DNA of 52,026 bases from positions 1 to 52,026 of the forward strand of contig JAQUVJ010000005.1 in NCBI GenBank assembly GCA_028693395.1. The letters are read 5' to 3'. A model generated the notes under the pieces. That model worked only from the letters and a program-made list of their open reading frames with translations. It was not told the DNA's origin and did not search any database. The position numbers and the translations under genes were made by a program. Below, in pieces: positions 1 to 52,026 of the stretch; the first letter of the stretch is position 1; the number at the start of each line of letters is the position of its first letter. This DNA is from Candidatus Nanoarchaeia archaeon. Its GTDB lineage: Archaea; Nanobdellota; Nanobdellia; Woesearchaeales; JAQUVJ01.

Positions 1-552
1 GAAAAAGAATATGAAGCAACAATTGGATATTCAAAAATTAGAGATATTTTTAAAAATGATGTAGTTTCAATTCAAAATAAGAAATTTAGAGTAGATGAAG
101 TATTAATTTTTAAAGATTTTAAAGAAGCATTTGAAAACATAGATTTTAAATTAATAATGCCTGATGTTTCTTCTAAAGAAAAAGCAATAAAGGAAATGAA
201 ACAAATATATTCAACATTTAAACAAGAAAAATATGGGGTATACATTTTTAAATTTAAATATGAAGAAGAATTACAAACTAAAGATGAAAAAAAACAAAAA
301 TCTAAAAAAAAGATCTTAAAAAGAAAAAATAATCTTAAAAAATTTGCAATGATTAAATTAAATGAAATGAAATCAAATAATCAAAATAAATCAAATTTTA
401 AAAATGTAAATAAAATAGATAATTCTAAGAATTTTAATGATTTCAATAATATTGATAGTAATAATATAGGAATTAAAAAAATAACAAAATCTAAAAATAA
501 TTCAATTAAAAAATCGATTCAATCAAAAAAAACAATTAATTCAAAAAAGTGA
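1..552 (+). CDS. ASCH domain-like protein, 5' end outside window
   Basis: The ORF track starts this at 157, but the frame is open from base 1, so this is the 3' part of a longer gene (at least 183 residues). The visible N-terminal half reads like the C-terminal half of an ASCH domain: a strand-rich stretch, a 'kdFkeAfeni' segment, a 'mPdvss' loop, then a helix ending in 'kyGVyiF'. ASCH domains are small beta-barrels linked to RNA binding or RNA modification. After about residue 95 the protein turns into a low-complexity Lys/Asn/Ser tail of roughly 85 residues, probably disordered. The stop codon TGA overlaps the Shine-Dalgarno of the next gene (5-base gap), so the two are likely cotranscribed. 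The family call rests on sequence feel only and the start is not visible. Confidence 0.6.
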   Translation, partial: EKEYEATIGYSKIRDIFKNDVVSIQNKKFRVDEVLIFKDFKEAFENIDFKLIMPDVSSKEKAIKEMKQIYSTFKQEKYGVYIFKFKYEEELQTKDEKKQKSKKKILKRKNNLKKFAMIKLNEMKSNNQNKSNFKNVNKIDNSKNFNDFNNIDSNNIGIKKITKSKNNSIKKSIQSKKTINSKK

Positions 553-557
553 AATAA

Positions 558-1586
558 ATGATTTACAAAGATTTACTAGAATCTCAAAAAACATATTATG
601 AAAATTTTCAAACAAATGAAGTCTTCTTTGAAAGAGCAATATTTTTAGGGTGGCTTTGTGATATTGGAACTTGTAAATTTTGTTATATGTCCACACAACC
701 AAAGAAAGAAAAAAGTGATATATCTAAATTAAAATTTAAAGGTGCAAGACATAAAGTTTCTGTTTACATAGAAGCAATATTAACAAGAGTAATGAATTAT
801 AAAGTAGAATTTGTTTCTTGTGGAGCAAATGTTTTTGATGATGATTATTTAATCGAGATTTTGGAAAATATTTATAAGATAACTGGTGAAAAAGTTATTT
901 TAAACATTGGACCATTAACAAAAGAACAATTAATAAAATTTCAACCATATATATCAGGAGTTTCAGCATCAATAGAAACTTTTTCAAAAAAACATGATGA
1001 TATTTGTCCAAATAAACCGATAAGCCTTTACGAAGAAATGATTTTGTATAGTAAAGAATTAAAATTAAATAGAGCAATTACAATAATATTGGGTTTAGGA
1101 GAAACATTAGATGATTTTAATGCAATGAAAGATTATGTAGAAAAATATGATATAAATCAAATAACGTTTTATTCATTAAATCCAGAAAAGAATACAATGT
1201 ATGAAAATTCTCTTGGGCCATCATCAATGTATTATACAAAATGGATTTCAAAAACAAGATTAGAATTTCCAAATATAAAAATAATAGTTGGTTCTTGGGC
1301 TAATAGAAATAGAGAAATGTCATTTTTAATAGAAGCAGGAGCAAATAATTTTACAAAATTTCCAGCTTTTAAATTGTTTAATAAAAATGAAGCTAAATTA
1401 TATAAACAAGAAATTAATGAAACTTCGAGAAAATTAATGAGTTATTTTGATTTTGAAGATATTTCTTTTGAAGAAATAAAGAAAAAAAGTATTAATTTAG
1501 CAAAAGAAAATTTCAAAGGAGAAATGTTAGAAAAGATTTTAGAAAAGTTAAATAGTTATTTAGAAATGATAAAGAAAAATGAGTAA
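558..1586 (+). CDS. Radical SAM protein with a C-x4-C-x2-C cluster motif
   Basis: This 342-residue protein has the shape of a single-domain radical SAM enzyme. The putative [4Fe-4S] ligands are C34, C39 and C42 in 'CDIGTCKFCYMS', followed by strands typical of the radical SAM TIM barrel ('VEFVSCGAN', 'ILNIGPL', 'GVSASIET', 'ITIILGLGET'). The layout resembles biotin synthase-like archaeal proteins of unknown substrate. The usual spacing is C-x3-C-x2-C; here one extra residue sits between the first two cysteines. The GTGA of the upstream stop supplies a Shine-Dalgarno for the ATG at 558, so translation is probably coupled to the ASCH-like gene. The gene ends 9 bases from the convergent TFE gene. 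Superfamily is secure, reaction unknown. Confidence 0.85.
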   Translation: MIYKDLLESQKTYYENFQTNEVFFERAIFLGWLCDIGTCKFCYMSTQPKKEKSDISKLKFKGARHKVSVYIEAILTRVMNYKVEFVSCGANVFDDDYLIEILENIYKITGEKVILNIGPLTKEQLIKFQPYISGVSASIETFSKKHDDICPNKPISLYEEMILYSKELKLNRAITIILGLGETLDDFNAMKDYVEKYDINQITFYSLNPEKNTMYENSLGPSSMYYTKWISKTRLEFPNIKIIVGSWANRNREMSFLIEAGANNFTKFPAFKLFNKNEAKLYKQEINETSRKLMSYFDFEDISFEEIKKKSINLAKENFKGEMLEKILEKLNSYLEMIKKNE

Positions 1587-1595
1587 AAATTTTAA

Positions 1596-2147
1596 TTAAT
1601 TTAATTGTGGTATTCTTATTTTTATTTTTGTTGTTATTGTTACACTTGATATCATTTTTTCTTTTAAAACTATAAGTCTTGATTCAAGTCTTTCAATTAA
1701 TTTAGAATTATCTATTGGTTCAAGATATGATCCACATTCAGGACATTGAAATGAAATATTTAAAGCTTCATCAATAGAAAGTCTTTCTCCACAACCTTGG
1801 CATTTATAAAATTCATTTTCTTTTTCATAATATATTTTATTTTGTAATTCTTCAATTTGTTTTGTTAAACTTTTTCTATAAAAATAAATAATTTCACTAG
1901 GATTTAAACTCCAATAGTGTACATACCAACCTTTATTTGGATCTTTTTTTTTTCTACTAGAAACTAAATTAAAAGATGTTAGTTGATATAAAATTGCTCT
2001 TGTTTCATTAATAGTTTTATTGATTTGAGCAGCTATATCAAATTCAGAAATATTGATTTTATCATTTAAATACTCAAAGATTTGTTTATATTGAGCACCA
2101 AGGTGGTCAGTTGAAAGATGTTCTATGATTTCTATAGGAACTATCAT
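1596..2147 (-). CDS. tfe: Transcription factor E, alpha subunit (TFE)
   Basis: This is archaeal TFE, the homologue of eukaryotic TFIIE-alpha. It helps RNA polymerase open promoters with TBP and TFB. The N-terminal ~90 residues form the winged-helix domain ('AAQINKTINETRAILYQL' is the recognition-helix region). A coiled linker follows ('LTKQIEELQNKIYYEKE'), then a zinc ribbon with C116-x2-C119 and C135-x2-C138, then a C-terminal coiled coil. Its 183 residues match the usual ~170-190. A TATA-like 'tatataaag' (minus strand, near 2181-2190) lies 36 bases upstream of the ATG, inside the 3' end region of pelota, so TFE probably has its own promoter. Confidence 0.93.
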   Translation of the reverse strand: MIVPIEIIEHLSTDHLGAQYKQIFEYLNDKINISEFDIAAQINKTINETRAILYQLTSFNLVSSRKKKDPNKGWYVHYWSLNPSEIIYFYRKSLTKQIEELQNKIYYEKENEFYKCQGCGERLSIDEALNISFQCPECGSYLEPIDNSKLIERLESRLIVLKEKMISSVTITTKIKIRIPQLN

Positions 2148-2191
2148 TTTTTTGGACCTAATATGTGGATTTTTTTCTAATATATAAAGGT

Positions 2192-3190
2192 TTATTTAAT
2201 TTTGTAATTTAATAGTGATATAATACCACCAAGACCATCTAATTGAATTCCAGCATCGTTTTTAGAATTGATAATTCTAATTTCTCCATTTGTTTTTTCT
2301 ATGTTATCTAGGATCTCTTCTATTTCTTCTCTTTTTTCTTCCAAGAGCTTTTCAGTTACTAATAATATGTTAATTGCACCAGTGTTTGATATGTTTTTTA
2401 TATCATTTAGTCCATAAGCAACATTTCCATCTTTATTTATCTCTACAAGTGCTTTATTTAATATTTCTAAATCATTTTTTAAATCATTTTCTCCAAGAAT
2501 TTTTTCTAATTCTTGTTGTTTTAAAATTTCTAAAATAGATTTTTCATGAACAGTTGAACATCCAACACTGAAAGATTTTTGTTTTAATTTCTCATCTAAT
2601 AATTTTATTAAATATTCTTTAAAAAAGCTAGGTGATGAAAAAATAATTAATTTATAATTACTTTCTATTTTTTTAGTTTCACTAATTATTTCGCTGTAAA
2701 AATTAGAACTTTCACTTTCATATTCTTTTTTTATAGGATTTCCCTTTAAATTAAATAATAATTTATTTTGATTATCTTCTACTTCAAAAAAATATGCTTC
2801 ATCTCTATCAAAAGCAATAACTAATAATTTATCTTTAACTTTATGTGATTTTTTAATTAAATCAAGATGAAATTTCAATAGATTGTTTTTTTCTATTTTT
2901 ATTATATCATTAATTTCAAATGATATTGCTTGATAAGAGCCTTTTGGAATTTCTTCGTGTTCTGATTGAATAGTTCCGTTTATTCTAATCTTTTCATCGT
3001 ATTCAATTTTCTCAACTTTAATTATTCCAAAGTATTTTTTTTTAACAGAATTATCATTTATTTTTATTTTTCTTTCAAATGCACCTTTTACAATATCATT
3101 TGTAGAAATTATTTTACTTAAATACCAATAATCAGTGGTATTTTCAATTTTTAATTCTAAGAAGTTTTTTTTATGATTTAGTAGTATCAT
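2192..3190 (-). CDS. pelA: Pelota/Dom34 ribosome rescue factor (aPelota)
   Basis: This 332-residue protein matches aPelota in length and order. It has an N-terminal Sm-like beta domain ('ENTTDYWYLSKIISTNDIVKGA', then 'GIIKVEKIEYDEKIRINGTI'). A central RNase H-like domain follows ('LLVIAFDRDEAYFF'), then a C-terminal eRF1 domain-3-like part ('KDGNVAYGLNDIKN', 'TGAINILLVTEKLL'). As in all Pelota proteins there is no GGQ motif. With aEF1A it splits stalled ribosomes; aEF1A is encoded in this window at 43533. On the minus strand 'tttataaat' at 3213-3222 is ~28 bases before the ATG, so the mRNA is likely leaderless. Confidence 0.93.
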   Translation of the reverse strand: MILLNHKKNFLELKIENTTDYWYLSKIISTNDIVKGAFERKIKINDNSVKKKYFGIIKVEKIEYDEKIRINGTIQSEHEEIPKGSYQAISFEINDIIKIEKNNLLKFHLDLIKKSHKVKDKLLVIAFDRDEAYFFEVEDNQNKLLFNLKGNPIKKEYESESSNFYSEIISETKKIESNYKLIIFSSPSFFKEYLIKLLDEKLKQKSFSVGCSTVHEKSILEILKQQELEKILGENDLKNDLEILNKALVEINKDGNVAYGLNDIKNISNTGAINILLVTEKLLEEKREEIEEILDNIEKTNGEIRIINSKNDAGIQLDGLGGIISLLNYKIK

Positions 3191-3244
3191 TTTATAATTG
3201 TAATCTTTGATTATTTATAAAATTGATTATTAATTTTTTATTTA

Positions 3245-3802
3245 CTATCTCAATTTATTATATCCTTTGTGTAAACTAATAATTGAACTAACACCATTAT
3301 AAAATTCTCCTTCATCAATAAAATAACTAACATGTTTTTCCATATGTTTTGGCATTTGTGAATGGTGTTTTAATATTTCATCATCATCTAGATTTATTGT
3401 TGTAGTTATAATTGGGACCTTAACTTCGTTTACAAAACTTGAAATCCAGTGATCAGGAATTCTTACTGCAATTGTTTCTTTGTTAAGATTTAAATTGTAA
3501 GGCATTGGTGTTTTTGAAGATAAAACTAAAGTATAAGGACCAGGAAGTAAGTCTAAATATTCATGGTGTTCTTTTTCGATATGGCAATTTTTATGAATCC
3601 AATCTTTATTTGGAACTATTATAGAAAATGGAGAAGTTGTTTGTTTTATTTCTCTTAATTTCTTAATACTATTTTCATTATCAATAACACATCCTATTCC
3701 ATATGCAGTATCGGTAGGATAGCAAATAAGCCCTCCTCTTCTAACATGTGTAAGAATTCTATTTTTAAATTTTATAAAATCTTTGCTATTAATGACTTCC
3801 AT
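3245..3802 (-). CDS. YrdC/Sua5-family L-threonylcarbamoyladenylate synthase
   Basis: A single YrdC domain fills the 185 residues. It starts with the strand-turn 'GGLICYPTDTAYGIG', the conserved nucleotide-binding entry of the family, followed by 'LREIKQTTSPFSIIV' and 'LLPGPYTLVL'. The family makes threonylcarbamoyl-AMP for t6A37 modification of ANN-decoding tRNAs. The C-terminal Sua5 domain is absent, so it is a TsaC/YciO-length version. The basic K-x-R motif common in active enzymes is less clear here ('IKQTTSPFS'), so a YciO-like paralogue role is possible. A minus-strand 'atttatata' near 3823-3832 is about 25 bases before the ATG, consistent with a leaderless message. Confidence 0.87.
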   Translation of the reverse strand: MEVINSKDFIKFKNRILTHVRRGGLICYPTDTAYGIGCVIDNENSIKKLREIKQTTSPFSIIVPNKDWIHKNCHIEKEHHEYLDLLPGPYTLVLSSKTPMPYNLNLNKETIAVRIPDHWISSFVNEVKVPIITTTINLDDDEILKHHSQMPKHMEKHVSYFIDEGEFYNGVSSIISLHKGYNKLR

Positions 3803-3913
3803 ACCATGTGAATACTTGCAGGGTATATAAATTTATTTTTGTGATTATTTGGTTGTTAACTTTATAAGTTTTTGGGTTAGATTTATAATGTATTATTTTT
3901 GTTTTTTTAAGAA

Positions 3914-3923
3914 AGATTTAAAT
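3914..3923 (+). promoter_or_regulatory. TATA-like box for tRNA-Glu
   Basis: The AT-rich element 'gatttaaatt' lies about 40 bases upstream of the mature tRNA-Glu 5' end in the divergent gap between the YrdC gene and the tRNA. It is the best TATA candidate for the tRNA transcript. The assignment is by position only. Confidence 0.4.
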
Positions 3924-3957
3924 TAAAGTTCAATATTTTTTTAATAAATTTAAAAAA

Positions 3958-4032
3958 GCTCGAATAGTGTAGTCCGGCCAATCATTTCGCCCTCTCGAGG
4001 CGAAGACTCGGGTTCAAATCCCGATTCGAGCA
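3958..4032 (+). tRNA. tRNA-Glu(CTC)
   Basis: Acceptor arms GCTCGAA (3958-3964) and TTCGAGC (4025-4031) pair fully, with discriminator A at 4032. The anticodon stem TCGCC/GGCGA encloses loop CTCTCGA, giving anticodon CTC after T33. The D-arm 'GTGTAGTCCGGCCAATCA' and T-arm 'CTCGGGTTCAAATCCCGA' match archaeal tRNA-Glu closely. CCA is not encoded; the next bases are TGT. No intron is present. Confidence 0.95.
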
Positions 4033-4072
4033 TGTTTTTTTTATTTTTTATTTAGAGATTTTCTTCAACCAA

Positions 4073-4084
4073 AGGTTTATAAAT
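4073..4084 (+). promoter_or_regulatory. TATA-like box for initiator tRNA
   Basis: The element 'tttataaataag' sits about 30 bases before the 5' end of the initiator tRNA, between the two tRNA genes. This suggests tRNA-Met has its own promoter and is not only processed from a tRNA-Glu transcript. Confidence 0.5.
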
Positions 4085-4105
4085 AAGCTTATAATTCAAA
4101 ATAAC

Positions 4106-4180
4106 AGCGGGATAGAGAAGTCAGGAGTTCTCGCGGGGCTCATAACCCCGAGGTCGGATGTTCAAATCATCCTCTCGCTA
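4106..4180 (+). tRNA. Initiator tRNA-Met(CAT)
   Basis: Acceptor arms AGCGGGA (4106-4112) and TCTCGCT (4173-4179) form a 7-bp stem with an A1-U72 pair, the archaeal initiator signature. The anticodon stem CGGGG/CCCCG contains the GGG:CCC pairs typical of initiators and encloses loop CTCATAA with anticodon CAT. Discriminator A is at 4180 and CCA is not encoded. It ends 53 bases before the first giant surface-protein gene. Confidence 0.95.
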
Positions 4181-4201
4181 TTTTTCTAATTTTTGCAAAA
4201 T

Positions 4202-4211
4202 TTTAAATATA
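4202..4211 (+). promoter_or_regulatory. TATA box of first BspA-like surface gene
   Basis: 'tttaaatata' is centred ~28 bases upstream of the ATG at 4234, which places transcription start at or next to the start codon. The same block (gcaaaattttaaatatatta) recurs upstream of the paralogue at 7604, with three substitutions in the spacer between box and ATG. Confidence 0.6.
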
Positions 4212-4233
4212 TTAATCCATTTATTTTATTAAG

Positions 4234-5739
4234 ATGTTTAAAAAAAGTGTATCACCATTAATTGCAACTGTTTTGTTAATTGCATTTACTGTTGCAATTG
4301 GATCTGTTGTTATGAATTGGGGTACTTCCTATATAAAAGAAGAACAAGAATCTGCAACAAGTACTTCTGATGTTAGATTAACATGTGCAACAAATGTTAA
4401 TTTAAAGATTATGAAAATAGATAATATGAAGGATTATTGTTATGATAATGATTCAGAAAATGTAACAATTAGTGTTAGATTATCAAAAGGTTCTGAAAAA
4501 TTAGAAGGAATTAGAGTAAATATAATTTCAAATGGTGAAAGTCAAACTTTAGATTATAATAAAGAGATATCTTATTTAAATTTTCAAATTAATTTAGGAG
4601 GATTTAATAAAAGTTTATTAAATGAAAATAACTTAATTGAATATGTAGAATTAGTTCCTTATATAGATAATAATGGAGCTAATTATTTTTGTTCTGGTGC
4701 TAGTTTAGAATTAAGTAATTTTGATAAATGTGAACATGAAATAAGTGTTAATTATATTCCTGAAATACCTGATGATTTTGATAATAATGAAAGTTTTGAA
4801 GATCCTGAAAATGAAACTCAACCGGTTTTAGAGTATGAAGATTATTATTTTGTTTCAGTATGGGATACAAGTAAAACAAGTACAGGTTCATCATCTTCAA
4901 ATCAAATAAAATTACCTTTGGAGTCAAGTGGAAATTATAGTTTTACAGTTGATTGGGGCGATGATACTCAAAGTTATATAACGACATATAATAATCTTAA
5001 TGTAACACATACATATTTTCAATCGGGCGAGTATGAAATAAAAATTAATGGAACTATAGTAGGATTTAGATTTAATAATAATGGAGATAGATTAAAAATT
5101 AAAGATATAAAACAATGGGGAGATTTAAGATTAGGTAATGGTGGTTCATATTTTTATGGAACTTCAAACTTAAATATAACTGCAACTGATATTTTAAATC
5201 TAACAGGAACAAATGATTTACATAGAATGTTTTTTAATTCAGGGATTTCAATAGTATCAAATATTGATAAATGGGATACAAGCAATGTTACAAACATGAG
5301 TTTATTATTTTATAATGCAATTTTTTTTAATAGTAATATTAGTAGCTGGGATACAAGTAAAGTAACAAATATGAGTTCTTTATTTTCAGGTGCAAAATCA
5401 TTTAATAGTAATATAAATGATTGGAATTTAGGAAGTGTTGTTGATATTAAATCAATGTTTTATCAAGCAGAAGTTTTTAACCAACCATTGAATAAATGGA
5501 ATACAAGTAATGTTAAAGATATGAATTCTTTATTTTCTGGTGCAAAATTGTTTAATAATAATATAAATGATTGGGATGTAAGAAATGTTGTTGATATGAG
5601 ATCAATGTTTTATCAAGCTGAAGTTTTTAATCAACCATTAAATAAATGGAATACAAGTAGTTTAGAAAATATGACTTCTATGTTTTATATGGCAAAAAGA
5701 TTTAATCAATCTATAAATAATTTTGATGTTAGTAAAGTT
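4234..5739 (+). repeat. 1,506-bp 5' coding repeat, copy 1 (twin at 7604-9109)
   Basis: The first 502 codons of this gene and of the next one encode the same protein in the ORF track, and the DNA lines I compared look identical, wobble positions included. Homology starts about 43 bases before the ATG. It stops abruptly inside the seventh BspA repeat, at 'agtaaagtt' (5739 and 9109). The offset is 3,370 bases. Confidence 0.9.
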
Positions 5740-7554
5740 AGAAGTATGGTTTATGTTTTTTATTATGCTGAAGATTTTAATCAACCATTAGATAATTGGG
5801 ATTTTAGTAAAGTTGAAGATGTTTGGACAATGTTTGGTGAAACAAAGAATTTTAATCAACCAATAGGTATGTGGAATACAAGTAGTTTAAAAAATATGAG
5901 ATCTTTGTTTTATTATGCTAAAGCATTTAATCAATCAATAAATGATTGGGATACAAGTAATGTTGAAAGTATGCATCAAGTTTTTCTAGGTCTTGGAAGT
6001 TTTAATCAACCATTAGATAAATGGAATACTAGTAAAGTTAAAACAATGTATGGAATGTTTCATATGGCATCTTCATTTAATCAACCAATAGAAATGTGGG
6101 ATACAAGTAATGTTGAGGATATGGAAGGAATGTTTAATGGAGCTACATCTTTTAATCAATCATTAAACAATTGGAACACGAGTAAGGTTGAATTAATGTC
6201 AGATATGTTTTGGGGAGCATCTTCATTTAATCAACCAATAGGTAGTTGGGATACAAGTAATGTAATAAGTATGAGTTATATGTTTTATAGTAATAATTAT
6301 TTTAATCAGAATATAAGTTCATGGAATACGAGTAGTCTTAAATATACTAGTTATATGTTTTATCGTTGTTATCATTTTAATTATTCATTAAATGATTGGG
6401 ATGTAAGTAATGTAGAAAATATGAATAATATGTTTCGATCTGCGAGTAGATTTAATCATCCATTAGATAAATGGAATATTAGTAAAGTAACAAATGTTCA
6501 AAGTCTTTTTGCAGGTGCTAATTCTTTTAATCAAGATATTAGTATGTGGGATGTTAGTAGAATTAAAAATATGAATTCTATGTTTTATTATGCATCTTCT
6601 TTTAATTATTCACTAAATGATTGGAATGTTAGTAATGTTGAAAGTATGTCTCAAATGTTTAATGCAGCTCGTTCTTTTAATCAACCATTAGACAAGTGGG
6701 ATGTAAGTAATGTAAAAAACATGTCTGAAATGTTTCGTGATGCAAGAGATTTTAATCAACCAATAGGAATGTGGAATGTAAGTAATGTTACTGATATGAG
6801 TGATATGTTTATGGGAATATTTGAAACAGTTATATTTAATCAAGATATAAATGACTGGGATGTTTCAAATGTTAAATATATGGATTCAATGTTTAATGAT
6901 TCTATTGAATTTAATCAACCATTGGATAAATGGGATGTAAGTAATGTAGAAAATATGAATTCAATGTTCCATAATGCAAGAAAATTTAATCAAAATATAA
7001 GTATGTGGAATGTAAGTAAAGTAAAAAATATGTTTTATATGTTTAGAAGTGCTTATGAATTTAATCAATCATTAAATGATTGGGATATTAGTAATGTTCA
7101 AAATATAGTAGGAATGTTTGCTTCAACTTATAGTTTTAATCAACCATTGGATAAATGGAATATAAGTCATATTACAAATATCTCATCTTTGTTTAGTGGA
7201 GCAAAAGCATATAATCAATCATTGAATATGTGGGATGTAAGTAATATAGTTGATATGAGTTCAGTGTTTTATGGTGCTTATAACTATTCTCAAGCATTAA
7301 ATGATTGGGATGTTTCAAATGTTAAATATATGCAAAATATGTTTTATAGGGCATCATCTTTTAATCAACCAATAGGTAATTGGAATGTTAGTAATGTTGA
7401 AGGTATGAATTATATGTTTTATTATGCATCATCTTTTAATCAAAATATAAGTAATTGGTGTGTAACAAAAATTCCAACTCCACCAACAAGTTTTTCAACA
7501 TTCTCTCCTTTACAATCTGATTATAGACCAGATTGGGGATCATGTCCTAATTAA
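4234..7554 (+). CDS. Pilin-like N-terminus plus ~30 BspA/DUF285 repeats, surface protein
   Basis: This is a 1,106-residue predicted cell-surface protein. Residues 1-30 look like an archaeal type IV pilin class III signal: short basic start 'MFKKS' then a long hydrophobic helix ending 'NWGTSY'. Residues ~30-165 form a pilin-like beta domain with cysteines. An acidic linker follows (~180-200), then a PKD-like strand domain (~205-290, 'FTVDWGDDTQ', 'THTYFQSGEYEIKING'). From ~315 to the end there are about 30 copies of a 25-residue BspA/DUF285 leucine-rich-like repeat (consensus FNQPLDKWDVSNVKNMSxMF), closed by a Cys-containing cap 'WGSCPN'. BspA repeats mediate adhesion in other organisms; host or surface attachment is an inference here. 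Almost every repeat carries N-x-S/T sequons. A paralogue follows 49 bases downstream. Confidence 0.9.
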   Translation: MFKKSVSPLIATVLLIAFTVAIGSVVMNWGTSYIKEEQESATSTSDVRLTCATNVNLKIMKIDNMKDYCYDNDSENVTISVRLSKGSEKLEGIRVNIISNGESQTLDYNKEISYLNFQINLGGFNKSLLNENNLIEYVELVPYIDNNGANYFCSGASLELSNFDKCEHEISVNYIPEIPDDFDNNESFEDPENETQPVLEYEDYYFVSVWDTSKTSTGSSSSNQIKLPLESSGNYSFTVDWGDDTQSYITTYNNLNVTHTYFQSGEYEIKINGTIVGFRFNNNGDRLKIKDIKQWGDLRLGNGGSYFYGTSNLNITATDILNLTGTNDLHRMFFNSGISIVSNIDKWDTSNVTNMSLLFYNAIFFNSNISSWDTSKVTNMSSLFSGAKSFNSNINDWNLGSVVDIKSMFYQAEVFNQPLNKWNTSNVKDMNSLFSGAKLFNNNINDWDVRNVVDMRSMFYQAEVFNQPLNKWNTSSLENMTSMFYMAKRFNQSINNFDVSKVRSMVYVFYYAEDFNQPLDNWDFSKVEDVWTMFGETKNFNQPIGMWNTSSLKNMRSLFYYAKAFNQSINDWDTSNVESMHQVFLGLGSFNQPLDKWNTSKVKTMYGMFHMASSFNQPIEMWDTSNVEDMEGMFNGATSFNQSLNNWNTSKVELMSDMFWGASSFNQPIGSWDTSNVISMSYMFYSNNYFNQNISSWNTSSLKYTSYMFYRCYHFNYSLNDWDVSNVENMNNMFRSASRFNHPLDKWNISKVTNVQSLFAGANSFNQDISMWDVSRIKNMNSMFYYASSFNYSLNDWNVSNVESMSQMFNAARSFNQPLDKWDVSNVKNMSEMFRDARDFNQPIGMWNVSNVTDMSDMFMGIFETVIFNQDINDWDVSNVKYMDSMFNDSIEFNQPLDKWDVSNVENMNSMFHNARKFNQNISMWNVSKVKNMFYMFRSAYEFNQSLNDWDISNVQNIVGMFASTYSFNQPLDKWNISHITNISSLFSGAKAYNQSLNMWDVSNIVDMSSVFYGAYNYSQALNDWDVSNVKYMQNMFYRASSFNQPIGNWNVSNVEGMNYMFYYASSFNQNISNWCVTKIPTPPTSFSTFSPLQSDYRPDWGSCPN

Positions 7555-7571
7555 ATTATTTTTTGCAAAAT

Positions 7572-7581
7572 TTTAAATATA
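7572..7581 (+). promoter_or_regulatory. TATA box of second BspA-like surface gene
   Basis: 'tttaaatata' is ~28 bases before the ATG at 7604, duplicated from the first paralogue. The 3-base change downstream ('aactta' here, 'aatcca' there) falls between the box and the transcription start. Confidence 0.6.
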
Positions 7582-7603
7582 TTAACTTATTTATTTTATT
7601 AAG

Positions 7604-9109
7604 ATGTTTAAAAAAAGTGTATCACCATTAATTGCAACTGTTTTGTTAATTGCATTTACTGTTGCAATTGGATCTGTTGTTATGAATTGGGGTACTTCCT
7701 ATATAAAAGAAGAACAAGAATCTGCAACAAGTACTTCTGATGTTAGATTAACATGTGCAACAAATGTTAATTTAAAGATTATGAAAATAGATAATATGAA
7801 GGATTATTGTTATGATAATGATTCAGAAAATGTAACAATTAGTGTTAGATTATCAAAAGGTTCTGAAAAATTAGAAGGAATTAGAGTAAATATAATTTCA
7901 AATGGTGAAAGTCAAACTTTAGATTATAATAAAGAGATATCTTATTTAAATTTTCAAATTAATTTAGGAGGATTTAATAAAAGTTTATTAAATGAAAATA
8001 ACTTAATTGAATATGTAGAATTAGTTCCTTATATAGATAATAATGGAGCTAATTATTTTTGTTCTGGTGCTAGTTTAGAATTAAGTAATTTTGATAAATG
8101 TGAACATGAAATAAGTGTTAATTATATTCCTGAAATACCTGATGATTTTGATAATAATGAAAGTTTTGAAGATCCTGAAAATGAAACTCAACCGGTTTTA
8201 GAGTATGAAGATTATTATTTTGTTTCAGTATGGGATACAAGTAAAACAAGTACAGGTTCATCATCTTCAAATCAAATAAAATTACCTTTGGAGTCAAGTG
8301 GAAATTATAGTTTTACAGTTGATTGGGGCGATGATACTCAAAGTTATATAACGACATATAATAATCTTAATGTAACACATACATATTTTCAATCGGGCGA
8401 GTATGAAATAAAAATTAATGGAACTATAGTAGGATTTAGATTTAATAATAATGGAGATAGATTAAAAATTAAAGATATAAAACAATGGGGAGATTTAAGA
8501 TTAGGTAATGGTGGTTCATATTTTTATGGAACTTCAAACTTAAATATAACTGCAACTGATATTTTAAATCTAACAGGAACAAATGATTTACATAGAATGT
8601 TTTTTAATTCAGGGATTTCAATAGTATCAAATATTGATAAATGGGATACAAGCAATGTTACAAACATGAGTTTATTATTTTATAATGCAATTTTTTTTAA
8701 TAGTAATATTAGTAGCTGGGATACAAGTAAAGTAACAAATATGAGTTCTTTATTTTCAGGTGCAAAATCATTTAATAGTAATATAAATGATTGGAATTTA
8801 GGAAGTGTTGTTGATATTAAATCAATGTTTTATCAAGCAGAAGTTTTTAACCAACCATTGAATAAATGGAATACAAGTAATGTTAAAGATATGAATTCTT
8901 TATTTTCTGGTGCAAAATTGTTTAATAATAATATAAATGATTGGGATGTAAGAAATGTTGTTGATATGAGATCAATGTTTTATCAAGCTGAAGTTTTTAA
9001 TCAACCATTAAATAAATGGAATACAAGTAGTTTAGAAAATATGACTTCTATGTTTTATATGGCAAAAAGATTTAATCAATCTATAAATAATTTTGATGTT
9101 AGTAAAGTT
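7604..9109 (+). repeat. 1,506-bp 5' coding repeat, copy 2 (twin at 4234-5739)
   Basis: This is the second copy of the shared 5' segment of the two BspA-type genes. See copy 1 for limits. The direct orientation and 3.4-kb spacing would allow deletion or chimera formation by homologous recombination. Confidence 0.9.
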
Positions 9110-10393
9110 GTTTATATGTCTTCTATTTTTAATTATGCTAATGATTTTAATCAACCATTAGATAATTGGAATACTAGTAATGTAACTTCTATGTATGGAA
9201 TGTTTTGGGGAGCATCTTCTTTTAATCAACCAATAGATAACTGGGATGTAAGTAAAGTTACAACTATGCGTTATATGTTTTATCAAGCAGAAGTTTTTAA
9301 TCAACCATTAGATAATTGGAATGTTAATAATGTTGAAGATATGCACGGATTGTTTAATTCAGCTCGTTTATTTAATCAATCTTTAAATGATTGGAATACT
9401 AGTAGTGTAATTTATATGTCTAGAATGTTTTGGAGTGCATATTCTTTTAATCAACCATTAGATAATTGGAATACAAGTAAAGTTGTAGATATGCAATTGA
9501 TGTTTTGGAGTGCATCTTCATTTAATCAACCATTAGAAAGTTGGGATGTAAGTAATGTAGAATATATGAATTATATGTTTTCAAGTGCTAATGCTTTTAA
9601 TCAATCTTTAAATAATTGGAATACTAGTAATGTTAAATCAATGAATAATATGTTTAGTTTTTCAAATTACAATAATAATATAAGTAATTTGGATACAAGT
9701 AATGTTGAAGATATGAGTCGTATGTTTTATAATATTCAATATTTTAATCAAAATATAAGTTCATGGAATACAACTAAAGTAAAAGATATGAGTACTATGT
9801 TTTATCGTTGTTATTATTTTAATTATTCATTAAATGATTGGGATGTAAGTAATGTAATAAAAATGAATGATATGTTTGAATCTGCAATTAGATTTAATCA
9901 ACCATTAGATAAATGGGATGTAAGTAATGTTGAAGAAATGGGAGGAATGTTCTATAGTGCAGGTTTATTTAATCAAAATATAAGTATGTGGAATGTAAGT
10001 AAAGTAAAAAATATGAATTCTATGTTTTATTATGCATCTTCTTTTAATTATTCATTAAATGAATGGAATGTAAGTAATGTAGAAAATATGATACAAACAT
10101 TTAGAGCAGCTAAATCTTTTAATCAACCATTAAATAAATGGGATGTTAGTAAAGTTAAGAATATGTCAAAAATGTTTTATGATGCAAGTGATTTTAATCA
10201 ACCATTAGATAAATGGAATGTTAGTAATGTTGTTGATATGAGTGAAATGTTTGGATTTATGTTTTATTCAGTAGAATTTAATCAAAATATAACTAATTGG
10301 TGCGTAAATAAAATATCTATTGAACCACTAAATTTTGCAACTTCTCACTTTGAAATTCATAATAGACCAATCTGGGGATCATGTCCTAATTAA
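7604..10393 (+). CDS. Second pilin-like/BspA repeat surface protein, tandem paralogue
   Basis: This 929-residue paralogue has the same plan as the gene at 4234: class III signal-like helix, pilin-like domain, acidic linker, PKD-like domain, BspA/DUF285 repeats and a Cys cap ('WGSCPN'). I count about 23 repeats against 30; seven 25-residue repeats account for the length difference. The first ~502 residues are identical and the remaining repeats differ, though later blocks ('SMWNVSKVKNMNSMFYYASS') are again near-identical and out of register. This fits recent duplication or gene conversion of the 5' part with reshuffled repeats. Role is inferred to be adhesion or surface display. Confidence 0.9.
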   Translation: MFKKSVSPLIATVLLIAFTVAIGSVVMNWGTSYIKEEQESATSTSDVRLTCATNVNLKIMKIDNMKDYCYDNDSENVTISVRLSKGSEKLEGIRVNIISNGESQTLDYNKEISYLNFQINLGGFNKSLLNENNLIEYVELVPYIDNNGANYFCSGASLELSNFDKCEHEISVNYIPEIPDDFDNNESFEDPENETQPVLEYEDYYFVSVWDTSKTSTGSSSSNQIKLPLESSGNYSFTVDWGDDTQSYITTYNNLNVTHTYFQSGEYEIKINGTIVGFRFNNNGDRLKIKDIKQWGDLRLGNGGSYFYGTSNLNITATDILNLTGTNDLHRMFFNSGISIVSNIDKWDTSNVTNMSLLFYNAIFFNSNISSWDTSKVTNMSSLFSGAKSFNSNINDWNLGSVVDIKSMFYQAEVFNQPLNKWNTSNVKDMNSLFSGAKLFNNNINDWDVRNVVDMRSMFYQAEVFNQPLNKWNTSSLENMTSMFYMAKRFNQSINNFDVSKVVYMSSIFNYANDFNQPLDNWNTSNVTSMYGMFWGASSFNQPIDNWDVSKVTTMRYMFYQAEVFNQPLDNWNVNNVEDMHGLFNSARLFNQSLNDWNTSSVIYMSRMFWSAYSFNQPLDNWNTSKVVDMQLMFWSASSFNQPLESWDVSNVEYMNYMFSSANAFNQSLNNWNTSNVKSMNNMFSFSNYNNNISNLDTSNVEDMSRMFYNIQYFNQNISSWNTTKVKDMSTMFYRCYYFNYSLNDWDVSNVIKMNDMFESAIRFNQPLDKWDVSNVEEMGGMFYSAGLFNQNISMWNVSKVKNMNSMFYYASSFNYSLNEWNVSNVENMIQTFRAAKSFNQPLNKWDVSKVKNMSKMFYDASDFNQPLDKWNVSNVVDMSEMFGFMFYSVEFNQNITNWCVNKISIEPLNFATSHFEIHNRPIWGSCPN

Positions 10394-10420
10394 TATTTTC
10401 CTATCTCTTTACAACAAATA

Positions 10421-10430
10421 TTTATAAAAT
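10421..10430 (+). promoter_or_regulatory. TATA box of P-type ATPase gene
   Basis: 'tttataaaat' is centred 25 bases upstream of the ATG at 10450 and only ~16 upstream of the TTG at 10441. The TTG start of the ORF track would then lie before the transcript begins, which favours ATG 10450 and a leaderless message. Confidence 0.6.
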
Positions 10431-10449
10431 AAAATGATATTTGAAAAAC

Positions 10450-13068
10450 ATGAAATATTATCAATTAGAAACACAAGAAATATTTGAAGAATTTAAATCA
10501 AATAAAAATGGATTAACTTCCAAAGAAGCAAAAATTAAATTAGAACAAGAAGGTTTAAATGAAATAAATACACAAACAAAAATCAAACCATTTAAAATCT
10601 TAATAGATCAATTCAAAGACACAACAATTTACATTCTTATTTTTGCAACATTATTTTCATTATTAATAGGTCATTTTACTGATTCTTTAATTATTATTGT
10701 TATTATTGTAATAAATGCATTCATTGGATTTTTTCAAGAATATAGAGCAAAAAAATCTTTAGAAGCTCTTCAAAAAATGACTATAATTCAAGCTAAAGTA
10801 AAAAGAGATAATCAAATAATAACAATAGATTCAAGGGAATTAGTTTTAGGAGATATTGTTTTCTTAGAAGCAGGAGATAAAGTTCCAGCAGATATTAGAA
10901 TAATAGAACAAACTAAATTAAAAGTTGATGAATCAACATTAACAGGAGAAAGTGTTGCAGTTGAAAAAACAGAAAAATTATTGAAAAATGATAGACAAAT
11001 TGCAGATCAAAATAATATGTTGTTTTTTACAACAAACATAACAGAAGGAAAAGTTTTAGGTATTGTTGTAAAAAAATCAATGGAAACTGAAATCGGAAAA
11101 ATTACTTCAATGATTAAAGAAGCAAAGGAAGAAATAACTCCTTTACAAAAGAGATTAAATAAATTTGGAACATTACTTGGAAAAATAGTAATGATTATTT
11201 GTATAATTGTTTTTGTTACACAATTAATAAGATTGGGTTTTTTAAATTTAATTAATTATGAAAATATAATTTCTATATTGTTTGTTGCAATTAGTTTAGC
11301 TGTTGCAGCAGTTCCAAGTTCTATGCCCGTAATTGTAACAATTGCCTTAAGCCTTGGAGTAAAATCTTTATTAAATAGAAATGTTTTAGTAAAAAAAATA
11401 AAAGCTGTTGAAACACTTGGAAGTTGTGATGTTATTTGTACAGATAAAACAGGAACTTTAACAAAAAATGAGATGACTGTAAAAAAAGCATGGACATATA
11501 AAAAAGAAATAAATATAGATGGAAATGGTTATGATCCAACTTTTGAAATAAAAGAATCATTTGAAAATCTTTTGTTTAAAATAGGAATGATATGTAACAA
11601 TTCAACAATTTATAAAAAAGAAAATAAATGGTGTATAACAGGAGATCCAACAGAAGCATCTTTAATCGTAAGTGCAACAAAAGCAAAAATAAAAATAAAT
11701 GAAAATAAAATAGATGAAATTCCTTTCGATTCAGATAGAAAATTAATGAGTGTTTTAACAGATGTAAATATTATTTATACAAAAGGAGCAACTGATAACT
11801 TATTGAAAAAGTGTAACTATATTTTAATTGATAATCAAGAAATAGAATTGACTCAAAAACATAAAAAAATTATTTTAGATAAAAATGAAGAATATGCAAA
11901 AAATGCAATGAGAGTTTTAGGTTTTGCTTATAAAAAAATAAACTCAAAAAGTCAATTTCTAGAAAATGATTTGGTTTTTGTTGGTCTTCAAGCAATGATA
12001 GATCCTCCAAGAGATGAAGTTATTGAAGCAATTCAAAAAACGAAATTAGCAGGGATTAGAACTATAATGATAACAGGAGATCATAAAATAACAGCTAATG
12101 CAATAGGAAAAGAAATAGGAATCCAAGGTAATGTTTTAACTGGAGATGATTTGTCGAAAATGAATTATAAGGAGTTAATTCTTGCTTTAGAAAATAATAC
12201 AAATATTTTTGCAAGAGTAATTCCAGAACATAAACAAAGAATAATTAATTGTTTACAAAGTTTAAATTTCACAGTTGCAATGACTGGAGATGGAGTAAAT
12301 GATGCACCTGCATTAAAAAAAGCAAATATAGGTGTTGCAGTTGGTTCTGGAACAGATGTTGCAAAAGAAGCTAGCGATATTGTTTTATTAAATGATAGTT
12401 TTGCAAATATAGTAAACGCAATAGAAGAAGGAAGAGGAATTTATGATAACATACAAAAATCAATAATGCTTTTATTATCAGGTAATATTGGTGAAGTCTT
12501 AATTGTTTTTTTTGCTGCATTATTTGGAATGAATTTACCTTTAACAGCAATATTATTATTGTGGATTAATCTTGTTACAGATGGTGCTCCTGCACTTGCT
12601 TATAGTGTTGATCCTTATGGAAAAAACATAATGAAAAGAAAACCAAGACCACATAATGAACCAATATTACCAAAAGAAAAAAGAAATCTAATATTTTTTT
12701 TAGGAATTATTGGAAGTGCAATTGCATTATTAATTTTTAATAAATATAATTATTTAGGAATTGAATATGCAAGAACATTGGTTTTTAATTTTGTAGTTTT
12801 ATATGAATTAGTTTTAGTTTATACAATAAGATCAAGTTTTAATGTAAAGTTTTTTTCAAATAAATTGTTATACATGGCAGTAATATTATCAGTTTTGTTA
12901 CAAATATTAATAATGTATACACCTTTAAGTATGTATTTTGGAATAGTAGCTTTAGATTTAAAAGGTTTATATATATTATTTAAATCTGGTTTGTTATTTA
13001 TTTTTATTAGTTTATTTTATTTAAATTTCTTTAATAAGATATTTAGAAATAAACATAGAAAATTATAA
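10450..13068 (+). CDS. P-type (P2-like) cation-transporting ATPase
   Basis: This protein pumps cations across the membrane using an aspartyl-phosphate intermediate. The order is complete: cation ATPase N-terminal domain, two helices, actuator domain with TGES (~residue 164), a helix pair with 'VAAVPSSMP' in the M4 position, phosphorylation motif DKTGT with D332, nucleotide domain, 'TGDGVNDAP' (612-620), then the C-terminal membrane helices. The length (872) fits the PMR1/SERCA-like and Na+/K+-like P2 group. Ca2+, Mn2+ or Na+ are possible substrates and cannot be decided here; M4 has 'PSSMP' where Ca2+ pumps usually have PEGLP. I chose ATG 10450 over TTG 10441 because of the TATA spacing. Confidence 0.93.
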   Translation: MKYYQLETQEIFEEFKSNKNGLTSKEAKIKLEQEGLNEINTQTKIKPFKILIDQFKDTTIYILIFATLFSLLIGHFTDSLIIIVIIVINAFIGFFQEYRAKKSLEALQKMTIIQAKVKRDNQIITIDSRELVLGDIVFLEAGDKVPADIRIIEQTKLKVDESTLTGESVAVEKTEKLLKNDRQIADQNNMLFFTTNITEGKVLGIVVKKSMETEIGKITSMIKEAKEEITPLQKRLNKFGTLLGKIVMIICIIVFVTQLIRLGFLNLINYENIISILFVAISLAVAAVPSSMPVIVTIALSLGVKSLLNRNVLVKKIKAVETLGSCDVICTDKTGTLTKNEMTVKKAWTYKKEINIDGNGYDPTFEIKESFENLLFKIGMICNNSTIYKKENKWCITGDPTEASLIVSATKAKIKINENKIDEIPFDSDRKLMSVLTDVNIIYTKGATDNLLKKCNYILIDNQEIELTQKHKKIILDKNEEYAKNAMRVLGFAYKKINSKSQFLENDLVFVGLQAMIDPPRDEVIEAIQKTKLAGIRTIMITGDHKITANAIGKEIGIQGNVLTGDDLSKMNYKELILALENNTNIFARVIPEHKQRIINCLQSLNFTVAMTGDGVNDAPALKKANIGVAVGSGTDVAKEASDIVLLNDSFANIVNAIEEGRGIYDNIQKSIMLLLSGNIGEVLIVFFAALFGMNLPLTAILLLWINLVTDGAPALAYSVDPYGKNIMKRKPRPHNEPILPKEKRNLIFFLGIIGSAIALLIFNKYNYLGIEYARTLVFNFVVLYELVLVYTIRSSFNVKFFSNKLLYMAVILSVLLQILIMYTPLSMYFGIVALDLKGLYILFKSGLLFIFISLFYLNFFNKIFRNKHRKL

Positions 13069-13070
13069 AT
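13062..13070 (+). promoter_or_regulatory. TATA box of small membrane protein gene
   Basis: 'attataaat' overlaps the end of the ATPase gene and lies ~37 bases before the ATG at 13103. That leaves a short leader carrying the GGTGAT Shine-Dalgarno at 13094-13099. Confidence 0.45.
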
Positions 13071-13102
13071 ATTAAAAAATAATATATAATAATGGTGATA
13101 AT

Positions 13103-13240
13103 ATGGATTCAAAAGAATATAGAAATAAAAATGAGATTTTTTATGTAATTTATATAATAGCAAATATATTTACTTTTGGTAGCTTTTGGTTTGCAACAAA
13201 TTTAATTGCTTATGCAATATCAAAATCAAATGATAAGTGA
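13103..13240 (+). CDS. Small hydrophobic membrane protein, 45 residues
   Basis: This gene is missing from the ORF track because of its length. ATG 13103 is preceded by a strong Shine-Dalgarno GGTGAT (13094-13099, 3-base spacing to the ATG) and by a TATA-like box. The product starts MDSKEYRNKNE and continues with ~28 mostly hydrophobic residues ('IFYVIYIIANIFTFG...NLIAYAI'), enough for one long or two short membrane helices, and ends in a charged 'SKSNDK' tail. It lies 34 bases after the P-type ATPase in the same direction. It could be a small pump regulator, but only position suggests this. No homologue recognised. Confidence 0.6.
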   Translation: MDSKEYRNKNEIFYVIYIIANIFTFGSFWFATNLIAYAISKSNDK

Positions 13241-13376
13241 TTTTTTATTTTTTCATTTTTGTGTTTGTTTTTTAAATTTTCTAATTCGTAATTCTTTATT
13301 TTATTTTTTTTGAGTTTAATTTTAAATTATAATATAATCAATTTTTTATTTTTAAAATAGAAAAAATTAACAAATC

Positions 13377-13386
13377 TTTATAAATT
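13377..13386 (+). promoter_or_regulatory. TATA box of argS
   Basis: 'ctttataaat' is centred ~31 bases upstream of the ArgRS ATG, in a 173-base T-rich gap. This implies a leaderless or nearly leaderless mRNA. Confidence 0.5.
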
Positions 13387-13413
13387 ATAATATTTTCTTT
13401 ATAATCGGTTACT

Positions 13414-15126
13414 ATGTATTTATTAAACTATTATATTGATGAAATATCAAAAGAAATTATTAAACAATTTCCTAACATAAAATCTAATGTTGAAGAAATT
13501 AGTTCTTTGATTGATACTCCAAAAAATAATTATGGAGATTTAGCAATACCTGTTTTTAAGTTTGCAAAAGAATTAAATAAAAATCCTAATGATTTATCAA
13601 TAGAATTTCAAGAAAAAATAAATTTGGATTTTTGTAAAACACAAGCAGTTGGACCATTTGTTAATTTTTTTTTTGAAAAAGAAAAGATTTCAAATGAATT
13701 ATTAAAGAAAGTTGATTTTAAATTTGAAAATAAAAATAAAAGAATTATAATAGAATTTCCAAGTCCAAATACAAATAAACCTCTTCATATAGGTCATCTA
13801 AGAAATATGCTTTTAGGAAATAGTGTAGCAAACGTATTAGAAGAAAATGGATATGAAGTTAAGAGATTGGATTTAATAAATGATAGAGGAGTTCATATAT
13901 GTAAATCAATGCTTGCATATCAAAAATGGGGTAATAACAAAACTCCAGAAAGTGAAAATAAAAAAAGTGATCATTTTGTAGGAGATTTTTATGTTAAATA
14001 TGCAAAAGAATCAGATGAAGATCCAAAATTAGAAGAAGAAGTAAATCAAATGTTGATTGATTGGGAAAATCAAAATAAAGAAGTTATTGATTTATGGGAA
14101 AAAATGAATAATTGGGCAATAAATGGAATGAATGAAACTTTTAAAAGATTTAATATAAAATTTGATAAAGAATATAGAGAATCTCAAATATACAAATTTG
14201 GAAAAGAAATCATAATTGATGCTTACGAAAAAGAAATTGCATATAAAGATGAATCTGGGGCTTTAATTATTAATTTAGATGAATATAAATTACCAGAAAA
14301 AGTATTGATAAGATCAAATGGGACAAGTATTTATGTTACACAAGATATTTTTTTATGTAAAAAGAAATTTGAAGATTTTGATAATGATAGTAAATTAGAA
14401 AAATCAATTTATTGCATAGGAAATGAACAAGAAACATATCTGCAACAATTATTTGCAATTCTTGAAAAATTATCTATCGATAAAGATAAAAAATGTTATC
14501 ATTTGAGTTATGGAATGGTAGAACTTCCTGATGGAAATATGAAATCAAGACAAGGAAATGTAATAGATACAGATAATTTAATTGAAGAAATAAAAGAAAT
14601 TGAAAAAAAAGAATTATTGCAAAGATATAGTGATTTATCAAGTGAAGAATTAGATAAAAGATCTGAAACAATTTCGATGTCTGCAATTAGGTTTTTTATG
14701 CTAAAATTTGATGCAAAGAAAAACATAGTTTTTGATAAAAATGAATCTTTGAGATTTGATGGTGAAACTGGTCCTTATGCACAATATACTTATTCAAGAA
14801 TAAGAAGTATAATTAAGAAATCAGAAATCAAAAATATAGATAAAATTATTTTTAAAATAACAACTGAAAATGATTTTGATTTAATAAAGAAATTATTAGA
14901 ATATACTGATGTTATAATTAGAACATCAAAAGATTATAATGTTGCAAGAGTTGCACATTATATTATAGAATTATCTCAAATGATAAATGAATATTATACA
15001 AAAAATAAAGTAATAGGAGAAGAAAAAAATACAATGGAATCAAGAATCTTTTTGTTGAATAAATCTATAAGTATTTTAAAAAGAGCTTTAAAAGTTTTAG
15101 ATATCGATGTTTTAGATGTTATGTGA
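13414..15126 (+). CDS. argS: Arginyl-tRNA synthetase
   Basis: This class I synthetase charges tRNA-Arg. Residues 1-90 are the ArgRS N-terminal (Add1) domain that binds the tRNA elbow. The catalytic domain carries 'SPNTNKPLHIGHLRN' with HIGH at 128-131. The second signature is the ArgRS variant 'GNMKSRQGNVI' (~370), which lacks a canonical KMSKS as is usual in this family. 'FDGETGPYAQYTYSRI' opens the DALR anticodon-binding domain, which runs to the C-terminus. The 570-residue length is normal. It has its own TATA box. Downstream is an AT-rich gap with two GTTTCATGAAAC-type palindromes. Confidence 0.97.
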   Translation: MYLLNYYIDEISKEIIKQFPNIKSNVEEISSLIDTPKNNYGDLAIPVFKFAKELNKNPNDLSIEFQEKINLDFCKTQAVGPFVNFFFEKEKISNELLKKVDFKFENKNKRIIIEFPSPNTNKPLHIGHLRNMLLGNSVANVLEENGYEVKRLDLINDRGVHICKSMLAYQKWGNNKTPESENKKSDHFVGDFYVKYAKESDEDPKLEEEVNQMLIDWENQNKEVIDLWEKMNNWAINGMNETFKRFNIKFDKEYRESQIYKFGKEIIIDAYEKEIAYKDESGALIINLDEYKLPEKVLIRSNGTSIYVTQDIFLCKKKFEDFDNDSKLEKSIYCIGNEQETYLQQLFAILEKLSIDKDKKCYHLSYGMVELPDGNMKSRQGNVIDTDNLIEEIKEIEKKELLQRYSDLSSEELDKRSETISMSAIRFFMLKFDAKKNIVFDKNESLRFDGETGPYAQYTYSRIRSIIKKSEIKNIDKIIFKITTENDFDLIKKLLEYTDVIIRTSKDYNVARVAHYIIELSQMINEYYTKNKVIGEEKNTMESRIFLLNKSISILKRALKVLDIDVLDVM

Positions 15127-15385
15127 TTTTTCTTTTTATAAATTATTATTTTGATTTTTTATTTTATTTGTAAATTATTTTCTTTTTATTTTTAAATTTT
15201 TATTTTTTCATATTTTTTATAACAAATATTAATTTAAATTTTTTATCTTTTAATTAATTTTAATGTTTTTTTTAAGAAGTAAAGTTTCATGAAACAATAA
15301 TTATAATAAATTATAATAATTATAATAAAAAACACTATAAAAAAAGTTACCAAACATAATTTTATTAATAATATTTCATGAAACA
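15127..15385. other. AT-rich gap between convergent argS and dCTP deaminase
   Basis: This 259-base gap separates two convergent 3' ends. It starts with T-rich tracts that could terminate both genes, then holds a 12-bp palindrome, a run of 'taataat' motifs and a second palindrome. I see no ORF and no recognisable RNA gene. Confidence 0.6.
15284..15295. repeat. Palindrome GTTTCATGAAAC, locus 1 copy 1
   Basis: A perfect 12-bp palindrome between the convergent argS and dCTP deaminase genes. Its partner is centred 89 bases away. The same 12-mer occurs at 37051, 51341 and 51389. Confidence 0.8.
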
Positions 15386-15397
15386 TTAATTCATGAA
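15374..15397. repeat. Palindrome TTTCATGAAAC plus half-overlapping TTCATGAA, locus 1 copy 2
   Basis: 'ATTTCATGAAAC' (15373-15384) differs from the other copies only in its first base. Another TTCATGAA follows at 15390-15397 and reads into the last codons of the deaminase gene (F-M-N). Confidence 0.75.
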
Positions 15398-16489
15398 ATA
15401 TTTAGATAATTTTATATCTTTTTGCTTAGAATAATTGTTATTAGATTGACCATAAATCTTATTTGGAACATCTTTATTCTTGTAAAATTTCATAGTGCAA
15501 ATAGGTTGGTTGTCATAAATCATTAAATCTTCATGAGGTCTAATTTCTAAAACTCCTTGATTTCCTTTCATGTTATATCCAAATCCAGGATCAAAGAATC
15601 CAGCATAGTGAACTCTAAATTCACCAAAAATATTATTTAAAGGCAACATTTCTCCAGAAAATTCAGGAGGAATTTGAATGAAATCCTTTGTTCTTAATAT
15701 GTAAAATTTATCTTTTTCCAATATTATTTTATTATGATTTGTTCCGTAATTTTTGATTTCTTCAAAAAAAATATTTTTATCTAAATAATTTGTTTTTGAT
15801 AAATCAATTACATCATTTGTTTTTCTTGCAACATATCCAATAATTTTTTTATCTGGTATTTCAATATTTAGAACAATTTCATCATCTTCATTTGTAAAAT
15901 TATCTTTTAAATTTTCTTCACAATCAAATAAAAGTTGATTCTTTTTTATATCAACTTTATCTTCACTTTCTTCTAAAAACATTAATTGAGATAAAGATAT
16001 TCCTGTTTTCAATCTTATGTTAAATGATTGTGGTGTTACTTCTAACCAAAGAATATCATCATTTAAGTCTTTAATGTAATCATAAAAACAAGATTTATTT
16101 GTAATTGCTCTAACCATTACATCAATTCTACCAATTGAACTTTTTGGACTTATTTTTGCTATTATTTTTTTGTTTTTATTTGTTTTGTTATTTATATTTG
16201 ATTGTAAATCTTCGATTTTTAAACAAGGAATTAAGTAAGTTTGTCCTTTAAACAAAATAGGATTATTATCTAAATTAATTTCATCTAATTTAATACTTTC
16301 AATAATCTCTTCGACTTTTCTTTTAAAAGGAATAAATTTGAATTTTACTAAATAAGCAATATTAGAGACGGGTATATCAAGACTTGCAGGTTGTAAATAT
16401 TCATTTAAATCAACATTAATATAAGATTTTATTTTTTTATTTTGAATTAATTCTTTTATATTTTTATCAACAAGAACTTTATAATTCAT
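15386..16489 (-). CDS. Two-domain dCTP deaminase (DCD family)
   Basis: The 367-residue protein looks like the tandem-domain 2'-deoxycytidine 5'-triphosphate deaminase family, in which two trimeric dUTPase-like folds are fused. The N-terminal half has 'LQPASLDI' and 'AKISPKSSIGRIDV'; the C-terminal half has 'IQIPPEFSGEMLPLN', 'FGEFRVHYAGFFDPGFG' and 'GVLEIRPHEDLMIYDNQP'. Such enzymes make dUTP from dCTP for dTTP synthesis. The usual archaeal Dcd is a single domain of ~170-200 residues, so this long form is notable. Upstream on the minus strand 'tatttataaata' (~16518-16530) gives a transcript with a ~10-base leader ending in 'gtggtaaa'. Confidence 0.82.
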   Translation of the reverse strand: MNYKVLVDKNIKELIQNKKIKSYINVDLNEYLQPASLDIPVSNIAYLVKFKFIPFKRKVEEIIESIKLDEINLDNNPILFKGQTYLIPCLKIEDLQSNINNKTNKNKKIIAKISPKSSIGRIDVMVRAITNKSCFYDYIKDLNDDILWLEVTPQSFNIRLKTGISLSQLMFLEESEDKVDIKKNQLLFDCEENLKDNFTNEDDEIVLNIEIPDKKIIGYVARKTNDVIDLSKTNYLDKNIFFEEIKNYGTNHNKIILEKDKFYILRTKDFIQIPPEFSGEMLPLNNIFGEFRVHYAGFFDPGFGYNMKGNQGVLEIRPHEDLMIYDNQPICTMKFYKNKDVPNKIYGQSNNNYSKQKDIKLSKYFMN

Positions 16490-16634
16490 TTTACCACATT
16501 TTTATTTATTTAGTATTATATTTATAAATATTTATACTCTTGAATGATTACATAAATTATTAATATAATTCTATATATATTTTTTAGAATAGTAATCTTT
16601 TTAAAAAAGAAACTACAACTAATCTTAAGTTGGG

Positions 16635-17183
16635 GTGGAGTGTTTGTTTAATCAGAAAATAATAGAAAAGTTAAGAGAAGTAAAGAAAAACATGAAAAGA
16701 GATATCAATGATATTCATGCTGAATTAAATGATCATTTAATTTCTATCAATGATAATACAAGTGAGCTTTCTATAAGTGCTGAAAAAATAAACGAACTCG
16801 AAAATAGATTGGATATAATGGAACAAAGAATCGACAAAATTGAAACTATGTTTGAAGGCTATATATACAATCCTGAAAAATTCAAAAATATTTTACTTTC
16901 TTTAAGAGAACAAGAAATCTTTTTAATTTTATATACAGCAAATGAATCTTTACAATACAAAGAATTAATTAAGAAAACAGGATTAACTTTTGAGACAATA
17001 TCAAAATGTGTAGAATCTTTGATTTTAAAAGGAATTCCAATAATTAAATCTTTTTTGAATAATGATATTAATATATATTTAGATAATGATTTTAAATTAT
17101 TTCAATCTAAACATAAGTTAGTAAATATAAATAAAGATTTGATATCTAGAATTAGTTACGAAAGTTTGGAAAATTACTATTAA
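16635..17183 (+). CDS. Coiled-coil plus winged-helix DNA-binding protein
   Basis: The first ~75 residues are strongly heptad-like ('ISAEKINELENRLDIMEQRIDKIETMF'). Residues ~85-135 form a helix-turn-helix region: 'LSLREQEIFLILYTANESLQYKELIKKTGLTFETISKCVESLILKG' reads like a MarR/TrmB-type winged helix. The C-terminus contains another strand-helix region. It is probably an oligomeric transcriptional regulator; the ligand and targets are unknown. The ORF-track GTG at 16635 is uncertain. TTG at 16644, preceded by 'GGGGTGGAG', is an alternative with better Shine-Dalgarno spacing and would shorten the product by three residues. It is divergent from the dCTP deaminase gene with a 145-base shared promoter region. 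Confidence 0.7.
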   Translation: MECLFNQKIIEKLREVKKNMKRDINDIHAELNDHLISINDNTSELSISAEKINELENRLDIMEQRIDKIETMFEGYIYNPEKFKNILLSLREQEIFLILYTANESLQYKELIKKTGLTFETISKCVESLILKGIPIIKSFLNNDINIYLDNDFKLFQSKHKLVNINKDLISRISYESLENYY

Positions 17184-17215
17184 TTTATGTGTTATTTTTC
17201 AATATACTACAAAAA

Positions 17216-17225
17216 TTTTATATAC
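17216..17225 (+). promoter_or_regulatory. TATA-like box for tRNA-Ile
   Basis: 'ttttatatac' is about 31 bases upstream of the tRNA-Ile 5' end, the expected position for archaeal tRNA transcription. Confidence 0.5.
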
Positions 17226-17251
17226 CAATTTCAAATTCTTTAAAATATTAA

Positions 17252-17329
17252 GGGCCTGTAGCTTAGCCTGGTTGGAGCGCTACCCTGATAAGGTAGTGGT
17301 CCTGTGTTCAAATCACAGCAGGCCCACCA
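17252..17329 (+). tRNA. tRNA-Ile(GAT), CCA encoded
   Basis: Acceptor arms GGGCCTG (17252-17258) and CAGGCCC (17319-17325) pair fully, with discriminator A at 17326 followed by an encoded CCA (17327-17329). The anticodon stem CTACC/GGTAG encloses loop CTGATAA with anticodon GAT. The T-arm is CTGTGTTCAAATCACAG. The body resembles archaeal tRNA-Ile. It is the only one of the four tRNAs in the window with a genomic CCA. No intron. Confidence 0.95.
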
Positions 17330-17401
17330 TTTTTTATTTTTATGAATATTCTTTTAAATTGTTTAATCTTTAATTTGTGATTTGTTTTATAAATTTACAT
17401 A

Positions 17402-17411
17402 AATATTATAA
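17402..17411 (+). promoter_or_regulatory. TATA box of TYW1 gene
   Basis: 'aatattataa' is centred ~27 bases before ATG 17434. It lies inside the longer ORF-track version, which supports the downstream start. Confidence 0.5.
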
Positions 17412-17433
17412 AGAAAATAATAATCTATTAATT

Positions 17434-18408
17434 ATGGAAAAAGATTATCAAGAAAAATTAGAAAAGAAACAATATGGAGTTTATGATACATCCTCAGTTC
17501 AAATATGTTCTTGGACTAAGAAATCTTTAAGAAATGAAGGAGATTGTTATAAAAAAAAATTCTATGGTGCAAATACTCACAAATGTATGGAAATGACACC
17601 AATTACACTTTTTTGTTCAAATAGATGTATTTTTTGTTGGAGACCAACAGAGTATATGAATATTGAAGAATATAAATCTCAAAAATGGCCAGAACCAAAA
17701 GATATTGTTGATAATTTACTTATTAAAAGAAAAAAATTATTGAATGGTTTTGGAGGAAATGATAAAGTAAGTAAAAAATATTTAGAAGACGCTTATGTTC
17801 CAGATCATTATGCAATTTCATTATCAGGAGAGCCTTTATTATATCCAAAAATGCCTGAATTAGTTAGACATTTAAGAGATGATAGAAAAGCACGAACTAT
17901 TTTTATTGTTTCAAATGGACTTGAGACAAGTATGATAAAAAAACTAGATGATGAAGATTCTTTACCAACTCAATTTTATATTTCAATTCCGTCATCTAAT
18001 GAAGATCTATTTAAAAAGATAAATCATTCTTTATACAATGATGGTTGGAAAAGATTGCATGAATCTTTAGAATATATGAAAAATATGCAACCATTAAAGA
18101 CAAGAAAAGTTATGAGAATTACATTAATTAGAGGATTAAATGATAGTGATGAAAATTTAGAAGAATTTAAAGGTTTAATTGATAAATATGATTTTGATTT
18201 TATTGAAGTTAAATCATACATGCATTTAGGTTATTCTCAAAAAAGATTAAAAAAAAAAAATCAATATGAATGGGACGAATTAAAGCAAAAAGCGATGCAA
18301 TTAGAAACTGATAAATTTAAATTTGAAGATGAACAAATGGAATCTTTAATCGTTTTATTGAAAAATAAAGATTCAAAACATACTACTTTGATTTATCCTA
18401 ACGAATAA
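17434..18408 (+). CDS. taw1: tRNA 4-demethylwyosine synthase TYW1 (Taw1)
   Basis: This radical SAM enzyme condenses N1-methylguanosine-37 of tRNA-Phe with pyruvate carbons to make imG-14, the first tricyclic step of wyosine synthesis. The radical SAM motif is C-x3-C-x2-C in 'LFCSNRCIFCWRP'. Upstream are three further cysteines in 'ICSW', 'GDCYK' and 'HKCMEM', the ligands of the second Fe-S cluster in archaeal TYW1. 'SLSGEPLLYP' and 'VSNGLET' are further family blocks. From ATG 17434 the length is 324, typical for the archaeal enzyme. The ORF-track start at 17377 adds 19 atypical residues upstream of the TATA box and is rejected. Confidence 0.93.
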   Translation: MEKDYQEKLEKKQYGVYDTSSVQICSWTKKSLRNEGDCYKKKFYGANTHKCMEMTPITLFCSNRCIFCWRPTEYMNIEEYKSQKWPEPKDIVDNLLIKRKKLLNGFGGNDKVSKKYLEDAYVPDHYAISLSGEPLLYPKMPELVRHLRDDRKARTIFIVSNGLETSMIKKLDDEDSLPTQFYISIPSSNEDLFKKINHSLYNDGWKRLHESLEYMKNMQPLKTRKVMRITLIRGLNDSDENLEEFKGLIDKYDFDFIEVKSYMHLGYSQKRLKKKNQYEWDELKQKAMQLETDKFKFEDEQMESLIVLLKNKDSKHTTLIYPNE

Positions 18409-18604
18409 TTGATTTGTATATTTTTTTTCTTTATCTTTTTTTATTATGTTCTTTATTTTTTTTATTATTTTCTTTATTTTTTTATTGTATATTAATCATC
18501 TATTTATTTGATTAATATATCATTATTGATGATTAAAATATTTACACTTATTATAAGTAACTAATCTTTTTATATTTATTACATTGATTTATGAATGATT
18601 AATA

Positions 18605-20269
18605 ATGGAATTATATAGTAAAATACAAAATAAAGAAGATAGATTATTTGCATACTTTAGTATGGAAGTAGGTCTTAATGAAGAAATGCAAACATATAGT
18701 GGAGGTTTAGGTATTTTAGCAGGAGATACTATAAAATCATTTGCTGATAGAAGTGTACCTATTGTATGTATAACATTATTAAACGAAGAGGGGTATTTTA
18801 AACAACAAATTAATAATTACGGAGAACAAATTGAATATCCATATGGATGGGATAAAAGTAAATTTACACAAGAATTAGAAAATATTATAGAATTAGATAT
18901 TCACGGAAGAAAAGTCAAAATTAGAGCTTGGGAATATAGAGTAAAAGGCGAAACAGGTTATGAAGTTCCAATATATTTCTTAGATACAAACATAGAAGGA
19001 AACAGTGACTATGATAAAACATTAACAAAACATCTTTATGGAGGAGATAATTATTATAGATTATGCCAAGAAATAATATTAGGAATTGGTGGAATTAGAT
19101 TTTTAGAATCTAGAGGTTATAATAATTTATTAAAATATCATATGAATGAAGGGCATGCTGCTTTTTTAACAATTGAATTATTACATCAAAATAATATGGA
19201 TCAAGAAATAGTAAAAAAGAAATGTGTATTTACAACACATACACCTGTTGGTGCTGGTCATGATGTTTTTTCTCAAGAAGACATAAAAAAAGTATTAGGT
19301 GATTATGTTCCAGAAAAATATTTCCATAACGGAACTTTATCAATGACATATTTAGGATTAAATAATAGTCATTTTGTTAATGGAGTTGCAAAAAAACATG
19401 GAGAAATATCACAAAGAATGTTTCCAAAATTTAATATTAATTACATTACAAATGGAGTTCATTCACAAACATGGACTTCAGAATCATTTTCTAAATTATT
19501 TGATGAAAAAATTCCAGAATGGAGAAAAGACCCATTTGCTTTAAGATATGCAGCACAATTATATTTGTCGGAAGTTTGGGATGCTCATTTAGAAAACAAG
19601 AAAAAATTAATAGATTTAATAAGAGAAAAAACTGGAGTAGAATTTGATGAAGAAGTATTTACTATTGGTTTTGCAAGAAGAGCTACAGGTTATAAAAGAA
19701 TGGATTTGATTTTTAATAATATTCAGAAATTAATAGAAATATCAAATAAAGTTGGAAAAATTCAATTAGTTTTTGCAGGAAAAGCACATATTAAAGATAC
19801 AGAAGGAAAAATGTTAATCAAAAAGATCTGGGATATGAGATTTGTTTTAGGTAAAAATATCAAATTAGTATTTTTAGAAAATTACAATATGGAACTTGCA
19901 AAAGTATTAATTCCTGGGGTAGATTTATGGTTAAATACTCCAAAAAGACCATTAGAAGCATCAGGGACAAGTGGAATGAAAGCTTGTCATAATGCTATAC
20001 CTTCACTTTCAATTTTAGATGGATGGTGGATTGAAGGTCATATGGAAAATTATACAGGTTGGTCAATTGGTGACATTGATGAATATGAAAATGATGATAA
20101 AGATGCTCAAGATCTTTATTATAAACTTGAAAAAATCATAATGCCAATGTTTTATGAAAAAAGAGATGATTATATTAAAATTATGAGAAATTCAATTGCT
20201 TTAAATGCATCATTTTTTAATACTAACAGAATGGTTTCTCAATATGTTTTAAATGCTTATTTAAATTGA
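18605..20269 (+). CDS. Alpha-glucan phosphorylase (GT35)
   Basis: This enzyme releases glucose-1-phosphate from alpha-1,4-glucans by phosphorolysis with pyridoxal phosphate. The N-terminus 'FAYFSMEVGLNEEMQTYSGG' and 'GVHSQTW', 'GFARRATGYKR' are family blocks. The PLP signature 'EASGTSGMKA' places the Schiff-base lysine at K459. At 554 residues it is the short form of archaea and thermophilic bacteria, not the ~800-residue glycogen phosphorylase. A TATA-like 'ttttatattt' near 18569-18578 lies ~30 bases before ATG 18605. No glycogen synthase or branching enzyme is in this window, so whether the cell stores or imports glucan cannot be judged. Confidence 0.93.
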   Translation: MELYSKIQNKEDRLFAYFSMEVGLNEEMQTYSGGLGILAGDTIKSFADRSVPIVCITLLNEEGYFKQQINNYGEQIEYPYGWDKSKFTQELENIIELDIHGRKVKIRAWEYRVKGETGYEVPIYFLDTNIEGNSDYDKTLTKHLYGGDNYYRLCQEIILGIGGIRFLESRGYNNLLKYHMNEGHAAFLTIELLHQNNMDQEIVKKKCVFTTHTPVGAGHDVFSQEDIKKVLGDYVPEKYFHNGTLSMTYLGLNNSHFVNGVAKKHGEISQRMFPKFNINYITNGVHSQTWTSESFSKLFDEKIPEWRKDPFALRYAAQLYLSEVWDAHLENKKKLIDLIREKTGVEFDEEVFTIGFARRATGYKRMDLIFNNIQKLIEISNKVGKIQLVFAGKAHIKDTEGKMLIKKIWDMRFVLGKNIKLVFLENYNMELAKVLIPGVDLWLNTPKRPLEASGTSGMKACHNAIPSLSILDGWWIEGHMENYTGWSIGDIDEYENDDKDAQDLYYKLEKIIMPMFYEKRDDYIKIMRNSIALNASFFNTNRMVSQYVLNAYLN

Positions 20270-20501
20270 TTTTTTCTTTTTATATTTTCTTTTTATATTT
20301 CTTTCTCTAACTATTTTTTTAACTATTATTTTATCTTTTTTTATCTTCTTTTATTTTATCTTTGTTAATTATTTTGTTAATTATTATATTAATTATTTTA
20401 TTAATTATTTTATTATTATATTACTATAATATTATTTTTTTATATAAAAGATTGTTTATAATTAGTATATTAACATACAAATAATACAATTAAACAGAAA
20501 A

Positions 20502-20511
20502 ACTTTTATAA
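20502..20511 (+). promoter_or_regulatory. TATA box of the 314-residue unknown gene
   Basis: 'cttttataaa' is ~36 bases before ATG 20543, giving a short leader with the GTGATAA Shine-Dalgarno. The upstream 230 bases are T-rich low-complexity sequence with 'ttaattatt' repeats. Confidence 0.5.
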
Positions 20512-20542
20512 AGAAATGCGATGTCTTCAATGAGTGATAAAT

Positions 20543-21487
20543 ATGTTAGATAATCATGTAGGTTTTTTTAATAAAATAAAAGGATTATTTGTTCCATCAA
20601 TTTCTTTAGAAGATTTAGCAATGCAAGATGGAATTTCAAGAGATTCAGTTGAAGTTTTAGATGAAGCGGTAAATACTAATAATATTTATTTAAATTATTC
20701 AGATAAATCTTTAATAAGAAAAGAAATTGAAAAAGAAACTCCAAAAGATTCTTCAGATTATTCAATATTAAGATTATTAGATAATAAATATCAGATGAGT
20801 AAAATTATGAAATTTGGAGATTTAAACTACGAATCAAGATTAGAATTTTGGACTAGATTAAAAACAATAAGACAAGAAGATGAATTAGGATTAACATTGA
20901 GTTTTTTTAGAAATTCATATGTAATATCAGATATGAAAGAAGACTTTTATAAAGAAGAAAGAACTATAACAGAAAATTTATTTTTTGCAAAATATGTTCC
21001 AAAAATTATTGAACAAGAAGTTTCAAAAATTTTAGAAGAAGAAAAATCCAAATTATCAAGCGAAGATTCTCTAGATAATGAAATCGATTTATCAAATTTA
21101 GAAAAAAGATTAAGATTTGTAAAATCAAAAATGTTAGATCAAAAAACAATAAATAGCATAGAAAAGAGAGCTTTAAATGATTATGTTAAAAATTTAATAG
21201 TAAATGATGGAAATCCAGAAATTATTGCTTTAACAAAAGAATTTTTAAATCATTTTTATGAAGAAAATAAAAGAGAAGAAGTCATTAAAAAAGGAATTGA
21301 AAAAATATTATATGTTTCAGAAAATCCAATTGAAGATGTAAAGAAATTTGTTAGTGAAATACGTATCTTAGACACAAATAAGGTTCATTTAATTTTAAAT
21401 GACATAAAGGAAGATTATAATGTTCAAGAATTATCAAAGAGATTTTTAAAAGATTCTTTTAGGTATAGATATAGTAATTTGAATTGA
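20543..21487 (+). CDS. Unknown helical, charged protein
   Basis: I do not recognise this 314-residue protein. It is rich in Glu, Lys and Asp, has no membrane segment or signal peptide, and is predicted to be mostly helical, with a likely coiled region around 'EQEVSKILEEEKSKLSSEDSLDNEIDLSNLEKRLRF'. There is no cysteine and no obvious catalytic motif. The ORF-track GTG at 20534 is part of the Shine-Dalgarno 'GAGTGATAA' and the true start is ATG 20543 (MLDNHVGFF). It stands alone between the phosphorylase and the HAD gene with its own promoter. Confidence 0.75.
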   Translation: MLDNHVGFFNKIKGLFVPSISLEDLAMQDGISRDSVEVLDEAVNTNNIYLNYSDKSLIRKEIEKETPKDSSDYSILRLLDNKYQMSKIMKFGDLNYESRLEFWTRLKTIRQEDELGLTLSFFRNSYVISDMKEDFYKEERTITENLFFAKYVPKIIEQEVSKILEEEKSKLSSEDSLDNEIDLSNLEKRLRFVKSKMLDQKTINSIEKRALNDYVKNLIVNDGNPEIIALTKEFLNHFYEENKREEVIKKGIEKILYVSENPIEDVKKFVSEIRILDTNKVHLILNDIKEDYNVQELSKRFLKDSFRYRYSNLN

Positions 21488-21711
<224 letters not shown>

Positions 21712-22392
21712 ATGGCAATATTTTTTTTTGATGTAGATGGAACAATTGCAGATAATATGGGAGTCCATTATGAAACTTTTAATATAATTTTTTCAAAATT
21801 CAATTTAAAAATGCCATTATCATTATGGCAAAACGAATATATAGGTCAACCTGGATTTGAAATAATAAAACAATTTCTAAAAAAAAACAAAATAAGATAT
21901 AATGATTTAGATATAGAAATATTAAGAAATTTAAGAGATGAAATATATGATAAAATGCTTGATAATAAATACGTAAGACCATTTGATGGACTTATATATT
22001 TCTTAGAGGAATCAAAAAAAAAAGGTAATATTCACATTATCACATCAAATTCTATATTAGAAAATGTTCAAAGATTTTTAAAAATTCATGACTTAGAAAA
22101 ATATTTTGATGAAATTTGCACACCAGAAAATTATAAACCAAAACCAAGTTTTGACATGTTTGAAAAAATGTTTCAAAAATATAATAATTACACAAAAGAT
22201 CAATCAATTTTTTTTGAAGATTCCATATTGGGAGCTAAGACAGGAATTGATTATGGATTAAAAACTTTTATAATTAAAAAAACATATGGAGACATGTTAA
22301 AAGTTGTTTTTAAAAATGAAATAAAAGATGAAAGAGTAAAAGTTATAAAAGATTATAAAGATTCTAATTTAAAAAAGATTGTAAATTATTGA
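21712..22392 (+). CDS. HAD-superfamily phosphatase
   Basis: This is a HAD hydrolase of the phosphoglycolate phosphatase/beta-phosphoglucomutase type. Motif I is 'FFDVDGTIAD', with D7 as nucleophile and D9 as acid/base. A helical cap of ~65 residues follows. Motif II is 'HIITSNS', motif III the lysine in 'YKPKPSFDMF', and motif IV 'FFEDSILGAKTG'. Length 226 is usual. The substrate cannot be told from sequence; phosphoglycolate or a sugar phosphate are candidates. TATA spacing suggests a leaderless mRNA. Confidence 0.88.
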   Translation: MAIFFFDVDGTIADNMGVHYETFNIIFSKFNLKMPLSLWQNEYIGQPGFEIIKQFLKKNKIRYNDLDIEILRNLRDEIYDKMLDNKYVRPFDGLIYFLEESKKKGNIHIITSNSILENVQRFLKIHDLEKYFDEICTPENYKPKPSFDMFEKMFQKYNNYTKDQSIFFEDSILGAKTGIDYGLKTFIIKKTYGDMLKVVFKNEIKDERVKVIKDYKDSNLKKIVNY

Positions 22393-22629
22393 TTTCTTAT
22401 TTTTATCTAATTTTAATTATCATGTATTTTATGTTTTATGTTTTATTTTTTGCTTCTTATCTTTTATTTTTTAGTTTTTTAGTTTTATATAATAATTTTC
22501 ATTGTAATAATTGTAATAAAATAAGATATCATATGTAATTATAAAATCTTAAAAAACATAAAAATTTAAATATTTCTTATATAAAAAAACAATAAAGAAA
22601 CCTTATATAAATAGATTTGAGAGATAAAA

Positions 22630-23304
22630 ATGATAGATCATATTGCATTTATAATGGATGGAAATAGAAGATTCGCAAAAAAAAATGATAAAGAAGTTGC
22701 ATGGGGACATAAACAAGGAGGATTAGCTTTGAAAAGAGTTCTTTTGTGGTGCAAAAAGAGAAATATAAAAGATGTAACTGTATATGCTTTTTCTAAAGAA
22801 AATTTCAAACGAAGTGAAGAAGAAAAAAATAATTTAATGAAATTATTTTTAGAAATGTTTGATTTTCAAAAAAAAGAAAATGATTATCTAAAAGAAATAA
22901 ATAACTCTTTTAATATCAATATTATTGGAGATATTTCACAATTTCCAAAAATAGTAAAAGAAAAATTAAAATTAATTGAAAAGAAAGAAAAAAATAATGA
23001 ATTTAATTTAAATTTATGCTTAGGATATGATGGAAGATCGGAAATTGTTTATAGTGTAAATCAAATTATAAAAAAAGGTTTAGAAATAAATGAAAAAAAC
23101 ATATTAGAAAATCTTTGGTTAAATAAAGAACCAGATTTAATTATTAGAACTGCTGAAAATAGATTGTCAGGTTTTTTATTATATCAAAGTTCTTATAGTG
23201 AGATAATTTTTTTAGAGAATTTATTATGGCCAGAAATTGATGAGATTGTTTTAGAAAAATGTTATAATAATTTTGAGACAAGAAATAGGAAATTTGGGAA
23301 ATAA
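22630..23304 (+). CDS. uppS: cis-prenyltransferase (polyprenyl diphosphate synthase)
   Basis: This enzyme elongates isoprenoid diphosphates with IPP to make long cis-polyprenyl diphosphates, the precursors of the archaeal dolichol-type lipid carrier for glycan transfer. Motifs in order: 'FIMDGNRR' with catalytic D10, 'YAFSKENFKRS', 'LCLGYDGRSEI' and the diphosphate-binding 'RTAENRLSGFLLYQSSYSE'. The last differs from the common RTSGE start but keeps the R-L-S-x-F-L-L-x-Q-S core. The length (224) is on the short side. It is immediately upstream of a cluster of large secreted proteins, which fits a role in glycosylating them; that link is inference. Confidence 0.92.
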   Translation: MIDHIAFIMDGNRRFAKKNDKEVAWGHKQGGLALKRVLLWCKKRNIKDVTVYAFSKENFKRSEEEKNNLMKLFLEMFDFQKKENDYLKEINNSFNINIIGDISQFPKIVKEKLKLIEKKEKNNEFNLNLCLGYDGRSEIVYSVNQIIKKGLEINEKNILENLWLNKEPDLIIRTAENRLSGFLLYQSSYSEIIFLENLLWPEIDEIVLEKCYNNFETRNRKFGK

Positions 23305-23361
23305 TGTTGTTTCTCTAAAATGACACGATTTTTTTATATTAAGAAAATGAGACAATATTTT

Positions 23362-25590
23362 ATGAATATTAAATTTAAATCAATTATCTACATTTTTTTT
23401 GTAGTTTTATTTGTTTCTCAAGTTTATTCTATAAAATATAGTTTTCAAGAACAAACTTGTGGTAATGTTGATTGTGTTGAGGTTTTGGAAGATTATGAAA
23501 TAAAAAATTATTCAACTTATGTTTTTTTTAATATATATTCAAATCAAAGTACACCTTTAGATTACATAAATCCTAATGTTCCAAGAGAAGGAATAAAAAC
23601 AAAAGATGGATTTTCATATTGTTCACATTATTATATTTTTAATTATCAATATACTTGCAATTTTGTACAAAAACCAAAAATTAAAAATATAAATGAAGAT
23701 CTAGAATTATTAAAAGATTATAATATAGAAGATGTTTGTTCTTGTACTGATAATGATATAAAAGAATTCAATTTAACAATTAATGGAAATAAATTTGATA
23801 GCATTTTTAAATTAGACACTTTAAAAAAGTATGAATTTAACTGTAGCTGTGAAGATAAAATTGGTCAAACAGTATCAAACACTTTTGAAGTAGATCATAC
23901 AACTTATAAACCTAAAAGTATCACAAACATAAAAAACACAAATGGATTGGAAATATTAACAGTTTTAAAAACAGAATTATCTCATAATGATTTTTGTCAA
24001 AATCAAGTAAATTGCGAAATAAAAAATTTAGAAAATGATGAAATTATAAAAACAGATTCATTAGATTATAAAGTGTTGATAGAAAAAGATAAATTGTATT
24101 GTTTTGAATTTAACTCAAAAAAGATATGTTATATTAATTTTAATACACCTCAAAAATTATTAATTGATTCATTTAATAAAAAAGTAAATGAATTAAATCA
24201 TAATAAAAAATTTGCAGAATCATTATTTTATATTGATTGTTTAAATAGTGTATGTAAAATTGTATATAAAGATGCAAATCAAAATATAGAAATAAATTCA
24301 TATAAGACATATTTTTTAGAAATAGAAAATGCAATAAAAGCATTTTTAATTGATTTGGGAGAATTAAAACCAGTATTGAATATTCCTGAAAATTTAGAAA
24401 TGTTTAAAGAATATGATATTGAAGACACTTGTAAATGCGAAGGATTTCCAGGTTCAACAAAAAAATTAACTATAAATGATAGAAATGTTGAAGAAAAATA
24501 TACATTTTATTCTTTAGGCAAATATAAATTTAATTGTTCTTGTACTCTTGATTATAAAGAAGAATCAAAACAATTTTCATTGGGAATTTATTTATACTAT
24601 GCAGACAATTTAGAAATAATTGATGAAGATACTTTAAAGGATTCTCAAATATTTATTCAAAAATCAAATGAAATAATTATAAAAAATTATTTCAAAGAAA
24701 ATAATAATAATTTTTCTATAAAAGATATACAAAATCAAAAGCAATTTTATGTTATGAATGATTATGATCATAAAATAATAATTGAAAAAGGTAAATTATA
24801 TTGCTTTGAAGATTTACATGATAGTAATCAAAAAAAATGTTTTGTTTATCCAGAAGAAAAAACAATAAATTCTAATAAAGATAAAATAAATATTGAAGAA
24901 ATTAAAATAGATGGAAAATCAGTTATATATCTAAACACATCTGATTTAGTATATAAAAATAATAAATATTATGAAGGAAATATAGAATTTAATCTAAAAG
25001 GACAAATTGAATTTTTTGAAAATCAAAATTATATATTTTTACAAAATAATAATAAAATATATAATATATCATTTAATGTAGAATTAATACCTGATTATTA
25101 TAGTAAATGTGAATTACATCAAATTGGAAAATATTTTGTTGATAATACAAAGTATGAATTAAAAGATAACGATGGAAATTTGATAACATTAGAATATGAA
25201 AAAGGAGTTACTAAAAATGGTTATCTAGTCGAAGAAAATAGGAATGTCTTTGTTATATTTTCATTAGTATCAGATCAAAATTATATGTTACGTAAATGTT
25301 TTAAAGGAATAGATTTAGTAGCAAATGTTACAAAATCTGATATTAATAATGTTACACAATTACGATTAGTTGCTAAAACAGTATTTGAAACTCAAAGTAA
25401 TTTAAAAGGTATTCAGACATTAATTGAAAAAATTTCAGATTATCTTTTATCAAAAATAACAGAATATGATAATAAAAAAATAGAAGCAAAAGAATTAATT
25501 AAAGATCTATCGCCTGAATACTTAATTGAATTAAAAAACATTTTAAATCAAATAAAAAGTATAACAAATGTTCAAGAAATTAAAAGATAA
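23362..25590 (+). CDS. Secreted Cys-rich protein with an internal ~230-residue duplication
   Basis: I do not recognise the family. From ATG 23362 the protein is 742 residues and begins with a clean signal peptide ('IIYIFFVVLFVSQVYS'). Two long repeats follow. 'NLELLKDYNIEDVCSCTDND...YEFNCSCED' (from ~residue 107) recurs as 'NLEMFKEYDIEDTCKCEGFP...YKFNCSCT' (from ~337). 'YKVLIEKDKLYCFE' (~234) recurs as 'HKIIIEKGKLYCFE' (~468). The CxC and C-x-C-x-C patterns suggest disulfides outside the cell. The C-terminus ends in a helical tail without a membrane anchor. The ORF-track start 23320 is less likely because 'ttttatatt' lies ~27 bases before ATG 23362. First of four adjacent envelope genes. Confidence 0.72.
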   Translation: MNIKFKSIIYIFFVVLFVSQVYSIKYSFQEQTCGNVDCVEVLEDYEIKNYSTYVFFNIYSNQSTPLDYINPNVPREGIKTKDGFSYCSHYYIFNYQYTCNFVQKPKIKNINEDLELLKDYNIEDVCSCTDNDIKEFNLTINGNKFDSIFKLDTLKKYEFNCSCEDKIGQTVSNTFEVDHTTYKPKSITNIKNTNGLEILTVLKTELSHNDFCQNQVNCEIKNLENDEIIKTDSLDYKVLIEKDKLYCFEFNSKKICYINFNTPQKLLIDSFNKKVNELNHNKKFAESLFYIDCLNSVCKIVYKDANQNIEINSYKTYFLEIENAIKAFLIDLGELKPVLNIPENLEMFKEYDIEDTCKCEGFPGSTKKLTINDRNVEEKYTFYSLGKYKFNCSCTLDYKEESKQFSLGIYLYYADNLEIIDEDTLKDSQIFIQKSNEIIIKNYFKENNNNFSIKDIQNQKQFYVMNDYDHKIIIEKGKLYCFEDLHDSNQKKCFVYPEEKTINSNKDKINIEEIKIDGKSVIYLNTSDLVYKNNKYYEGNIEFNLKGQIEFFENQNYIFLQNNNKIYNISFNVELIPDYYSKCELHQIGKYFVDNTKYELKDNDGNLITLEYEKGVTKNGYLVEENRNVFVIFSLVSDQNYMLRKCFKGIDLVANVTKSDINNVTQLRLVAKTVFETQSNLKGIQTLIEKISDYLLSKITEYDNKKIEAKELIKDLSPEYLIELKNILNQIKSITNVQEIKR

Positions 25591-25620
25591 AATCAAAATT
25601 AAAAAAATAAAATGATAAAA

Positions 25621-27426
25621 ATGAAAAGAAAATCTCAAGTAACACCATTTATAATAGCAGGACTAGTAGTTTTACTAATGTTTATAATTCTTTATAATTA
25701 TAAATTACAAAACACAATAATAAACAATACAAACATAGAAGACGAATCTTTACTACCATTAGTTACATATGTTCAAGGAATTGTTGAAAATTTAGTTAAT
25801 GAAGAATCATTAAAAATAGGATTATATGGAAATATTCCAAATTTAAATAAAACAGAAATGATACAAAAAGGAGTTGTTTCATTTGAAGATTTAGGTATTG
25901 ATTATTATTCTTGGGATTATAAAAACTATCCAAAAATTGAAGATTTCGAAAAATATATAAGTGATATTGTTACACAAAGAATTTCTAATATTTTCCAAAA
26001 TGAATATTTATCAAATTATTATAACATTGAAGAAAAAGGAAATTTAGTCATATTTACTAAAATAAATGAAAATTCAATTGTTATACATTTAAATAAAAAA
26101 TTAATAATAACAAAATTAAAAGATAAATCTGTAACAGAACTTAATGAATTTTATGTTACAATAAAATCAGATTTTGGAAAATTATTAAATGAAGCATATG
26201 AAATACATAATTATTTAGTAAATCAATCTGTTCTTGAAACATTTGCAATGCAAATATTATATTCAGGAGATTTTTATGTTGATTCAATGGAATTTAATTG
26301 TTTAAAAAATAGATTTCTGATATCAGATTTACAAGATCAATATGATGAAATATCAAAAAATCATTTTAAATTTTTAAATTATAAATATTTTATAGAATCT
26401 TTAAATAATTTTAATCATAAACAGTATTATTTAGCTTATGCAATAAATAATTCAGATTCAGATTACAAAATGGATATAAAAGTTTTTGATTCAGTTCTTT
26501 TTAAATCAAATCCAAGTAAAAATGGTTATATTGAATCAATGTCCACAAGTGTTAGTTCAAGTTTTTTAAAGATGTTATGTATAAATGTTTTTCATCAATT
26601 TTATACATTTAGACAACCATTAATTATAGATTTAAATTATAAAAATTCACAATTTAGATTACCTCTTGTTGTTGATGTTTTAAATAATCAACCAAAGAAA
26701 AAAAATAATAATATATACAGCAGTGTAGATGGAGAATATGTTGAAAGTTTTTGTGAGCAAAAATCAGCAGACGAATCAACGATTTTAGTCTTAGATTCTA
26801 AAACTGATGAATTTATTGATAATGTTTCAGTTACAGTAAAATGTTTAAATTATTACACTTGTTATATAGGAGAATTAGAACAAGGTAGTCAGGCTGGATC
26901 TCCTTATATAAAACAAAGATTGCCAGAATGTGAAAATTATGAATTCATTTTAAGTAAAGATGGATATGAAACAACAAGTGTCTTTTTACCAAAAGATGAT
27001 TCAAATATTTACTTATTAGATATTGTTCCATATATAGATGTAGATTTAGAATTAAATTATGTAACAAAGATGTCATCAGGTGTAGAATCTGGTGAATATA
27101 AAAGACAATTAGATGAAGGTGAATTTGTTTCTTTTGTTTTAGGAAATGACTATTATTTATTTTATAAAGAAGATGAATTAAAAGTAAAAGTACCATACAG
27201 AGATGGAGTTTATATTTTAAATTCCATTTTAATAGATGAAGATAATAATTTCAGATATTTTTCAGAAAATTATTTAAATGTATCAAGTTTAGATTTTAGA
27301 GTAGAAAATCCAAAAATTCAAATAAACCTTTATGGTTTTGAAAATATTGATAATGAAGATGAAGAAAAATTATATGAAATGATGGATTATGGCAAACAAT
27401 ATTCAACAGAAATAAAAATCAGGTGA
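25621..27426 (+). CDS. Pilin-like N-terminally anchored envelope protein
   Basis: The 601-residue product opens with 'MKRKSQVTPFIIAGLVVLLMF', a basic start plus a single hydrophobic helix, similar to class III/type IV pilin-like starts in archaea. The long exported part has strands, paired cysteines and, near the C-terminus (~380-450), a carboxypeptidase-regulatory/PEGA-like beta module ('TILVLDSKTDEFIDNVSVTV', 'ILSKDGYETTSVFL'). No catalytic motif is evident. ATG 25621 is preceded by 'ATGATAAAA' and is preferred to ATG 25612 of the ORF track. The stop TGA is part of the GGTGA Shine-Dalgarno of the next gene, so the two are translationally coupled. Confidence 0.72.
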   Translation: MKRKSQVTPFIIAGLVVLLMFIILYNYKLQNTIINNTNIEDESLLPLVTYVQGIVENLVNEESLKIGLYGNIPNLNKTEMIQKGVVSFEDLGIDYYSWDYKNYPKIEDFEKYISDIVTQRISNIFQNEYLSNYYNIEEKGNLVIFTKINENSIVIHLNKKLIITKLKDKSVTELNEFYVTIKSDFGKLLNEAYEIHNYLVNQSVLETFAMQILYSGDFYVDSMEFNCLKNRFLISDLQDQYDEISKNHFKFLNYKYFIESLNNFNHKQYYLAYAINNSDSDYKMDIKVFDSVLFKSNPSKNGYIESMSTSVSSSFLKMLCINVFHQFYTFRQPLIIDLNYKNSQFRLPLVVDVLNNQPKKKNNNIYSSVDGEYVESFCEQKSADESTILVLDSKTDEFIDNVSVTVKCLNYYTCYIGELEQGSQAGSPYIKQRLPECENYEFILSKDGYETTSVFLPKDDSNIYLLDIVPYIDVDLELNYVTKMSSGVESGEYKRQLDEGEFVSFVLGNDYYLFYKEDELKVKVPYRDGVYILNSILIDEDNNFRYFSENYLNVSSLDFRVENPKIQINLYGFENIDNEDEEKLYEMMDYGKQYSTEIKIR

Positions 27427-27431
27427 ATACA

Positions 27432-30400
27432 ATGAATATAATAGACAAAACAGAAAGAACAGTAACTTTTTTTATAGTATTATTTTTAATAACAAGTGTA
27501 TCCGCTTTAGATTTGAATGATATTCAAATTGAAGAATTAAATTCAGGATTTTATATTCACTATGACTTATCAGCAAATTCTCAATATTTAACAGGTTCCA
27601 TAATTTTAAATGGAGCAAATTATTTCTTAAATACAAATAATAAATTTTTAATAAAAAATTTAGATTGTATGCAACAATATGATATAATATTAAGAAATGC
27701 AACAGGTGGAGAGATTTTACATCAAAAAACAACAAAATCTGATACACCACAAATTATAAGAACAAATTTTAAAAAAGATGAAATAAATTATATTCAACAA
27801 AGAATACTTGAATTATCAATTGAAGCAACGAAATTTTCTAATTTTACATTTTATTTAGATTCAGTTCAACAAGATTTAAGATTTAATAGCGAAAATGAAA
27901 ACAATATAAAATATCAACTTATCTTAGACGATACAACACAAGAACAAGAATTAAAAATAATCGCTAACTCATGTGGAAAATCAAGTGATGAATATATTTT
28001 AAAATTTAAAGTAGATAAAATAAAACCAACAATTGTAATAAATCATCAAATAAATTATTCAAGTAATAATGTTACTTTTACTATTGTTCCATCAGAAATA
28101 GGAACTTTAACTATTACAAAAAATACTATAACTCAAACACACGAATTTGATTCAACAGATCCTTTAAAAAATGATTTTTCTTTAAATCAATTAGAAAACA
28201 ATTTTGTTTTTTCTTTTTCTGATAAAGCAGGTAATTCCTATCAAGAAACAAAAACAATTAATTATGATACTGAAGTCGGAGAGCTTGTCATAGATAAATT
28301 AGAAAACACAAATAGAGTTTTTAATTATGGAAGTGAAGAATTTAGAGGAAAAACAGATCCTTATTCAAAAGTAAAAATGTATTTATTAAATGAAAAAAAA
28401 TTAAAAGATATTTGTCAAGAAGAAACTTCAAAATGTAAATATGTTTCAGCAGATAATGTTGAATCAATAGAAGCAAATATAAATTTAAATAATAATTTAA
28501 TACTAGAATTAGATGCAAATTTAAATTATGATATAGATGAATTTGCAAGACAAAATGGATATACATTATCAAAATACAATGAAGGTCAAGCAGAATCTTC
28601 AGTTTATTTTTTATCGAAAACAAGTTTTGATATTTTAGAACTTTTTACAAAATCAGAAGCAACAGCAGATTCAAATGGTAATTTTGATTTTAATATGTTT
28701 TTAAAATCAGGAGAAAATGAATATATTGTTGAAGTAACAGACCCATCAAATAATAAATTATTTAAAAGATATAATATAACAAGATTAGATGCTAGTTTAA
28801 TATGGAGAGTTGAACAAAGAAGTGATGTAACAGATTTAGCAATAGAACATTTAGATTCTACATTGCCATTGGAATTTATTGATAATGTTGTTTATACATA
28901 TATTGGAGGAGAAGATAATGCTCCAAATTTTAATGTTCTAGGCGGTGTTAGATTTGAAAGAAGTATTGATGACAATGATTTAATAAAAGATGTTACTTTT
29001 AAAAAAATTTTTCAAGGAGAAGTTGATGGTGAAGAAAAAGTTTTTTTAAGAATATCAATTGAATTTGATAAAGAAAAAATAAAACAAAAATTTAATGGAG
29101 ATTTTGAACAAGATTTATTTATTAAAATCTCAAATATGAATTTTTTTACAGGAACGGATACAGAATCAAGAGTTCTTTTACCAAGATTTAATTTTCATAT
29201 GAAAGGATATCAAGGTTATTTAATTCCACCAGAAATGGCAAAAGATTTAGCAAAAAAATTAACAAAAGTTCATAATTACACTTCAGAAAAGGTTTTACCT
29301 TTTTTAGTAAAATCAATAACTGTTAGTTTTGGTGCTTGTTTAGCATCATCAGGATTATCTTTTATTAGTGAATATGGAATTAAAGTAAGTAATAAACAAT
29401 TAGGTTGTACTCCCGAACAAATAGAAAATGAAGAAAACGGTTGTCAAAATCCAGCAAATGCATATAAAAATTCAATGTATATTTGTAATAGAATAACATG
29501 TCCAAAAGTACCAACATTATCAGAAAGTAATATATTGAGTACTAGTGAAGAATCAATAGAATTTGGTCAAGATTTTGAAGTAAAAAGTAATACAGGTTTT
29601 TATGCTTTAGGTGAAGTTGATCAAATTGGTGATAATAATGAAAGATATAAATATGTAATTTCATGGAATGATGGTAGAAAATCAGAAACATTAACAACAG
29701 AAATTTCAAAAAAACAATTATGTAGATATGCTTATTTGAATAGCACTGATTGTGATGCAGTATTTGCTGATGATAGAAAAAATGAATTGTATATTTCTTA
29801 TATGGAAAATTTATTAATAAAATCAAATGAAGGGTATAGACCATATTCACAAAAAGCTCCTTATTTTGATCAAACTAAAAAATTATTTAATATTACTACA
29901 AAAAAAAATGTTATGATGCAAAATCCATATGAAAACATAATATCATCAGTTGAAACATTATGTATTCCAGGTATTTATAGTAATATAAATAAATATAATA
30001 CAATTATTGGAGAAGTTGCAAGTTGTTTTGAATCTTTATCTGAAACAGGGGCAGATTTATCTTTTTGTCAACAATTGTTAGGATATCATATTTGTGATGG
30101 AATTTCTGCACTTTTTAATTATGTTATACCATCAGAAAAAGCAAATAATGTTTCTGATGAAATGTCAATAAATGTTGAAACAGGATTAGATGGTACAGGT
30201 AAATTTTCAACATATTTAGCAAAAGTTGCATCTAGTAAAGACAAATATTCAGAAACTAATTTAAATGGATTACTTGAAGCAGGTTTTGGAATAGGAACAT
30301 CCACAAATGCTCAAGTTAATCAGATTTGTGTTGCTGCAATTGATTATGATTGGAGCACAGGAAATTTCTTTGATTTTGCAGTTGAAGGAATTATTGATAA

Positions 30401-32072
30401 CGCTTTAGCTACAGCACAAAGAGAAACTCCACCAGAAGTAAGTGCATGGGGTAATGTAAGACAACATGCCTCAAATATAGATGGTACAATTGATTTAAGA
30501 TATAATATTTATTTAGGTGCAGTAAATATAAATTCAATAAAAGAAATTTCTTTAACATGCCATCAATTTGATAAAGATAATTCTAATACACATACAGCTT
30601 GTATGGGTTCTACAGCTGAAATATCTGTAATTAAAAATTTTGGTGTAACCCAAGTAACTAATAGTTTTGATAAAATTGTATCAAACTCAAGATATTTGTA
30701 TAATGCTGTTAAGGTTAAATATTATGATGAATCAAAAGATCAAGACGTTGAAAAGTTTTTTAAAATACTTGATTTAACTCCTCAAGAATTTTTACAAGGA
30801 TTTAGTTGTTCTATTAGTTTAGGAGGTATTCAATGTAATACTCAATATGATGCAATGATTTTGCATGTAAATAAAGATAATTTTTTTGGTTCAACATCAT
30901 ATACAAGAACAATACCAAGTAATAAGATATTTATTGAAGATGATTTATATTTAACATTTTATTTAGAAGATATGAAAGAAAATGTTTATTTAGAAGTTGA
31001 ATATAGTGATATTTTTTCAACAGCAAATAGTTTTAAAAAATACGAATATAAATTACAACATTTAGGACCAGAAAAAGGATATTATTTAGTTCACTTAGGA
31101 AAATTAACTCCTCCAAACAATATAGGAGTTGTTCAACAAGCTAGTGCACCATATCGTATTGAAGGTTTGAATTCAATAAATGCAAATGATATAAGTTACA
31201 TAAGAATTGAAGGATATAGTGAAGAAGAAAAATTCAATTTTATTTGTGATAATTGTGATAATGAATTTAAAGATGAAAAATATTCAGTTGAAGATTTAAA
31301 TAATAACAAAGAGATTTTATCAATTTATTCAGGAAAAAATTTAGAAGTAAAAACTAATGTGATGCCATCAATTGATAAACCAAAAATAATATTAGATATG
31401 AATCATGGACCACAAAAAGAATTATCAATAAAACCAACAGTAAAATCATCTACATATGATATCACATTAAGTACTATGACTATAAAATGGGACTTAAAAA
31501 GAGATACTAATAATGATGATATTGGAGATAGTCCTTATTATGAAATGAAAAATGGAGTTCTTGAACAAATTGGAGGTAATTATAATTTAAATATAATGAG
31601 AAAAACAAGAGACGAATCTTTCATTGATTTAGTCTATCCAATATATAGACAAGCAAGATTACCATTTAATATGTTAACAAAATATTATTTTGTATCATTA
31701 CCAATGGAAAATTCAAAGATTAACATTTCAACATATAAAGTTGTATCAGGAGAATTAAGTGGAGCACATCAATTATTTGATTCATTTTCGTTAAAATATG
31801 ATAATAATAAATATGTAGTTTATACCCAAGGAAATCCAAATACAATAGAATCAGGAAAAGATGATGGAGTAAATTACTTTTCATTTAAAAATGATATAAC
31901 TGCTTCAAATGAAGGATACGAAGTAATTATGGATATAAAATCAATTCTTGATGAAAATATTGATAGTACAGGTTTACAATTTCCATTAAGTAAAAATGAT
32001 AATTTAGATTCAGAATTAGAAAATTATCCATTTTATTTTGTATCAGAAGAAAATAGAAGAGAATTGAATTAA
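27432..32072 (+). CDS. Giant secreted protein (1,546 residues) of unknown function
   Basis: The protein has an N-terminal signal peptide ('TFFIVLFLITSVSA') and then many beta-rich segments resembling Ig or fibronectin-like modules ('GELVIDKLENTNRVFNYGSEEFRGKTDPYSKVKMYL' is one such block). A middle section has hydrophobic helices ('FLVKSITVSFGACLASSGLSF') and a Cys-rich region. The C-terminus shows no membrane anchor. The ORF-track GTG at 27423 is the Shine-Dalgarno; ATG 27432 is the real start, 5 bases after GGTGA. Such giant cell-surface proteins are common in DPANN archaea. Role in attachment or as an S-layer-like component is inference. The next gene starts one base after the stop. Confidence 0.75.
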   Translation: MNIIDKTERTVTFFIVLFLITSVSALDLNDIQIEELNSGFYIHYDLSANSQYLTGSIILNGANYFLNTNNKFLIKNLDCMQQYDIILRNATGGEILHQKTTKSDTPQIIRTNFKKDEINYIQQRILELSIEATKFSNFTFYLDSVQQDLRFNSENENNIKYQLILDDTTQEQELKIIANSCGKSSDEYILKFKVDKIKPTIVINHQINYSSNNVTFTIVPSEIGTLTITKNTITQTHEFDSTDPLKNDFSLNQLENNFVFSFSDKAGNSYQETKTINYDTEVGELVIDKLENTNRVFNYGSEEFRGKTDPYSKVKMYLLNEKKLKDICQEETSKCKYVSADNVESIEANINLNNNLILELDANLNYDIDEFARQNGYTLSKYNEGQAESSVYFLSKTSFDILELFTKSEATADSNGNFDFNMFLKSGENEYIVEVTDPSNNKLFKRYNITRLDASLIWRVEQRSDVTDLAIEHLDSTLPLEFIDNVVYTYIGGEDNAPNFNVLGGVRFERSIDDNDLIKDVTFKKIFQGEVDGEEKVFLRISIEFDKEKIKQKFNGDFEQDLFIKISNMNFFTGTDTESRVLLPRFNFHMKGYQGYLIPPEMAKDLAKKLTKVHNYTSEKVLPFLVKSITVSFGACLASSGLSFISEYGIKVSNKQLGCTPEQIENEENGCQNPANAYKNSMYICNRITCPKVPTLSESNILSTSEESIEFGQDFEVKSNTGFYALGEVDQIGDNNERYKYVISWNDGRKSETLTTEISKKQLCRYAYLNSTDCDAVFADDRKNELYISYMENLLIKSNEGYRPYSQKAPYFDQTKKLFNITTKKNVMMQNPYENIISSVETLCIPGIYSNINKYNTIIGEVASCFESLSETGADLSFCQQLLGYHICDGISALFNYVIPSEKANNVSDEMSINVETGLDGTGKFSTYLAKVASSKDKYSETNLNGLLEAGFGIGTSTNAQVNQICVAAIDYDWSTGNFFDFAVEGIIDNALATAQRETPPEVSAWGNVRQHASNIDGTIDLRYNIYLGAVNINSIKEISLTCHQFDKDNSNTHTACMGSTAEISVIKNFGVTQVTNSFDKIVSNSRYLYNAVKVKYYDESKDQDVEKFFKILDLTPQEFLQGFSCSISLGGIQCNTQYDAMILHVNKDNFFGSTSYTRTIPSNKIFIEDDLYLTFYLEDMKENVYLEVEYSDIFSTANSFKKYEYKLQHLGPEKGYYLVHLGKLTPPNNIGVVQQASAPYRIEGLNSINANDISYIRIEGYSEEEKFNFICDNCDNEFKDEKYSVEDLNNNKEILSIYSGKNLEVKTNVMPSIDKPKIILDMNHGPQKELSIKPTVKSSTYDITLSTMTIKWDLKRDTNNDDIGDSPYYEMKNGVLEQIGGNYNLNIMRKTRDESFIDLVYPIYRQARLPFNMLTKYYFVSLPMENSKINISTYKVVSGELSGAHQLFDSFSLKYDNNKYVVYTQGNPNTIESGKDDGVNYFSFKNDITASNEGYEVIMDIKSILDENIDSTGLQFPLSKNDNLDSELENYPFYFVSEENRRELN

Positions 32073-32073
32073 A

Positions 32074-33663
32074 ATGAAATCTGAAAATAAAGAAAGTTTC
32101 GGATTTAAAATTGGATTTTCAATTGAGAAACTAATTTTAATTTCTCTTATTATTTCAAACATATTAGATTTTACAGGATTTCTAACAGAAGAATTAGATT
32201 ATGCAAAAAAAATAATTTCATGGACTGGTTTATTAGTATTATTAAAAGCCTCAAAATTATCTAACATTTTCTTTGGAATAAAAGATAAAAAATATGATAT
32301 TTTTTTCCCTGTAAGCCTTTTTATTCTTAGTTTTAAAGATTTTATTTCTTTTGGAATGTTAGCACATCATGAATTTAAAGGAATATTAAAACATTTTTTT
32401 GAATTTATGTATATTTATAGAATTCAAATTGAGGAATTTTCAATTTATTTTGGAATTGCTTTAATGATCTTTTGGTCAATATATATTATATTTAAAAATA
32501 AAGAAATAGGAGAAAAAGATTCTGTTTATAAATTAATAAAAAAGAAATATACAGAATTACATGTTGTAAAATTTGTAAAAGTATTAGTTATACAATTTTT
32601 ATTTTACATTGCATTCTTTAGTATGTTTATTGAGTGGTTAGCAATCTCAGTAGATAGTTCTATTTTTGTTTTGGTTTTTTTAATTTATATAATTTATAGA
32701 AAAAAAATAAAAGAAGGTGCTATTAATTCATTAACATCACTAGCAGAAGAATTTTATGAAAAAGTTATTAAGCTTTTTAAATATAAAAATGGTTTAAATT
32801 TTGGAATAATTTTAATGTTTTTGTTACACTTATTAACAGATATTGGAATATTCATTTTACCTTTTGCAATGTATGTTTCAAATCCATTATATATTGAAAG
32901 ATTGGATCATAATTTACATGTAAATTTAAGTGAAATTTTTTTTCATAATTTTGAAATTTATGGTTTTGGTTATTCATTATTAGCACTTTTGATTCATTTC
33001 ATTTCAGTTATCTTTATTGCACAATTATTGATTTATCCATTAATTATCTTTATTTCTAGATTAAAAAATCAAAAAATAGAAATGAATAATTTTAATATTT
33101 CTTTGTTTTTTTCAAGTATGATTGGTTTTTTATCTTATCCATTAATTAGTTTTCAGGCAGTATCTAAGAATTTTGTAGGTGTTAACTTTATTCATCAATT
33201 GCAAGATTTGAATTTTTCTCATGTTTTCTTTTCAATTTCTCTATTTATAATTTCATTTGTTTTTATAAAAATAATTTTAGATAAAAACTATAACGATAAA
33301 ATTAAATATTTTTTTAATAGTGTTATTGAAGTAGTATCGATAATATTTTTGTTTTATTATTTTTATTTATATATTTATAGTTATTTAAATTATTTAATAT
33401 TGTCAGGAGAATATAGTTTGATAAGATTTGTTTTTAGAAATTATTCAATGTTTACACATGGAGAGTTTTTGTTGTTTTTACATTCTTTTTTTTATATAAT
33501 ATCAAAGATTATTTTGTATATTTTGTGTCTTTTTTTATTTGTAAAAGATGTTTTTTTAATACAACCAACGAATAAAAATGAAAATAAATTTTCAAATAGA
33601 TCTTCAAATAGATTGTCAAAAAAATCTTCAAAAAAATCTTCAAAAAAATCTATTAAGAAATAA
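32074..33663 (+). CDS. Polytopic membrane protein with Lys/Ser tail
   Basis: The 529-residue protein contains about 11-12 hydrophobic segments ('LILISLIISNILDFTGFL', 'IISWTGLLVLLK', 'VLVIQFLFYIAFF', 'IILMFLLHLLTDIGIFILPF' and so on) and ends in a repetitive basic cytosolic tail built from 'SKKSSKK'. I see no transporter family signature. It starts one base after the stop of the giant secreted protein, so it is almost certainly cotranscribed with it and may help export, anchor or modify that protein. Function is unknown. Confidence 0.72.
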   Translation: MKSENKESFGFKIGFSIEKLILISLIISNILDFTGFLTEELDYAKKIISWTGLLVLLKASKLSNIFFGIKDKKYDIFFPVSLFILSFKDFISFGMLAHHEFKGILKHFFEFMYIYRIQIEEFSIYFGIALMIFWSIYIIFKNKEIGEKDSVYKLIKKKYTELHVVKFVKVLVIQFLFYIAFFSMFIEWLAISVDSSIFVLVFLIYIIYRKKIKEGAINSLTSLAEEFYEKVIKLFKYKNGLNFGIILMFLLHLLTDIGIFILPFAMYVSNPLYIERLDHNLHVNLSEIFFHNFEIYGFGYSLLALLIHFISVIFIAQLLIYPLIIFISRLKNQKIEMNNFNISLFFSSMIGFLSYPLISFQAVSKNFVGVNFIHQLQDLNFSHVFFSISLFIISFVFIKIILDKNYNDKIKYFFNSVIEVVSIIFLFYYFYLYIYSYLNYLILSGEYSLIRFVFRNYSMFTHGEFLLFLHSFFYIISKIILYILCLFLFVKDVFLIQPTNKNENKFSNRSSNRLSKKSSKKSSKKSIKK

Positions 33664-33985
33664 AAAAGAATAGAGTGATTTATTAAAAATATAATTAACA
33701 TATAATAAATTAACATATAACAAATTAGCATATAACAAATTAATACATTATATATTAATAAACAATAAATTGTCAAATTATATATAAATAAATTAATAAT
33801 ATAATAAAGATTAAATATAGATTTATAATTTTATCAATATATAGATGTTTTTTATAAATATAATAAATATAAAAATATAATAAAAAACATAGAATAATAA
33901 AATAATATAATAAATGTAATAAATATAATAAATATAAAAATGTAATAAATATAATAAATATAAATAAATAAAAATAATGATAAAA
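33664..33985. repeat. AT-only tandem repeats upstream of the PIN ATPase
   Basis: This 322-base gap holds three near-perfect 15-bp units 'taacatataacaaat' at 33696-33740 and then long runs of 'aataaatataataaatat' to 33970. It is almost free of G and C. I see no gene; several TATA-like strings make the promoter of the next gene impossible to pick out. Confidence 0.7.
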
Positions 33986-35860
33986 ATGGTAGAAAAAATA
34001 AAAAATAAAAAAGAAGAAATTCTTTCATTTGATTTGATTGTATTAGATACATCAATTTTAATTGAAAATAAATTTTCTAAAATGTTAGAAAACAAAGAAA
34101 TAAAAATTAAAGAAAAAATAATAATTCCAGAAGTTGTTTATTTTGAAATAGAAAATATGGCTAATCAAAAAGAAATGAAATCTAATTTTGCTATGAATGA
34201 AATAAATAATATTGTGAGTTTTTGTGAAAAAAACGACTTAGAATTTGAAATTTTCCCACAAAAAATTGATCCAAAACAATTGTATTATGGTAAAAAAGGT
34301 TATAATGATAATTTAATTAGAGAAGTTGCATATATAAAATCTGCAACATTATTAACTTACGATAAAGTTCAAAATGAAATAGCGAAATCAAGAGGAATTA
34401 AATCTATTTTATTAAAAAGAGATAAAATGCAAAACAATTCTTTTTTAAATGATTTTTTTAAAGATGATACTTTAAGTATTCATTTTAAAGAAAATATAGT
34501 TCCTTATGTAAAGAAAGGAAGACCAGGAGATATATTAATTGAAAATTTTGGAAATAAGATTTATAATAAGAAAGATATGGAAGAAGTTATTTCAAAGATT
34601 CTTTATGAAGTTGAAATAATGGAAAATTCTTTCATAGAAATTGATAGAGAAGGAAGTACAATTCTTCAGTTGGGATTGTTTAGAATAGTTATATTAAAAG
34701 TTCCATTTGCAAATACTTATGAAGTTACAGTTGTTAAACCACTTAGAAAATTGGAAATAAAAGATTATAGTATTAGTGAAAAATTAAAAGAAAGATTACA
34801 AAAAACAGCAGAAGGAATTTTAATTGCAGGAAAACCAGGAATGGGAAAAACTACTTTTACTCAAGCTTTAATAAATTTATATTTAATTAATCAAAAAGTA
34901 ATAAAAACAATTGAAGCTCCAAGAGATTTACAAGTTCCAGCAAGTGTAACACAAATGGCTTTGTCAAAAGGAAGTATTGAAGAAATTCATGATATTTTAC
35001 TTTTATCAAGACCAGATTTTACAATTTTTGATGAAATGAGAAATACTATAGATTTTAAATTGTATGGAGACATGAGACTATCAGGAGTTGGTATGATTGG
35101 TGTTATGCATGCGACAAAAGCAATTGATGCAATTCATAGATTTATAGGTAGAATAGAGTTAGGTTTAATTCCACATATTGTTGATACAGTTGTTTTCATA
35201 GAAAATGGAGATATTTCACAAATTTTATCATTAGAAATGACCGTTGGAGTTCCATCAGGAATGGCAGATTCTGATTTAGCAAGACCTGTAATAATTATAA
35301 GAGATTTTGAAACAGAAAAAGAGTTATATGAAATTTACACTTTTGGAGAAGAAACAGTTGTTGCAGATTTATCAAAGTCAAATGTAAAAAACAAAAAAGA
35401 AGATCCAATGGTAAATCTTGCAAAAGAAAAAGTAACTGATTTTTTTAAAATGTATTCCAAAGATGTTACAGTTGAATTCAAAGGAGCAAAAAGATTTATT
35501 GTTTATGTTCCAAAATCAATAAAAGGAAAGATTATTGGAAGAAATGGAGAAAATATTGAAAAAATAGAAAAAGAATTAGGAATTTCAATAGATGTAAAAT
35601 TAATAAATGAAAATGAAGAAAGTGTAACAAAAGATAATATGTCTTTTTTTGAATACAAAATAACTTCATCGAGCATTATGTTATATTTACCAAAGGATAT
35701 AGCATTAAAAGATGTAGAAATAAGAATTGATGATGAAACAATTGGTTCTTATTTTGTTTCAAAAGATGGAACAGTAAAGATTAGAAGAAAAAGTTCAGTT
35801 TCAAAAATAATTGAAAAAGTTTTAAGAGATAATAAAGATAGAATAAAGTTTTTTTATTAA
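33986..35860 (+). CDS. PIN-PilT ATPase-KH protein (PINA family)
   Basis: This archaeal protein fuses three parts. Residues ~15-150 form a PIN nuclease domain ('LIVLDTSILIEN', with D21 as a metal ligand, and 'ATLLTYDKVQ'). Residues ~250-450 are a secretion/PilT-type ATPase with Walker A 'GKPGMGKTT' (K288), an acidic box 'DFTIFDEMRN' and 'GVMHATKAIDAI'. Residues ~505-560 are a KH RNA-binding domain with GRNG. Sulfolobus PINA, of the same plan, is a hexameric ATPase acting on branched DNA. Length 624 is typical. ATG 33986 follows 'ATGATAAAA' and is preferred to 33977. Confidence 0.92.
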   Translation: MVEKIKNKKEEILSFDLIVLDTSILIENKFSKMLENKEIKIKEKIIIPEVVYFEIENMANQKEMKSNFAMNEINNIVSFCEKNDLEFEIFPQKIDPKQLYYGKKGYNDNLIREVAYIKSATLLTYDKVQNEIAKSRGIKSILLKRDKMQNNSFLNDFFKDDTLSIHFKENIVPYVKKGRPGDILIENFGNKIYNKKDMEEVISKILYEVEIMENSFIEIDREGSTILQLGLFRIVILKVPFANTYEVTVVKPLRKLEIKDYSISEKLKERLQKTAEGILIAGKPGMGKTTFTQALINLYLINQKVIKTIEAPRDLQVPASVTQMALSKGSIEEIHDILLLSRPDFTIFDEMRNTIDFKLYGDMRLSGVGMIGVMHATKAIDAIHRFIGRIELGLIPHIVDTVVFIENGDISQILSLEMTVGVPSGMADSDLARPVIIIRDFETEKELYEIYTFGEETVVADLSKSNVKNKKEDPMVNLAKEKVTDFFKMYSKDVTVEFKGAKRFIVYVPKSIKGKIIGRNGENIEKIEKELGISIDVKLINENEESVTKDNMSFFEYKITSSSIMLYLPKDIALKDVEIRIDDETIGSYFVSKDGTVKIRRKSSVSKIIEKVLRDNKDRIKFFY

Positions 35861-36019
35861 ATAGTAATTATTTTTATAACTTTATTTTTATAACTTTATT
35901 TTTTATAATTTTGTTTTTTGTAACTTTTTGTAATTTTTTATAAATTTTTTTATGATTTTTTCGCATAATTTTTATATTTTAATTTTTTAAAATGGATTTT
36001 TATAAAGGTTGATGATAAT

Positions 36020-36772
36020 ATGTTAATTGATGTACATTCACATTTAAATTTAAAAGAATACTATAATTCAAGAGTAATTTTTGATATAATTAATGTTGCA
36101 AAACAAAAAGGACAAAAATATATTTTAGAAGCAGGAGTTGATTATGAAACAAATAAAAGAGTATTAAAATTATCAAAAGAATATGATATAATTCTTCCAT
36201 GTTTAGGACTATATCCGGATACTTGTTATGAAAGCAAAGATATAATTGAAAAAATATTAAAACAATTAAAAAATGAAGAATACTTTGCTATAAGTGAAGT
36301 TGGCCTTGACTTTTCTGATGATACAAAAGATAAATTGATTCAAATAAATTTATTTAAAAGAGTTATAGAGATTGCTAATGATAGAAAAAAAGTTTTGATT
36401 GTTCATACAAGAAAAGCTGAAAAAGAATCAATAGAAATTTTAAAAGAATTTTGTAAAACAAAAGTAATTCTTCATTGTTTTAGTGGAAAGATCAATTATG
36501 TAAAAGAATTATCAAAAGATCCTAGATTTTTCTTTTCAATACCAACAAACGTTTTAAGAAGTCAACATTTTCAAAATATGATTGATATATTACCATTATC
36601 AAAAATATTTACTGAAACTGATTCTCCTTTTTTATCTCCAAGTAAAGAAGAATTTCCAAATAAACCTTATAATGTTGAGAAAACAATTGAAGAAATTGCA
36701 AAAATAAAAAAACTAGATAAAAAGGAAGTTGAGAATATGATTTTTCTAAATTTCCAAAATGTTTTCTATTAA
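36020..36772 (+). CDS. TatD-family metal-dependent hydrolase
   Basis: This 250-residue TIM-barrel protein shows the TatD plan: 'IDVHSHLN' with H6 and H8, 'ISEVGLDF' with a metal-binding Glu, 'VLIVHTRKAEKESIEIL', 'VILHCFSG' and the C-terminal 'FTETDSPFLSP'. TatD proteins are Mg2+-dependent DNases or related phosphoesterases. The ATG is preceded by the Shine-Dalgarno 'GATGATAAT'. A TATA-like 'tttttatatttt' at ~35970-35981 would give a ~19-base leader. It is separated from the PIN ATPase by 159 T-rich bases. Confidence 0.92.
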   Translation: MLIDVHSHLNLKEYYNSRVIFDIINVAKQKGQKYILEAGVDYETNKRVLKLSKEYDIILPCLGLYPDTCYESKDIIEKILKQLKNEEYFAISEVGLDFSDDTKDKLIQINLFKRVIEIANDRKKVLIVHTRKAEKESIEILKEFCKTKVILHCFSGKINYVKELSKDPRFFFSIPTNVLRSQHFQNMIDILPLSKIFTETDSPFLSPSKEEFPNKPYNVEKTIEEIAKIKKLDKKEVENMIFLNFQNVFY

Positions 36773-36987
36773 TTTTTCATTATTTTTTTTCATTAATTTT
36801 TTTTCATTAATTTTTTTTCATTAATTTTTTTTCATTAAATATTTTTTATTAATATCTCTTTTTTGATTTATATTTATTTTTTAGTTTTTTATATTTATTT
36901 TTTATGTTTTTATATATTTTTTAAAGTTATAATTTTACATTAATATATAATAATATGATTTTATAGATAATATATTTTTTGCACAAC

Positions 36988-36999
36988 ATTTCATGAAAC
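36988..36999. repeat. Palindrome ATTTCATGAAAC, locus 2 copy 1
   Basis: The core TTTCATGAAA is a perfect palindrome, followed by a long A run as in three other copies. It lies between convergent gene ends, 63 bases centre to centre from its partner. Confidence 0.75.
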
Positions 37000-37050
37000 A
37001 AAAAAAAAGTAAAAATCGAGTTAAGAAAATAACAATATAGCAATTTAGTT

Positions 37051-37062
37051 GTTTCATGAAAC
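37051..37062. repeat. Palindrome GTTTCATGAAAC, locus 2 copy 2
   Basis: A perfect 12-bp palindrome followed by AAAAA, 61 bases before the 3' end of the U32 gene. It is identical to the copies at 15284, 51341 and 51389. Confidence 0.8.
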
Positions 37063-37122
37063 AAAAACATAAGTTTTTATTTTAAGTTTATTAAAAAAAT
37101 TGTTCATAAAGTAAAACAAAAC

Positions 37123-38382
37123 CTATTGAAAATTAACCCTATCAACAAATAAATAAACTTTATCGTTCTTTCTAACTTTTTTATTTGTTTTAATTGTTAT
37201 TTCATCATTCTTTTTACATTTATTTATAGAAATATTGTCTTTTAATATTCCTTTAATAGTTTCCTTTACAATTCCTGTTGTTGGTCCTATTATTAAAATT
37301 TCATCATTAATTTTAAAACCTTTTGTTTCTATTTTAATTTCAGCAACACTATGGTTATTATAGAAATTAACAATCTTTCCAATTAAAACTTTTTCTTTTT
37401 TTGCTTTTGATCCGTAAATATTTGTCCACTCTCCTATTTTTGAACCTAAGTAATATCCACTTTGCCAAAAACCTCTATTGAATACATTTTCTAAATTATT
37501 TATTATTTTTTTTTTATTTTTTTCACTATATTCTTTATTTTTTATTAAATCAATTGCTTTTTTATATGAGTTTACAACAATATCACAATATTCTGGTCCT
37601 CTAGCTCTACCTTCAATTTTTAAAATTTTAACACCAGATTCAATTATTTTATCTAATATTTCTATTGTGCATAAATCCTTAGGTGACATTACATATTTAT
37701 TATCAATTATTAATTCTTGTCCTGTTTGAACATCTTTTACTAAATATTCTCTTCTACAAGTTTGAAGACATTCTCCTCTATTTGCAGATTGATTATATTG
37801 AGCTAGACTCATATGACATTTCCCAGCAATTGCAACACATAAAGCACCATGAATAAAAAGTTCGATTTTTAACAAATTTCCACTAGGACCTCTAATGTTT
37901 TCTTTTTTGATTTTATTTATAATTTTTTTTATTTGATTTAAATTTAATTCTCTTGCAAGAACAATAACATCAGCATATTGAGAATAAAATTTCACACTTT
38001 CAAAATTCGAAACATTAGATTGAGTTGAAATGTGAGTTTCAAGATTAATTTTTTTAGCATATTCTAAAACAGAAATATCACTTGCAATGATTGCATCTAT
38101 TTTATTTTTCTTTGCTAAATCACAAAGTTTTTTCATTATTTTTAAATCATCATCATAAACTAAAGTATTAATTGTAAGATAAGACCTTACGTTTTTTTCT
38201 TTACAGATTTTTGAGATTTTTTCAATATCTTTTAAAGTAAATTTAACAGCTCTAGATCTCATATTTAAATTTTCAACTCCAAAATAGATGGATTTTGCAC
38301 CCGCATTTATACTTGACATTAATGATTCATATGATCCTGCAGGAGCCATAATTTCTACATCATCATAATTTATTTTTTTCAT
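37123..38382 (-). CDS. Peptidase U32-family protein
   Basis: The 419-residue protein matches the U32 (collagenase/YegQ/TrhP) family. The N-terminal barrel begins 'IMAPAGSYESLMSSINAGAKSIYFG' and includes 'SYLTINTLVYDDDL', 'ETHISTQSNVSN' and 'VLARELNLNQI'. The central signature is 'FIHGALCVAIAGKCHMS', followed by 'NRGECLQTCRREY'. The four cysteines around this signature match the Fe-S cluster residues of family members that hydroxylate tRNA uridine-34. A tRNA-modifying role is therefore as likely as proteolysis. The C-terminal ~90 residues form a beta-barrel. A minus-strand 'atttatatta' ~26 bases upstream suggests a leaderless mRNA. Confidence 0.9.
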   Translation of the reverse strand: MKKINYDDVEIMAPAGSYESLMSSINAGAKSIYFGVENLNMRSRAVKFTLKDIEKISKICKEKNVRSYLTINTLVYDDDLKIMKKLCDLAKKNKIDAIIASDISVLEYAKKINLETHISTQSNVSNFESVKFYSQYADVIVLARELNLNQIKKIINKIKKENIRGPSGNLLKIELFIHGALCVAIAGKCHMSLAQYNQSANRGECLQTCRREYLVKDVQTGQELIIDNKYVMSPKDLCTIEILDKIIESGVKILKIEGRARGPEYCDIVVNSYKKAIDLIKNKEYSEKNKKKIINNLENVFNRGFWQSGYYLGSKIGEWTNIYGSKAKKEKVLIGKIVNFYNNHSVAEIKIETKGFKINDEILIIGPTTGIVKETIKGILKDNISINKCKKNDEITIKTNKKVRKNDKVYLFVDRVNFQ

Positions 38383-38570
38383 GTATAATGAATATTGATA
38401 TATAATATAAATTCTTTTAATCTCTTTTGTAAGATTTTATTTAATATATTCTATTTTTATATTTTATTTTTACAATATATTTGTTATAATTTTTATTGAA
38501 AATTTACTTTTTTATTTTTTATATAAAAAATACACAAAAATTAATATATGGGATAAAAATTAAAAGAAAT

Positions 38571-40601
38571 ATGAAAAAAGATAGATTTTATTATAACAAT
38601 TTCTTTTTAACAAAAATTAGTGAAATAGATGATTATTTAGAAATTCTTATTGAATATTTTTCAGAAATATATGAAGAAAATAAAATGTTAATAGGATCTT
38701 ACAATAGAAAATTCGAAGATTCAGAAGAAGATTATATTCAATTAATTAAACAAAAGATGGGTGAAAATCTTGAATTAAAAAATATATTAGAAAATTTATA
38801 CAAAAAAAAATACATATTAAAAAATATGGATAAATTAATTTCTTCTTTATCTAAAATTACAAAAAAAGAAGACTTATTATATTGTATTGAAGAAATTATT
38901 AAAAATTTAACAATTTTGAAACGTTCATGTTTTTTTTCTGAAAAAGTTAATTCTTTTTTTTCATATAAAGAATCATCAAAAATTAACACAAAAGAAAGAA
39001 TTAAAAAAATAAATAAAAAAATAGAATTAACAAAAAAAGCTTTTGATGATTTAATTAATGAGTTTAAAAATGAAAAAATATATGATAATTACATATTAAA
39101 TAAAAATAATAATAAAAACAATAATAGCAATAATAATAGTAATGATAATGTGAAATTTAAAAATAAAGAAGAATTGTTTAAAGATAAAGATGCACTTTTG
39201 TTTATATTGAGAAAAAATTTAAAAAATAAAAAGAAAAAATTATTTAAAAAAATAATTGCAAATAAAAATGTTATAAATTTATTAATAAAAAATAAAATTA
39301 ATGACGAATTATTAATGGATGTTTTAGAAAAAGATGTAGAAAAATACATGTTCAGTGGAAAAACTACAAACAAAGAATTTTATAATTTTTTAGAAAACAT
39401 TTATCACAAAAAAATAAATATTTATGAATCAATGTTAAATTTATTATATAATACAATAAATAATATTCTTATAAATAGTAATTTAAATAAAAATTTAATA
39501 AAAAATTCTAATTTGAATTTGAATATATCTTTTGTAATTGAAAAAGAATTTTATGGTTGTTTTTTAATTCAAAAATCTAGTGAGAAAGAAATTCATATAA
39601 TATTATCGCTAAATGAAGAATTTATGCAATCTTTGTATTTAAATGATATTCAATTACCTTTAGAAACTAATTTTTCTCGAACAATTATTCATGAATTAAC
39701 TCATAGTTCAGATCCAATATTTTATAATTTTAAAAATAGAATTAATGATATAATGGATTATGGATTAGACTCTTTAATTAAAGAAAGTTTTTCAAAAAAG
39801 AAGGAGAATAAATTTGATTTAGAATATGTTAAAAATAATTTAGATAATAATAAATTTTTAAATTTGAATAAATTTTATTTAATAGATAATTATAGAAAAA
39901 TTTTTTACTATCTTCGTGTTGAAGGTTTAGCAAATTTTTCACAACTTTTTAGTAAAATTAATTCAATAAATTCTAATATAAAAATTCTTTTTTTAAAACC
40001 TTATGTTTTAAAATATATTGAAAATGAAAGAAAATTAAAATTAAAATTCAATAAAATTTTAAAAAAATATTTCAAAGAAAACAAAAAAAATGAAAGTTTT
40101 TTTAACGATTTATTTTTAAATTTATATGATTCAAATGAAAGAATTATTCATGATTTATCGTTATCAATTATGTTTATTATGTTTATTTCTAATTATAATT
40201 ATGATTTATTTATTCCAAAATCTTTTGAAAGTTATAATGATTTATTTAAAAGACAAAGGATTTATGTTGATATTATTAATACTTATAAATATTTAAATGA
40301 ATTTAATAAGAAATCAGAAAGAAAATATAAAAAGATAAATTATAAAAAATTAAAAAGATTAATGAATTCAAAAATTTATAATAATTATTTTATAATAGAT
40401 TCTAAAGAAAATTTTGATAGAAATATGTCTATTTTCATTAAGAAAATAAGTTTGATGAAATTATCTGATTTTTTTAAAGAGTATGAAAATGCTTGTAAAA
40501 AACTAGGTTTAAATTATTCTATTTTCACAAGAGATTTTTTAATGAAAGTAATAAGTGAGGAGATGAAATTTATTAATAATGATAAATTAAGTATGCATTG
40601 A
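38571..40601 (+). CDS. Predicted zinc metalloprotease with HELTH motif, otherwise unknown
   Basis: The protein is 676 residues from ATG 38571; the ORF-track start at 38496 adds 25 residues that precede the likely transcription start. It is very Lys/Asn rich, with a low-complexity Asn run (~180-200). The core 'TIIHELTHSSDP' is an HExxH zinc motif (374-378). 'RVEGLANFSQ' 77 residues later (E451) looks like the third ligand context of gluzincins. Residues 270-460 probably make up the catalytic domain. There is no signal peptide or membrane segment, so it is likely cytoplasmic. I do not recognise a named family. It is monocistronic between U32 and aRF1. Confidence 0.72.
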   Translation: MKKDRFYYNNFFLTKISEIDDYLEILIEYFSEIYEENKMLIGSYNRKFEDSEEDYIQLIKQKMGENLELKNILENLYKKKYILKNMDKLISSLSKITKKEDLLYCIEEIIKNLTILKRSCFFSEKVNSFFSYKESSKINTKERIKKINKKIELTKKAFDDLINEFKNEKIYDNYILNKNNNKNNNSNNNSNDNVKFKNKEELFKDKDALLFILRKNLKNKKKKLFKKIIANKNVINLLIKNKINDELLMDVLEKDVEKYMFSGKTTNKEFYNFLENIYHKKINIYESMLNLLYNTINNILINSNLNKNLIKNSNLNLNISFVIEKEFYGCFLIQKSSEKEIHIILSLNEEFMQSLYLNDIQLPLETNFSRTIIHELTHSSDPIFYNFKNRINDIMDYGLDSLIKESFSKKKENKFDLEYVKNNLDNNKFLNLNKFYLIDNYRKIFYYLRVEGLANFSQLFSKINSINSNIKILFLKPYVLKYIENERKLKLKFNKILKKYFKENKKNESFFNDLFLNLYDSNERIIHDLSLSIMFIMFISNYNYDLFIPKSFESYNDLFKRQRIYVDIINTYKYLNEFNKKSERKYKKINYKKLKRLMNSKIYNNYFIIDSKENFDRNMSIFIKKISLMKLSDFFKEYENACKKLGLNYSIFTRDFLMKVISEEMKFINNDKLSMH

Positions 40602-40734
40602 TTTTTTAAATTGATATGTGTGTTTTCATTTTTTTTGTTTATCATTGTAATTATTTATCATGTTAATTATTTATCATCGCTATGTATTATTTTTATCTTA
40701 TAAAAAATTAGAATTATTTTATAAATACTAACTA

Positions 40735-40744
40735 AAGTTTAAAT
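40735..40744 (+). promoter_or_regulatory. TATA box of aRF1 gene
   Basis: 'gtttaaatat' is ~28 bases before ATG 40767, giving a leaderless start. This supports ATG 40767 over the out-of-frame ATG 7 bases upstream. Confidence 0.55.
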
Positions 40745-40766
40745 ATGATAATTAATTCCATGTTGT

Positions 40767-41864
40767 ATGGATACACTAGAAGCATTCAAATTAAAAAGTA
40801 TTATTAAAGAATTAAAACCATTAAAAGGTCGTCATACAGAATTTGTTTCAGTATATGTACCTGCAGGTTATGATCTAAATAAAAGAATTAATCAGTTATT
40901 AGAAGAACAAGCTACAGCTACAAATATAAAATCTGCATCAACTAGAAAAAATGTTATTAATGCATTAGAAAAAATGATTCAACAATTAAAATTAATTGAT
41001 AAAACTCCAGAAAATGGACTTGCAATTTTTTCAGGAAATGTTGCAGAAAGAGAAGGAGATATGGATGTAAAAGTTTGGTATGTTGAACCATATATTCCGT
41101 TAAATCTAAGTATATATCGATGTGATAAAGATTTTAAATTAGAACCTTTGGAGACAATGCTTATGACAAAAAATGTTTATATGCTTGTAACAATGGATAA
41201 AAGAGAAGCAACTATTGGAGTTTTAAAAGGAAGTTCAGTTATTGTTATGAATTCTATGACTTCTGCTGTTCCAGGAAAACACAAAACAGGAGGACAATCA
41301 GCAGCAAGAATGGAAAGATTAAGAGATGAAGCAGCAAAAGAATTTTATAGAAGAATTTCAGGTTATATTAAAGAACAATTTAAAGATTTAAGTGAAATTA
41401 AAGGTATTTTTGTTGGTGGTCCAGGATTTACAAAAAATGATTTTGTAGAACAAGGGCAATTTAATGAAGAATTTAAATCAAAAATATTGGCAATAAAAGA
41501 TTTGTCATATACAGATGAATATGGTTTAAGTGAATTAGTTGATTTATGTAATGATGAATTAGCTTTAGAAGAAATATCAGAAGAAAAAAAAATATTAAAA
41601 AGTTTTTTTGAAAAAATGGCTAAAGATATTGATTCTATTGCTTATGGTTATGATGATGTAAAAAAAGCAATTGAATTTAATGCTGTAGATCATTTGATGT
41701 TATCTGAAGAATTAGAAGATCATGTTATTTCTGAATTAGACAAATTAGGTGAAGCAAGTGGTGCAACTGTTCATATTATTTCAACAGAATTTTCAGAAGG
41801 TTTACAATTTAAAAATGTTAGTGGAATAGGAGCATTACTTAGATTTCCTATGAATTTTGTATAA
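40767..41864 (+). CDS. prf1: Peptide chain release factor aRF1, short form
   Basis: This class I release factor reads stop codons and triggers peptide release. Domain 1 has the NIKS motif at 53-56, domain 2 the catalytic GGQ at 175-177 ('KHKTGGQSAARMERLR'), and domain 3 the aRF1 C-domain ('VDHLMLSEELEDHVISELDKLGEASGA', 'IGALLRFPMNFV'). The protein is 365 residues, against about 400-420 in most archaea. The missing stretch is the domain-3 minidomain with its CxxC zinc ribbon, which normally lies after 'LLLSE'. aRF1 forms the termination complex with aEF1A and aABCE1. Confidence 0.95.
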   Translation: MDTLEAFKLKSIIKELKPLKGRHTEFVSVYVPAGYDLNKRINQLLEEQATATNIKSASTRKNVINALEKMIQQLKLIDKTPENGLAIFSGNVAEREGDMDVKVWYVEPYIPLNLSIYRCDKDFKLEPLETMLMTKNVYMLVTMDKREATIGVLKGSSVIVMNSMTSAVPGKHKTGGQSAARMERLRDEAAKEFYRRISGYIKEQFKDLSEIKGIFVGGPGFTKNDFVEQGQFNEEFKSKILAIKDLSYTDEYGLSELVDLCNDELALEEISEEKKILKSFFEKMAKDIDSIAYGYDDVKKAIEFNAVDHLMLSEELEDHVISELDKLGEASGATVHIISTEFSEGLQFKNVSGIGALLRFPMNFV

Positions 41865-42164
41865 TTATTTAATTTTTATATCTAATTATTTTTTATCTTT
41901 TTATTTATCTTTTTATTTATCTTTCTATTTTAATTTTATTTTATTTTAATTTTTTTTATAACTTTTTTTTATTTTATTTTATCTTATTTTTTTTTACTTT
42001 TCATTTATTTTTCATTTATACTTCATTTATATTTTATTAATATCTTATATTTTTAATTTTAATAAGCATTTATTTTTATATTATTAAATTTTTCAATATA
42101 TGTTATATTTATTATAATAAGTAAGTTAGAAAATTTAATATAAATAAATAAAAAAAGTGATAAT
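41865..42164. repeat. T-rich low-complexity gap after aRF1
   Basis: The 300 bases between aRF1 and thiI contain 'tttttatttatc' units, then 'attttatttt' and 'cttcatttat' runs, all T-rich on the plus strand. They probably act as a terminator. I see no gene or structured RNA. Confidence 0.6.
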
Positions 42165-43346
42165 ATGTTTTTAGTAATAATAAGATATGGTGAAATTGCA
42201 CTAAAAGGAAATAATAGATATTTGTTTGAAAGAAAATTAATGGACCATATTAAATTCAAATTAAAAAAAGAAAATTATATCTTTGAATTAAAAAGACATT
42301 ATGGTAGAATTACTTTTGAAATTAATGAGAAAAGTAAAGATGAAAAAGAAGATTTGTTTAACATAAAAGAAATTTTAAAAAGAATTCCAGGAATATCATC
42401 TTTTTCTATTGGTAAAAAATATCAATATAATTCACTTGATGATATAAGACAAAATGTTTTAGAAATTTTAAAAACAAATGAATCATTTTTGAAATCAGAA
42501 AATTTTAAAGTAGAATGTACAAGAATTAACAAAAAAGTAAAATTTAAATCAACTGAAGTTGAAAAAGAAGTTGGAGGAGATTTATTTAATTATTTTAATA
42601 AAAAAGTAAAATTAAAAAATCCAAATTATGCAGTAAAAATTGAGTTAATATCAGATTATTATGTTTTATTTGAAACTAATGAAGAAGGTTTTGGAGGACT
42701 TCCAATAGGGTGTGAAGGAAGAGGCTTATCTTTATTATCAGGAGGCTTTGATAGTCCTATTGCTAGTCTTTTATCAATAAAAAGAGGAGTTGACTTGGAT
42801 TACATCCATTTTATGAGTGTTGTTGAAGACGAAAATAAAGTATTAGAAAAGATTGATGAGTTGATGAAAGAATTAGTTAAATTTCAAAAAAAAACAAGAA
42901 TATTTTTAGTTCCTTTTTTAGATGTCCAAAATTATATTGCATCAAATTTTATACAATCATATAGATTGATTTTTTTAAGAAGAAGTTTTTTGTTTTTTGC
43001 AAATGAACTTGCAAATCAAGAAAATTATCAAGTAATTGTCACAGGTGATAATATTGGACAAGTATCTTCACAAACTTTGACAAACATGAATCTAATAAAT
43101 AAGATTTCAGAAAGATTAGTTGTTAGACCTTTAATTTGTTTTGATAAATTGGAAATTATAAATCTTGCAAAAAAATATGGAACGCATGATATATCAATAA
43201 AAAAAGCAGATGATTTATGTTCTTTATTTAATCCAAAAAATCCAATTACTAAAGCAAAAAATGAGTATTTAGAAATGGAGGATGATGTCTTTTTTAATTT
43301 AATAAAAGAATCAATAAAAAAAGTTAAAATAATTGAATATAGTTAA
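42165..43346 (+). CDS. thiI: tRNA 4-thiouridine synthetase ThiI
   Basis: ThiI adenylates and thiolates U8 of tRNA. The N-terminal ferredoxin-like and THUMP domains (~1-165) start 'IIRYGEIALKGNN' and include 'IPGISSFSIG'. The PP-loop ATP pyrophosphatase motif is 'LLSGGFDSP' (S192-S197), with 'VVTGDNIGQVSSQTL' and 'RPLICFDKLEI' further on. At 393 residues it lacks the C-terminal rhodanese domain of the E. coli enzyme, as is usual in archaea. 'DDLCSLF' near the C-terminus may give a catalytic Cys. Start ATG 42165 follows the Shine-Dalgarno AGTGATAAT. Confidence 0.94.
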   Translation: MFLVIIRYGEIALKGNNRYLFERKLMDHIKFKLKKENYIFELKRHYGRITFEINEKSKDEKEDLFNIKEILKRIPGISSFSIGKKYQYNSLDDIRQNVLEILKTNESFLKSENFKVECTRINKKVKFKSTEVEKEVGGDLFNYFNKKVKLKNPNYAVKIELISDYYVLFETNEEGFGGLPIGCEGRGLSLLSGGFDSPIASLLSIKRGVDLDYIHFMSVVEDENKVLEKIDELMKELVKFQKKTRIFLVPFLDVQNYIASNFIQSYRLIFLRRSFLFFANELANQENYQVIVTGDNIGQVSSQTLTNMNLINKISERLVVRPLICFDKLEIINLAKKYGTHDISIKKADDLCSLFNPKNPITKAKNEYLEMEDDVFFNLIKESIKKVKIIEYS

Positions 43347-43423
43347 AATATTGATTAATATTAAAAAGTAATGTTTATATATTTATTTAAAATCTAGTTA
43401 ATTTGTTGTCATATAAGATAAGT

Positions 43424-43437
43424 AATTTCACGAAATT
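43424..43437. promoter_or_regulatory. Interrupted palindrome upstream of the EF-1A promoter
   Basis: 'AATTTC-AC-GAAATT' (7-bp arms if the flanking T and A are counted) lies just upstream of the TATA-like box of the EF-1A gene. Its arms TTTC/GAAA are those of the GTTTCATGAAAC palindromes, but the centre differs (AC). Confidence 0.45.
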
Positions 43438-43443
43438 ATGTGG

Positions 43444-43454
43444 CAAAATTTATA
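43444..43454 (+). promoter_or_regulatory. TATA box of EF-1A gene
   Basis: 'aaaatttataa' would start transcription near 43477 and give a ~56-base leader with the Shine-Dalgarno 'AGAGGGAT' near 43522-43529. This long leader contrasts with the leaderless genes around it. A second candidate, 'gtttatatat', is at 43373-43382. Confidence 0.5.
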
Positions 43455-43532
43455 AAGGAGTCAAAACTTTTTTAGAGTGTTTAATGGATTTTATAATTCA
43501 AGTAAATAATAATTATAACAAGAGGGATTGTT

Positions 43533-44813
43533 ATGGCAAAAGAGAAAGAACATTTAAATATGGTTTTTATCGGACACGTTGACCACGGAAAATCTACTAC
43601 AGTTGGTAGAATTATGTTTGATGCTGGTGCTGTTGATGAAAACACAATGAGAAAATTAAAAGAAAAAGCAGCTGAGTTAGGAAAAGCAGGATTTGAATTT
43701 GCATATGTTATGGATACTCTTAAAGAAGAAAGAGAAAGAGGAGTAACTATAGATGTAAATCACAAAAAATTCGAAACAGAAAAGTATTATTATACTATAA
43801 TTGATGCTCCAGGACATAGAGATTTTGTTAAAAACATGATTACAGGTGCTTCTCAAGCAGATGCAGCTGTTTTAGTTGTTGCAGCAAATGATGGTGTTAA
43901 TTCTCAAACAAAAGAGCATGTTGTTTTATCAAAAACAGTAGGATTAAATCAATTTATTATTGCTGTTAATAAAATGGATATGGTTAAATATGATGAGAAG
44001 AGATTCTTAGAAGTAAAAGATGAAGTTTCCAAATTATTAAAAATGATGGGAATTGATGCTACAAAAGTAAATTTTGTTCCAATATCATCATTGTTAGGAG
44101 ATAATGTTGCTAAAAAATCTGAAAATATGCCATGGTATACAGGACCAACATTAGTTGAATCAATGGATATGGTTACTATTCCAGATAAACCAACAAGTTT
44201 ACCATTAAGATTACCTTTACAAGATGTTTATAGTATTAAAGGTATTGGAGTTGTTCCAGTTGGTAAAGTTGAAACAGGTATATTAAAAGTTGGACAAAAA
44301 ATTGTTGCGATGCCTGGTAGAGAAGGAACAGGAAAAACAGGAGAAGTTAAATCAATTGAAATGCATCATGAACAATTAAAAGAAGCAAGACCTGGTGACA
44401 ACGTAGGATTTAACGTTAGAGGTTTTGAAAAGAAAGATGTTGCTAGAGGAGATGTTTTAGGAGAAGTAGGAAATGCTCCAACAGTTGCTAAATCATTCCA
44501 AGCTCAAATTATGATTTTGGACCATCCAAGTGTTGTTACAGTTGGTTATACACCAGTATTCCACTTACACACAGCTCAAGTTGCTTGTAGATTTACTAGA
44601 TTAATCAAAAAGCTAAATCCAAGAACAGGAGAAACAATGGAAGAAAATCCACAATTTTTGAAAAAAGGAGATGCAGCAATAGTTGAAATTACTCCAACAA
44701 AACCATTAGTTATCGAAAAGAGAGCAGAAATTCCACAATTAGCAAGATTTGCTATTAGAGATAGTGGATTAACTGTTGCAGCTGGTAACTGTATTGAAGT
44801 AGAAAAAGCTTAA
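43533..44813 (+). CDS. tef1A: Translation elongation factor 1-alpha (aEF1A)
   Basis: This GTPase brings aminoacyl-tRNA to the ribosome and in archaea also partners aRF1 and Pelota, both encoded in this window. The G1 loop is 'GHVDHGKST' (14-22), G3 is 'DAPGHRDF' and G4 is 'NKMD'; domains 2 and 3 complete the 426 residues. Codon usage is more regular than in neighbouring genes, as expected for high expression. The ATG follows an AGAGGGAT Shine-Dalgarno. A hairpin with a T run overlaps the stop codon. Confidence 0.98.
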
Positions 44814-44827
44814 GGCTTTTTTTATTT
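44803..44827 (+). terminator. Hairpin plus T run at the end of the EF-1A gene
   Basis: 'AAAAAGC-TTAAG-GCTTTTT' forms a 7-bp stem with the TAA stop in the loop and runs into a T-rich tract. It could partly terminate transcription between EF-1A and S10. The stem is AT-rich, and archaea rely mainly on the T tract. Confidence 0.45.
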
Positions 44828-44854
44828 TTTATTTTTATTTTTTAGGTGAAATTG

Positions 44855-45169
44855 ATGAAGCAAATAGCAAGAATAAAGTTATCAGGATTAGACATTAATA
44901 AATTAAATGAAATGATTAATAGTATCAAAGAAATAGTTGATAAAACAGGTGTTAGTGTTAGAGGACCAATACCATTACCAACACAAAAATTAAAATTAAC
45001 AACAAGAAAAAGTCCAAGTGGTGAAGGAAAAGCTTCTTGGGAAAGATACGAAATGAGAATTCATAAAAGATTATTTGATTTAGGAGTTGATGATAGAACG
45101 TTGAGATTGATTTTAAGAGTCCCAATTCCAGAAGGAGTAAATATTGAGATTGAATTAATTAATCAGTAA
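44855..45169 (+). CDS. rps10: 30S ribosomal protein S10 (uS10)
   Basis: The 104-residue protein is archaeal uS10. It begins 'MKQIARIKLSGLDINKLN' and contains 'VSVRGPIPLPTQKLKLTTRKSPSGEG' and 'RIHKRLFDLG'. S10 lies next to EF-1A in many archaea, as here. The ORF-track GTG at 44846 is part of the Shine-Dalgarno AGGTGA; ATG 44855 is the true start with 5-base spacing. Confidence 0.97.
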   Translation: MKQIARIKLSGLDINKLNEMINSIKEIVDKTGVSVRGPIPLPTQKLKLTTRKSPSGEGKASWERYEMRIHKRLFDLGVDDRTLRLILRVPIPEGVNIEIELINQ

Positions 45170-45202
45170 AATTATATTGATTAATATAATTTACTAATAT
45201 TT

Positions 45203-45285
45203 GCCGAGGTCGCATAGCCTGGTATTGCGGTCGCCTGGAAAGCGGCTGTCCCCTGGACACGGGAGTTCGAATCTCTCCCTCGGCG
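45203..45285 (+). tRNA. tRNA-Ser(GGA)
   Basis: Acceptor arms GCCGAGG (45203-45209) and CCTCGGC (45278-45284) pair, with discriminator G at 45285 as in all tRNA-Ser. The anticodon stem GTCGC/GCGGC encloses loop CTGGAAA with anticodon GGA. The long variable arm 'TGTCCCCTGGACA' forms its own stem, a class II feature. The T-arm is CGGGAGTTCGAATCTCTCC-like. CCA is not encoded. Confidence 0.95.
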
Positions 45286-45319
45286 TTGTTAATTTATTAA
45301 CAAAAATAAAATTTGACCA

Positions 45320-45347
45320 AAGTTGATGAGGTAAAAAAAACTCAACA
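45320..45347 (+). other. Possible small hairpin in the rps2 leader
   Basis: 'GTTGATGAGG...ACTCAAC' between tRNA-Ser and S2 can form a short stem (GTTGA/TCAAC or GAG/CTC) about 20 bases before the AGAGGTG Shine-Dalgarno. It could be a regulatory leader or chance. Confidence 0.25.
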
Positions 45348-45369
45348 GCTTCTAAAAGAGGTGTAAAAA

Positions 45370-45963
45370 ATGGCAGAACTATTAATTTCAAATGAAGAAT
45401 TTTTGAAATACGGAGTACACATCGGTACTAAATATAAAACAAAAGATATGGCTGAATATATTTACATGACAAAGCCAAATGGATTGTCAGTAATGAATAT
45501 TCCAAAAATAAATGAAAAGATTTTATTAGCAGCAAATATGTTATCAGAATTTTCTCCATCAGAAATATTATTTGTTTCAAGAAGAGAAAATGGATGGAAA
45601 AGTGTAACAACAGCATCAAAGATATTAGGTGCAAAATATATCATAGGAAGATATTCCCCAGGATTATTAACTAATGCATCATTGGAAAATTATACTGAAG
45701 CAAAAATTATTTTTGCAGTTGATCCATGGCCAGATGCAAATATTATAAAAGATGCTCAAAAAATTGGTATTCCAGTTATTGCAATGTGTGATACTAATAA
45801 TTTAACAAAAAACGTTGATTTAGTTATTCCAGGAAATAATAAAGGTAAAAAGAGTATAGGTTTAGTTTTATACTTATTAACAAAACTTTATTTACAAAAG
45901 AAAGGAGTTGTTAAATCAGATAGTGATTTTAAACATGATGTAGAAGAATTTGCTGGAGAGTAA
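45370..45963 (+). CDS. rps2: 30S ribosomal protein S2 (uS2)
   Basis: The 197-residue protein is archaeal/eukaryotic-type uS2. Family blocks include 'YGVHIGTKYKTKDM', 'LFVSRRENGWKSV', 'GRYSPGLLTN', 'IIFAVDPWPDANII', 'IPVIAMCDTNN' and 'LVIPGNNKGKKSI'. The archaeal protein is usually about 200 residues, so it is full length. A strong Shine-Dalgarno AGAGGTG precedes the ATG at 45370. It follows tRNA-Ser and belongs to the EF-1A-S10 translation block. Confidence 0.96.
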   Translation: MAELLISNEEFLKYGVHIGTKYKTKDMAEYIYMTKPNGLSVMNIPKINEKILLAANMLSEFSPSEILFVSRRENGWKSVTTASKILGAKYIIGRYSPGLLTNASLENYTEAKIIFAVDPWPDANIIKDAQKIGIPVIAMCDTNNLTKNVDLVIPGNNKGKKSIGLVLYLLTKLYLQKKGVVKSDSDFKHDVEEFAGE

Positions 45964-46194
45964 ATTTTTTTATTTATGTTTTTAATTTCTTTAATTTTTT
46001 ATTTGTGTTTCTTTATAATAATATGATTTCTATTAACTTTAATTTCCTTTTTAAATTTGATTTTATTTTTTCATTTTCTATTTTTTTTCATTTTTTTTTA
46101 AAACATTTTGTGTATTGTAAAAATAAATAAATTATTATGTTTTTATAAATATTTTTTCACAGATTTTATATATTAGAAATAAACAATTCATTCT

Positions 46195-47457
46195 ATGATA
46201 CATAATGAAAAAAATAATATAAAAAGAGATAATAAACAAAAAAGAATAAAATCTTCAAATTTATTTTTATATTTTATTTTATTTACATTTTTTATTTTTA
46301 CAATATTAAATTCAAATTTAGTTTTTTCATCTTCAATAGAAGTCTTAAAAATTCATTCAGAAAAAATTGATACAAATGAAAATTTTGATTTTGTTTTACA
46401 AATAAAAAATCTTGAAAATCAAGATCTAAAATTAAAGATATATGATAATTTAGTTTTTAATAATAATGGTTTAAATATAGAATGTTACGAATTATTTTTA
46501 CCAAAAAACTCAACAATTGTTTTAAATTATTCTAATATTTATGAGTTTTATTTTAACGTTCCAGGAATATATAAATTAAATTCAACAAAAATAGTATATG
46601 ATTTAAATGGCATAAAAAAAGAAGAAACAGTATATGAAACAGAAATTGAAGTAATAGGTGAAACAAAGACATCTTCTCAAATTATTAATGTGTATCAATG
46701 CGATAATATGAGAAGTATTAATATGCAAACAGTTAGTTCAAATTCAGGAAATTTTATGGTTAATTTAAATTCTGGAGGAATAAATATTAATAATTATAAT
46801 CCTTTAAAAGAATTAGAAGAATCTAATGACTTAACAACAAAAGAAATATTTAAAAATAATTTACTTGAGACACAAAAAATACAAGATTTAATAAATGAAG
46901 AAATTAAAAAAGGTTATAGTTTTGATAGTGTTGATGTAAATGCAATAAATGAAACAACAGGAGTTTTTAATATAATATTCAAAGATATAAGAAATCAAAA
47001 AAAAATAATATCTGGAACTAGTGATAATTTAATTATTATAGTAAAGGATGATTCAAAAAAGAAAAGTAATCAATTAATATTACCAATTTTTTTAATATTT
47101 TTTTTAATATGGGTATTTTTTTCTATGATTTATTTATTTTTGTTCAAAAAGAAAATAAAAAATGATAATATTGTATGCTTATTTAAGCCAAAATTAAAAA
47201 AAGATTTATTGAAATATAGAAATGAAGATATTTTTATTTGTAATAATAATGAAAAGTGTAATGTTAAAGAATTAATAAAAGAAATTTCTGATTTAGAAGA
47301 AAAATCTGAAATTGTGACATTTGTAAAAAATAATAAAGATTATATTAATAACGAAGATTATAAAAAATTAATTTATAAAAAACTTAGTAAAAAAGAAATA
47401 AAAGAATTAAAAGAAATGATTATATCTTCATTAAAAGATTACAATAAAAAAGTTTAA
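46195..47457 (+). CDS. Membrane protein with exported Ig-like domain and cytosolic tail
   Basis: The 420-residue product has a basic N-terminus, a first hydrophobic segment ('NLFLYFILFTFFIFTILNSNLVFSS') that may be a signal peptide or anchor, and an exported beta domain (~50-150, 'NENFDFVLQIKNLENQDLKLKIYDN'). A helical spacer and a second membrane helix ('LILPIFLIFFLIWVFFSMIYLFLF', ~300-325) follow, then a ~95-residue charged cytosolic tail. The family is not recognised. 'gattttatatatta' near 46163-46176 is ~25 bases before ATG 46195. It opens a cluster with the next two genes. Confidence 0.7.
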   Translation: MIHNEKNNIKRDNKQKRIKSSNLFLYFILFTFFIFTILNSNLVFSSSIEVLKIHSEKIDTNENFDFVLQIKNLENQDLKLKIYDNLVFNNNGLNIECYELFLPKNSTIVLNYSNIYEFYFNVPGIYKLNSTKIVYDLNGIKKEETVYETEIEVIGETKTSSQIINVYQCDNMRSINMQTVSSNSGNFMVNLNSGGININNYNPLKELEESNDLTTKEIFKNNLLETQKIQDLINEEIKKGYSFDSVDVNAINETTGVFNIIFKDIRNQKKIISGTSDNLIIIVKDDSKKKSNQLILPIFLIFFLIWVFFSMIYLFLFKKKIKNDNIVCLFKPKLKKDLLKYRNEDIFICNNNEKCNVKELIKEISDLEEKSEIVTFVKNNKDYINNEDYKKLIYKKLSKKEIKELKEMIISSLKDYNKKV

Positions 47458-47468
47458 ATAATAGTATT

Positions 47469-47490
47469 GTAGTATATATAAAAGTATACT
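47469..47490. promoter_or_regulatory. Inverted repeat flanking a TATA-like box
   Basis: 'TAGTATA-TATAAAAG-TATACTA' has 7-bp perfect arms around a TATA-like core, between the genes at 46195 and 47508. A protein bound here would cover the promoter core. GTATAC also appears in the repeat at 51754-51771. Confidence 0.45.
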
Positions 47491-47507
47491 ATTATGAGGA
47501 GATTTTA

Positions 47508-49190
47508 TTGGGAGATGAAGATTATCGATATAATTCTAGTTATGATTCTGGAGGTATGTCAGATCAAGGACAAATTGGAGGTTCGGATGCAATTTTGTCA
47601 AATGCTCCTGGCACTATGATTACTATATTATTTATTCTTTATATTGTTTTGTATATTGTAGATGTTTTTTTTAGAATGAATAGAGGTTCTCTTTTCTATA
47701 TATTTTTTTATTCTTATGTTTTACTTGGAGTATTCATGTTTTTAATGGATTGTTATCGTCCAGGAATGTTTCAATTTAATTTAATTCATTTATTATATAT
47801 TGTTTTAATAACTCTTTTAATGATATATCTTCCATTAATCTTAAATTTAATTTCTTCAAATAATTATTGGTTTCAAGCATTACTTATAGTTTTGTGTCCA
47901 ATTTTTTGGTTTTTCTTTTTATTTGTTGAAAAGACATCGTTTTTGTTCAAAATTCAAACATTCTATATGTTTTTTTTATTTATCTTAGCTGCATTTTATA
48001 TGATTTCAATATTTTCTTTGTCAACACAAATATCAGATGAAATTGAATCAACTTTAAAAGGGACACAACTTGGGATAGGCATTTTTGATGGATTAAAAGA
48101 AATAATTACTAATCCTTTTAATAAAATAGTTGATAATACAAAAGATGGTATTGAGCAAGTTCAAAATAATTTAAATAATGAAATATTTTATTTTAAATAT
48201 GGTTATTATCCAGAAAGTTTAGAATCAACAAAACCAGGAAATCCTCGTTTATTTATTTCTTTTAATGATAGAAATAAAATAATATTTGAAGATTCAGAAG
48301 AATCATATTTTGCTTATACAATTAATTTAGAAAATTATGGAAAACCAATAAATATAAGTACAAATTGTTATGTAAAATATAATAATATAGAGTATAATGC
48401 TTATATAAAAACTAATTCTCAAAATTCTCAGAATTTATTAACGCACAATTTTAAATTAATTAATGCAGTTCCAATAACATGTTATTATGATTTTAGAAAT
48501 ATAGAAAAACCTAAAACAAATTTAGTTCTATATGTTAATGCAATAATGCATATGGATTCAATGTCTTTGTATAATCCTTATGCAATAATTGATACTGAAG
48601 TTATGAATTTAAATCAAGATCCATTAAATTTAGAAGAAAAAAATAGTGTTTCAAATGTTTATCAACCAGGACCAATTGCAATAAATCTTTTAACAAATTT
48701 AAATTATATAGTTTTATCAGAAAATGTTGAAAATTCTATTGTCGAAACATTAGAATTAACTTTTGAAAAAAAATGGGAGGGAGATATTGAAAATTTTAGA
48801 TATGTTTACATAAAAACCCCAAAAGCAATTCCTATAAAACATTCAATAAATACAGGTTATGAATTGATGGATCAAACAAAAATAAAAGAATATTGTATTG
48901 ATCCTTGTCAAAATTCAAGAGGAGATGTGAAACAATGTGAAAGTCTTTGTGATACAAATAATTATAATTTCTATTCTATTTTAGAAGATGGAATAAAATT
49001 ATTAAATAATCAAATAAAAATAAGAGATGATAATATTGGAGGTTTTAGATTTATACTTGATACATCAAATCCAAAGGATGCATTAAATTATTTAAAAAAA
49101 AATCAAGTATTTTTTTCAGCATATGTTGCATTTGATTATAAAGTTACAAATGATGTTTCATATGAATTAGTGAAATTTGAGAGTGATTAA
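47508..49190 (+). CDS. Five-helix membrane protein with large exported domain
   Basis: The TTG start is supported by the strong Shine-Dalgarno 'GAGGAGATT' four bases upstream. The Gly/Asp/Tyr-rich N-terminus (~35 residues) precedes about five membrane helices within residues ~40-180 ('ILFILYIVLYIVDVFF', 'YIFFYSYVLLGVFMFL', 'LLYIVLITLLMIYLPLIL' and two more). A ~370-residue soluble beta-rich part follows, with a Cys cluster near 'EYCIDPCQNSRGDVKQCESLC'. The family is not recognised. Its stop abuts the ATG of the next gene (no gap), so the two products are probably made together. Confidence 0.72.
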   Translation: MGDEDYRYNSSYDSGGMSDQGQIGGSDAILSNAPGTMITILFILYIVLYIVDVFFRMNRGSLFYIFFYSYVLLGVFMFLMDCYRPGMFQFNLIHLLYIVLITLLMIYLPLILNLISSNNYWFQALLIVLCPIFWFFFLFVEKTSFLFKIQTFYMFFLFILAAFYMISIFSLSTQISDEIESTLKGTQLGIGIFDGLKEIITNPFNKIVDNTKDGIEQVQNNLNNEIFYFKYGYYPESLESTKPGNPRLFISFNDRNKIIFEDSEESYFAYTINLENYGKPINISTNCYVKYNNIEYNAYIKTNSQNSQNLLTHNFKLINAVPITCYYDFRNIEKPKTNLVLYVNAIMHMDSMSLYNPYAIIDTEVMNLNQDPLNLEEKNSVSNVYQPGPIAINLLTNLNYIVLSENVENSIVETLELTFEKKWEGDIENFRYVYIKTPKAIPIKHSINTGYELMDQTKIKEYCIDPCQNSRGDVKQCESLCDTNNYNFYSILEDGIKLLNNQIKIRDDNIGGFRFILDTSNPKDALNYLKKNQVFFSAYVAFDYKVTNDVSYELVKFESD

Positions 49191-51338
49191 ATGGAATATT
49201 ATAATTCTATGGATCAAGATTTTTATTCATTAGATAATTTTAATAAAGGTTTTAATTATTCAAATTCTGAATTAATACAATATGGAAATTTAGGTATATC
49301 AACAAATGAAAGTCCTCAATTAGGAGGTAATTATGCTTCTCAACTTAGTGTTGGTGGAAGACTAAGAATGGGAGATAAACACATTGAACTTAATTTAGGA
49401 GGATATGGAAATGAGCCTGGTGGAGCAGCAACTTATGGAAAAGATGCAAGACAAGCTATTAGAGAAATTTCTAGATCAAATAAAGTTGATTACACAGTTC
49501 ATGCACCATCAAATATAAAAGGAGTGAATGGATATGATAAAACAGGTTATAATATTTCTCAAGAAAAAGAAATAGAAAAAGTAATAAAAAATACAATAGA
49601 TTTTGCTGCTGATATTGGTTCTACGGGTGCAATTGTTTTACATTCAGGAGAAGATTCAAGAGATATAAATCAAATTCCAAATATTCAAGGAAAGATAGAT
49701 GGAAAAATTCCATATAAATTTTCTAATTATTTTTCTGATAAGCAAACAGTTGTAGATCAAATTGTTGATAGAAGGACAGGAAGTTTTATTGGAGAAAATG
49801 GAATTAAAGCTGATGATAAAATCATTTTACCAAAATTTCAAACAGATGAAAATGGAAATATTTTACAATTTACAAAAAATGGATTAGAAAAATCAAATAT
49901 AAAAACTTTTGATTTAGAATCAAGAGATGAGAAAGGAAATTTAGTTCATAAAAAAATACCAATAATTGATTTTACAGACGTTGCAAATTTTTCTAATTTA
50001 TCAAATGCATCAATAGAATCAAGTAATGGTGACATGCAAACTCAAGAATTAACATATTTTGATGTAGAAAATTTTACAAATCAATATAACAAAATAAATA
50101 ATAAAAATCATAGTGCAACAGAAATCTTTGCTAAATTAAAATATAAAGATTTGATTAATAATTCTATAGATGATTATAATTATAGATATAATGAATATAA
50201 TAATTTAAGAAAAAGATGGGATAGATTGATGGAAGCAAAAAAAGCATATGAATCTTTTTATCCAAACTTAGATGAAAAAAATAAAAAAGTTTTTGATATT
50301 TTGCAAAATGATTTTAGAGAAGTTCTCCCATCACAATCAAGAAATCCAATTGAATTCATTGAAGAAAAAGAAAAAGAAATAAGATATCAAATGAATAAGA
50401 TAAAAGATGAAGCAATTAAGAGTAAAGATAATTTTGAAAATTATAGAGAAATATTGAATAATATAGATTCAGCAAATAAATATGCAAGAGAAAAAAGTAT
50501 TGATAAATATGCTGAATTTGGTTTGTATACAATGCAAAGATCGAAGAATTCTGAATATATGGAAAATAAAGAAAATCCAAATCATCTATTTATTGCACTT
50601 GAAAACATATTTCCTGAGTGGGGTTATGGATCTCATCCTGATGAATTAATTGATTTAGTAGAGAAATCAAGAAATAAGATGGTTGAAAAGATAACAAAAA
50701 AAGAAGTAGAAAAATATGATGATAAAGGTAATAAAATAGTTGAACAAAACCCTTTTTATAATCCTAATATAACAAAAAAAGATGCAGAAAAATTATCGCA
50801 AGAATACATAAAAGCTACTTTAGATTTTCAACATCTTGGTATGTGGAAAAAATATTTTGAACCTATTTATTTAGAAGATAAAAAAAGATTAGAAACAAAA
50901 GAAGAAACTGAAAATAGATTTAATCAATGGTATTTAGAACAAATAAAGAAATTAGAAAAATCAAAAGTAATAGGTCATTTACACGTTGCAGATTCTATGG
51001 ATGAATCTCATCAACATCTACCAGCAGGTCAAGGAGTTTTGCCAATAAAAACAGCAATAAATTATTTAATAAAAAATGGATATGATACAAGTAAATATAA
51101 AATAGTTTCAGAAGGATTTCAAGAAGATTCTTCTTTTGGACAAAGTAGAGGAATAACAACTGCTTATAGATATTTTAATCCAAATGCAAGTGTAACAGAT
51201 GTTACAAGTTTAAATTTTATGAATGTTTCATCTTCAGTTGAAAATTATAGTGGTTCTTCTAATTATGTTACACCAAATTATATGGCTCCATTAAAAAAGG
51301 AAAGTTGGAGTGGTTGGTTCGATTTTAGAGGATTATAA
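49191..51338 (+). CDS. AP endonuclease/sugar isomerase-like TIM-barrel protein with large insert
   Basis: The 715-residue protein has TIM-barrel blocks typical of the AP endonuclease 2/xylose isomerase-like fold, split by long inserts. The early strands are 'VDYTVHAPSN' and 'GAIVLHSGED'; the late ones are 'LFIALENIFPE', 'ATLDFQHLGMW' and 'VIGHLHVADSMDESHQH', then 'IVSEGFQED'. The His, Glu and Asp in these blocks match the positions of the metal ligands in this fold. A Gly/Asn/Ser-rich N-terminus (~60 residues) and a charged helical insert (~270-440) are extra. It has no signal peptide although it starts directly after a membrane-protein gene. The substrate is unknown; a sugar or sugar phosphate is plausible. 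Confidence 0.72.
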   Translation: MEYYNSMDQDFYSLDNFNKGFNYSNSELIQYGNLGISTNESPQLGGNYASQLSVGGRLRMGDKHIELNLGGYGNEPGGAATYGKDARQAIREISRSNKVDYTVHAPSNIKGVNGYDKTGYNISQEKEIEKVIKNTIDFAADIGSTGAIVLHSGEDSRDINQIPNIQGKIDGKIPYKFSNYFSDKQTVVDQIVDRRTGSFIGENGIKADDKIILPKFQTDENGNILQFTKNGLEKSNIKTFDLESRDEKGNLVHKKIPIIDFTDVANFSNLSNASIESSNGDMQTQELTYFDVENFTNQYNKINNKNHSATEIFAKLKYKDLINNSIDDYNYRYNEYNNLRKRWDRLMEAKKAYESFYPNLDEKNKKVFDILQNDFREVLPSQSRNPIEFIEEKEKEIRYQMNKIKDEAIKSKDNFENYREILNNIDSANKYAREKSIDKYAEFGLYTMQRSKNSEYMENKENPNHLFIALENIFPEWGYGSHPDELIDLVEKSRNKMVEKITKKEVEKYDDKGNKIVEQNPFYNPNITKKDAEKLSQEYIKATLDFQHLGMWKKYFEPIYLEDKKRLETKEETENRFNQWYLEQIKKLEKSKVIGHLHVADSMDESHQHLPAGQGVLPIKTAINYLIKNGYDTSKYKIVSEGFQEDSSFGQSRGITTAYRYFNPNASVTDVTSLNFMNVSSSVENYSGSSNYVTPNYMAPLKKESWSGWFDFRGL

Positions 51339-51340
51339 AA

Positions 51341-51352
51341 GTTTCATGAAAC
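51341..51352. repeat. Palindrome GTTTCATGAAAC, locus 3 copy 1
   Basis: A perfect 12-bp palindrome followed by AAAAA, two bases after the stop of the TIM-barrel gene and 48 bases centre to centre from copy 2. Confidence 0.8.
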
Positions 51353-51372
51353 AAAAATAGATGTTCAAATTA

Positions 51373-51384
51373 AAATATTTATAA
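51373..51384 (+). promoter_or_regulatory. TATA box of DUF192 gene, between two palindromes
   Basis: 'aaatatttataa' lies exactly between the two palindromes. Transcription would start near 51405, just after copy 2, so protein bound to copy 2 would cover the initiation region. Confidence 0.5.
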
Positions 51385-51388
51385 AAAT

Positions 51389-51400
51389 GTTTCATGAAAC
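51389..51400. repeat. Palindrome GTTTCATGAAAC, locus 3 copy 2
   Basis: A perfect 12-bp palindrome followed by AAAAA, between the TATA box and the likely start of the DUF192 gene. The ORF-track ATG at 51394 is the centre of this palindrome. Confidence 0.8.
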
Positions 51401-51417
51401 AAAAATTGGTAATAAAA

Positions 51418-51747
51418 ATGAATAACAATATTAATAAAATAAAAACTAAACGATTATCAAAGATTTATCAACAAATAATTGGTTTTATGTTTAATTTTAA
51501 CAAAAATCAGATGATGATATTTATTTTCAAGAAAAATGAAAATTTTTCTATAACAAATTTATTTGTTTTTTTTTCGTTAGATTTGTTTTTTTTAAATGAA
51601 GAAAAAAAAATTGTAGATATAAAAAGAAATTTTAAACCTTTTTCAATAATATTTAAACCAAAAGAAAAATACAGATATTTAATTGAAATTCCAAGTTCTT
51701 TATTTTTATTAAATGATGTAAAAATCGACGATGAGTTGAAAATATAA
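51418..51747 (+). CDS. DUF192 family protein
   Basis: From ATG 51418 the product is 109 residues, a single DUF192 domain. The family blocks are visible: 'GFMFNFNKN' (the GLMFR-like start), 'MMIFIF', 'NLFVFFSLDLFFLNEEKKIVDIKRNFKPFS' spread over the centre, and 'YLIEIPSSLF' near the end. DUF192 proteins are small beta-barrels of unknown function, widespread in archaea. The ORF-track ATG at 51394 lies inside a palindrome and upstream of the predicted transcription start, so 51418 with 'GGTAAT' upstream is preferred. Confidence 0.8.
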   Translation: MNNNINKIKTKRLSKIYQQIIGFMFNFNKNQMMIFIFKKNENFSITNLFVFFSLDLFFLNEEKKIVDIKRNFKPFSIIFKPKEKYRYLIEIPSSLFLLNDVKIDDELKI

Positions 51748-51753
51748 TTTTAC

Positions 51754-51771
51754 TTGTATACAAGTATACAA
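51754..51771. repeat. Interrupted palindrome TTGTATAC-AA-GTATACAA
   Basis: Two 8-bp arms with a 2-base centre lie right after the DUF192 stop codon and ~35 bases before the rRNA TATA box. It could be a regulator site or a weak hairpin terminator. Confidence 0.5.
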
Positions 51772-51778
51772 ATCATAG

Positions 51779-51797
51779 CCATTGAATTCTTCAATGG
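51779..51797. repeat. Inverted repeat CCATTGAA-TTC-TTCAATGG at the rRNA promoter
   Basis: Perfect 8-bp arms and a 3-base loop end four bases before the TATA-like box of the rRNA operon. The position suggests an operator or an upstream terminator hairpin insulating the rRNA operon. Confidence 0.55.
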
Positions 51798-51801
51798 TAA
51801 G

Positions 51802-51811
51802 CTTTATATAC
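51802..51811 (+). promoter_or_regulatory. TATA box of the rRNA operon
   Basis: 'ctttatatac' is the best TATA candidate upstream of 16S and would start transcription near 51833, giving a ~120-base leader. The leader contains a small stem CAAATG/CATTTG (~51868-51890). A second AT-rich string, 'gtatattatata', at 51901-51912 could be an alternative promoter. Confidence 0.5.
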
Positions 51812-51953
51812 TAAACCTTTTTCCTCATAAATTGTCGAAATGACATCACCACCATCTCAATAAAGTGCTCAAATGTTTTGTAGACATTTGTAAGGTAGAT
51901 GTATATTATATAATGCTAAATGCTTATTTTTTTAAGTTTCAAACGTGCGTATT

Positions 51954-52026
51954 AATTTCCCGTTGATCCTGCGGGAGGATGCGGCTATTGGAGTTCGATT
52001 AAGACATGCAAGTTAATCGGTATGAA
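51954..52026 (+). rRNA. rrs: 16S rRNA, 5' end only
   Basis: 'TTCCCGTTGATCCTGCGGGAGG' matches the archaeal 16S start, followed by 'GGAGTTCGATTAAGACATGCAAGTTAATCGGTATGAA'. The first helix has changed G/C to C/G on both sides compared with the usual TTCCGGTTGATCCYGCCGGA, keeping the pairing. The gene continues beyond the window. The exact 5' base is uncertain by a few positions. Confidence 0.95.

Follow-up and report, generated by a model that had tools for sequence, protein, structure and literature searches.

A paired 12-bp palindrome near gene ends in a Woesearchaeales genome, a possible site of a dimeric DNA-binding protein

The window, by which we mean the whole 52,026-nucleotide stretch analysed here, is one contig (C16; JAQUVJ010000005.1) of the Candidatus Nanoarchaeia archaeon assembly GCA_028693395.1, a 1.12-Mb genome of ~22% GC in 48 unordered contigs that is ~88% complete, with roughly 12% missing. 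Genes were called by ORF length alone. Towards its end the window carries a 715-aa gene followed by a DUF192 gene (Table 1), and its final bases look like the 5′ end of an archaeal 16S rRNA gene. Two exact copies of the palindrome GTTTCATGAAAC lie between these two genes, 48 bp apart and with the TATA-like TTTATAAA between them, just as the first-pass annotation had described. From its sequence, the TATA-like box is the probable promoter of the DUF192 gene, and an ATG within the second palindrome copy could serve as an alternative DUF192 start.

Table 1. Palindrome copies and associated features; positions are those of the window unless another stretch is named.
Feature	Position	Strand	Remarks
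Palindrome GTTTCATGAAAC	15284..15295	.	Exact; in the ArgS / dCTP deaminase convergent gap
Variant ATTTCATGAAAC	15373..15384	.	1 bp past the stop codon of the minus-strand dCTP deaminase gene; partner 89 bp away
Variant ATTTCATGAAAC	36988..36999	.	In the TatD DNase / peptidase U32 convergent gap
Palindrome GTTTCATGAAAC	37051..37062	.	Exact; 60 bp past the U32 stop codon; partner 63 bp away
715-aa gene	49191..51338	+	Sugar isomerase-like TIM barrel match (PF01261); stop codon abuts a site
Palindrome GTTTCATGAAAC	51341..51352	.	Exact; begins 2 bp past the stop codon of the 715-aa gene
TATA-like TTTATAAA	51378..51385	+	Between the 51341 and 51389 copies; probable DUF192 promoter
Palindrome GTTTCATGAAAC	51389..51400	.	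Exact; second copy of the pair, just downstream of the TATA-like box
DUF192 gene (PF02643)	51418..51747	+	Longer ORF begins at 51394
Candidate DNA-binding protein gene, 233 aa	L025 7232-7933	minus	Lysine-rich; possible C-terminal winged-helix stretch, weak hits at E ~0.05

Pairs of the same palindrome had been reported at two other loci of the window, and pairs are indeed present there, but one partner in each is the variant ATTTCATGAAAC, one mismatch away from GTTTCATGAAAC, leaving four of the six window copies exact; the partner at 36988 was correctly placed, while the other begins at 15373 and not at 15374. All six copies are intergenic, and the pairs are found where genes end, not around promoters. 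The pair said to flank the DUF192 promoter fits that description only in part, with the 51389 copy at the promoter and the 51341 copy directly behind the preceding gene. A run of AAAAA does follow four of the six window copies (36988, 37051, 51341 and 51389), but it follows none of the 11 other intergenic core sites read, and the A-run is therefore a local feature.

Several other features of the window were recorded. About six tandem 14-bp units of TTTTTCATTAATTT (36773-36853) stand right after the TatD stop codon, upstream of the paired palindromes. Two very large adjacent ORFs at 4234-10393 have nearly identical 75-bp (25-aa) tandem repeats in common, similar to surface repeats of the BspA/DUF285 type, and are a probable tandem duplication. 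In a search of GTDB 220, the best match of ArgS (13414-15126) was to a Nanoarchaeota MAG at 46% identity, with no relative above that value, the other six being to Spirochaetes, Cloacimonadota and Bacteroidales MAGs; this pattern of matches suggests inter-domain transfer. The only Rfam elements detected in the window and nine other stretches were tRNAs.

Words were counted across the genome with a genome search tool, taking expectations from Markov models of order 1-4 and the reversed word as control. The first-pass annotation had expected the palindrome to exceed its background, and it does so by a wide margin, with 11 exact copies against 0.10-0.16 expected and none of the reversed word, or ~70-110 times chance in this AT-rich genome. 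Nine of the 11 are intergenic and two fall within long ORFs, so that the absence of copies from genes holds for the window and not genome-wide; intergenic DNA makes up only ~14% of what was sampled. There are 37 copies of the 10-bp core TTTCATGAAA, against 14-21 by the Markov models and seven for the reversed control, which exaggerates the excess because the models alone already give 14-21. This excess is located in intergenic DNA (16 copies versus 0.7 expected in the stretches read, a site-biased sample). A single core match on a contig of 4.9 kb at 45% GC (L031, contig C44), which within a 22% GC genome is probably contamination or a foreign element, was excluded from the statistics.

The two half-sites, GTTTCA and TGAAAC, abut. 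When they were searched genome-wide with spacers of 0-8 bp, 11 of 13 occurrences were spacer-free and two had a non-zero spacer. Among the GTTTnnnnAAAC words in intergenic DNA the centre is CATG in nine of 11 and no other palindromic centre recurs, and thus the arms do not co-vary around a loop. The outermost base of the palindrome is G or A. Conservation drops off beyond the 12 bp, no flanking position exceeding 0.4 bits, and T at -1 and A at -3 are slightly favoured. No sequence common to pair members was seen beyond the core, and the interiors of the pairs are unrelated. Excess over background, a fixed half-site spacing and an invariant centre, the marks of a palindromic site bound by a dimer, are all found here; the invariant centre, the missing loop and the lack of arm co-variation fit a protein dimer bound to duplex DNA and speak against an RNA hairpin.

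The word is rare elsewhere. Exact GTTTCATGAAAC occurs 0-2 times per genome in 352 other genomes of the order, and RTTTCATGAAAC, counted on both strands, occurs 33 times here and seven times in the next best genome of a draw from the class that included 275 genomes outside the order. On these counts the element is lineage-restricted, the family being represented among the genomes compared by that of the window alone. Viral contigs with TGTTTCATGAAACA had one palindrome per stretch among the matches listed, and an exact text search for published use of the word returned no archaeal or relevant one among the matches listed.

To describe placement we used the 17 intergenic sites, counted by the 10-bp core. 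Five close pairs were found versus 0.44 expected, with a maximum of four in 5000 random placements. The pairing and the intergenic bias that the first-pass annotation had asked for were both borne out. The spacings are 48, 57, 63, 89 and 108 bp and have no helical phase in common. Convergent gaps, 11% of the intergenic space, hold eight of the 17 sites, and seven follow a stop codon by no more than 12 bp (1.5 expected from a background of 8.8%, p ~4e-4). No 10-mer is more over-represented than the core in the 60 bp that follow stop codons, where 7 of 211 flanks contain it, compared with 1 of 295 upstream flanks. At the ArgS/dCTP deaminase gap and a convergent gap on contig C31, one copy directly follows a stop codon, and the T-rich stretch downstream of that gene lies between the two copies. 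Several sites are unpaired and a few lie upstream of genes, the 51389 copy being the only one located at a promoter. Since the stretches read (those around sites and some others) were mostly picked for containing sites, and the placement and 3′-end tests were formulated after the sites had been seen, the p-values are guides only. One variant-site pair, 57 bp apart, lies where contig C47 ends (L033 4600-5612), in ~1 kb of very AT-rich DNA that seems to be non-coding and has no Rfam match.

The first-pass annotation had proposed two roles, a parS-like centromere and an operator. Bacterial parS has the half-sites GTTTCA and TGAAAC with a central CG between them, and the arms here are the same, with an outer T/A also common at the flanks. 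However, none of the 11 exact copies has the central CG, arms set apart by a spacer hardly occur, and the core parS word TTTCACGTGAAA is not found exactly anywhere in the genome (six matches with one mismatch, control three). ParB_N (PF02195) had no match in the ~88% complete genome (controls matched in 10 of 14), nor did the ParA-type ATPase domain AAA_31 (PF13614; controls matched in 14 of 14). We therefore reject parS/ParB, a reading that is largely refuted and that we regard as highly improbable, its remaining room being the ~12% of the genome that is missing. The genome encodes Cdc6 and an archaeal-type Kae1, and an Orc1/Cdc6 origin recognition box was also rejected, as no site adjoins cdc6: the 19 kb around it (C31:75.7 kb) held no match with fewer than two mismatches. 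A dimer of an ordinary transcription regulator, binding at promoters and using paired sites for cooperative repression, is a better candidate, given that paired copies of a perfect 12-bp palindrome are an arrangement typical of operators, that the TATA-like box and the expected DUF192 start site stand on either side of the 51389 copy, and that a variant site stands 206 bp upstream of the gene for the possible winged-helix protein of Table 1. Against this, only two of 17 sites precede a start codon by 60 bp or less, which is under background, and eight are in convergent gaps, which need no promoter. The flanking genes (ArgS, dCTP deaminase, TatD, U32, an ABCE1-like ATPase, Kae1/TsaD, an M24 peptidase and the NOG1 GTPase) are unrelated housekeeping genes that form no regulon, nor do the sites mark the promoters of a coherent gene set. 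A promoter regulon is thus unlikely, and with promoters avoided as well an operator is unsupported as the general role; we consider this reading unlikely overall, while an operator role for the 51389 copy alone is possible.

Two further explanations were weighed. REP and BIME palindromes are intergenic, lie near gene 3′ ends and are sometimes paired, all of which is true of the element here, and the lineage-restricted burst of copies and the GTTTCATGAAACAAAAA common to three window copies would also suit a short mobile or REP-like element, of which the palindrome would be the end or a remnant and whose spread to gene 3′ ends would need no bound host protein. The likeness between copies ends at the 12-bp core, however, with flanks of at most 0.4 bits per position, unrelated pair interiors and variable spacings, and no transposase was seen among the flanking genes scanned. 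The core is also much shorter than those of REP/BIME and has no loop and an invariant centre, and such a small dispersed repeat seems to us rather unlikely. A 3′ untranslated RNA element, in which a short hairpin shields the transcript end or helps termination, is less probable again. Seven sites do stand 1-10 bp past stop codons, some of them followed by T-rich stretches, and archaeal termination relies on U-tracts with aCPSF1 (PMC8716108), but the CATG centre is invariant with no compensatory arm changes and several sites are more than 90 bp from any stop codon. The hairpin would have a stem of 4 bp, and a hairpin is not strictly needed by archaeal terminators, which use U-tracts with aCPSF1/FttA (PMC8716108); the palindrome therefore has no known place in termination. 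Both signals are found at gene 3′ ends, but the U-tract signal does not require a palindrome and the element here is separate, beside such tracts.

The evidence at the level of the sites is strong, and we infer from it a putative protein and its function. The explanation we favour, and hold with about even confidence, is that GTTTCATGAAAC is a lineage-restricted, dispersed site of a putative dimeric DNA-binding protein that would act as a boundary where transcription units end or in chromosome organisation. This retains the dedicated protein and the paired, dispersed, intergenic sites predicted by the first-pass annotation, and leaves behind parS and a general operator. A homodimeric, sequence-specific protein particular to this lineage would recognise GTTTCATGAAAC with one dimer per site, and where two sites are separated by 48-108 bp as a pair, their two dimers would form a small bridged or looped complex. 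Less surely, the job would be general rather than gene-specific: the protein may mark where transcription units end, forming a boundary or roadblock between neighbours, above all convergent ones, and/or help to organise the chromosome in the manner of dispersed nucleoid or partition-protein sites. Counting against the favoured reading, ~20 sites are few for a chromosome-wide architectural role, the pair spacings lack a common helical phase, and some sites are single or upstream of genes. As for the binder, the 233-aa protein is a lead only; its gene is divergent from that of the ABCE1-like ATPase, with the variant site between the two, and it had no match among solved structures.

By analogy, the nearest functional parallel is given by the SegB sites of Sulfolobales. 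SegB, a ribbon-helix-helix protein linked to chromosome organisation, has a 13-bp palindrome at ~46 chromosomal sites, and some peaks contain several sites (PMC12284271). Like the element here, this is an archaeal palindromic site with tens of copies dispersed over one chromosome. The consensus is unrelated, however, being TCTAGA-S-TCTAGA (PMC12284271), whereas the core here is TTTCATGAAA and has no AGA-S-TCT. More than 80% of SegB sites are in genes and they cluster near segAB (PMC12284271), whereas the sites here are intergenic and 3′-biased, and the PF13614 search found no ATPase of the ParA type, of which SegA is one. It is conceivable, though on balance doubtful, that an undescribed archaeal chromosome-organising or transcription-boundary protein marks gene ends through paired GTTTCATGAAAC without ParB/ParA or SegA-type machinery. 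To our knowledge, no such gene-end-marking system is known in this lineage. For uncultured archaea with small genomes, little is known of chromosome organisation or of the way in which convergent transcripts are kept separate, and a short, exact and countable site at gene ends would provide bait for the protein and predicts where transcripts end.
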